From a virus, in IMG/VR virus record IMGVR_UViG_3300004807_000123, positions 1 to 24,137 of that record: DNA of 24,137 nt. The stretch is one strand, 5' to 3'. Shown in pieces: positions 1 through 24,137 of the stretch (position 1 is the first letter of the stretch; every line of letters starts with the position of its first letter). The translations under genes and the position numbers were made by a program. The notes under the pieces are model-generated. The model was given only the letters and a program-made list of their open reading frames with translations. It had not been told where the DNA came from and ran no database searches.

Positions 1-182
1 TTTCTCGTGAACCAAAGATAGGAGATCGAGTCATTTTGATAGATGATGAATCTGAAGGGGTTATTGAAAGTTTATCTATTGCTGGCGGTCCAAGAATTAG
101 CTTTGATGATGGATGTTATGGAAATTACACCAGAGTTGAATTAATTACTTTGTTTGCCTATAAAGAAAGCGAGTGGAAATGA
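1..182 (+). CDS. Partial hypothetical protein (C-terminal end only)
   Basis: An open frame enters from the left edge (first full codon at position 3) and stops at TGA 180-182, giving about 59 residues that begin SREPKIGDRVILIDDE. The N-terminus lies outside the window. The stretch KIGDRVILIDDESEGVIESL resembles a small beta-barrel of the kind seen in many phage accessory proteins, but I do not recognise a family. The stop overlaps the next start as ATGA. The last 22 nt (161-182) carry the AG-rich junction block seen at the end of several downstream genes, here read in a different frame (YKESEWK rather than KKASEK). Function unknown. Confidence 0.6.
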   Translation, partial: SREPKIGDRVILIDDESEGVIESLSIAGGPRISFDDGCYGNYTRVELITLFAYKESEWK

Positions 183-283
183 ATAAATTGATTATTCAAA
201 TTATGGGTTTTTTAATTGGTAGCGTAATTGCTAGTGTGATTATTTATGCTGCCATTCAAATTTTAAAAGGAATTACTAAATGA
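179..283 (+). CDS. Small single-pass membrane protein, 34 aa
   Basis: ATG 179 to TGA 281-283 encodes 34 residues: a short MNKLIIQIM head, a hydrophobic run of about 18 residues (GFLIGSVIASVIIYAAIQ) and a basic tail ending KGITK. This is the composition of a one-segment inner-membrane peptide. It overlaps the preceding stop and the following start by four bases (ATGA) at both ends, and the AG-rich block at 161-178 would serve as its ribosome binding site. No family is recognised. Support for it being a real gene comes from the perfect fit into the gapless train, not from homology. Confidence 0.5.
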   Translation: MNKLIIQIMGFLIGSVIASVIIYAAIQILKGITK

Positions 284-705
284 GTGCAATTAAATTGGCA
301 AACGAACTTAAAAACTCAATAATTAATGATTGCTTAAACTCAGCAGAAGAAGAATGGTATTCAGAAATTGAAACAATGCTGCGTCAACAAGCACAAGAAA
401 TAGCAGATTTAAAGATTTCCAATCAAGATTTAAAGTATCAATTGATTCAAAAGGCAAATGAACAAGTTTTAAATGATTTTAAAGAATTGATTGATGAAGA
501 TAATGATATTTTTCGCAAAGAACAAGTGGAAAAGTTTTATGCCGAAGCAAGACCTTTGCGTGAAAAATATAAACCTCGTGAATTAACTGATGAGGAAATA
601 ATGAAAATACATGGCGAGGTTTTAGAAAGACCACATTTTCAACAAGTTTATTTAGACCCTTTGAAATTTGCAAGAACAATACTAAAGAAAGCGAGTGAGA
701 AATAA
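280..705 (+). CDS. Accessory protein with LTDEEI...FARTILKKASEK C-terminal module, 141 aa
   Basis: Starts at ATG 280, overlapping the previous TGA. The N-terminal half is helical and probably coiled coil, with the motif MLRQQAQEIADLK near residues 33-45. The C-terminal part contains LTDEEI (about residues 101-106) and ends FARTILKKASEK. The same C-terminal module ends the next two genes, and the MLRQQA motif recurs in the gene at 893, so these are partial paralogues or proteins sharing shuffled modules. From memory, similar 'LTDEEI ... FARAI' tails occur in many small hypothetical phage proteins; their function is unknown to me. The gene stops at TAA 703-705, where neighbours stop with TGA in an ATGA overlap. 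Confidence 0.75.
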   Translation: MSAIKLANELKNSIINDCLNSAEEEWYSEIETMLRQQAQEIADLKISNQDLKYQLIQKANEQVLNDFKELIDEDNDIFRKEQVEKFYAEARPLREKYKPRELTDEEIMKIHGEVLERPHFQQVYLDPLKFARTILKKASEK

Positions 706-896
706 GTGAACTAACGAAAGATACAGAATGCCAATACTGTAAGCAAGGATGTTTTAGATGCGATGCAAGAAAAGCACTAACAGATGAGGAAATAAGCCAA
801 GTGTATAAAGAAGTCAGCGAACCATTTGGTAAAAAAAGACTGTATGAAATACATGATTTTGCAAGAGCAATATTAAAGAAAGCGAGTCAGAAATGA
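702..896 (+). CDS. Cys-rich small protein with the same C-terminal module; start codon apparently ATA
   Basis: An open frame from 702 to TGA 894-896 reads (I/M)SELTKDTECQYCKQGC..., 64 residues. It has a possible zinc-binding knuckle C-x2-C-x3-C-x2-C near residues 10-20, then LTDEEI and the tail FARAILKKASQK shared with its neighbours. No ATG, GTG or TTG exists in frame before the Cys cluster, and an in-frame TGA lies at 696-698. Neighbouring junctions read AAATGA; here the junction is AAATAA, so one G-to-A change would turn ATG into ATA and the overlapping TGA into TAA. The gene is therefore either recently inactivated, started at ATA, or affected by a base error. Function unknown. Confidence 0.5.
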   Translation: MSELTKDTECQYCKQGCFRCDARKALTDEEISQVYKEVSEPFGKKRLYEIHDFARAILKKASQK

Positions 897-1273
897 CAGC
901 AAATGAATTAATAGATAAGTTAGAAAGTGTAAGTATTAGATTATTGGGTAAAGAAACTGAGCAAGCAGGTAGAGCTATTATTCTTTACAGGGAATCAGCC
1001 ATTATGCTACGCCAACAAGCAGACCGCATCAATGTATTAGAGGCTAACCATAAAATACAGCTAGATATAAATGATAAGGCATTGAAATATATTAGAGAGT
1101 TAGAAGAACAAAATCATTGGCTGACAAGTAATCCTTTAAAAGAGTTAAGTGATGAGGAAATAGAATATGAATGGTTTAATATTTTCAAGCCTGAAACAGG
1201 AATAGGAAAAAACATTACCAACGGAATTTACGATTTTGCAAGAGCAATACTAAAGAAAGCGAGTGAAAAATGA
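893..1273 (+). CDS. Accessory protein with LSDEEI...FARAILKKASEK module, 126 aa
   Basis: ATG 893 overlaps the previous TGA. The N-terminus (MTANELIDKLESVSI) differs from that of the gene at 280, but the middle carries IMLRQQADRINVLEANHK, close to the MLRQQAQEIADLK stretch there, followed by a predicted coiled coil. The C-terminus has LSDEEI and ends FARAILKKASEK. The 3' terminal ~43 nt is close to identical to the ends of the genes at 280 and 702. It is best described as a member of a local modular family made by recombination at shared blocks. Function unknown; probably an early accessory protein, given its position in a train of tiny genes. Confidence 0.75.
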   Translation: MTANELIDKLESVSIRLLGKETEQAGRAIILYRESAIMLRQQADRINVLEANHKIQLDINDKALKYIRELEEQNHWLTSNPLKELSDEEIEYEWFNIFKPETGIGKNITNGIYDFARAILKKASEK

Positions 1274-1425
1274 ATAGAAATTGGGTAGAAGATGCGTACA
1301 AACCAGAAGGACAATCCTTAAATCATTGTAACTATTGTTTTCAATCGTTTATTGGTAGACCATCTAGGGTATTTTGTAAACTTTGCACAACAGAAATAGA
1401 ATTAAAGAAAGCGAACACAAAATGA
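1270..1425 (+). CDS. Small zinc-ribbon-like protein, 51 aa
   Basis: ATG 1270 (ATGA overlap with the gene before) to TGA 1423-1425 encodes 51 residues. Two Cys pairs, HCNYC and FCKLC, separated by about 15 residues (FQSFIGRPSRV), form a classic C-x2-C ... C-x2-C zinc-ribbon arrangement. The tail IELKKANTK is a diverged version of the KKASEK end, and the DNA at 1403-1425 is a diverged copy of the junction block. Zinc ribbons of this size often bind nucleic acid or protein partners, but no specific role can be assigned. Both ends overlap neighbours by four bases, which supports the start. Confidence 0.6.
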   Translation: MNRNWVEDAYKPEGQSLNHCNYCFQSFIGRPSRVFCKLCTTEIELKKANTK

Positions 1426-1616
1426 GCACAATAATTACTATAAAAGAAATGATAAAAAGCGTAATGGAATGTCTTGAAGAATCGGTAGCTGATTTACCTA
1501 AAAAAGACCGTGAAGAAGCAAAAGCAGCTATTTTAGGTGCATTTTCTAAAGAAATGTTTTATGGAAAAACAAAAGCGCCAGCAACGGATTTCTTTAGGGA
1601 GAGTAAAGATGAGTGA
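1422..1616 (+). CDS. Hypothetical helical protein, 64 aa
   Basis: I start this gene at ATG 1422 (MSTIITIKEMIKSVME), which gives the usual ATGA overlap and places the AG-rich block at 1403-1421 as its binding site; a longer frame from TTG 1383 would run inside the zinc-ribbon gene and is less likely. The 64-residue product is charged and helical, with ESVADLPKKDREEAKAAILGAF in the middle. It ends SKDE and lacks the KKASEK tail. Its stop TGA 1614-1616 overlaps the next start by eight bases, and a strong binding site (AGGGAGAG) lies in its last codons. No family recognised. Confidence 0.6.
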   Translation: MSTIITIKEMIKSVMECLEESVADLPKKDREEAKAAILGAFSKEMFYGKTKAPATDFFRESKDE

Positions 1617-1662
1617 ATTTTTTGCAGAAATACTTTTTAAAGCAAGTAGAGGTGAGAAATGA
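1609..1662 (+). CDS. 17-codon minigene, probable remnant of the shared C-terminal module
   Basis: ATG 1609 to TGA 1660-1662 encodes MSEFFAEILFKASRGEK. It has a good ribosome binding site (AGGGAGAG about 8 nt upstream) and overlaps both neighbours, so it is probably translated. The sequence FFAEILFKASRGEK aligns with the FARAILKKASEK ends of the genes at 280, 702 and 893, so I read it as what is left of a member of that family after deletion, kept because its 3' end supplies the binding site for the gene at 1659. It could also be a real short peptide; the sequence alone cannot decide. Confidence 0.45.
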   Translation: MSEFFAEILFKASRGEK

Positions 1663-1913
1663 CTTTAAGGCTTAAACCATCTTATATGGAATGGACACCA
1701 AATGAATTAGCAGATGCTTTAAAAAACTGGTTAGGCAACAGAGAACAACTTTTCGCGGCAGCAAATATGCTCCTAGACCAAGCAAAAGAAATTGAACGCT
1801 ATCACAATATGTTGCATGATAAAGATGTAGAAATAACAACACTAAAACAAATCATTGATGCAAACAATTTAATGTCAGATATTGGACAGTTTAAGAAAGC
1901 GAGAGAAAAATGA
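1659..1913 (+). CDS. Coiled-coil accessory protein, 84 aa
   Basis: ATG 1659 overlaps the minigene stop. The product opens MTLRLKPSYMEWTPNELADALKN and continues into a helical stretch, NMLLDQAKEIERYHNML, which echoes the MLRQQAQEIADLK segment of the gene at 280. It ends QFKKAREK, a variant of the KKASEK tail, and its last 22 nt (1892-1913) are a copy of the junction block. It is thus a shortened member of the local modular family that lacks the LTDEEI part. Function unknown. Confidence 0.65.
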   Translation: MTLRLKPSYMEWTPNELADALKNWLGNREQLFAAANMLLDQAKEIERYHNMLHDKDVEITTLKQIIDANNLMSDIGQFKKAREK

Positions 1914-1996
1914 AACTAAAAGATTATTTAGCATCACTTTTATTGGCAGTAGCCTGGGGACTTTGGTTGGGTTATTTAATTTGGGGGCATAAATAA
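1910..1996 (+). CDS. Small membrane protein, 28 aa
   Basis: ATG 1910 to TAA 1994-1996 encodes MKLKDYLASLLLAVAWGL followed by WLGYLIWGHK: a short basic head and one Trp-rich hydrophobic segment. It overlaps the previous TGA by four bases, and its stop shares one base with the next start (TAATG). It is the first of three consecutive tiny membrane proteins (1910-2180). No family is recognised. Confidence 0.5.
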   Translation: MKLKDYLASLLLAVAWGLWLGYLIWGHK

Positions 1997-2091
1997 TGAT
2001 TCAAACATTTCTAAGCGATTTAGTTATATTTTGTTTTGGATATATATTTTGTCTAATTGTTCACTTTAATTTATTTGGAGATAATAAATGA
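1996..2091 (+). CDS. Small membrane protein, 31 aa
   Basis: ATG 1996 to TGA 2089-2091 encodes a 31-residue peptide, MIQTFLSDLVIFCFGYIF then CLIVHFNLFGDNK, with one long hydrophobic segment. Its start is fused to the previous stop (TAATG), and its stop overlaps the following start (ATGA). The ribosome binding site is weak (only AT-rich sequence upstream), so it is probably translated by coupling. Function unknown. Confidence 0.45.
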   Translation: MIQTFLSDLVIFCFGYIFCLIVHFNLFGDNK

Positions 2092-2180
2092 GATTTATAT
2101 TCTTTTGCTTTTTAGTTGCTTTATTCATTTGCAGTTTAACTATTTTTTTAGTCGAAAACATAAGGGGAAGTGTATGTTAA
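2088..2180 (+). CDS. Small membrane protein, 30 aa
   Basis: ATG 2088 to TAA 2178-2180 encodes MRFIFFCFLVALFICSLTIF followed by LVENIRGSVC. It has a basic first residue and a hydrophobic stretch with a Cys near its end, so a signal-peptide or small lipoprotein reading is possible, though no clear lipobox is seen. It overlaps the previous stop by ATGA. Its last codons contain AAGGGGAAG, the binding site of the next gene, which starts inside its final codons. Function unknown. Confidence 0.45.
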   Translation: MRFIFFCFLVALFICSLTIFLVENIRGSVC

Positions 2181-2485
2181 CACCGGATCAGAAAGAACTA
2201 TTACAAATGGCCTCTAGCAAAATGTCACCAGAGGACTTTGCTAGTTTAGAAAAAGAAGAAAAAGAATTTTATGTAAAACGAGTTGAGGCAGCCATTGCCA
2301 CCATTCATGCAGTATCGCCACAGAATTTTTTATTCAAATATGTTAAAGGTGAAAAGCAAGATATTGGTGCATTGATGTTGGAACGTAACTTCTACCATGC
2401 ACCGACTGGCACTAATCAATTTAATTCAGCCAAGTCGCATCAAATAGTTTATCAAAATCATTTAAAGATTAAGGTGGGAGTATGA
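2174..2485 (+). CDS. Hypothetical protein, 103 aa
   Basis: The start at ATG 2174 (MLTPDQKELLQMASS) is chosen because the strong Shine-Dalgarno AAGGGGAAG lies 4 nt upstream; a longer frame starting upstream would run through the small membrane-protein genes. The product is soluble: a helical, acidic N-terminal half (MSPEDFASLEKEEKEFYVKR) and a C-terminal half with FLFKYVKGEKQDIGALMLE. No domain is recognised. The stop TGA 2483-2485 overlaps the next start by four bases. Confidence 0.65.
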   Translation: MLTPDQKELLQMASSKMSPEDFASLEKEEKEFYVKRVEAAIATIHAVSPQNFLFKYVKGEKQDIGALMLERNFYHAPTGTNQFNSAKSHQIVYQNHLKIKVGV

Positions 2486-2601
2486 ACAATCATCAGCCAG
2501 GTTGGAAGAATCCTAATTGGAAATACACTCCAGCTAAATATACCGACATCGTTAAACGATTTAAAGCACTTGGCTGGATTCCTCCAACACAAAAGAATTA
2601 A
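2482..2601 (+). CDS. Hypothetical Trp/Pro-rich small protein, 39 aa
   Basis: ATG 2482 to TAA 2599-2601 encodes MNNHQPGWKNPNWKYTPAKY then TDIVKRFKALGWIPPTQKN. A binding site GGTGGGAG precedes it by a few bases. It is basic, with three Trp residues and a short helix-like centre (YTDIVKRFKALGW). It is the last gene of the plus-strand train, and its stop codon overlaps, tail to tail, the stop of the minus-strand gene at 2598-2789. Function unknown. Confidence 0.55.
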   Translation: MNNHQPGWKNPNWKYTPAKYTDIVKRFKALGWIPPTQKN

Positions 2602-2789
2602 GGTTTACGCATATTCGGCAGCGGATGGCTTTCTTGGCCATGAGCCTTCTCTGCCGGTAAAGACATATGCTTGTCTAGTTTCTTTTCAAGTCTGACCAAT
2701 TCATTGTGTTCTTTCTTTTCATGCTCACGCTCAACAATGTAATGGCCCTTTTTACTTTCGTGGTGCTTACCTTCAATTTTGAATTTCAT
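2598..2789 (-). CDS. Small highly charged protein, 63 aa
   Basis: Begins MKFKIEGKHHESKKGHYIVE and is Lys/Glu/His-rich throughout, with a probable helix NELVRLEKKLDKHMSLP, and ends PLPNMRKP. A good ribosome binding site (AAAGGA) lies about 6 nt before the ATG. It is the last gene of the minus-strand late region, 12 nt after the endolysin stop, and its stop codon overlaps the stop of the convergent gene. No family recognised; its position suggests a late accessory protein. Confidence 0.6.
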   Translation of the reverse strand: MKFKIEGKHHESKKGHYIVEREHEKKEHNELVRLEKKLDKHMSLPAEKAHGQESHPLPNMRKP

Positions 2790-2801
2790 ATTGTTCCTTT
2801 A

Positions 2802-3233
2802 TTAAGAATATAACCTTGTGCCTGCTTTATCGATAATGAGTGCCTGTTTCCTTGGAATCCCATTCGGCTCATTAGGAATGGAGATATGGGTCCAAGAATC
2901 AAATTCCCTAATAATCTGATCATAATCTATATTGGATGCCATGATGGTTTGGATGACTTCATTTGGTGTCATGCCTGGCACCCTAATGTCGGCTGCACAA
3001 CCTAGTCGATGTTGGCTAGTGTCTTTAGAACCCACAGAATCATTAACCAACTTGCTACGGTAAGCACTGTTAACCATGATTGGTTTACCACCCAATATCT
3101 CTTTAACCTTTTCAAGAAATGCTGCCAATCGTTTAAGGTTTTCAATTTCAGCCTCGTTCGGTGTGTTGTCAAATTCTCGGTGACTAGTAACAGTTAATTC
3201 TTCTAAAGTAAAGTGTTCAGTTAGTTGAGTCAT
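2802..3233 (-). CDS. Endolysin, peptidase M15 family (D,D/L,D-carboxypeptidase-like)
   Basis: A 143-residue protein with the zinc-peptidase M15 signature. It has YRS (58-60) in the substrate-binding position of this fold, then SQHRLGCAADI with His75 and Asp82, and WTHISIP with His116, the three expected zinc ligands. A glutamate at 110 is a candidate catalytic base. Family members cut peptide stems of peptidoglycan, so this is the lysis enzyme that opens the wall at the end of infection. It has no signal peptide and therefore needs a holin; small membrane proteins lie directly upstream. Its start overlaps the preceding stop (TAATG). Identification is firm at family level; the exact bond cut is unknown. 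Confidence 0.88.
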   Translation of the reverse strand: MTQLTEHFTLEELTVTSHREFDNTPNEAEIENLKRLAAFLEKVKEILGGKPIMVNSAYRSKLVNDSVGSKDTSQHRLGCAADIRVPGMTPNEVIQTIMASNIDYDQIIREFDSWTHISIPNEPNGIPRKQALIIDKAGTRLYS

Positions 3234-3436
3234 TATTTTTCTCCAATTTTAATGCCGGTTATTAAACCAATAAATCCGCCAATGACAGTTTGAAAACTTG
3301 GCCCAATAATTTTAAATACTTCAGTATCATCGACTGCCGGATCTAAAATGGCATAGATAAACATGAGTAACATGGCCACAATGACACAAACCAATGACCA
3401 GGCACAAATTAATAAAACATGATCTTTTACTTTCAT
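3233..3436 (-). CDS. Small two-segment membrane protein, holin-like
   Basis: 67 residues with a basic head (MKVKDH), a first hydrophobic segment (VLLICAWSLVCVIVAMLLMF), a short acidic loop (DPAVDDTE) and a second segment (FQTVIGGFIGLITGI) ending KIGEK. Two membrane spans, small size and position just before the endolysin fit a holin or an accessory or antiholin protein. It overlaps the upstream gene by ATGA. It could work with the three-span protein at 3433-3840. No named family is certain. Confidence 0.6.
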   Translation of the reverse strand: MKVKDHVLLICAWSLVCVIVAMLLMFIYAILDPAVDDTEVFKIIGPSFQTVIGGFIGLITGIKIGEK

Positions 3437-3840
3437 TTTGAAGCCACTCCTTGAACTTTTTCAAAAGTTCTGAGTCCACCCATACCAAGCATTCCCATCA
3501 TTAATTGCCATAGATTATCATCTAAGCCTGGCAATGGTGGAATTACAATTCCGAATATACCGGCAATAGTGCCTGATAGTGGCCTCAATAAATATTGGTA
3601 GGCTAACGCTAAAGCACTTACCCAACCAATTGCTGGTCTCCATCCTGATACAAATAAAGATGGATTTGAAGCCTCTGCTTTATTGATGTCAGTCTGTGCA
3701 ATCATCGATGCAAGTTCACCAGACTGTTGTAATTTGATTAATTCCAACTTTGCATTGGCTGCTTGAACTGGATCTGGAAAGATTCGAGTAATTAAAGTAT
3801 TACCTAAATCTAATGCTGCTGAAATTGGGTCTAAACTCAT
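3433..3840 (-). CDS. Putative holin of the 3TM type, 135 aa
   Basis: The N-terminal 55 residues are amphipathic (PDPVQAANAKLELIKLQQ, then SGELASMIAQTDINKAEA). The motif SLFVSGWRPAIGWVSALALA follows, then further hydrophobic stretches (LSGTIAGIFGIVIPPLPG and LWQLMMGMLGMGGLRTFEKV). This layout, with the 'GWRP..GW' signature, matches what I know of the 'holin of 3TMs' family found in many phages and gene-transfer agents. It would permeabilise the inner membrane so the endolysin can reach the wall. It overlaps neighbours by ATGA on both sides within the lysis cassette. Confidence 0.72.
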   Translation of the reverse strand: MSLDPISAALDLGNTLITRIFPDPVQAANAKLELIKLQQSGELASMIAQTDINKAEASNPSLFVSGWRPAIGWVSALALAYQYLLRPLSGTIAGIFGIVIPPLPGLDDNLWQLMMGMLGMGGLRTFEKVQGVASK

Positions 3841-4070
3841 TTATCCACCTTGTTATCTAATTTATCAAACAGTTTATCCAAAATGGCTTCCAACTTGTCA
3901 AATCGTGCATCGATGTCAGTTTTACGAACATAGTTTGTTGGCAAATCAATTTCTAATTTTTTTAAATCATCTTTAAGATTTTGCGTAGCTTCCCATAACT
4001 GTCTAGCAAACCAACCTAAACAAGCTAGTGCTGCACCAATGCCTATGTTTAATAAATTTTGCATTTCCAT
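3837..4070 (-). CDS. Single-pass membrane protein with coiled coil, lysis cassette
   Basis: 77 residues: an N-terminal hydrophobic segment (LLNIGIGAALACLGWFARQL), then a charged helical region rich in Leu, Asp and Lys, ending ARFDKLEAILDKLFDKLDNK, which looks like a coiled coil. It could be a spanin-like or holin-accessory protein; the topology (one N-terminal span plus a coiled-coil tail) resembles i-spanins, but this cannot be proven. It starts just after the collar-fibre gene and overlaps the 3TM holin start. Either ATG (codon 1 or 3) could be used. Confidence 0.55.
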   Translation of the reverse strand: MEMQNLLNIGIGAALACLGWFARQLWEATQNLKDDLKKLEIDLPTNYVRKTDIDARFDKLEAILDKLFDKLDNKVDK

Positions 4071-4072
4071 GA

Positions 4073-4819
4073 TTAAGTCTTTTGTATAAATGCAAGTGCA
4101 TAATATGGAGGCAAATTAGCATTTGTGCCACTAACACCAGTCGATGTATTTGTTGTTGCTACGGTAATACCTGTTGTTGCTGTTGTCATTGATGTTGGGT
4201 AATGGTCAGCTGCGGAACTTACACCTGCGGAATTTGAGCCTGAACCTACATAAGAAACAACATTAGCTGGAGAAATTGTATGAACGTGACCAGGATCAGT
4301 TACTGTAGATGTTGCTGTATGTGTATGGCTTACAACAATCGCATCAGCAGAACCACCGACTGTGCCTACTGAATAAGTAGAACCAGCACCTAAAATAAAT
4401 GAGTTTCTAAGGTCTGGTGTGCCATTTGAGCCATTACACAATACCCAGCCACTAGGAATTGAACCTAATGAGCCTGACCATATTGCAATTAGTCCACTTG
4501 GCACTGTATTTGATACTGTTGGTGCAGTCTGCAAGATACCATAAAGATTATCATAAGTCTGAATCACATTACCATTGCTATCGCACAATACAAATTTATA
4601 ACTATAGCCATACGTTACCCAAATCTCTGTGGCCGGTCTACCATCGACTCCCAAGACAATTGGATTTGCATTGGCTACATTACCGGCATTATCAGAATAG
4701 GTGGTTAAAGGAGTGCTAGAACCTGCCTGATAGGTATATAACAGACCACCATTTAAAGGTAGTCCTGTGGTAGTTAAGAATTGGAATCCGTTTCCAATCG
4801 GTGAAAGTAAAACAGACAT
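4073..4819 (-). CDS. Tail fibre with tail-collar domain, 248 aa
   Basis: The first ~95 residues (GLPLNGGLLYTYQAGSSTP ... VLGVDGRPATEIWV ... NGNVIQTYDNLYGI) have the layout of the P22 tailspike head-binding domain, which docks on the virion. The middle has IPSGWVLCNGSNGTPDLRN and FILGAGSTYSVGTVGG, the signature of the phage tail-collar domain. Gly/Thr/Ser-rich low-complexity sequence follows, and the protein ends NLPPYYALAFIQKT, also typical of collar-domain fibres. It probably forms a short fibre or fibre tip for host binding. The start overlaps the preceding stop (TAATG), and that gene's end supplies the binding site GAGGAG. Confidence 0.8.
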   Translation of the reverse strand: MSVLLSPIGNGFQFLTTTGLPLNGGLLYTYQAGSSTPLTTYSDNAGNVANANPIVLGVDGRPATEIWVTYGYSYKFVLCDSNGNVIQTYDNLYGILQTAPTVSNTVPSGLIAIWSGSLGSIPSGWVLCNGSNGTPDLRNSFILGAGSTYSVGTVGGSADAIVVSHTHTATSTVTDPGHVHTISPANVVSYVGSGSNSAGVSSAADHYPTSMTTATTGITVATTNTSTGVSGTNANLPPYYALAFIQKT

Positions 4820-7197
4820 TATTTCTCCTCAATTAATCCAGAATGTGGATTGGTAGTTTCTTGTGCAAATTTATTACTTTTATATTTTGAATACAATCCT
4901 TTTCCTGCGCTAACAACAGGCACAGATAACCCACCTGTTTTTACAGCCAATGCGCCTTCACCTGACATTTTTATACCTTCTTTTAATAAATCGCCTAAAT
5001 ATGCAGAATAACTATTAGAGAAATTAAATACGTTTTCTGTTGGTTTTGCAACTTTTGAAGATAAAATACCTAAATCTAACAAATCTTGTAATGACTCAGC
5101 ATCATGCACATATTTTGCTTTATCAGCTTGTGATCTTAAATATTTGTTATACATATCAGGTTTTAATTGAGGAGTGCCAGTATTAGGAACAAGAGCATCT
5201 CTTGCGTTCATAATATCGCCTGCTTTAATTGCTTTAATTGCATTTGGTGAATCTTTTAATTCTTCCATCATTCTTCGCACAGATTCTGGAGTTGCACCAG
5301 TTACATATTTATCATGGAATTTTGCTGCATTTAAAGCCGTAAGACCAGATTCGGCTTCTTCCATGGTGGAGGCTTCTTTTACGGCTGCTTTATAAGCAGG
5401 GTTATTTTTAATGACTTCCATTCTTTCTTTATACAATGCCCTTGCTTTATCTGCTAAAGGCTTTAAATGTTGCATATTTTCTGGGAATGGTAAATTTTCT
5501 AATTGATCTCGAATAATATGAGCCGCAGCTCTAGCTGATCCACTTTGATTTGTTCGCATTTCATCAGCAAGATTTGATCTTAAATTTTCAAAATCATCAA
5601 ATGTCATTTGACCATTTTTTATTAATCCATCAATGTCTTTTTTAATTGTTCCCAATTTATCTTCATAAACATTGGTTTTTAGTTTTTTTGCTAAAGCATT
5701 ATTAATATTGGCATTCAATTGAGATACATCAATTGGCAATTGACCGCCATTAGCATTTTCTAAATCCTTATATGCAGTTTTAATTGCATTTTGACGCAAT
5801 AAATCTTTTTCTAATAATCCATTGATTTGCAATTGACCAATATTTTCTTTAGTCAATTCACCAATATCGCCAGCGTGTTTATCCAAAGTTCTTTCAAAAC
5901 TTTCTTGAAATTGCATTGGTTGATTACTAAATTTTTTCTGAATATCTGGGTTAGTATCTCTTGCATTCCATTCGTTTGCATAAACTGATTTATCATTGAT
6001 GCGCTGACCTTTAGATAAATCAATTCCATGCTTTTCTTCAAGTGCTTTAGTTTCCAAAGCAGGAAGATTAATTTTTTCCACAGGTGTGGATTTAATAATC
6101 TCTTGAGTTTCCGGCTTTAACTGAGGAAATATATTAGCAATTGATGATTGTTTATTTACATTGGCAGCACCAACGCCAGTCATTGTTTTTGGAATATCAA
6201 ATTCATCAATAGATACCGTTGGATTTATTGCTTTCTTTGCATTGGCAAATGATTCTTGTAAAGTGCCAAAACCTTCCGCAGCTGGAGTTAATACTTTGCC
6301 GGCAACAGAGATAACTGGTTTTGCCACTGCGCTTGCTGCGGTCATTACCGGCTTGGCTGATGGCCCTAATGGTAAATCATAAATACCACCCTTGATTATT
6401 TGACCTAATAACTCACCAGGCTCTGCTTGTGAAATTGCTTCATAGGTTTGAGATGGATTTAATAAAGCATTAATTGCCGTTTTGCCGGACTCAATTAATT
6501 TATTTTTTCCTTCTTGATGGAAACCTTGATCACCAACAATTGGCATTTCACCAACGCCATATTTCAACATATTGGCTAAAGTGGATTCTTTTTTCCAATC
6601 TTCTAAAGACATTGATTTTAAAGCATCTGTTACACCTTCAACGATTGGCTGTAAATTGCCACCACCGGCTTCCCTTGCTCGCTCTCCTTGTGCTACTAAA
6701 TTAGGATTATAAAAGCCTGGTTGATATGTTTTTTCTTCTTCAGGTTGATTAAGTAATAATTTATCTTGTTCAAATTGTTTTAAAATGTCATCTTGTGGAG
6801 GTTCGTAAAATGTTCTTTTGTAAGATGGATTAATGACAGCATGAACAGGGTCTTTTTTGCCTAATGGTCGATGAATACCAAATTGATTTAAAAACGCTTC
6901 TGGCACATCTCTGGATATATCCACTGCATCGGTATGGAATATTTCTCTATCTGGTTCTTTAGAAGGATCAAGAGGCATATAAATGCCTTTTTCGCCTCTT
7001 TTAAACCTATTATATAAATCTTGTTGTTCTTCTCTTGTGCGAGTTTTACTAGTAACAGGCAATTCTTTATTAAATTTTTCACGATAAACTCTACTGGCTT
7101 CTTTTAATCTAGCAGCCAACTCTGGATTGATTTCTGCATTTTCAAAATTACTTTTTTTGAAATCTGCAAAATCACTAAGAATATCAACATCAGCCAT
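4819..7197 (-). CDS. Large ejection protein with N-terminal M15-type peptidase-like domain, 792 aa
   Basis: The N-terminal ~125 residues resemble a D-Ala-D-Ala carboxypeptidase fold: TSKTRTREEQQDLYNRF (49-65), FHTDAVDI (His88, Asp93) and DPVHAVINP (His119). The loop between the first two ligands is shorter than in typical M15 enzymes, so activity is not certain. The rest is long, helical and Lys/Glu/Gln-rich, with an Ala/Val/Gly-rich stretch around residues 270-310 (PVMTAASAVAKPVISVAGKV) and another near the C-terminus that could touch membrane. In P22-like phages the last genes of this block encode proteins ejected with DNA (gp7, gp20, gp16); size and place fit gp16. A built-in wall peptidase would help the DNA channel cross peptidoglycan. 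Confidence 0.65.
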   Translation of the reverse strand: MADVDILSDFADFKKSNFENAEINPELAARLKEASRVYREKFNKELPVTSKTRTREEQQDLYNRFKRGEKGIYMPLDPSKEPDREIFHTDAVDISRDVPEAFLNQFGIHRPLGKKDPVHAVINPSYKRTFYEPPQDDILKQFEQDKLLLNQPEEEKTYQPGFYNPNLVAQGERAREAGGGNLQPIVEGVTDALKSMSLEDWKKESTLANMLKYGVGEMPIVGDQGFHQEGKNKLIESGKTAINALLNPSQTYEAISQAEPGELLGQIIKGGIYDLPLGPSAKPVMTAASAVAKPVISVAGKVLTPAAEGFGTLQESFANAKKAINPTVSIDEFDIPKTMTGVGAANVNKQSSIANIFPQLKPETQEIIKSTPVEKINLPALETKALEEKHGIDLSKGQRINDKSVYANEWNARDTNPDIQKKFSNQPMQFQESFERTLDKHAGDIGELTKENIGQLQINGLLEKDLLRQNAIKTAYKDLENANGGQLPIDVSQLNANINNALAKKLKTNVYEDKLGTIKKDIDGLIKNGQMTFDDFENLRSNLADEMRTNQSGSARAAAHIIRDQLENLPFPENMQHLKPLADKARALYKERMEVIKNNPAYKAAVKEASTMEEAESGLTALNAAKFHDKYVTGATPESVRRMMEELKDSPNAIKAIKAGDIMNARDALVPNTGTPQLKPDMYNKYLRSQADKAKYVHDAESLQDLLDLGILSSKVAKPTENVFNFSNSYSAYLGDLLKEGIKMSGEGALAVKTGGLSVPVVSAGKGLYSKYKSNKFAQETTNPHSGLIEEK

Positions 7198-8711
7198 TAA
7201 TTTTCGCCTTGTTCAAGTCTGTGTAACCTATACAACTTGTTTTCAAAATCTTTAATATCTTTGCCTTTTAATAATTCTATTTTAGCTTTTTCTTTTTTTT
7301 CTTTAGACATATTAGATTTTGCAATATTATGATATTTAAATACATCAGCATCGAAGTTATTGGTCCAAGCATCTTTATAACTTAAAGCATTTAAATGCCC
7401 ATTGGTATTACCTTTTTTATCAATGTAAGAACCTAATCCTTTATTAAATTGCATAATATTAGTAGTGTCAGCATCAATACGATCTAAAATACTTGCCAAA
7501 CCTTTTTCACTTAAATTTGCATTAGGTGAAGTTTTAGAAGTTGTTTCTCTTGATGCGTCAGTTGTTGCACCTAATAATTGGCCTTGTCTTGCTTGTATAT
7601 CCGCAGCATTTTTTAATAAAATCTCTAATTCTGGATTTGATACAAATATTTGCTTTGCGTTTCTTATGCCTTGACCAATTGCAGTTCCAGATGATTCTTT
7701 AATATTTTTTCTAGCAGCTTCTAAAGATGTTTTTAAATTGGCTGCATCACTTGCTAATTTAGATGAATTTTGTTTTAAAGCAAAACCTTGTTCAAATGTT
7801 GGTTTTTCTAATTCAGAAATTTGAGGAGGATATGTTTCTGGTCGTGGAGGAAAACGCTCAATAAACAAAGGTTGTTTTTTCTCAGTTGGAGTATTTTCTG
7901 GTGTGCTTTGTGGTAGTTGTTGTTGATTACCACCAATATTGGGCAAACTATATGTTGCAGATGGAGCATTACCGCCAACAGCTGGTTGTGTAGTTGATAT
8001 GACATTAAGACCACCAACATTAGATAAACCAGTAGTTGGAGAAAATACAGATTGTTGTTTTTCTGGCGATAATAATTGTTGAGAAGATTGTATTGCAGTT
8101 TTAGCTATATTAGGATTAGGTTGTGCGCCCATCAAATTTAAAGAACTAATGCTTGAATCTACATAGGCTTGAATATTTTTATCGTCTGGAAATTGTTCTT
8201 TCAGTCTTGATAAAGCAGCCATATAAACTTTAGGATCATTTTCTCCAGAATATCCTAATGCGCCATAAGTTGATGCAACAATTCCTCTTTGTTGTTGCGT
8301 CATATTTAATTTTGCAGTTGTTGCAGTTGAGTGGTTATTTGCCAATGTGGTTAATTTACTAGCGTGTTCAGTACCACTCAATGGTGCTATTGCCGGTAAT
8401 ACAGAATTAACTTTATTTATATCTATTTCGCCATTTTCATTTTGAAAGTTTTTTGGGTTAGACATAAATGTTTGAATAACTTTTCGTTCATTATTTAATT
8501 GTTGTTCTTTTTGCAATCCTAAACCAGCTTTTTCTGATTCAATTTCAGCAGTTTTAGATTTTGCTTGTTCGCCAGATATTAATGCCGGATAAAGTTCTTT
8601 CATCTTACTTAATTCGTAAGATGATTTCTGAATATTCAGCATATCCGCTAAAGACATTCCTTTAGCCGGTTCTACTTTAATTGCACTTGTATCAGTTCTA
8701 AAATCAGCCAT
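7197..8711 (-). CDS. Putative ejection (internal virion) protein, 504 aa
   Basis: No enzyme motif is visible. The N-terminal half is helical (MSLADMLNIQKSSYELSK). A low-complexity Pro/Gln/Asn-rich linker spans about residues 225-305 (SLPNIGGNQQQLPQSTPE), and the C-terminal half is helical and charged, ending LYRLHRLEQGEN. This composition, together with its place between the gp7-like and large ejection genes, is what is expected of the middle DNA-ejection protein (gp20 position) of P22-like phages; direct similarity to gp20 is not claimed. The stop overlaps the next start (TAATG). The binding site AAGGAT precedes its ATG. Confidence 0.55.
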   Translation of the reverse strand: MADFRTDTSAIKVEPAKGMSLADMLNIQKSSYELSKMKELYPALISGEQAKSKTAEIESEKAGLGLQKEQQLNNERKVIQTFMSNPKNFQNENGEIDINKVNSVLPAIAPLSGTEHASKLTTLANNHSTATTAKLNMTQQQRGIVASTYGALGYSGENDPKVYMAALSRLKEQFPDDKNIQAYVDSSISSLNLMGAQPNPNIAKTAIQSSQQLLSPEKQQSVFSPTTGLSNVGGLNVISTTQPAVGGNAPSATYSLPNIGGNQQQLPQSTPENTPTEKKQPLFIERFPPRPETYPPQISELEKPTFEQGFALKQNSSKLASDAANLKTSLEAARKNIKESSGTAIGQGIRNAKQIFVSNPELEILLKNAADIQARQGQLLGATTDASRETTSKTSPNANLSEKGLASILDRIDADTTNIMQFNKGLGSYIDKKGNTNGHLNALSYKDAWTNNFDADVFKYHNIAKSNMSKEKKEKAKIELLKGKDIKDFENKLYRLHRLEQGEN

Positions 8712-8720
8712 ATTTTATCC

Positions 8721-9449
8721 TTAAGGTACTGGTCCAACAAAGTTAGGGTTAGCCATGCCATTAATATATTGCACTCCAGATTGATTAAATCCACCACCTT
8801 GACCAATACCAGATAAATACGCATAATTGCCCACGTTACTTAATCCTCCGGCATAGGCATTAGCTTGACCTACTTGGCCGGCTGCTTGTGCTTGTCCGAT
8901 GCCTTGCGTAAGTTGAGCCACATTAGTGCCTGTGCCAAGTTCAGCGTTCGCAGCTTCTGTTGCACCTTGCATACCTATTCCAGCAATACCTGCTAATCGA
9001 TTATAAATATTAGTTTGGTTTGCGCTGTAATTATTAAATGCGTTTTGATAAGCACCTTGAGCAAAGTTTTGCGTATAGTCTTGTAAACCTTTAAGTGCAT
9101 TACCACCGACCATGCCACCTGTGGCATTATTGGCTGCGTTGGTTGCACCTTGCCCTTGTTGTAACTGAAAAGCATAATTAGGTGCTAAATTGGCATTTAA
9201 ATCTTGATTATTAAACTGATTTTGGAAAAAAGGTAAGTTTGCATTTAATGCATTGACACCTGATTGTCCTAATTGCGTATATGGTGTAAATTGCTGACTG
9301 GCTTGTTGGCCAGTCTGTAATAATTGTTGTTGAGCCCTTGCATTTGCATCTGCTTGAGTTTGTGCAGCGTTTTGAGCAGCATTGCCTTGAATCGCAGCAC
9401 CTGCTAAAGATGCACCCCCCATAATTACTGCCGCAGTTACCCATGTCAT
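8721..9449 (-). CDS. Putative DNA ejection protein, gp7-like, 242 aa
   Basis: Opens with a hydrophobic Gly/Ala-rich segment, MTWVTAAVIMGGASLAGAA, followed by an Ala/Gln-rich helix (NAAQTQADANARAQQQLLQ). The rest is Gln/Asn/Gly-rich with repeated 'NAFNNYSANQ' and 'GIGQAQAAGQVGQAN'-like stretches. Proteins with this start and composition are common next to tail genes in podoviruses and are annotated as DNA transfer or ejection proteins. It would be released into the cell envelope with the genome. It overlaps the upstream cupin-like gene by ATGA. Confidence 0.65.
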   Translation of the reverse strand: MTWVTAAVIMGGASLAGAAIQGNAAQNAAQTQADANARAQQQLLQTGQQASQQFTPYTQLGQSGVNALNANLPFFQNQFNNQDLNANLAPNYAFQLQQGQGATNAANNATGGMVGGNALKGLQDYTQNFAQGAYQNAFNNYSANQTNIYNRLAGIAGIGMQGATEAANAELGTGTNVAQLTQGIGQAQAAGQVGQANAYAGGLSNVGNYAYLSGIGQGGGFNQSGVQYINGMANPNFVGPVP

Positions 9450-9901
9450 AATACATTCTCCTTACTCTCTATTTTAAACTTTTTAAGTTCATTTGCAAAA
9501 TTAAAAAGTGCAGTATCATCTGGTTCTATTAATTGTTGTTCGATTTTTTCTAAATCGGTTTCATCTGTTTTATGAATGGTAATACCAATTGCATCCGTTA
9601 AAGCCAAAGTAACTCGTTTAGTGCCAGCTTTGGATTCAACAATATCCCCTGCGTTTAATGTTTTCATGCCTAATTCTGTCCATGCCATAATTTGACCACT
9701 TGCACATAAAAAAATATGATCTTCTTTATGGACCTTGCCAACAATCAATGTTCCTGCCGGTCTAAATACTTTCCGGCAATACATCCCACCACTAAAATAA
9801 TGCTCAGTTTTTAACTCAGCTTGTGGCATCTTGACCATTTCGGATTGCAAAATATTAATTTGCTCACGACTAGGGATAAAATGTTCAATAATTTCAGACA
9901 T
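9446..9901 (-). CDS. Cupin-like protein of unknown role, ~151 aa
   Basis: I prefer ATG 9901 (MSEIIEHFIPSREQINIL), which overlaps the previous stop by eight bases; a start at 9931 would add ten residues read out of the upstream gene's end. The core GTLIVGKVHKEDHIFLCASG, then LNAGDIVESKAGTKRVTLAL, has the hydrophobic-strand, His and Gly spacing of a cupin beta-barrel. The C-terminal 35 residues are acidic and helical. Cupin-fold proteins are seen in other phage structural clusters without known function. Here it sits between the tail hub and ejection genes, so it may be a minor virion or assembly protein. No catalytic role can be argued. Confidence 0.65.
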   Translation of the reverse strand: MSEIIEHFIPSREQINILQSEMVKMPQAELKTEHYFSGGMYCRKVFRPAGTLIVGKVHKEDHIFLCASGQIMAWTELGMKTLNAGDIVESKAGTKRVTLALTDAIGITIHKTDETDLEKIEQQLIEPDDTALFNFANELKKFKIESKENVL

Positions 9902-10121
9902 TGTAATAAGGCACTTTGTAAGGTTTTCCATTCACCACTACATTAATAAAACCTTGTGGCTGTGCAGGTAAATTTGCACTTCCTTTAGTCGCAGAAGTGG
10001 AACTCGTAAAGTTTAAAATATTTAAAAAAAACTGTTGCCAAGCCCTTGTTGGTCTTTTCGTCTGTTCATCAATCAATTCAACTTGAGGATATGGACTATT
10101 TGTTGGATTAATATTATTCAA
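9894..10121 (-). CDS. Small tail-region protein, 75 aa, TTG start
   Basis: Starts at TTG 10121-10119, which overlaps the gp10-like stop as TTGA and is preceded by AGGTG at good spacing; no ATG is available at the N-terminus. The sequence PTNSPYPQVELIDEQTKRP, then TRAWQQFFLNILNF, then a Ser/Thr-rich linker and VVNGKPYKVPYYNV, is of a kind I associate with short proteins next to tail genes in podoviruses and siphoviruses. It is probably a small structural or connector component. Its role is not known. Confidence 0.6.
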   Translation of the reverse strand: MNNINPTNSPYPQVELIDEQTKRPTRAWQQFFLNILNFTSSTSATKGSANLPAQPQGFINVVVNGKPYKVPYYNV

Positions 10122-12253
10122 TTTTCACCTACACTTGATTTAAGGTTAGCAGCCACAATGACCGCATTAATTGGATCAGTTACCACTAATTCAAATACTC
10201 GATCTCTAGTCATGCCTAATCTTCGCCAAATAGCACGATTCTTATATTTACCAATCTTACCAATACTTTTCCAATGCTCATTTGACCAAGTAGAGCCACC
10301 ATCATCGGACCATCTCATCATGGCCTGTGGATCAGCTCCCACAGTTTCAACATTTAATGGAGTAGTAATGCCAGTTAAACCAACACCAGGCTGAAAGTAC
10401 ACTTGTAATTCATCAAAGTATTCACGCTGATAATCGCTGACTAAATGCGTTGTTCTACGCAATCTACGGATTGGTTGGCCATTGTCAGTAAAATTGGTTG
10501 GATCTAATTCGTAAATATTGCCATTTTGCCAATCGCCAATCAACATCATATTCTGAAAGTTAATGCAACAATTGCCTCTGTGCCGGTGATACTGGTTTAA
10601 ATCATCACAGTAAAGCCACTTGTGCCACATTGAGGTTGCTACGTCATAGCACCATGTAATATCAAGCGTAGGGAAAGATAACACATAGACTTCATGGCCA
10701 CCCTGCTGATAAGTCCATGCCCTAGCATCCGTTACATCTTGATTAATGAAAGTGTTTTCGACTGCATGAGTAGAAATTCTAGTTGGAAAATATCCATTCA
10801 TCATTACTACTTCAGCTTGACCACGAATATTTTTACTTAGATAAGCAAATGAATTACCGACTCGAGCCACACTAAATTTGGCAACAATACCATGCTGACT
10901 AGAAGAACCAGGGATTCTTTGGAATGGGAATGGGAAAGCACCCACATCAGCCCAGACTTCAGAGGTAGTTTCGCCTAACAAATAAACTTGCCCATGATCT
11001 GCAATAACAGTTACTAAATTATCCGGTCCGGTAAACTTACTAGCAAAACTTAATGGTGGTGTAATTGGACTGAGGATATTGGACGCTGCCCATTGTTGAG
11101 TATTAGGATTATTGTAAATAAAGTAATTGTCGACAACATCCACAGAGCTTGCACCACTAAATGCACCATCAGTGGATGGCATCACTGAGAAATTGAGTGC
11201 ATACATGGTCTCGGATGCTACGGTCTGGCTATTATTAATTACATAATTGCCTGTGCCACCAGCACCAGTTCCAAAAGATAAAGTTAAGGTTAAACCTGTG
11301 CCACTTCCTGTGGTTGAAGTAGATACGTTATTTGTTGGGTTAGAAGTATAAGCACCCACATTTTGCACAGATAAGCCTGTAACTGCACCAGAGCCACCAA
11401 TTGAAGTTACTGTATAAGTCTGTGGTGTATTGCCATAAACACCCCCTAAAACTGTAATTGTGTCATTGACTGCATAACCTGTTCCTGCTGTTGCAATACT
11501 TTGGCTTAATACTGTGCCTGATCCATAAGTAGTAATAATCGTGTTTGCAGTTACTCCAGCACCTTGAATGGTTTGACCATTATAAATAGTGCCACTTGTT
11601 GCAGTAACAGTTAAAGTTGTGCCTGACATCGATGCAGTAAGAGTTGATGCTACTGCTGCCGAGTTCATTTGTTCTGTGGCAATCGTTAATGAAGTATTAA
11701 TCGTGTATGTACCAACTCCACCTGTTCCTGAGCCTAATGCAGTGATTACCACTTCATTGCCGATACCTAAACCAAATAATGATTGACCTACTGCGATAGT
11801 GCCTGATTGCATTAATGTAACAGTTAAAGTTGTTCCACTGATCGAACCTCTAAATATAGCCGATGCAGGATTACTAATTCGCCAAGTATAACGATAAGTA
11901 CCATCAACAATATAGACGTTTTGACCATTGTCGGTAATTCCTACAATACCTGATGAGGTATTTAATTGACCTACTAATGTTGGGGTTAGATTAGACGTTA
12001 AAACATAAACATAAGGCCCACAAACTGCAACAGCATATTGCCCACCACTAACAGTTCTCATTCCTCGCACTTCAGCCATTGCTGACAAAACTGCTTTAGC
12101 AGATAAACCTGGCGTTGGATATAAGGCCACTACACCATTTTGACCTGCTTGTTTTGTAATATCTATTTCTGTACGAAAATTGATGCAATCTTCGCCATTG
12201 ACGTAAATGGACTGAGCAACATAAGTAGGGCCAACAAAGCCAAAATCTGCCAT
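10118..12253 (-). CDS. Tail hub / packaged-DNA stabilisation protein, P22 gp10-like, with inserted modules
   Basis: The N-terminal ~130 residues and the region from ~355 to the end match the beta-propeller-like gp10 family: VVDNYFIYNNPNTQQW, GIVAKFSVARVGNSFAYLSK, and the C-terminal MMRWSDDGGSTWSNEHW with IGKYKNRAIWRRLGMTRDR. In P22, gp10 caps the portal channel with gp4 and holds the DNA in. This copy (711 aa) is about 240 residues longer than P22 gp10 because residues ~134-352 are Gly/Thr/Ser-rich inserts: one full module at 134-200, and a second at ~205-352 that is itself split by another module at ~248-328. The start overlaps the endonuclease stop (TAATG); the binding site AAAGGAG lies in the endonuclease's last codons. 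Confidence 0.85.
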   Translation of the reverse strand: MADFGFVGPTYVAQSIYVNGEDCINFRTEIDITKQAGQNGVVALYPTPGLSAKAVLSAMAEVRGMRTVSGGQYAVAVCGPYVYVLTSNLTPTLVGQLNTSSGIVGITDNGQNVYIVDGTYRYTWRISNPASAIFRGSISGTTLTVTLMQSGTIAVGQSLFGLGIGNEVVITALGSGTGGVGTYTINTSLTIATEQMNSAAVASTLTASMSGTTLTVTATSGTIYNGQTIQGAGVTANTIITTYGSGTVLSQSIATAGTGYAVNDTITVLGGVYGNTPQTYTVTSIGGSGAVTGLSVQNVGAYTSNPTNNVSTSTTGSGTGLTLTLSFGTGAGGTGNYVINNSQTVASETMYALNFSVMPSTDGAFSGASSVDVVDNYFIYNNPNTQQWAASNILSPITPPLSFASKFTGPDNLVTVIADHGQVYLLGETTSEVWADVGAFPFPFQRIPGSSSQHGIVAKFSVARVGNSFAYLSKNIRGQAEVVMMNGYFPTRISTHAVENTFINQDVTDARAWTYQQGGHEVYVLSFPTLDITWCYDVATSMWHKWLYCDDLNQYHRHRGNCCINFQNMMLIGDWQNGNIYELDPTNFTDNGQPIRRLRRTTHLVSDYQREYFDELQVYFQPGVGLTGITTPLNVETVGADPQAMMRWSDDGGSTWSNEHWKSIGKIGKYKNRAIWRRLGMTRDRVFELVVTDPINAVIVAANLKSSVGEN

Positions 12254-12858
12254 TAAATAACTCCTTTATATCGTTCACCACGCCATATTTTATGTATGGT
12301 ATTTTTGTGAACATTAAATTTATTACCTAATTCAATATGAGTCATAATCCCTTTGTTGGCTCGAACAAATCTTACTTCGTCATCTGTTAATTTTGCAGTA
12401 TTCTTGTTTCCAAGCAATCCTTTGCTAATTGCTTCACAATGTGATTCTGTTAATGGTTTTCCAATTCTGGCAATACTTATTTTTTCTTTGGTTTCATCTG
12501 TTAATTTAACCCCTTTACGAGGGCTTTGAACACCTTTACGCATTACACTCCATTTGCGTTTTTGGTATTCAGAATGACTCATTGAATAGCCAGAACAACC
12601 TTCACCACCATTTGTTAAATTAATTAATTTGATACCACGCTTTTTATAAACATCAATACATTCCATTTCAGCTAAAAAAGCCAATTCTTCATCTAAATTA
12701 TCTTTAATTATTTCAGATACAAATCCATGCTTCGCAACATAAAATTTCCAATATCTACCTCTTTTATTTGTATCAGAGTGACGCTTGTCTTTACCTTTTC
12801 CAACATAAAAGATATTGTTAGTGTCTAATGCTCGATGTTGATAGATGTAATATTGCAT
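12253..12858 (-). CDS. Free-standing GIY-YIG homing endonuclease, 201 aa
   Basis: I start at ATG 12858 (MQYYIYQHRALDTNNIFYVG), 13 nt after the gp4-like stop; the longer frame would extend back into that gene. Residues 1-90 are a GIY-YIG nuclease domain: YYIY (3-6), FYVGKG (17-22), basic residues around RGRYWKF, a Glu in AEMECIDVY (64 or 66, expected metal ligand) and INLTNGGEG. Residues ~105-152 carry repeats of the NUMOD3 DNA-binding type (KGVKLTDETKEKISIARIGK). The C-terminus (THIELGNKFNVHKNTIHKIW) is a helix-turn-helix. Such enzymes cut DNA lacking their insertion and spread by repair. It sits exactly between gp4 and gp10 homologues, and its last codons supply the gp10 binding site. Confidence 0.88.
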   Translation of the reverse strand: MQYYIYQHRALDTNNIFYVGKGKDKRHSDTNKRGRYWKFYVAKHGFVSEIIKDNLDEELAFLAEMECIDVYKKRGIKLINLTNGGEGCSGYSMSHSEYQKRKWSVMRKGVQSPRKGVKLTDETKEKISIARIGKPLTESHCEAISKGLLGNKNTAKLTDDEVRFVRANKGIMTHIELGNKFNVHKNTIHKIWRGERYKGVI

Positions 12859-12871
12859 AAGTATATGATTC

Positions 12872-13843
12872 TTAACGAAAAAATCCGCCTGCGAGAACCC
12901 AACCAGCATCTTTCTGTCTACTACTTAATAACGCATCAGCAAACCTTGCATTCTGTACCGGCTTCATGTTTGTACGTTTAATAGTGCTTTTAGATTGTGC
13001 TGCGTAACTCTGAATTAAACCAATTTGCGTTGGTGAGGCTTTGCCATACATCGGCATTAAACGCTCTGCTAAGCACCATCTAAGGCACATATTGTAGCCT
13101 TGAGGTAAATTGATTACATCATTCTGATTAACGAATCTTGCTAGAATAGTATTTGCAAATAGATGCATTTCACCTTGTGATGGATTGGGCCACACAAAGA
13201 TATTACCGAGTGTTTCTGTTGGCTGATAATAAATTGCTTTAGGCCAAGGACCAGATAAAGTTTTTAAACCAATCATTTCATAATTTTCAACGCTCAATAT
13301 TGCGCAAGGATAATCTAAGCCACCATTTAATATTGGCTGACCATTACTGTTTGTATTGACTCGAACAAAGGCAGTATCAATTACTAGTGGTCTTTGGTAA
13401 TAAGAGTTGATTGTTGTAGAAGATGCAGTTTGACTTATATTAACTGTATATGTGCCTGCTTCGTTAATGTTGCCACCAGCACCAGTTCCAAAGCCTACGA
13501 TAGTTGTGCCACTAGAAACACCTGTTCCTGATAGCGTCTGACCTAATGCAATTGCACCACTCTGAATCGCAGTAATGGTTAAGGTTGTGCCAGAGATTGA
13601 GCCAGTAAAGACTGCACCAATCTGCCCACCTGGTCCAATCGTGTATTGTGTTTGCCCTGGTGTGACTGGAAAGATAATTTCAGTCTTATAGTAAATCATC
13701 ATGGATTCATTAGACCATTGATCTAACATATCATTGAGCATATCAAAGGCATCTTGTGCATCTTCAGGAGCAGGAGTTTCTCCGGCAGCCAAAGCACCAA
13801 TGTCCTTTAATGCTCTGCTGATAATGTCAATTGGCTGTGTCAT
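12872..13843 (-). CDS. Tail accessory factor, P22 gp4-like, with inserted beta module
   Basis: The N-terminus [17 protein letters not shown], then [18 protein letters not shown], and the C-terminal half ([33 protein letters not shown]) are those of the gp4 'packaged DNA stabilisation' family, a helical ring that sits under the portal and binds the tail hub. P22 gp4 is about 166 aa; this one is 323 aa, partly because residues ~75-148 ([20 protein letters not shown] ... [13 protein letters not shown]) are an inserted Gly/Thr-rich module like that in the gp10 homologue. The longer family members known from environmental phages are nearer this size. The start overlaps the preceding stop by ATGA. 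Confidence 0.8.
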
Positions 13844-14154
13844 ATCTTTATCCTAAAAATATTAGGTTTCCAAGGAAGTCCTGTTTCTTTGTGTTCTAAA
13901 GCCTCAAACTGTCTTTCGATTCCACTCTTTACATGGCTTTGACCATCTCGATCTGTTTCCTTTTCAAGCCAATCAATGCAGTTCATCTCTGTCACATCCT
14001 CTAAAGGGATACCCATCTCTGGATCAGTAAAGAACATTGTTCCTTCAGAATCTATGCTCATTTTCCCATTAAATCCTGTGCAAAGATACTTTATGCCAGT
14101 AATTAACTCGCCTTTAGTATATAAATTTAAGACTTTCCAAGTATATGAAATCAT
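13840..14154 (-). CDS. Hypothetical small protein in the tail operon, 104 aa
   Basis: I prefer ATG 14154 ([20 protein letters not shown]), giving the ATGA overlap used across this operon; a GTG two codons upstream is also possible. The sequence has the pattern W-x-V ... [20 protein letters not shown] ... [18 protein letters not shown] ... [19 protein letters not shown]. This resembles a short phage protein family placed beside tail genes (DUF7936-like in my recollection), with N-terminal beta strands and a C-terminal helix. Function unknown. Confidence 0.65.
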
Positions 14155-14654
14155 GCCCACACCCTAATAGGATCTGTTAGATAAACAATATATGGCTTTA
14201 ATGGTTCAATATCCTCATCATCCAATAACCGAATATTAACCCCATAATTAGGAGGAGGATAAGGAATAGGCACATAGTCCTTAGGAGTTGGGATTGGCGG
14301 TCTTTGATAGACTGTACCAATCACATCAATGTTTTGGTAATTAGATACATACACATCTTTTGTGCCTGTTTCAACATATTCTGTTGCTTGAACTTCTTTA
14401 GTTTTAATTAAAGTTAGTGGGACAACTTCACCTTCTTCAAAAGAAGCGTTGTCATCACTATTTAATTCTGTCATCACTTTTTCTGACCACCATTCTTCAG
14501 TTTGTCCTGTTGATGGGTTTACAAAACTATAAGTGTATTCAGTAATAAATTTACCTTCAATTGGTACTCGACCATAAACAGGTTCTTGCACAACTGTATA
14601 AAGAATCGGTAAGGATTCGGCTTCGTCTGTAAAGGATAGGCATAAGTCTTGCAT
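14151..14654 (-). CDS. Hypothetical protein with Pro-rich segment, 167 aa
   Basis: The protein is acidic and beta-rich: YTVVQEPVYGRVPIEGKFIT, then YTYSFVNPSTGQTEEWWSEK, a Thr/Glu-rich middle, and a Pro-rich stretch RPPIPTPKDYVPIPYPPPNY around residues 118-137. No family is recognised. It lies directly after the lectin-like adhesin (start 2 nt after that stop codon's end) and may be a partner or assembly factor for it, but that is inference from position only. The binding site AGGAAC precedes the ATG. Confidence 0.55.
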   Translation of the reverse strand: MQDLCLSFTDEAESLPILYTVVQEPVYGRVPIEGKFITEYTYSFVNPSTGQTEEWWSEKVMTELNSDDNASFEEGEVVPLTLIKTKEVQATEYVETGTKDVYVSNYQNIDVIGTVYQRPPIPTPKDYVPIPYPPPNYGVNIRLLDDEDIEPLKPYIVYLTDPIRVWA

Positions 14655-14655
14655 A

Positions 14656-16389
14656 TTAAGTTCCTGTGAGGGCTTGGAGTTGAGTTGAGGTTACTGCTTG
14701 TGGGTAATAGGCTAATTTTTTAATGTAGCCTGTCATTGGGCTTGAACTGTTTTCACCTAAACCAATAAATAAAGCATTCGGATTAACTTGAGTTGCGTAA
14801 TAACTACTAACTGTTGAACCTAATGTCCCACTTTCAGCACCAAAAATTGTTGGTGTAGTTGTAACGACAATACCCATTTTATAAGAGCCTGTTGGCTGTC
14901 CTGTGCTTCCAATAATTGTCAAATTAGGGTTAAATGCACCATTCAATCTCATGAAATAATTAGGTCTCCCATTACTATTCCAATTTAAACCAATTCCTGT
15001 ATTTGTTCCATTATTTAAAACAAGAGTTGCTATTGCTAGATAATTTGAAGGTGTTGTTATATTTGCTTCAACATATAAAGTGCTTTGACTAATGTTATAC
15101 CAACTACTAAAGTTAGTTCCTGTCATTGATGCGTTATCACTAGCCCTTGTTACTTGGGCAGAAGTAGTAGGGATATACGAGGTAGGAAATGCGAGGGCTT
15201 CAAACTGATTACCCCATACATAAGCACCGTTATATCCATTTCCTGTGTAAGAAGCACCGCCATCGCCAGTTGCTAAAAATACTCCACCAATTGTTGTAGT
15301 TGTAGTTACAGTTGCAGTATATGTTGCAGTGCATCTATACCACCCATTCCCTACTAAAGTAATTGTTGCGGTGCAATTTGTTAAAGTTCCTATTGCACCT
15401 GTTCCTAAATTAAAATAAGCTAAAGCACTAGGATTACCATTTGAAGGTTGCAAAACTATCCAAGTTCTTTCTTTTGCTTTTAAATAAACGGATTGAGTAT
15501 AGTTTTGTCCGTTTGTTTGTGAATAACTAGCACTTAAATAAAATCCGTGACTAGATGTTGATGTATTTTCAACTAATAACTGTGCAGTCTGTGTTCCATC
15601 AGGAGCAATATCAGCAGTAGCAATAATTGTTGCGTTAGATTTAGTCCATACTGCATTACTAAAATCTTGGCTATAAGTCAGTAAATTAGTCGAACTCTGC
15701 TCAATCAATAAACCTAATGATTCCCCTGTTGTTGGATTAAAATCAAATCTCGGTGCGTTAATAGGTGCTGTTAGTAGTTGAGGGATGTAGTTCGTTATTG
15801 CTGTGGTAGTTGTTGCATTGTAGGCAGTTACGGATGAGCGTTGTTCTAGTTGAACACCCCAAATCCATAGTTCTTGTCCTGCTGTTGGCGTTGGTCCAAA
15901 ATTAAATAAATAAATATTTTGTGTTCCTGCACTCAATGTTCCTGTTGCTGTAAACCTTTGCCAAGTTGTCGTTGCTGTTCCTGCTATGCTTAAAGTGCCT
16001 CCTGAAAATGCTTGTGTGCCTGTGGGAACGGATGCATAAAAAGATAATGTGTAAGTTCCTGCTGTGGGGACACTTACAGATTGCGACATATTTGGATAAG
16101 GTGAACTTGTTGTTACAAATCGCATTGCAGTTGTTGTTCCATCAGGAGCAACTGCATAATTATCTGTTCTTGTTGATGCACCACCTGAATCCACTCCCCA
16201 ATTGGCAGCCATACCTGTGCCTTGAGAATATCTAACCAAATTCTGCTCAGCCAACACGCTTGTCTTACCATCATAGTAAGGTGCAGTAGTTGACCGAGAA
16301 AAAGTGATTCTGCTATCCAATACTTGTGAATTCGCAAAATCAGCTAAAAAGCTGGGCTTCAAATTTGGGAAATTGGCTGAAATACTCAT
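14656..16389 (-). CDS. Lectin/LamG-like adhesin (receptor-binding structural protein), 577 aa
   Basis: Three beta-sandwich segments can be seen. After an N-terminal leader (FLADFANSQVLDSRITFSRS), two similar carbohydrate-binding-module-like domains follow. The first runs from NLVRYSQGTGMAANWG to WGVQLEQRSSVTAY (about 51-190), the second from NLLTYSQDFSNAVWTKS to WGNQFEALAFPTSYIPT (about 236-408). The last ~150 residues (STLYVEANITTPSNYLAIAT ... GYIKKLAYYPQAVT) look like a LamG/concanavalin-type domain. This arrangement is common in phage spike and fibre proteins of environmental phages, and the likely role is binding host surface glycans. It overlaps the preceding small gene by ATGA. The exact location on the virion is unknown. 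Confidence 0.75.
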   Translation of the reverse strand: MSISANFPNLKPSFLADFANSQVLDSRITFSRSTTAPYYDGKTSVLAEQNLVRYSQGTGMAANWGVDSGGASTRTDNYAVAPDGTTTAMRFVTTSSPYPNMSQSVSVPTAGTYTLSFYASVPTGTQAFSGGTLSIAGTATTTWQRFTATGTLSAGTQNIYLFNFGPTPTAGQELWIWGVQLEQRSSVTAYNATTTTAITNYIPQLLTAPINAPRFDFNPTTGESLGLLIEQSSTNLLTYSQDFSNAVWTKSNATIIATADIAPDGTQTAQLLVENTSTSSHGFYLSASYSQTNGQNYTQSVYLKAKERTWIVLQPSNGNPSALAYFNLGTGAIGTLTNCTATITLVGNGWYRCTATYTATVTTTTTIGGVFLATGDGGASYTGNGYNGAYVWGNQFEALAFPTSYIPTTSAQVTRASDNASMTGTNFSSWYNISQSTLYVEANITTPSNYLAIATLVLNNGTNTGIGLNWNSNGRPNYFMRLNGAFNPNLTIIGSTGQPTGSYKMGIVVTTTPTIFGAESGTLGSTVSSYYATQVNPNALFIGLGENSSSPMTGYIKKLAYYPQAVTSTQLQALTGT

Positions 16390-16568
16390 TCTATTTCAAT
16401 CCCAAGTTCTTTAAACAAATTTAAAAGTTGGTCGCCAACTGCATATTCACAAACACCTATTTTCCCATTAAAATCTGATTCATTATCATAGGTAAGTAAT
16501 CCATAATCTTCATCAGTAAACCCTACTTTATGTGATGCTTCAATAAGTTGTTTTTTTGTAATTTTCAT
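16386..16568 (-). CDS. Small acidic hypothetical protein, 60 aa
   Basis: ATG 16568 (MKITKKQLIEASHKVGFTDE) is preferred over the ATG 12 nt upstream because it gives the ATGA overlap with the previous gene and has GGAAAA at proper spacing. The product is acidic, with DEDYGLLTYDNESDFNGKIG and VGDQLLNLFKELGIEIE. It has no membrane segment and no known domain. It sits between the small membrane protein and the adhesin, and could be a regulator or chaperone for either. Confidence 0.55.
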   Translation of the reverse strand: MKITKKQLIEASHKVGFTDEDYGLLTYDNESDFNGKIGVCEYAVGDQLLNLFKELGIEIE

Positions 16569-16831
16569 AGGCTTTTCCAATTATGAAAGATGACTGCTAA
16601 ATAAATAATGATTAAGACTACTAATAAAAGAGGATATTCAAGTCCAATGAAATAGCCTAAAACGCCCAATAGAACCGACTTGATTGCTAAGGCTACATCA
16701 ACATTTAAGTATTTAAATACAAATGCCATGACAGGATTTTGCTCATAGCCACCATTTTTTAAGATAGTACGAGTGGTATACCAATCGAGCAATTGGAGAA
16801 TAAAGAATGTAAGGGAGAGGATATATATCAT
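16565..16831 (-). CDS. Small integral membrane protein, DUF5658-like, 88 aa
   Basis: Three hydrophobic segments are visible: MIYILSLTFFILQLLDW, VDVALAIKSVLLGVLGYFIG and YPLLLVVLIIIYLAVIFHNW. The motif LLDWYTTRTILKNGGYEQNP, with Asp, Thr, Gly-Gly and Glu-x-Asn-Pro, is the pattern I know from DUF5658-type membrane proteins of bacteria and phages. Its role in the phage is unknown; superinfection exclusion or envelope modification are possibilities without direct evidence. Overlaps the tail-fibre stop by ATGA. Confidence 0.6.
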   Translation of the reverse strand: MIYILSLTFFILQLLDWYTTRTILKNGGYEQNPVMAFVFKYLNVDVALAIKSVLLGVLGYFIGLEYPLLLVVLIIIYLAVIFHNWKSL

Positions 16832-18447
16832 GCTATGCGATAAGTAACAAATGTGTTAGTAGCAGTTTTAACTGTTTGGAACTGAGCTGAGGTATTAATT
16901 GCGACTGTAGCATTACCGACATAGGTGTGGCCTGTTCCAGCAGTCATTGTAATTGCACCTGAAGCTGAACCTGTGTTGATTACAATCCATAGAAATGAGT
17001 TATTGACCACGCTGAGACCATTTAACACTCCAGCGTCTGTTAATGTGCCTGTTGGTAATGTTAATGCTACAGCAGTTGCAGAAGTAACTTGCACAATGTA
17101 AGTAAGCAATTGAGCAATTGTAAGCGTTGTTGTAGCAGTTAATGCAGTAATAGTTGGTTGAATCTGATAACCACTCGTGCCAACTAAGTTTGTAGTTGAG
17201 CCACCACCAATCTGAACTGCTTTAGCATCTTGATAGGCCATTGTGCCTAAGTATTGATTCAAAGGAATTTGATTCGCACCAGTTCCCACATCTTTTTGAC
17301 TAACAATGTTGTAGCCATTTTCGATAAAAGATGTAACACTTAATGCACCTGTTGATGGATTAAATGTGTAGTTTGGATTGGTGTACTCAGTAGTTGCAGT
17401 ACCTGTTTGAGCAGTAAAATAAGTAGGGTAGTAAGTGGCATTTGTCGAGTTTGTAGAGATACCAATCGTTGATGCCGATGTGCTAATTGCTGACCATACA
17501 GGAGCTCCTGCACCATTGGATTGCAAGAAGTTACCTGCTGTACCTACCGTAGAAAAAGCGTATGCAGTTCCTGTGCCATAACCCACACCACCTGCTGTTG
17601 GTGTTGCTGATGAGTTTGTACCACCATTGGCAATCGGTAATATGCCTGTTACCCCTGTTGTTAAGGGTAAGCCTGTTGAACTTGCTAAACTACCCACCAA
17701 GTTTGTGCCTGTTACAGTAGTTGCGTTTAATGATACTAATCCTGCAATAGTACCTGTAATGCCACCTAGTGCTATAGAAGTGCTACCTATTGTTACCGAG
17801 TTATTCGTTAAAGCACTATTCGGTATGTTGGTTAAAGACGCACCTGAGCCACTAAATAAGGTTGCAGTAAACTTTCCTGTTGATGGCTGATATTGTAGTT
17901 TAGTAGAGGAAGTTTCAACAATATTGGTTGATCCAGAGGTCGCACTATAAAATAATGGGTAATAAGTGGATGTATCAGTAGTTTGATCAGAAATTGTTAC
18001 TGAAGTTGCAACAGTTGACCAAGATGGTGCTGATGTACCATTACTTAATAAGAATTGCCCAGTAGATCCTGCTGCTAAATAAGCAGTTGAGTTTAAAGCA
18101 TTTTGATAAACAATCTGCCCAGCACCACCACCACTTAAATTATTAGCAGTATTGGCAGTTCCGTTCAGGGTGCCAAAGAATGTAGGAGCAGAAAATACCC
18201 CTGTGCCTGGATTCCATGTCAAACTTGGTGAGGCAATTGCTAAACCCGTTACTTGCCCACTTGTTGCACTTGTAAACGTAGGATAAAGCGTTGCATTAAC
18301 ATTTGTGTTAACAATCCCAATCGATTCAGTCGCAGTAATTACAAATGGTTGACCTTGGCCGATAAAGGTATTAAACGTGCCATCAAGGTTAAAGTATGCT
18401 TGAACTGGCAGTATATTTTGATCTACTGTTAAAGCCGGGCCGGGCAT
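16828..18447 (-). CDS. Tail fibre / spike protein with internal repeats, 539 aa
   Basis: Extremely Ser/Thr/Gly/Asn-rich and beta-type, as in trimeric fibres. Three ~55-residue repeats are visible at about 38-97, 146-203 and 325-378; each has (T/A)T-x-YP, then (F/Y)xSATSG or similar, and ends N/QPSTGxF-x(5)-F. A separate repeat, GQFLLSNGTSAPSWS (130-144) and GNFLQSNGAGAPVWS (305-319), also occurs. The middle has SGASLTNIPNSALTNNSVTI, a pattern widespread in fibres of environmental phages. The C-terminus is likely the exposed or trimerisation end. Role: host recognition. The binding site AAGGAG precedes ATG 18447. Confidence 0.75.
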   Translation of the reverse strand: MPGPALTVDQNILPVQAYFNLDGTFNTFIGQGQPFVITATESIGIVNTNVNATLYPTFTSATSGQVTGLAIASPSLTWNPGTGVFSAPTFFGTLNGTANTANNLSGGGAGQIVYQNALNSTAYLAAGSTGQFLLSNGTSAPSWSTVATSVTISDQTTDTSTYYPLFYSATSGSTNIVETSSTKLQYQPSTGKFTATLFSGSGASLTNIPNSALTNNSVTIGSTSIALGGITGTIAGLVSLNATTVTGTNLVGSLASSTGLPLTTGVTGILPIANGGTNSSATPTAGGVGYGTGTAYAFSTVGTAGNFLQSNGAGAPVWSAISTSASTIGISTNSTNATYYPTYFTAQTGTATTEYTNPNYTFNPSTGALSVTSFIENGYNIVSQKDVGTGANQIPLNQYLGTMAYQDAKAVQIGGGSTTNLVGTSGYQIQPTITALTATTTLTIAQLLTYIVQVTSATAVALTLPTGTLTDAGVLNGLSVVNNSFLWIVINTGSASGAITMTAGTGHTYVGNATVAINTSAQFQTVKTATNTFVTYRIA

Positions 18448-18456
18448 AAAAACTCC

Positions 18457-18813
18457 TTAGTTTTGGTCTACCATTGGCATTACATAAAGCGTTGTTCCTG
18501 ATGTACCAATAGCAGTAATTGCAAAACTTGGTGGAACTGCAATAACTGTTGGCTGACTCATGCTAACACCTAATACAAAACTCTGGCTTGTATTGCCACC
18601 AGTCGGTAATACCGCAGGATTAGCAGTTGTGGTTGTGCCTGCGATGGCCGGAGCAATTGTAATTGCTACAGGATTAGCTGAAGTATTCAAGAAACCACAA
18701 AAGTTGACTTGATCATTACCATTTGGAGTGATCGTTACTGATGTGGAAGAAGTGCCTGTAACTGCAATCGCAGTTGTAGGTCCTACAAAACGATATGCTG
18801 ATACGTTAGCCAT
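18457..18813 (-). CDS. Putative small virion protein, 118 aa
   Basis: A Thr/Val/Ala-rich beta protein: MANVSAYRFVGPTTAIAVTG, then TSSTSVTITPNGNDQVNFCG, ending GTTLYVMPMVDQN. The composition and size resemble small decoration or spike-base proteins found beside phage structural genes. It is not obviously homologous to the gene upstream, but both share the small beta-sandwich style. The ribosome binding site is weak, so translation may be coupled to the upstream gene 3 nt away. No family recognised. Confidence 0.55.
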   Translation of the reverse strand: MANVSAYRFVGPTTAIAVTGTSSTSVTITPNGNDQVNFCGFLNTSANPVAITIAPAIAGTTTTANPAVLPTGGNTSQSFVLGVSMSQPTVIAVPPSFAITAIGTSGTTLYVMPMVDQN

Positions 18814-18816
18814 AAT

Positions 18817-19143
18817 TTAAACCATATTTAGAGGTAAAGGTCCATCAGTTCTTGTTACTGAGAAAACATAAGTTCCCGCAGCAGGTGTAACTGAAGCATT
18901 TGTTGTATTAGCGAATTGAACTGTCAAAACGCCATTTGTTAATACATCGCACTCAGCAATAATAATACCTGCTGTTTGATTACCATTTAAACCAACTGCG
19001 CTAACTTGGTCAGTAATTTGTAAGCCTGCGATATTAAAATTTTGTGCTGCTGAAGTATAAGACGCTACTGCAACAGGTGTTAAAGATGGTCCAATAAAAG
19101 TCGTGGATAAAACATTACCACGAGTGATTGTTGTAGATGGCAT
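18817..19143 (-). CDS. Putative small virion protein, 108 aa
   Basis: Begins MPSTTITRGNVLSTTFIGPS and continues with beta-rich Ala/Thr/Val sequence (FNIAGLQITDQVSAVGLN), ending DGPLPLNMV. It is the first gene after the terminator at 19189-19216 and is preceded by AAAGGA at good spacing and by a TATAAT hexamer, so it may begin a new transcript. No domain recognised; a structural role is inferred from context only. Confidence 0.55.
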   Translation of the reverse strand: MPSTTITRGNVLSTTFIGPSLTPVAVASYTSAAQNFNIAGLQITDQVSAVGLNGNQTAGIIIAECDVLTNGVLTVQFANTTNASVTPAAGTYVFSVTRTDGPLPLNMV

Positions 19144-19171
19144 GATTATTCCTTTATAAGAAGTAACTTTA

Positions 19172-19177
19172 ATTATA
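19172..19177 (-). promoter_or_regulatory. Possible promoter -10 box (TATAAT) after the capsid terminator
   Basis: On the minus strand a perfect TATAAT lies 28 nt upstream of the ATG at 19143 and directly downstream of the terminator. No good -35 hexamer is found at 16-18 nt, so it would need an activator, or may be chance in AT-rich DNA. Confidence 0.25.
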
Positions 19178-19188
19178 AAACAAGTAAT

Positions 19189-19216
19189 AAAAAACCCCTA
19201 ATTAAAGGGGTTTTTT
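19189..19216 (-). terminator. Rho-independent terminator between capsid and tail genes
   Basis: AAAAAACCCC (19189-19198) and GGGGTTTTTT (19207-19216) form a perfect 10-bp stem around an 8-nt loop, followed by T-rich sequence. It lies 8 nt after the stop of the 141-aa gene on the minus strand. The stem is symmetric and could stop transcription from either side. It separates portal-scaffold-coat transcripts from the tail genes, which would let the phage make more coat than tail protein. Confidence 0.85.
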
Positions 19217-19224
19217 ATGCTCAA

Positions 19225-19650
19225 TTAAGAGTAAGTGCTGAAATCATAGCCATAAACGTATACGTCCATTGTAGCCGCTGCACCTTGTGCAGTTCCTACG
19301 TTGAGGTATAAATTTTGACCTGATAATGTTGCTGTTGATGCAACAGTTCTCTGGCTTACTACTGTTGAGCCTGTTAATGCGGATAAAGCAGCATTAGCAA
19401 CAACACCAGTCCCACCGGCAGATGGAGCAGTAAATAGACCTGCTGCGGCTGTTGTGAGGGAAGTTGATGCGTTGGTAAATACTACGTTAGAAACAGAGTA
19501 GTTAATAGAGTTGATGATAGGCAATACTGCTTGATCACCTGTTGCGTTGACGTTTACACCTGTTGCGACTGCTAACAAACGAATTGCTTGGTTTGATAGT
19601 ACGCCTTGTGGATGAATCGTTTGTACTGATGCTGGTCCTGGATTAGACAT
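19225..19650 (-). CDS. Putative capsid-associated (decoration-like) protein, 141 aa
   Basis: MSNPGPASVQTIHPQGVLSN opens an Ala/Val/Thr/Gly-rich beta protein ending DVYVYGYDFSTYS. It lies 18 nt after the coat gene, shares its transcript and ends at the terminator, so it is likely made in large amounts with coat. Size, composition and place fit a head decoration or minor capsid protein, but no homologous family is identified. The binding site AAGGAG is strong. Confidence 0.6.
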   Translation of the reverse strand: MSNPGPASVQTIHPQGVLSNQAIRLLAVATGVNVNATGDQAVLPIINSINYSVSNVVFTNASTSLTTAAAGLFTAPSAGGTGVVANAALSALTGSTVVSQRTVASTATLSGQNLYLNVGTAQGAAATMDVYVYGYDFSTYS

Positions 19651-19668
19651 TTTATTTTCTCCTTAAAA

Positions 19669-21193
19669 TTAAGCTGCGATACGGCAAGCGAGTTCAGGAT
19701 AGAGCGGGGCCCATCCGTACAATACATCTAAACGAGTAGGAATACTGTCGTTGTTAATTGTGTATTGACGAACAATACGCATACTTAAACCGATTTCCTT
19801 ATCAGAGGCACGACCTGCGAAATGAACACCTTCAGGGAGCTCTAAATCTGCTACTGCGAGCGAAAAAGAATTTCTATGCATGATTATATTCTGTGGAGAT
19901 ACTGCACCAGTTGAATTGAACTGAGTTACCGCAGCAGAAGATGATGGTGAAGGAATCGATACGTTTTGGAACTGGCCAGCAGTAATAACCGCAGGAGATA
20001 CCACAACAGAAACGCTTGAACCTGAAGCAATCGTAACAGCAGACTTAACCACAAAGTTACGGAGCTTGTTTGAACCATACGCTTGACGATTCTGTGGGTT
20101 AACTGCGTAAACACCAGCGATCGTGAATGTATCACCGGCATTTAATACTAAGTTACCAGTATTGGCAGCAGTCAAAGTGATTGTTGAGCTTGATGCCCAG
20201 CCACTTGTTAAGAAACCAGTTGCAGTTGTAGTTGCTACAGATGCAGTCACAGTAGTTGTGCTGTTATTACCGAATACTTGAGACTGAATATTTTGGTCTA
20301 ATTTCCAGTTCATCCCCGCGGAATCGCGACCCATAAGTCCTTTGCGATACTGTTCGCCAATTGCTTCTTGAGGTACGAATAAACCTTTTAAAGAATCAAC
20401 AATCGTTGCAGATGTGAATGGCTCAACGATGCATGATCTGCGACCATCTCTAGGAGCACCTTCAGAATCAAGGTAAGCACCAGCAGTTAGATAAGTAATC
20501 AAACCAGTTGGAGGAGTACCAGCAACACCTACAATGTTTGCAGTATTGAGGGTAGCCATTGCCAATCCATCTCTGTCAATTTTGTTTGCAATCGCAGCGA
20601 CTGCAGGCTTCAAAACTCTATCGCTGAACATATCTAAAGATAATGCTAAGTCGGTCGTTGTAAACTGTGTGTCAACGTGGAACTGCGTTGACAAAGTAAT
20701 AGGTACAGATGATTCGTTAAAATCTTCTACGTTCAGGGCTGGCCCTGTTGATCCAATAAAGCGTCCAGGTCTCATTCTGTTACTTTCAGTCTTACGACCT
20801 ACTGACCATTTCTGGCGGTGCAATTTCTTCGAATCGCACTCTAAGGCTTCTTTAGTTATACCTTAGTTCAGACTATCGCATCTACTTTCGTAGGCTTCTC
20901 ACTTAGTCGTTCAGGCTGCTTTCGCTTGCCCCTTGTTACCCACTTCTGGGACTCCAAGTCAATCAGAGAAACTTTTTCGTCCGCACACCTAGTTCTTTTT
21001 ACGGACGTTTACTGTGTTACCAATCTTACCACCTCAAATGCAAGATTCACAGTAAAAACTGAGGCAGGCTTTATACCACAGCGAATTGATCGTCATAATT
21101 ACGATCTACTTCAGAAGTGAATGTTAATTCGTTCTCCAAGACCATCAACGCTTCGTTGGTGATCTTAGAAATGGTTAGCAAGTTATTTGCCAT
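19669..21193 (-). CDS. Major capsid (coat) protein, P22 coat family, split by an intron and a 40-nt insertion
   Basis: Coding segments on the minus strand are 21193-21074 (MANNLLTISKITNEALMVLE ... YDDQFAV), 21033-21001 (GGKIGNTVNVR) and 20772-19669 (RPGRFIGSTGPALNVEDFNE to the end). Joined they give about 418 residues, close to the ~430 of P22-type coat. Motifs such as LTISKITNEAL, YDDQFAV, KIGNTVNVR and TTTDLALSLDMFSDR are those of the family, which builds the HK97-fold shell. The 228-nt gap at 20773-21000 is a group I intron and restores the frame exactly (NVR/RPGRF). The 40 nt at 21034-21073 starts with TAA, ends with TGA and shifts the frame; no intron explains it. The binding site AAAGGAA lies before ATG 21193. 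As written, the mRNA would not give full coat without removing or skipping the 40 nt. Confidence 0.85.
20773..21000 (-). ncRNA. Group I self-splicing intron, 228 nt, no ORF
   Basis: On the minus strand, P1 pairs the exon end CGTCCGT (21007-21001) with the guide GCGGACG (20984-20978), ending in the U-G wobble typical of group I 5' sites. P10 can form between AGGT (20990-20987) and exon ACCT (20770-20767). Core elements: P3 TTCTC (20970-20966) with GAGAA (20900-20896); P5-like hairpin CCCA-GAAG-TGGG (20950-20939); P6-like hairpin at 20930-20914 with a GAAA loop; P7 GACTA (20908-20904) with TAGTC (20875-20871), inside CCTGAACGACTA and GATAGTCTGAAC; P8 CTAC-GAAA-GTAG (20893-20882); P9 CTAAGG (20866-20861) with CCTTAG (20846-20841). 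The last intron base is G 20773. Removal joins GNTVNVR to RPGRFIGS in frame. An in-frame TAG appears four codons into the intron. Confidence 0.88.
21034..21073 (-). other. 40-nt frame-breaking insertion in the coat gene with long hairpin potential
   Basis: Relative to the coat family, 40 nt stand between the codons for ...FAVV and GGKIGNTVNVR. The segment begins TAA, ends TGA and shifts the frame by one. Its 3' half is an inverted near-copy of the following coding sequence: TTTACTGTG (21056-21048) pairs with CACAGTAAA (21016-21008), and AATCTTGC (21047-21040) with GTAAGATT (21029-21022). This gives 17 bp with a 5-nt bulge and a 10-nt loop. The hairpin base abuts intron helix P1. An alternative stem, CTGCCTCA with TGAGGTGG, is also possible. 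Origin and effect are unknown; an assembly or base error cannot be excluded. Confidence 0.6.
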
Positions 21194-21223
21194 GATATTT
21201 CCTTTATAAAATAAATTAAGTTT

Positions 21224-22075
21224 TTACCTAATCCTTTTAGCTTGTCTCATTGCTTTGTACTGCGAGTAAGTCATCTTATCTGTATCAGTAATAATGGCTT
21301 GCTCACTTGTACCAGCTTTGATTGGACTAATCGGGGCAGGTGCTTTGGACTTCTGGGCAACAGATTTAACAGGTTCAGTCTTTTCAAACTTTGCCTCCAA
21401 TTTACCTATTTCTCTTAAAGCAGAACTTAGACTTGATTTAGATATTTTCTCTGCTAGTTCTTGGTTTTCAGCCAAATGATAAAGAATTCTAGGACCAACA
21501 TCTGATTCTAAAATTGCATCTCTCACTTGATCGCTTACCACAACATCAGAGGAAGCTACCATATCATCAAAATCAGGCAATTCAGATTTAGTTGCTTCAA
21601 GTTTCTTGTTCCAAGTATCAATAACTTTGGCACGTTCCGCTTGTTTCATTTTTTCTACATCTTCTTGCCTTGCTCTCATTACAGCGTTTTCAGCACTCCA
21701 ATCAGCCAATGCTTCAGCGTATTCAAACGCATCAACAAATTGATCTGGTCTTGGTTTCTCATCTCTGCTCTGCTCTTTTGGTGCAGCCTGTGACTTGATT
21801 GCCTTTAACTCTTGCTCTAATTCTTGTGTTCTGATTCTTGCTTGTTCAGCTTCCTGTTTAGCAAGGTCACGTTGCTTTGTGACTTCATCAAAACGCATCT
21901 TTACTTTAGGTTTTGGTTCTTCTGTTGCTTTTTCCTCGTTCTCGACAACTGGTTCACTCTGTTCAATTTCAGCAACTGGCTCTGTTTCTACAGCCTCAGT
22001 CGGAGAATCTTCAGCTAAACCTAATTTATTTGCGTAAAACTCGGCACTATTTTCACTTGTTAAAACATTGGCCAT
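21224..22075 (-). CDS. Scaffolding protein, 283 aa
   Basis: Lies immediately upstream of coat, as scaffold does in P22-like phages. The N-terminal ~55 residues are acidic and disordered-looking (EDSPTEAVETEPVAEIEQ). A long coiled coil follows (FDEVTKQRDLAKQEAEQAR, then TQELEQELKAIKSQ), then a mixed helical region. The C-terminus MTYSQYKAMRQAKRIR is a short basic helix, matching the basic coat-binding end of P22 scaffold. It would direct procapsid assembly and then leave. The N-terminal MANVLTSENSAEFYANKL resembles the start of the neighbouring acetyltransferase. Its transcript probably begins at the promoter at 22125-22153; the binding site GAGGAG is 9 nt before the ATG. Confidence 0.78.
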   Translation of the reverse strand: MANVLTSENSAEFYANKLGLAEDSPTEAVETEPVAEIEQSEPVVENEEKATEEPKPKVKMRFDEVTKQRDLAKQEAEQARIRTQELEQELKAIKSQAAPKEQSRDEKPRPDQFVDAFEYAEALADWSAENAVMRARQEDVEKMKQAERAKVIDTWNKKLEATKSELPDFDDMVASSDVVVSDQVRDAILESDVGPRILYHLAENQELAEKISKSSLSSALREIGKLEAKFEKTEPVKSVAQKSKAPAPISPIKAGTSEQAIITDTDKMTYSQYKAMRQAKRIR

Positions 22076-22098
22076 CTTTCGAAGCTCCTCAGTAATTT

Positions 22099-22115
22099 CC
22101 GATTAAACGAATCGG
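22099..22115 (-). promoter_or_regulatory. Small hairpin in the scaffold leader
   Basis: CCGATT and AATCGG form a perfect 6-bp stem with a 5-nt loop (CGTTT) between the predicted -10 box and the scaffold binding site. It is too weak and lacks a T-run for a terminator. It may shape the 5' leader or stabilise the mRNA. Confidence 0.4.
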
Positions 22116-22124
22116 TACGTTTGA

Positions 22125-22153
22125 ATCTTATTACTTTAAATAATTATTGACAA
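22125..22153 (-). promoter_or_regulatory. Predicted sigma70-like promoter for scaffold-coat
   Basis: On the minus strand TTGTCA (22153-22148) and TAAGAT (22130-22125) are separated by exactly 17 nt of AT-rich sequence in the 80-nt gap between the acetyltransferase and scaffold genes. This would start a transcript covering scaffold, coat and the 141-aa gene, ending at the terminator at 19189-19216. It is one of the few real intergenic spaces in the late region. Confidence 0.5.
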
Positions 22154-22155
22154 TA

Positions 22156-22575
22156 TTATTTATTTTTTTTGTGTTTTCTTAACATGATTGGTTCATTGGC
22201 TTGATTTCCTTTTTCCCCAGTTATTTCATAGCCATGTTTTTTATAAAAATCAACTAAATTATTAAGTTTTGTTTCTTTATCTAATGGAGATGCTAATAAT
22301 TTTGTGTCATACCCTAATTCATCTGCTTTTTCATGAATATGTTTCATAATTTCTGAACCATGCCCTTGCCCTCTGTGAGCTTTAGGTGTTCTAACACTAT
22401 TTATATCAATGTATTTTTTATTATGATTAATTTGGTAAATAGCAGTAGATTTTCCTAATTTTGTTTCCATTATTGGATTTTTTTCATCACTTCCTAATTT
22501 TTTTTCTTTAGGTTCAGATAATTTTTTTTCGTTATATTCTTCACGATTTTCAGAAGTAACAATTTCTCTAGGCAT
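22156..22575 (-). CDS. GNAT-family N-acetyltransferase, 139 aa
   Basis: The acetyl-CoA-binding motif A is clear: VRTPKAHRGQGHGSEIMKHI, with RGQGHG at 68-73. It is followed by helix and strand elements (ADELGYDTKLLASPLD) and motif B, LVDFYKKHGYEITG (107-120). The first ~40 residues are a charged extension, MPREIVTSENREEYNEKKL, that resembles the scaffold N-terminus. The substrate cannot be predicted: host protein, small molecule or virion protein are all possible. It is inserted between portal and scaffold, overlapping the portal stop (TAATG), so it is made late with head proteins. It is not part of the core P22 gene set and can be seen as a moron-like addition. Confidence 0.8.
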   Translation of the reverse strand: MPREIVTSENREEYNEKKLSEPKEKKLGSDEKNPIMETKLGKSTAIYQINHNKKYIDINSVRTPKAHRGQGHGSEIMKHIHEKADELGYDTKLLASPLDKETKLNNLVDFYKKHGYEITGEKGNQANEPIMLRKHKKNK

Positions 22576-24137
22576 TAAATACCCCTTTCGACAGCTTCAG
22601 CTTCTGCTTCTCTAGCTGATGTTCTGTTCATATTTGCCAATAAAAGTGCTAATTGCGCCTTCATTTGCTCAATTTCTTTTTGCGTTTCAGTCTTGACCAC
22701 AGTTTCTTGCATTGCAGACTGCACACGCATTTCAGTATCGTGTCCCTTAGTTGTCTGACGCATGAGTTCGCGTTTAGTTTCGTTATCTTGTTTGACTTGC
22801 TCAATATCTTGACGTTGTTGAATCATCATTTGAGCTTGTTGTAACTGCTGAGTTAACTGTTGAACTTGTGCTTCACCTTGCTTGAGCTTCATTTGAATTG
22901 CAGGTGGTATATCTGACATATCATCAATCTGAGCTAATGGGTTATTAATTGCCATACGATCAGCAATAACATCAGCACCAGGGAAGTCCATATTTCTGAC
23001 AAGTAAATCACCAGCAACTTGTACAAGTGATGGCTCTGCTTGGAATAATGCCATCATCGCTTCTACTGATTCTTGACGCTTCGAGTTATAGCCTGGTCCT
23101 GTATCCATCACAATGTCATATTCACCTACGCTCATGTCGTTCAAAATACGCTCAATGCCAGATTCATCCATCTTGCGTTCATTAATCGTCATAATCTCAG
23201 GCTTACCATCATCGCCAATGATTCGCATGGCTCTTTCGGTGTCATAAATATGAGGGATTAAATCAAGGATTACTCTGCCAACTTGTCGAATACTGCGAGT
23301 TAAGTTGTCGTAATAGTGCATATTGGTCATGTCAGCTTGCATCTGCTGACCTTGGATTGCTTTACCGGATTGAATGCCTTGCGGTAACTGATTTGGATCG
23401 TAAATGCCAATAACTGCTTGTAAATCTAAATTCATTGACTGCATTGCAGCCATTACACCTGTTGGTGGTTGTTCTGGTGACTGTCTAATTGGTGGTGGAG
23501 CTGGTCTGCCGTCAATGTCAGTTTGCTTGTAACGCAGGTACGGCTTACTAGCATTATTCGCATCAGCCCATTCTTGCTCATGTCCTTCATCTTGTCCTTC
23601 TGCTAATATCCATTTAGCTTTAGGTGCAAGTGCTACTGTTTCAGTTAATGCAGTTGACCAATAGTTATACATCCTTTGCGGATCTTTGGCCATGCGGACT
23701 AAACCAAAACGCTTATGCTTACCTTGAACAATGGTTGATTGTCCATAAACAGGAATAATTGGTATATAACGCCCAGCCCATTCGCCTTCTTCAAGCACTT
23801 GCATTGCAGTTACTTTAACCCATTTAATCTTTTTACGGATTGTTGTGCGTTGATTAATGACTTCAACACCTAATTTTTCCATTAACTTTTCATCGACTTC
23901 ATCAGCGTAAATGCTTGAGCCATCCGATAACTGCATTAACTCTACAGATTCTCTGACTGAATACCAATATTCGGCAATTCTGATTTCTTCCTTTTGCACC
24001 CAATCGCCAATGACATCTCCAGTCCCTCGACTGACAAACCCTTGATTTACTTCAGCATCAGGGTACATGGCACTAAATGCCTTCTTACTCATTAAGGTAG
24101 TGATAAGGCAGCGCTCAGCATCTGATCCATCAGCCAT
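22575..24137 (-). CDS. Portal protein, P22 gp1-like (N-terminus outside the window)
   Basis: The frame is open to the right edge; the Met at the edge is probably internal, since P22-type portals are about 700 residues and only 520 are seen. The stretch SDAERCLITTLMSKKAFSAM, then YPDAEVNQ and GDWVQKEEIRIAEYW, is typical of the portal wing region. WILAEGQDEGHEQEWADAN, PTGVMAAMQSMNLDLQAVIG and GKAIQGQQMQADMTNMHYYD follow as in the family. The last ~100 residues are a Gln-rich coiled coil (VQQLTQQLQQAQMMIQQRQ) comparable to the P22 portal barrel. The protein forms the dodecameric DNA channel at one capsid vertex and docks terminase and gp4. It shares its stop with the acetyltransferase start. Confidence 0.88.
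   Translation of the reverse strand: MADGSDAERCLITTLMSKKAFSAMYPDAEVNQGFVSRGTGDVIGDWVQKEEIRIAEYWYSVRESVELMQLSDGSSIYADEVDEKLMEKLGVEVINQRTTIRKKIKWVKVTAMQVLEEGEWAGRYIPIIPVYGQSTIVQGKHKRFGLVRMAKDPQRMYNYWSTALTETVALAPKAKWILAEGQDEGHEQEWADANNASKPYLRYKQTDIDGRPAPPPIRQSPEQPPTGVMAAMQSMNLDLQAVIGIYDPNQLPQGIQSGKAIQGQQMQADMTNMHYYDNLTRSIRQVGRVILDLIPHIYDTERAMRIIGDDGKPEIMTINERKMDESGIERILNDMSVGEYDIVMDTGPGYNSKRQESVEAMMALFQAEPSLVQVAGDLLVRNMDFPGADVIADRMAINNPLAQIDDMSDIPPAIQMKLKQGEAQVQQLTQQLQQAQMMIQQRQDIEQVKQDNETKRELMRQTTKGHDTEMRVQSAMQETVVKTETQKEIEQMKAQLALLLANMNRTSAREAEAEAVERGI

Follow-up and report, generated by a model that had tools for sequence, protein, structure and literature searches.

The gene coding for the P22-like coat protein in IMG/VR virus record IMGVR_UViG_3300004807_000123 is interrupted by two introns, and is likely served by one ribozyme only. 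The DNA analyzed, hereafter the window, spans positions 1 to 24,137 of the record. Intron B measures 228 nt and corresponds to a complete group I ribozyme. The second insert, located 34 nt upstream and called here mini-intron, measures 40 nt, and is probably a group I intron which has no core of its own and is spliced by the core of the neighbouring intron B. We regard it as rather likely that the mini-intron is a natural non-autonomous group I intron, excised in cis, and that the core of the neighbour is offered two alternative P1 helices. The coordinates of exons, introns and pairing segments are listed in Table 1.

The product of the gene was identified as a P22-like coat protein by matches to PF11651 (E=8.3e-28) and to phrog_283, major head protein (E=9.3e-58). 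Relatives with an uninterrupted gene are abundant. The comparison with them, proposed by the initial annotation, revealed that, among 80 IMG/VR sequences closely related to the coat, 78 carry neither interruption, and are continuous through ...GNTVNVR^[RK]PGRF (^ denotes exon-intron boundaries and exon junctions). The intronless sequence reads DRNYDDQFAVVG[GA]KIGNTVNVR, with minor variants, in all of them. The exact junction of GNTVNVR to RPGRFIGS, predicted by the initial annotation upon removal of intron B, is the same sequence found in intronless relatives. The coat frame, in contrast to what was claimed, is not restored by this junction, as 40 nt containing stop codons and shifting the frame remain at 21035-21074. 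The frame in the window halts at DDQFAVV*, where AUAAAGCC...UUUG, 40 nt in all, is found between GUGGU and AGGUGG. The gene is thus still broken when intron B alone is removed. Removal of both inserts yields an intact coat, of 418 aa in the window, and the same holds for 28 other full-length genes checked. Purifying selection on the spliced coat is strong, with a mean dN/dS of 0.057 over codons 1-150.

Table 1. Exons, introns and pairing segments of the coat gene in the window
Feature	Position	Strand	Sequence and evidence
Coat exon 1 (codons 1-39 plus two bases)	21075-21193	-	MANNLLTISKITNEALMVLENELTFTSEVDRNYDDQFAV(V), ends ...GCUGUGGU^; collinear with the coats of intronless relatives
Mini-intron, 40 nt, core-less	21035-21074	-	AUAAAGCCUGCCUCAGUUUUUACUGUGAAUCUUGCAUUUG, U^ and G^ boundaries; absent from intronless relatives, splice-aware mapping
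P10' strand of the mini-intron	21066-21069	-	GCCU, pairs with AGGU at the start of the mid exon
Guide of the mini-intron	21058-21065	-	GCCUCAGU, pairs with the exon end GCUGUGGU to give P1', which has U.G at the splice site and a single, invariant U.U mismatch
PX, 5' strand (within the mini-intron)	21048-21056	-	UUUACUGUG, pairs with 21008-21016
PX, 3' strand (in the mid exon)	21008-21016	-	CACAGUAAA, directly precedes the P1 strand of intron B
Mid exon, 34 nt, between both introns	21001-21034	-	GGKIGNTVNVR, conserved in all intronless relatives
Intron B, 228 nt, ORF-less group I	20773-21000	-	Covariance model match, covariation, exon join as in relatives
Guide of intron B	20978-20984	-	GCGGACG, P1 with the exon end CGUCCGU (21001-21007)
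Catalytic core of intron B, P3 to P7	20866-20974	-	Covariance model match, core covariation
P3 of intron B	20966-20972 with 20894-20900	-	GUUUCUC/GAGAAGC
P7 of intron B	20904-20908 with 20871-20875	-	GACUA/UAGUC
P8 of intron B	20882-20893	-	CUAC/GUAG
Coat exon 3, to the stop	19669-20772	-	RPGRFIGS...; PF11651, phrog_283

The sequence confirms intron B as a genuine group I intron, devoid of an ORF and belonging to a phage family overlooked by the general Rfam model. The Rfam search recommended by the initial annotation was negative: no group I match to RF00028 was found in the window, either at the gathering threshold or at permissive E-values, and a sister intron in contig L147 matches this model weakly (24.7 bits, E=0.039). 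The missing match is a limit of one model, not a defining feature of the group I class. A covariance model of the family, trained on 19 introns residing at other coat sites, none at the intron B site, selected the core segment of the window (20866-20974, minus strand) with 122.7 bits and E=1.8e-26. The runner-up had E=0.83. The score of the family model excludes a chance origin of intron B. The compact ORF-less group I intron described in the major capsid gene by the initial annotation is therefore supported by both the model and the covariation of the core, and the P1 with its U-G pair, P3, P7, P8 and P9 were all found where they had been placed. P9 is formed by CUAAGG/CCUUAG; P4, P5, P6, P9.1 and the terminal G were likewise found. 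P1 features the U.G pair at the splice site, and is CGUCCGU/GCGGACG in 20/20 haplotypes. The 3' end reads ...CAGAAUG^AGACCU. The fold of intron B is better than that of 200/200 shuffled sequences (z -2.95). In 30 members of the family, 97.4% of the cells paired in the core are standard, and cells changed at both sides are 143, versus 41 in shuffled sets; pairing falls to 37-49% in slid registers. P3 covaries at 6 of its 7 pairs, covariation was observed also in P5, P6 and P8, and P7 is 100% paired and invariant.

A group I intron in a capsid gene is not unusual in kind. Phage group I introns are known from td, nrdB, Twort and SPO1. Capsid genes are interrupted by group I introns in mycobacteriophage LittleE and lactococcal phage Tuc2009, and efficient splicing of the LittleE intron has been documented by RT-PCR and protein sequencing (PMC3706429). 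Intron B resembles phage group I introns in the P1-P9 architecture, the 5' U.G, the terminal G and the location in a conserved phage gene. It differs from them in belonging to an ORF-less family which scores below the RF00028 threshold and marks at least 16 sites in one coat gene, and in having a core-less partner. The more surprising part, absent from the initial annotation, is this core-less intron at codon 39.

Mini-introns were found in at least 50 other contigs, by pattern scans which did not require intron B; these contigs, of metagenomic origin, are partly redundant and derive from related phages, among which recombination may occur. The elements have been sorted into 20 distinct variants, 32-41 nt in length, inserted always at the same point (codon 39, phase 2, U^A...UUG^AGG). 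A scan of genome contigs gave 8 chance matches in unrelated bacteria, none of which has a core. A catalytic core (P3, P4-P6, P7, P8) is missing in the mini-intron: there is no room for it in 32-41 nt, and no core motif was found, hence the element is not a group I intron able to splice alone. It features a P1' helix with the U.G pair, a P10' helix and a terminal G, as group I introns do, covarying in 19-20 haplotypes. Taken together, the comparative data make it very probable that the 40 nt are excised at the RNA level.

Stop codons and the shifted frame might as well denote a coat pseudogene, or an insert due to errors in sequencing or assembly. Both are extremely improbable, given that 20 variants of different length, with matched covariation, are found in so many contigs, and that the dN/dS is about 0.06. 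Contig L038, 98% identical to the window over most of the compared stretch, carries both introns. The corresponding 35.7-kb record includes one coat gene and a single core of the intron B family, and the lack of a second coat gene also argues against a pseudogene.

Residues 6-16 of the insert (GCCU-GCCUCAG) can pair with both exons in the exact group I register. P1' is formed by GCCUCAG(U) and the exon end (GC)UGUGGU, P10' by GCCU and the start of the downstream exon, AGGU. Exons carrying GCU, GCA or GCG are matched by inserts carrying CAG, CUG or CCG, respectively, so that exon GC[U/A/G]GUGGU is always associated with guide GCCUC[A/U/C]G. Similarly, AGGU is found with GCCU or ACCU, AGGA with UCCU, AGGG with CCCU. 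Pairs are conserved in 133 of 152 instances in P1', the sole failure being one invariant mismatch column, and in 76 of 76 (19 haplotypes) in P10'. At least 4 independent changes in P1' and at least 7 in P10' were counted on the exon 3 tree; the covarying exon positions are few, and correspond to third positions of codons.

The third helix, PX, involves residues of the mini-intron and of the mid exon, and tracks synonymous changes of the latter, as shown by the pairs UUUACUGUG/CACAGUAAA in the window and UUAACUGUAG/CUACAGUUAA in L095. PX was counted by an anchored search, because it is misplaced in short variants by the MAFFT alignment (gap, columns 32-39). The score was 417, versus 315 in permuted sets (max 371). 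The values observed for P1', P10' and PX were never reached by permutations. In the pair count, where PX is represented only by rows with letters at those columns, the helices of the mini-intron are 99.8% paired, with a covariation score of 0.152 versus 0.049, and pairing is 29-51% in slid registers. In all 19 haplotypes PX begins 0-2 nt past the guide of the mini-intron, and the gap to the exon strand of P1 of intron B is 0. When the window and four divergent variants were folded without constraints, the minimum free energy structures featured P1', PX and P1 of intron B as three adjacent helices. PX thus adjoins P1 of intron B, and on this ground, together with the folds, the 3' ends of the two guides are modelled as sharing one junction, close to J1/2 and the intron B core. 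In several relatives with introns at other sites (as 108.2 and 357.2), inspection by eye revealed a P2 hairpin directly after the guide.

Mini-intron and intron B coexist at 48 loci. Among the loci listed, which were gathered by different search patterns, none has a mini-intron without intron B, and 2 (L150 and L157) have intron B without a mini-intron. Four mini-intron loci are cut by the contig end, each inside intron B. The intron B core lies at +161-171 nt from every mini-intron having enough downstream sequence. Exactly at the mini-intron site, L242 and L243 are interrupted by a complete group I intron of the intron B family, 226 and 228 nt long, respectively, and neither has an intron at the intron B site. 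The ends of these introns match those of the mini-intron (5' A..CCUGCC, 3' AUUG^AGG), and the guide is followed by a P2 hairpin. Because site and ends are the same, the mini-intron is read as a core-less version of the L242/L243 intron. Sequence comparison, in which the shared ends are short, indicates that it likely derives from a full group I intron by loss of the core.

Degenerate group I introns only 63-75 nt long, found in the fungal SSU rRNA of Phialophora (PaSSU), have been reported to splice, one of them in vitro; they feature P1, P7, P10 and a helix with the 3' exon, and exon sequence is needed (PMC3160393). The mini-intron resembles them as a very short group I remnant with P1, P10 and an intron-3' exon helix, and might similarly splice alone, assisted by exon sequences, without intron B. 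This is unlikely. Phialophora introns reside in rRNA, are said to have kept P7, terminate with U, and are presented as splicing on their own with the help of exon and ITS1 sequences. In contrast, the mini-intron resides in a protein gene, has neither P7 nor a G-binding site in its 32-41 nt, ends with UUG^ in all variants, and has a ribozyme 34 nt downstream, with which it shares a helix junction. Solo splicing moreover leaves unexplained why the element is never found without intron B, and why PX ends exactly at P1 of intron B. For reduction this extreme, Phialophora introns are the closest parallel, yet they have no partner ribozyme.

The reading in which the mini-intron is spliced by the intron B core rests, for its boundaries, the three covarying helices, the strict linkage to intron B, the full-length intron at the same site and the selection acting on the coat, on comparison of sequences; from these data we infer the chemistry, the identity of the catalyst, its action in cis and the sequence of events. 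Intron B, a complete ribozyme, would excise itself by using its own P1. The mini-intron would retain only the parts of a substrate, the guide (P1', P10') and the G at the 3' splice site. PX would bring the 3' end of the guide to the three-way junction where P1 of intron B enters the core via J1/2. P1' could replace P1 there, and PX would fill the position occupied by P2 in relatives. The intron B core would cut at GUGGU^A, and then join the exon to ^AGGUGG. Self-splicing of intron B, by its own P1, might either precede or follow removal of the mini-intron. The role of intron B as catalyst, suggested by the linkage, the geometry and PX, is the least secure step. Joining of the 5' site of the mini-intron to the 3' site of intron B, with skipping of the mid exon, was checked by hand and rejected as a productive route, because the resulting frame is wrong.

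Removal of introns in trans has been engineered with group I ribozymes. In spliceozymes, a group I core removes another intron (PMC4094466), and the mini-intron could be removed in trans too, by freed intron B, by another copy of the transcript, or by some other factor of phage or host. We consider this improbable: the fixed 34-nt spacing and the position of PX next to P1 of intron B favour action in cis, and a second core of the family was not found in the 35.7-kb record of L038. Spliceozymes and the proposed system have in common a core removing a different intron and the recognition of two splice sites, to which linkage and PX geometry point here. Spliceozymes are however engineered and work in trans, whereas the mini-intron system is natural and putatively works in cis, and the substrate intron has its own guide. 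Neighbouring group I introns can combine their splice sites, as reported for phage Twort and for the terminase gene of SIOphi, where the exon between two introns is skipped (PMC11878797). In those phages both introns are complete, as far as reported, and skipping is a variant; here one intron is core-less, and coat production requires removal of the two. A literature search confined largely to openly accessible papers gave no account of a natural group I intron which lacks a core and is linked to the ribozyme of a neighbour.

The mini-intron might not be removed at all, ribosomes hopping over the 40 nt while P1' and P10' bring the take-off and landing sites together. In T4 gene 60, ribosomes bypass an interruption of 50 nt, where the last decoded codon is followed by a stop. 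The mini-intron is short as well (32-41 nt), in most variants UAA follows the putative take-off codon GUA, the size is about right, and hairpins can be formed. Nonetheless, hopping is highly implausible, because GUA has no matched landing codon with which peptidyl-tRNA-Val could pair, and an invariant UGA precedes the landing frame in 20/20 haplotypes. In addition, GUA is not directly followed by the stop in L095 and L219, boundaries and guide pairing are those of group I introns, and relatives carry a full-length group I intron exactly at this site. Frameshifting and read-through were rejected, as the mid-exon frame is closed by UGA in every haplotype, and the insert lengths (32, 33, 34, 40 or 41 nt) are not equivalent in frame.

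Group I introns are viewed as self-contained elements, each equipped with the ribozyme which removes it. The mini-intron seems to have discarded its ribozyme and to use that of the neighbour, in the gene encoding the most abundant protein of the phage. The coat gene may provide a small natural model for the rise of dependent introns and of a shared catalytic core, a course of events which has been suggested to link group II introns with the spliceosome. If the proposed splicing is correct, two introns and one ribozyme would form a system resembling an early step towards guide RNAs and a shared core. The system, compact, with one core and two substrates, may also be of use in RNA engineering, and fits a transcript of about 0.5 kb. 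Genes of this type are left broken by annotation procedures removing only introns with a recognizable core.

The coat gene is an intron hotspot in this phage clade. Up to four group I introns per gene were found, which with few exceptions are members of one family; the sites are codons 22, 36, 39, 45, 47, 51, 73, 85, 103, 108, 204 (two phases), 357, 366, 386, 389 and 394. Relatives include L083, L087, L108, L147, L150, L152, L209, L221 and L237, and guides fit each site. A small insert accompanies a related group I intron at codon 47 in L108 (5902-5990, plus strand), L129, L194 (5651-5740, plus strand), L196 and L244-L247. It measures 11 nt (CTATAAACCTG) or 12 nt (TTATAAACCCTG), is located about 40 nt upstream of the codon-47 intron, and features an in-frame TAA and U^ and G^ boundaries (GAU^...^CAG). 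It is possibly an even smaller dependent intron; conceivably, a candidate guide lies in the mid exon, where GUUGUCG could pair with CGACGAU.

A homing endonuclease-like ORF (phrog_314, E=4e-23) was found in the window at 12253-12909, minus strand, between two structural genes and outside recognizable introns, and is a candidate for the mobilization in trans of ORF-less introns. L139 carries an intron of the intron B family at codon 51 (505-1000). Its coat gene is far more distant (identity 41%) and has no mini-intron, and the finding suggests that the family has spread between phage lineages. A group I intron of a different type, about 288 nt long, with P7 GACUAG/AUAGUC, is located at codon 36 in L135 (minus strand, near 3905 of the reverse complement). 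In the GenBank phage MW202674.1 (L082, Manatee Spring), two P22 coat proteins and a hypothetical protein between them are annotated in the region including 3118-3370; they correspond to a single coat gene, interrupted at codon 85 by a group I intron of 268 nt.

Follow-up and report, generated by a model that had tools for sequence, protein, structure and literature searches.

A 40-nt segment that breaks the reading frame of a phage coat protein gene is real and conserved. It very probably represents a mini group I intron that has splice-site parts, lacks a catalytic core and would be spliced in cis by the ribozyme of the full group I intron downstream. The window, i.e., the whole 24,137-nt stretch that was analysed (IMG/VR record IMGVR_UViG_3300004807_000123), carries on its minus strand a P22-like coat gene, which matches Pfam P22_CoatProtein in its downstream part, and a P22-like portal gene (Pfam). 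A GNAT acetyltransferase ORF (22156-22575, minus strand) is flanked by the portal gene and by the ORF that lies upstream of the coat gene. The ORF at 12253-12909 on the same strand, which we take to resemble a GIY-YIG homing endonuclease, had no Pfam match at an E-value of 0.001. From its start at 21193, the coat frame suffers two interruptions: 40 nt follow codon V40, and 228 nt follow codon R51 (Table 1).

The initial annotation located the first break at 21073-21034 of the minus strand (TAAAG...TTTGA), between the codons for ...YDDQFAVV and GGKIGNTVNVR, and regarded both flanking pieces as coat-family sequence. Both statements were borne out, as relatives join the two pieces in one unbroken frame. 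For this comparison, viral contigs were scanned for the coat protein, and the best 80 of 597 relative-encoding loci were kept. The coat reads YDDQF(A/S)(V/I)VG(G/A)KIG..VN(V/I)R(R/K)PGRF without interruption in 79 of these best 80 loci, with T or I replacing the second V of the YDDQF stretch in a few of them. One locus (L031), in which the YDDQF pattern had no match, was scored as unbroken from its start-codon distance. The sole exception among the best 80 is L041, which carries the insert and the intron of the window. The unbroken relatives indicate that the proper coat junctions are V40-G41 and R51-R52. None of the 79 intronless loci contains the insert, and a search of these loci with model R1, which was built from 24 group I cores, found no core.

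Table 1. Features of the interrupted coat gene in the window (RNA letters are those of the minus strand; ^ marks a junction or predicted splice site).
Feature	Position	Strand	Details and basis
Coat exon 1	21075..21193	-	start codon 21193-21191; covers M1 through the second base of codon V40; 3' end = U; homology
P1' 5' exon strand GCUGUGGU	21075..21082	-	U at predicted splice site; covariation
Predicted core-less mini group I intron, 40 nt	21035..21074	-	AUAAAG...UUUG; omega-G 21035; in-frame stop UAA 21073-21071
P10' intron strand CCU	21066..21068	-	pairs with AGG 21034-21032
P1' intron strand, internal guide GCCUCAGU	21058..21065	-	covariation
Helix H 5' arm UUUACUGUG	21048..21056	-	in insert; covariation
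Micro-exon, 34 nt	21001..21034	-	AGG...CGU; encodes GGKIGNTVNVR
Helix H 3' arm CACAGUAAA	21008..21016	-	inside micro-exon; covariation
P1 5' exon strand CGUCCGU	21001..21007	-	pairs with GCGGACG
Full group I intron, 228 nt	20773..21000	-	omega-G 20773; R51^R52 junction from relatives; core covariation; model R1 130.5 bits
P1 guide strand GCGGACG	20978..20984	-	pairs with CGUCCGU
Catalytic core P3-P8	20866..20976	-	only core found in window
Coat exon 3	19669..20772	-	R52 to stop; homology and Pfam

In group I introns, the 5' exon ends with a U that forms a U.G pair with the guide, the intron ends with G, and the guide pairings are P1 and P10. The insert can slide by one base; the register one base upstream of that first proposed (21074-21035) leaves a U at the end of the exon and UG at the end of the insert, exactly as in full introns. 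The original coordinates thus hold and are refined to this better register. Within the insert lies the guide CCU-GCCUCAGU, of which GCCUCAGU pairs with the exon strand GCUGUGGU (P1') and CCU with the AGG opening the next exon (P10'). P1' has the U.G pair at the splice site that characterizes the helix at a group I 5' site, and it contains a U.U mismatch three pairs above the splice site, invariant in 20/20 sequences. The P10' pairing CCU/AGG is invariant too and has no covariation support. The first in-frame stop is found 0 or 1 codon past V40 in 52/52 insert-bearing records; many group I introns that interrupt coding genes have a stop soon after the 5' splice site (PMC3984707). A catalytic core of its own is missing from the insert, which is 32-41 nt long, and it would thus be a core-less derivative rather than an autonomous group I intron. 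Model R1, run across the window, detected no core besides that of the downstream intron. The omega-G of the mini intron sits upstream of this core, an unusual connection.

Exact and degenerate scans recovered the insert, in exact or diverged form, in 51 other viral records, giving 52 with the window included. These records were found by patterns that fix parts of the junctions or of the guide, and stronger variants may be missed. The insert-bearing family consists of freshwater phages. A 26-nt stretch of the insert occurs without change in three other viral contigs, the flanks of which differ by up to 8%, and exon DNA identity in a set of 11 records was 58-70% for pairs that include L227 and 73-92% for the remaining pairs. 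The initial suggestion of an assembly error is untenable given this recurrence in many contigs; the broader reading as an assembly error or a recent insertion mutation has next to no probability in view of 51 other records with compensatory divergence. A DNA search of plasmids gave no match. Only MW202520 and MW202674 were close relatives among phage records. The coat gene of MW202520 is annotated and was matched in one piece, and MW202674 carries a related intron at another coat site, without the insert. The annotation of MW202674.1 (16569-18084; L085) gives the coat gene as two P22 coat proteins; the gene is divided by an intron of this group I family that the annotation omits.

With two of the 52 records (those of the window and of L041) counted twice, 54 loci were available for measuring the insert, which is 32 nt long in four, 33 in three, 34 in 12, 40 in 34 and 41 in one. 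These lengths span all three phases, which rules out a constant programmed frameshift, and removal of the insert restores the coat frame at every length. The full intron and then the third exon follow the insert in 48/54 loci (46/52 records); the remaining six insert contigs stop 5-193 nt past the micro-exon. Likewise, all 43 stretches found by the P1 pattern of the full intron carry the insert. A different intron of 215 nt occupies R51^R52 in L162 and L169 without any insert, indicating that an intron at this site can do without it. The micro-exon is 34 nt long in all 20 distinct sequences compared. Codons 39-40 read GTG(G/A)TA in 52/52 insert records versus 0/86 loci without insert; the pattern behind the count of 52 requires these letters, and in a separate scan that fixed nothing upstream of TGAGG, all 51 stretches other than full introns (51/51) showed them as well. 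The UUG^AGG end is present in 52/52 records, this end and the U^A start being partly fixed by the search patterns.

The pairings of the insert are supported by covariation. Codon Ala38 has T as its third base in 39 of the 52 records, A in 11 and G in two, and the guide base that faces it is always the complement (A, T and C, respectively). A tree built from the coat exons requires six changes to account for these states, at least four of them forced by well-supported branches; record counts do not equal independent events, and the six changes are the fairer figure. L227 combines GUGAU with the guide GUCUC, instead of GUGGU with GCCUC. When P1', P10', H and P1 were scored together in 20 distinct sequences, 96.1% of the cells were paired, with the U.U mismatch counted as a failed pair. 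Five pairs were double-changed in 18 such cells, a value reached by 0/500 shuffles, and slid structures paired 30-49%. Pair counts with further sequences were made on joined pieces; 13 distinct rows of this kind gave six double-changed pairs and 22 cells (0/500 shuffles as high). A templated inverted-repeat mutation, another of the origins first considered, leaves these repeated compensatory changes in diverged phages unexplained.

The 17-bp hairpin that the insert had been predicted to form with the following coding piece (helix H) is indeed the minimum-energy structure, with 9 + 8 bp and a 5-nt bulge (z = -3.1; 2/200 shuffles as good). It also ends where P1 begins, as had been noted: its 3' strand ends at 21008 and P1 begins at the next base, 21007. 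Helix H covaries: all four letters occur at the third position of V49, each with its matching partner. In local folds, the three adjacent hairpins P1', H and P1 form together, and P3 follows directly. The local fold keeps P1'; the minimum-energy fold of the whole region loses the full P1'. As H abuts P1 exactly, it could tune the folding of the full intron, and the insert might be retained in the RNA, where it would extend the ribozyme in a structural or regulatory role, with full coat protein made from another genome copy or not at all. We regard such retention as a very improbable outcome, only an artefact being less likely. According to the whole-gene alignment, the coat exons remain in frame in those insert-bearing loci that reach them, and an essential gene broken in 52 diverged records, with compensatory changes, is not expected to persist. 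Of the four options in the initial annotation, the extension of the ribozyme nevertheless came closest: group I splice-site elements and a pairing beside P1 are present, but they point to a separate core-less intron and not to an extension.

The downstream intron is a group I intron by its features and is predicted to be self-splicing. Its P1 has a U.G pair at the splice site, its last base is G, and in L229 P1 shows a compensatory change from C-G to U-A. The conserved P3-P8 core includes the P3/P7 pseudoknot. Over 41 introns, P3, P4, P5, P6, P7, P8 and P9 were 97.3% paired with 279 double-changed cells (0/500 shuffles as good); P7 and most of P4 are invariant, and P7 has no covariation of its own. 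The core pattern was found in at least 119 stretches of viral contigs, and this intron family is common in these phages. Rfam gave no match at the gathering score in the window, L087, L092, L162 or L228, and E-values up to 10 added chance-level matches only; an Rfam match is a test of detection and not a structural feature.

The degenerate scan for the insert returned 53 stretches, 51 of which were not full introns. A complete group I intron sits at exactly the site of the mini intron, GT^AGG, in L232 and L233, with the layout GCCGTGGT^AAACAACCTGCCCCGC...core...AACAAATTG^AGGCG in L232. Both match the mini intron in the CCUGCC guide start, the position of the P1 mismatch and the UUG^AGG end, and both have an in-frame stop after the 5' splice site. 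Their Ala codon GCC faces G, a fourth base combination. They differ from the mini intron in having a catalytic core of their own and their own hairpin after P1, which in L232 occupies the place taken by H in the window, and at R51^R52 neither contains a second intron. The same guide and the same ends at the same site make it most likely that the insert is a core-less group I intron. The simplest reading of these sequences is that the 40-nt element was an L232-like intron whose core was lost. The order may also have been the reverse, with the full-length intron derived from the core-less element.

Splicing of the insert, the cis action of the neighbouring core and the order of events are deduced from sequence, and the pathway below is put forward as a model. 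The mini intron would retain a P1' guide, a P10' guide and the terminal UG, its catalytic core having been lost. P1', formed by the exon strand and the guide, would dock on the core of the full intron, and guanosine would cleave after GUGGU. Still held by the guide, the released U could then attack at UUG^AGG, a site presented in the loop of helix H and aligned by P10'. Next, P1 of the full intron (CGUCCGU/GCGGACG) would dock, and the 228-nt intron would depart. The mini intron would have to leave first because its link to the core disappears once the full intron has left. If a composite ribozyme skipped the micro-exon, GT would be ligated to AGACC and the frame lost. Keeping the two pairs of splice sites separate may be a function of the two P10 pairings (CCU/AGG and AGGU/ACCU).

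Group I excision could also be carried out by a core acting in trans, namely that of the released downstream intron, of another transcript copy or of an intron elsewhere in the phage or host. Engineered group I ribozymes cut out internal segments in trans (PMC6155759, PMC4094466), and neither P1' nor P10' requires a covalent link to the core. Here, however, the guide sits in the excised piece and not in the ribozyme. Moreover, action in cis is favoured by the linkage to one cis intron 34 nt away and by helix H, whose covariation connects the insert with the stretch beside P1. Six insert-bearing records were searched over their whole length. G001 (35.7 kb), G003 (36.4 kb) and G006 (19.2 kb) contain one core each, and no second core of the R1 family was found in them. 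G002, G004 and G005 have one extra core about 0.3-0.4 kb further on, in agreement with a further coat intron in L113, L218 and L093. We consider excision in trans unlikely, though the least improbable of the alternatives, and favour splicing of the core-less intron in cis.

Translational bypassing, also among the options raised at the outset, would have ribosomes leave the GTA codon before UAA and land past the insert, aided by P1' as a take-off stem and by H. The size, the stop beside the take-off codon (0-1 codon after V40) and the stem-loop at take-off resemble the element of T4 gene 60, in which ribosomes cross 50 nt between a GGA take-off codon and a matching GGA landing codon (PMC11194080). 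The insert itself lacks such a cognate landing codon. The triplet before the resumed codon is TGA in 52/52 records, and the take-off codon is absent from the resumed frame within the insert in all 52, in agreement with the earlier remark that no landing codon in frame matches the take-off codon. Bypassing also leaves unexplained the linkage to a group I intron, the U...UG ends, P10' and the full introns with the same site and ends. We judge it much less probable than excision in trans, and marginally more probable than retention in the RNA.

Across this phage group (L085-L228), the coat gene contains group I introns at about 15 different codon positions, in frame. In the whole-gene coat alignment, full introns occupy many further codon positions, and small inserts that break the frame are absent from these sites, apart from some multiples of three, poorly aligned contig ends, L199, which is aligned badly throughout, and an 11-nt insert in L111. 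This insert (GACGAT^CTATAAACCTG^CAG, within 5822-5976) breaks the frame at codon 35, is followed after 38 nt by a full group I intron (codon 48), obeys the rule U^...UG^ and resembles the start of the mini intron. L228 is identical to L111 over 6,508 bases. The 11-nt insert may be either a second core-less intron or a recombination scar. An automatic screen for hidden mini introns covered 145 core matches, 12 of them without a predicted splice site. It flagged the known coat cases, L111 and L228, and the other rows were read as gene starts or mispredicted splice sites; this rough screen thus yielded no convincing mini intron in another gene. The coat gene of L227 combines the mini intron with full introns at codons 22, 51, 358 and 386. 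In L143, codon 36 of the coat gene is the site of another type of intron, 288 nt long and flanked by CAGT and TCGCT. The only match to the core pattern in the collection of genome contigs was in a Burkholderiales MAG contig (L237, CAITYM010000129.1), which is perhaps phage sequence.

No natural core-less group I intron was found in the literature searched, which consisted mainly of open-licence papers. Several known systems share parts of the arrangement. Group III introns of Euglena chloroplasts, which are degenerate group II introns, are short and have kept splice-site parts while the core is gone (PMC8393795), but they differ in their group II ancestry and are not tied to one neighbouring intron. 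Trans excision-splicing ribozymes and spliceozymes use a group I core to cut out an internal segment other than itself (PMC6155759, PMC4094466); these are engineered, act in trans and carry the guide in the ribozyme, whereas the present system is natural, probably acts in cis and has its guide in the excised piece. A short exon between two group I introns also occurs in Twort orf142 and in genes of phiNIT1 and SIOphi, for which a composite ribozyme has been proposed as a model of phage exon skipping (PMC10136302, PMC11878797). As these systems are described there, exons are skipped and no intron is said to be core-less; in the coat gene of the window, one intron is core-less and skipping of the micro-exon would break the frame. 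Hypomyces cox3-i2 likewise has two neighbouring group IA introns treated as a complex (PMC4964425). There, both group IA introns lie within one intron, and the abstract describes no core-less mini intron. The T4 gene 60 element is, like the insert, short and frame-breaking, with a stop and a hairpin past the take-off codon (PMC11194080); it differs from the insert in the landing codon described above.

Taken together, the coat gene probably harbours a natural system of two introns and one ribozyme, in which a non-autonomous intron of 32-41 nt would borrow the core of the next intron, and a helix with the micro-exon would set the order of splicing. If this holds, a self-splicing ribozyme serves a second, core-less intron, which would be a step toward the separation of catalyst and substrate introns that has been proposed for the origin of spliceosomal splicing. 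The mini intron would then be the group I counterpart of the degenerate group II (group III) introns, and the system a natural cis version of the engineered spliceozyme. As a natural example it would be small and testable, and the same site harbours full-length relatives of the mini intron. It would also mean that a capsid gene with an apparently disrupted frame in metagenomic data may be intact. The curated Rfam threshold misses introns of this family.
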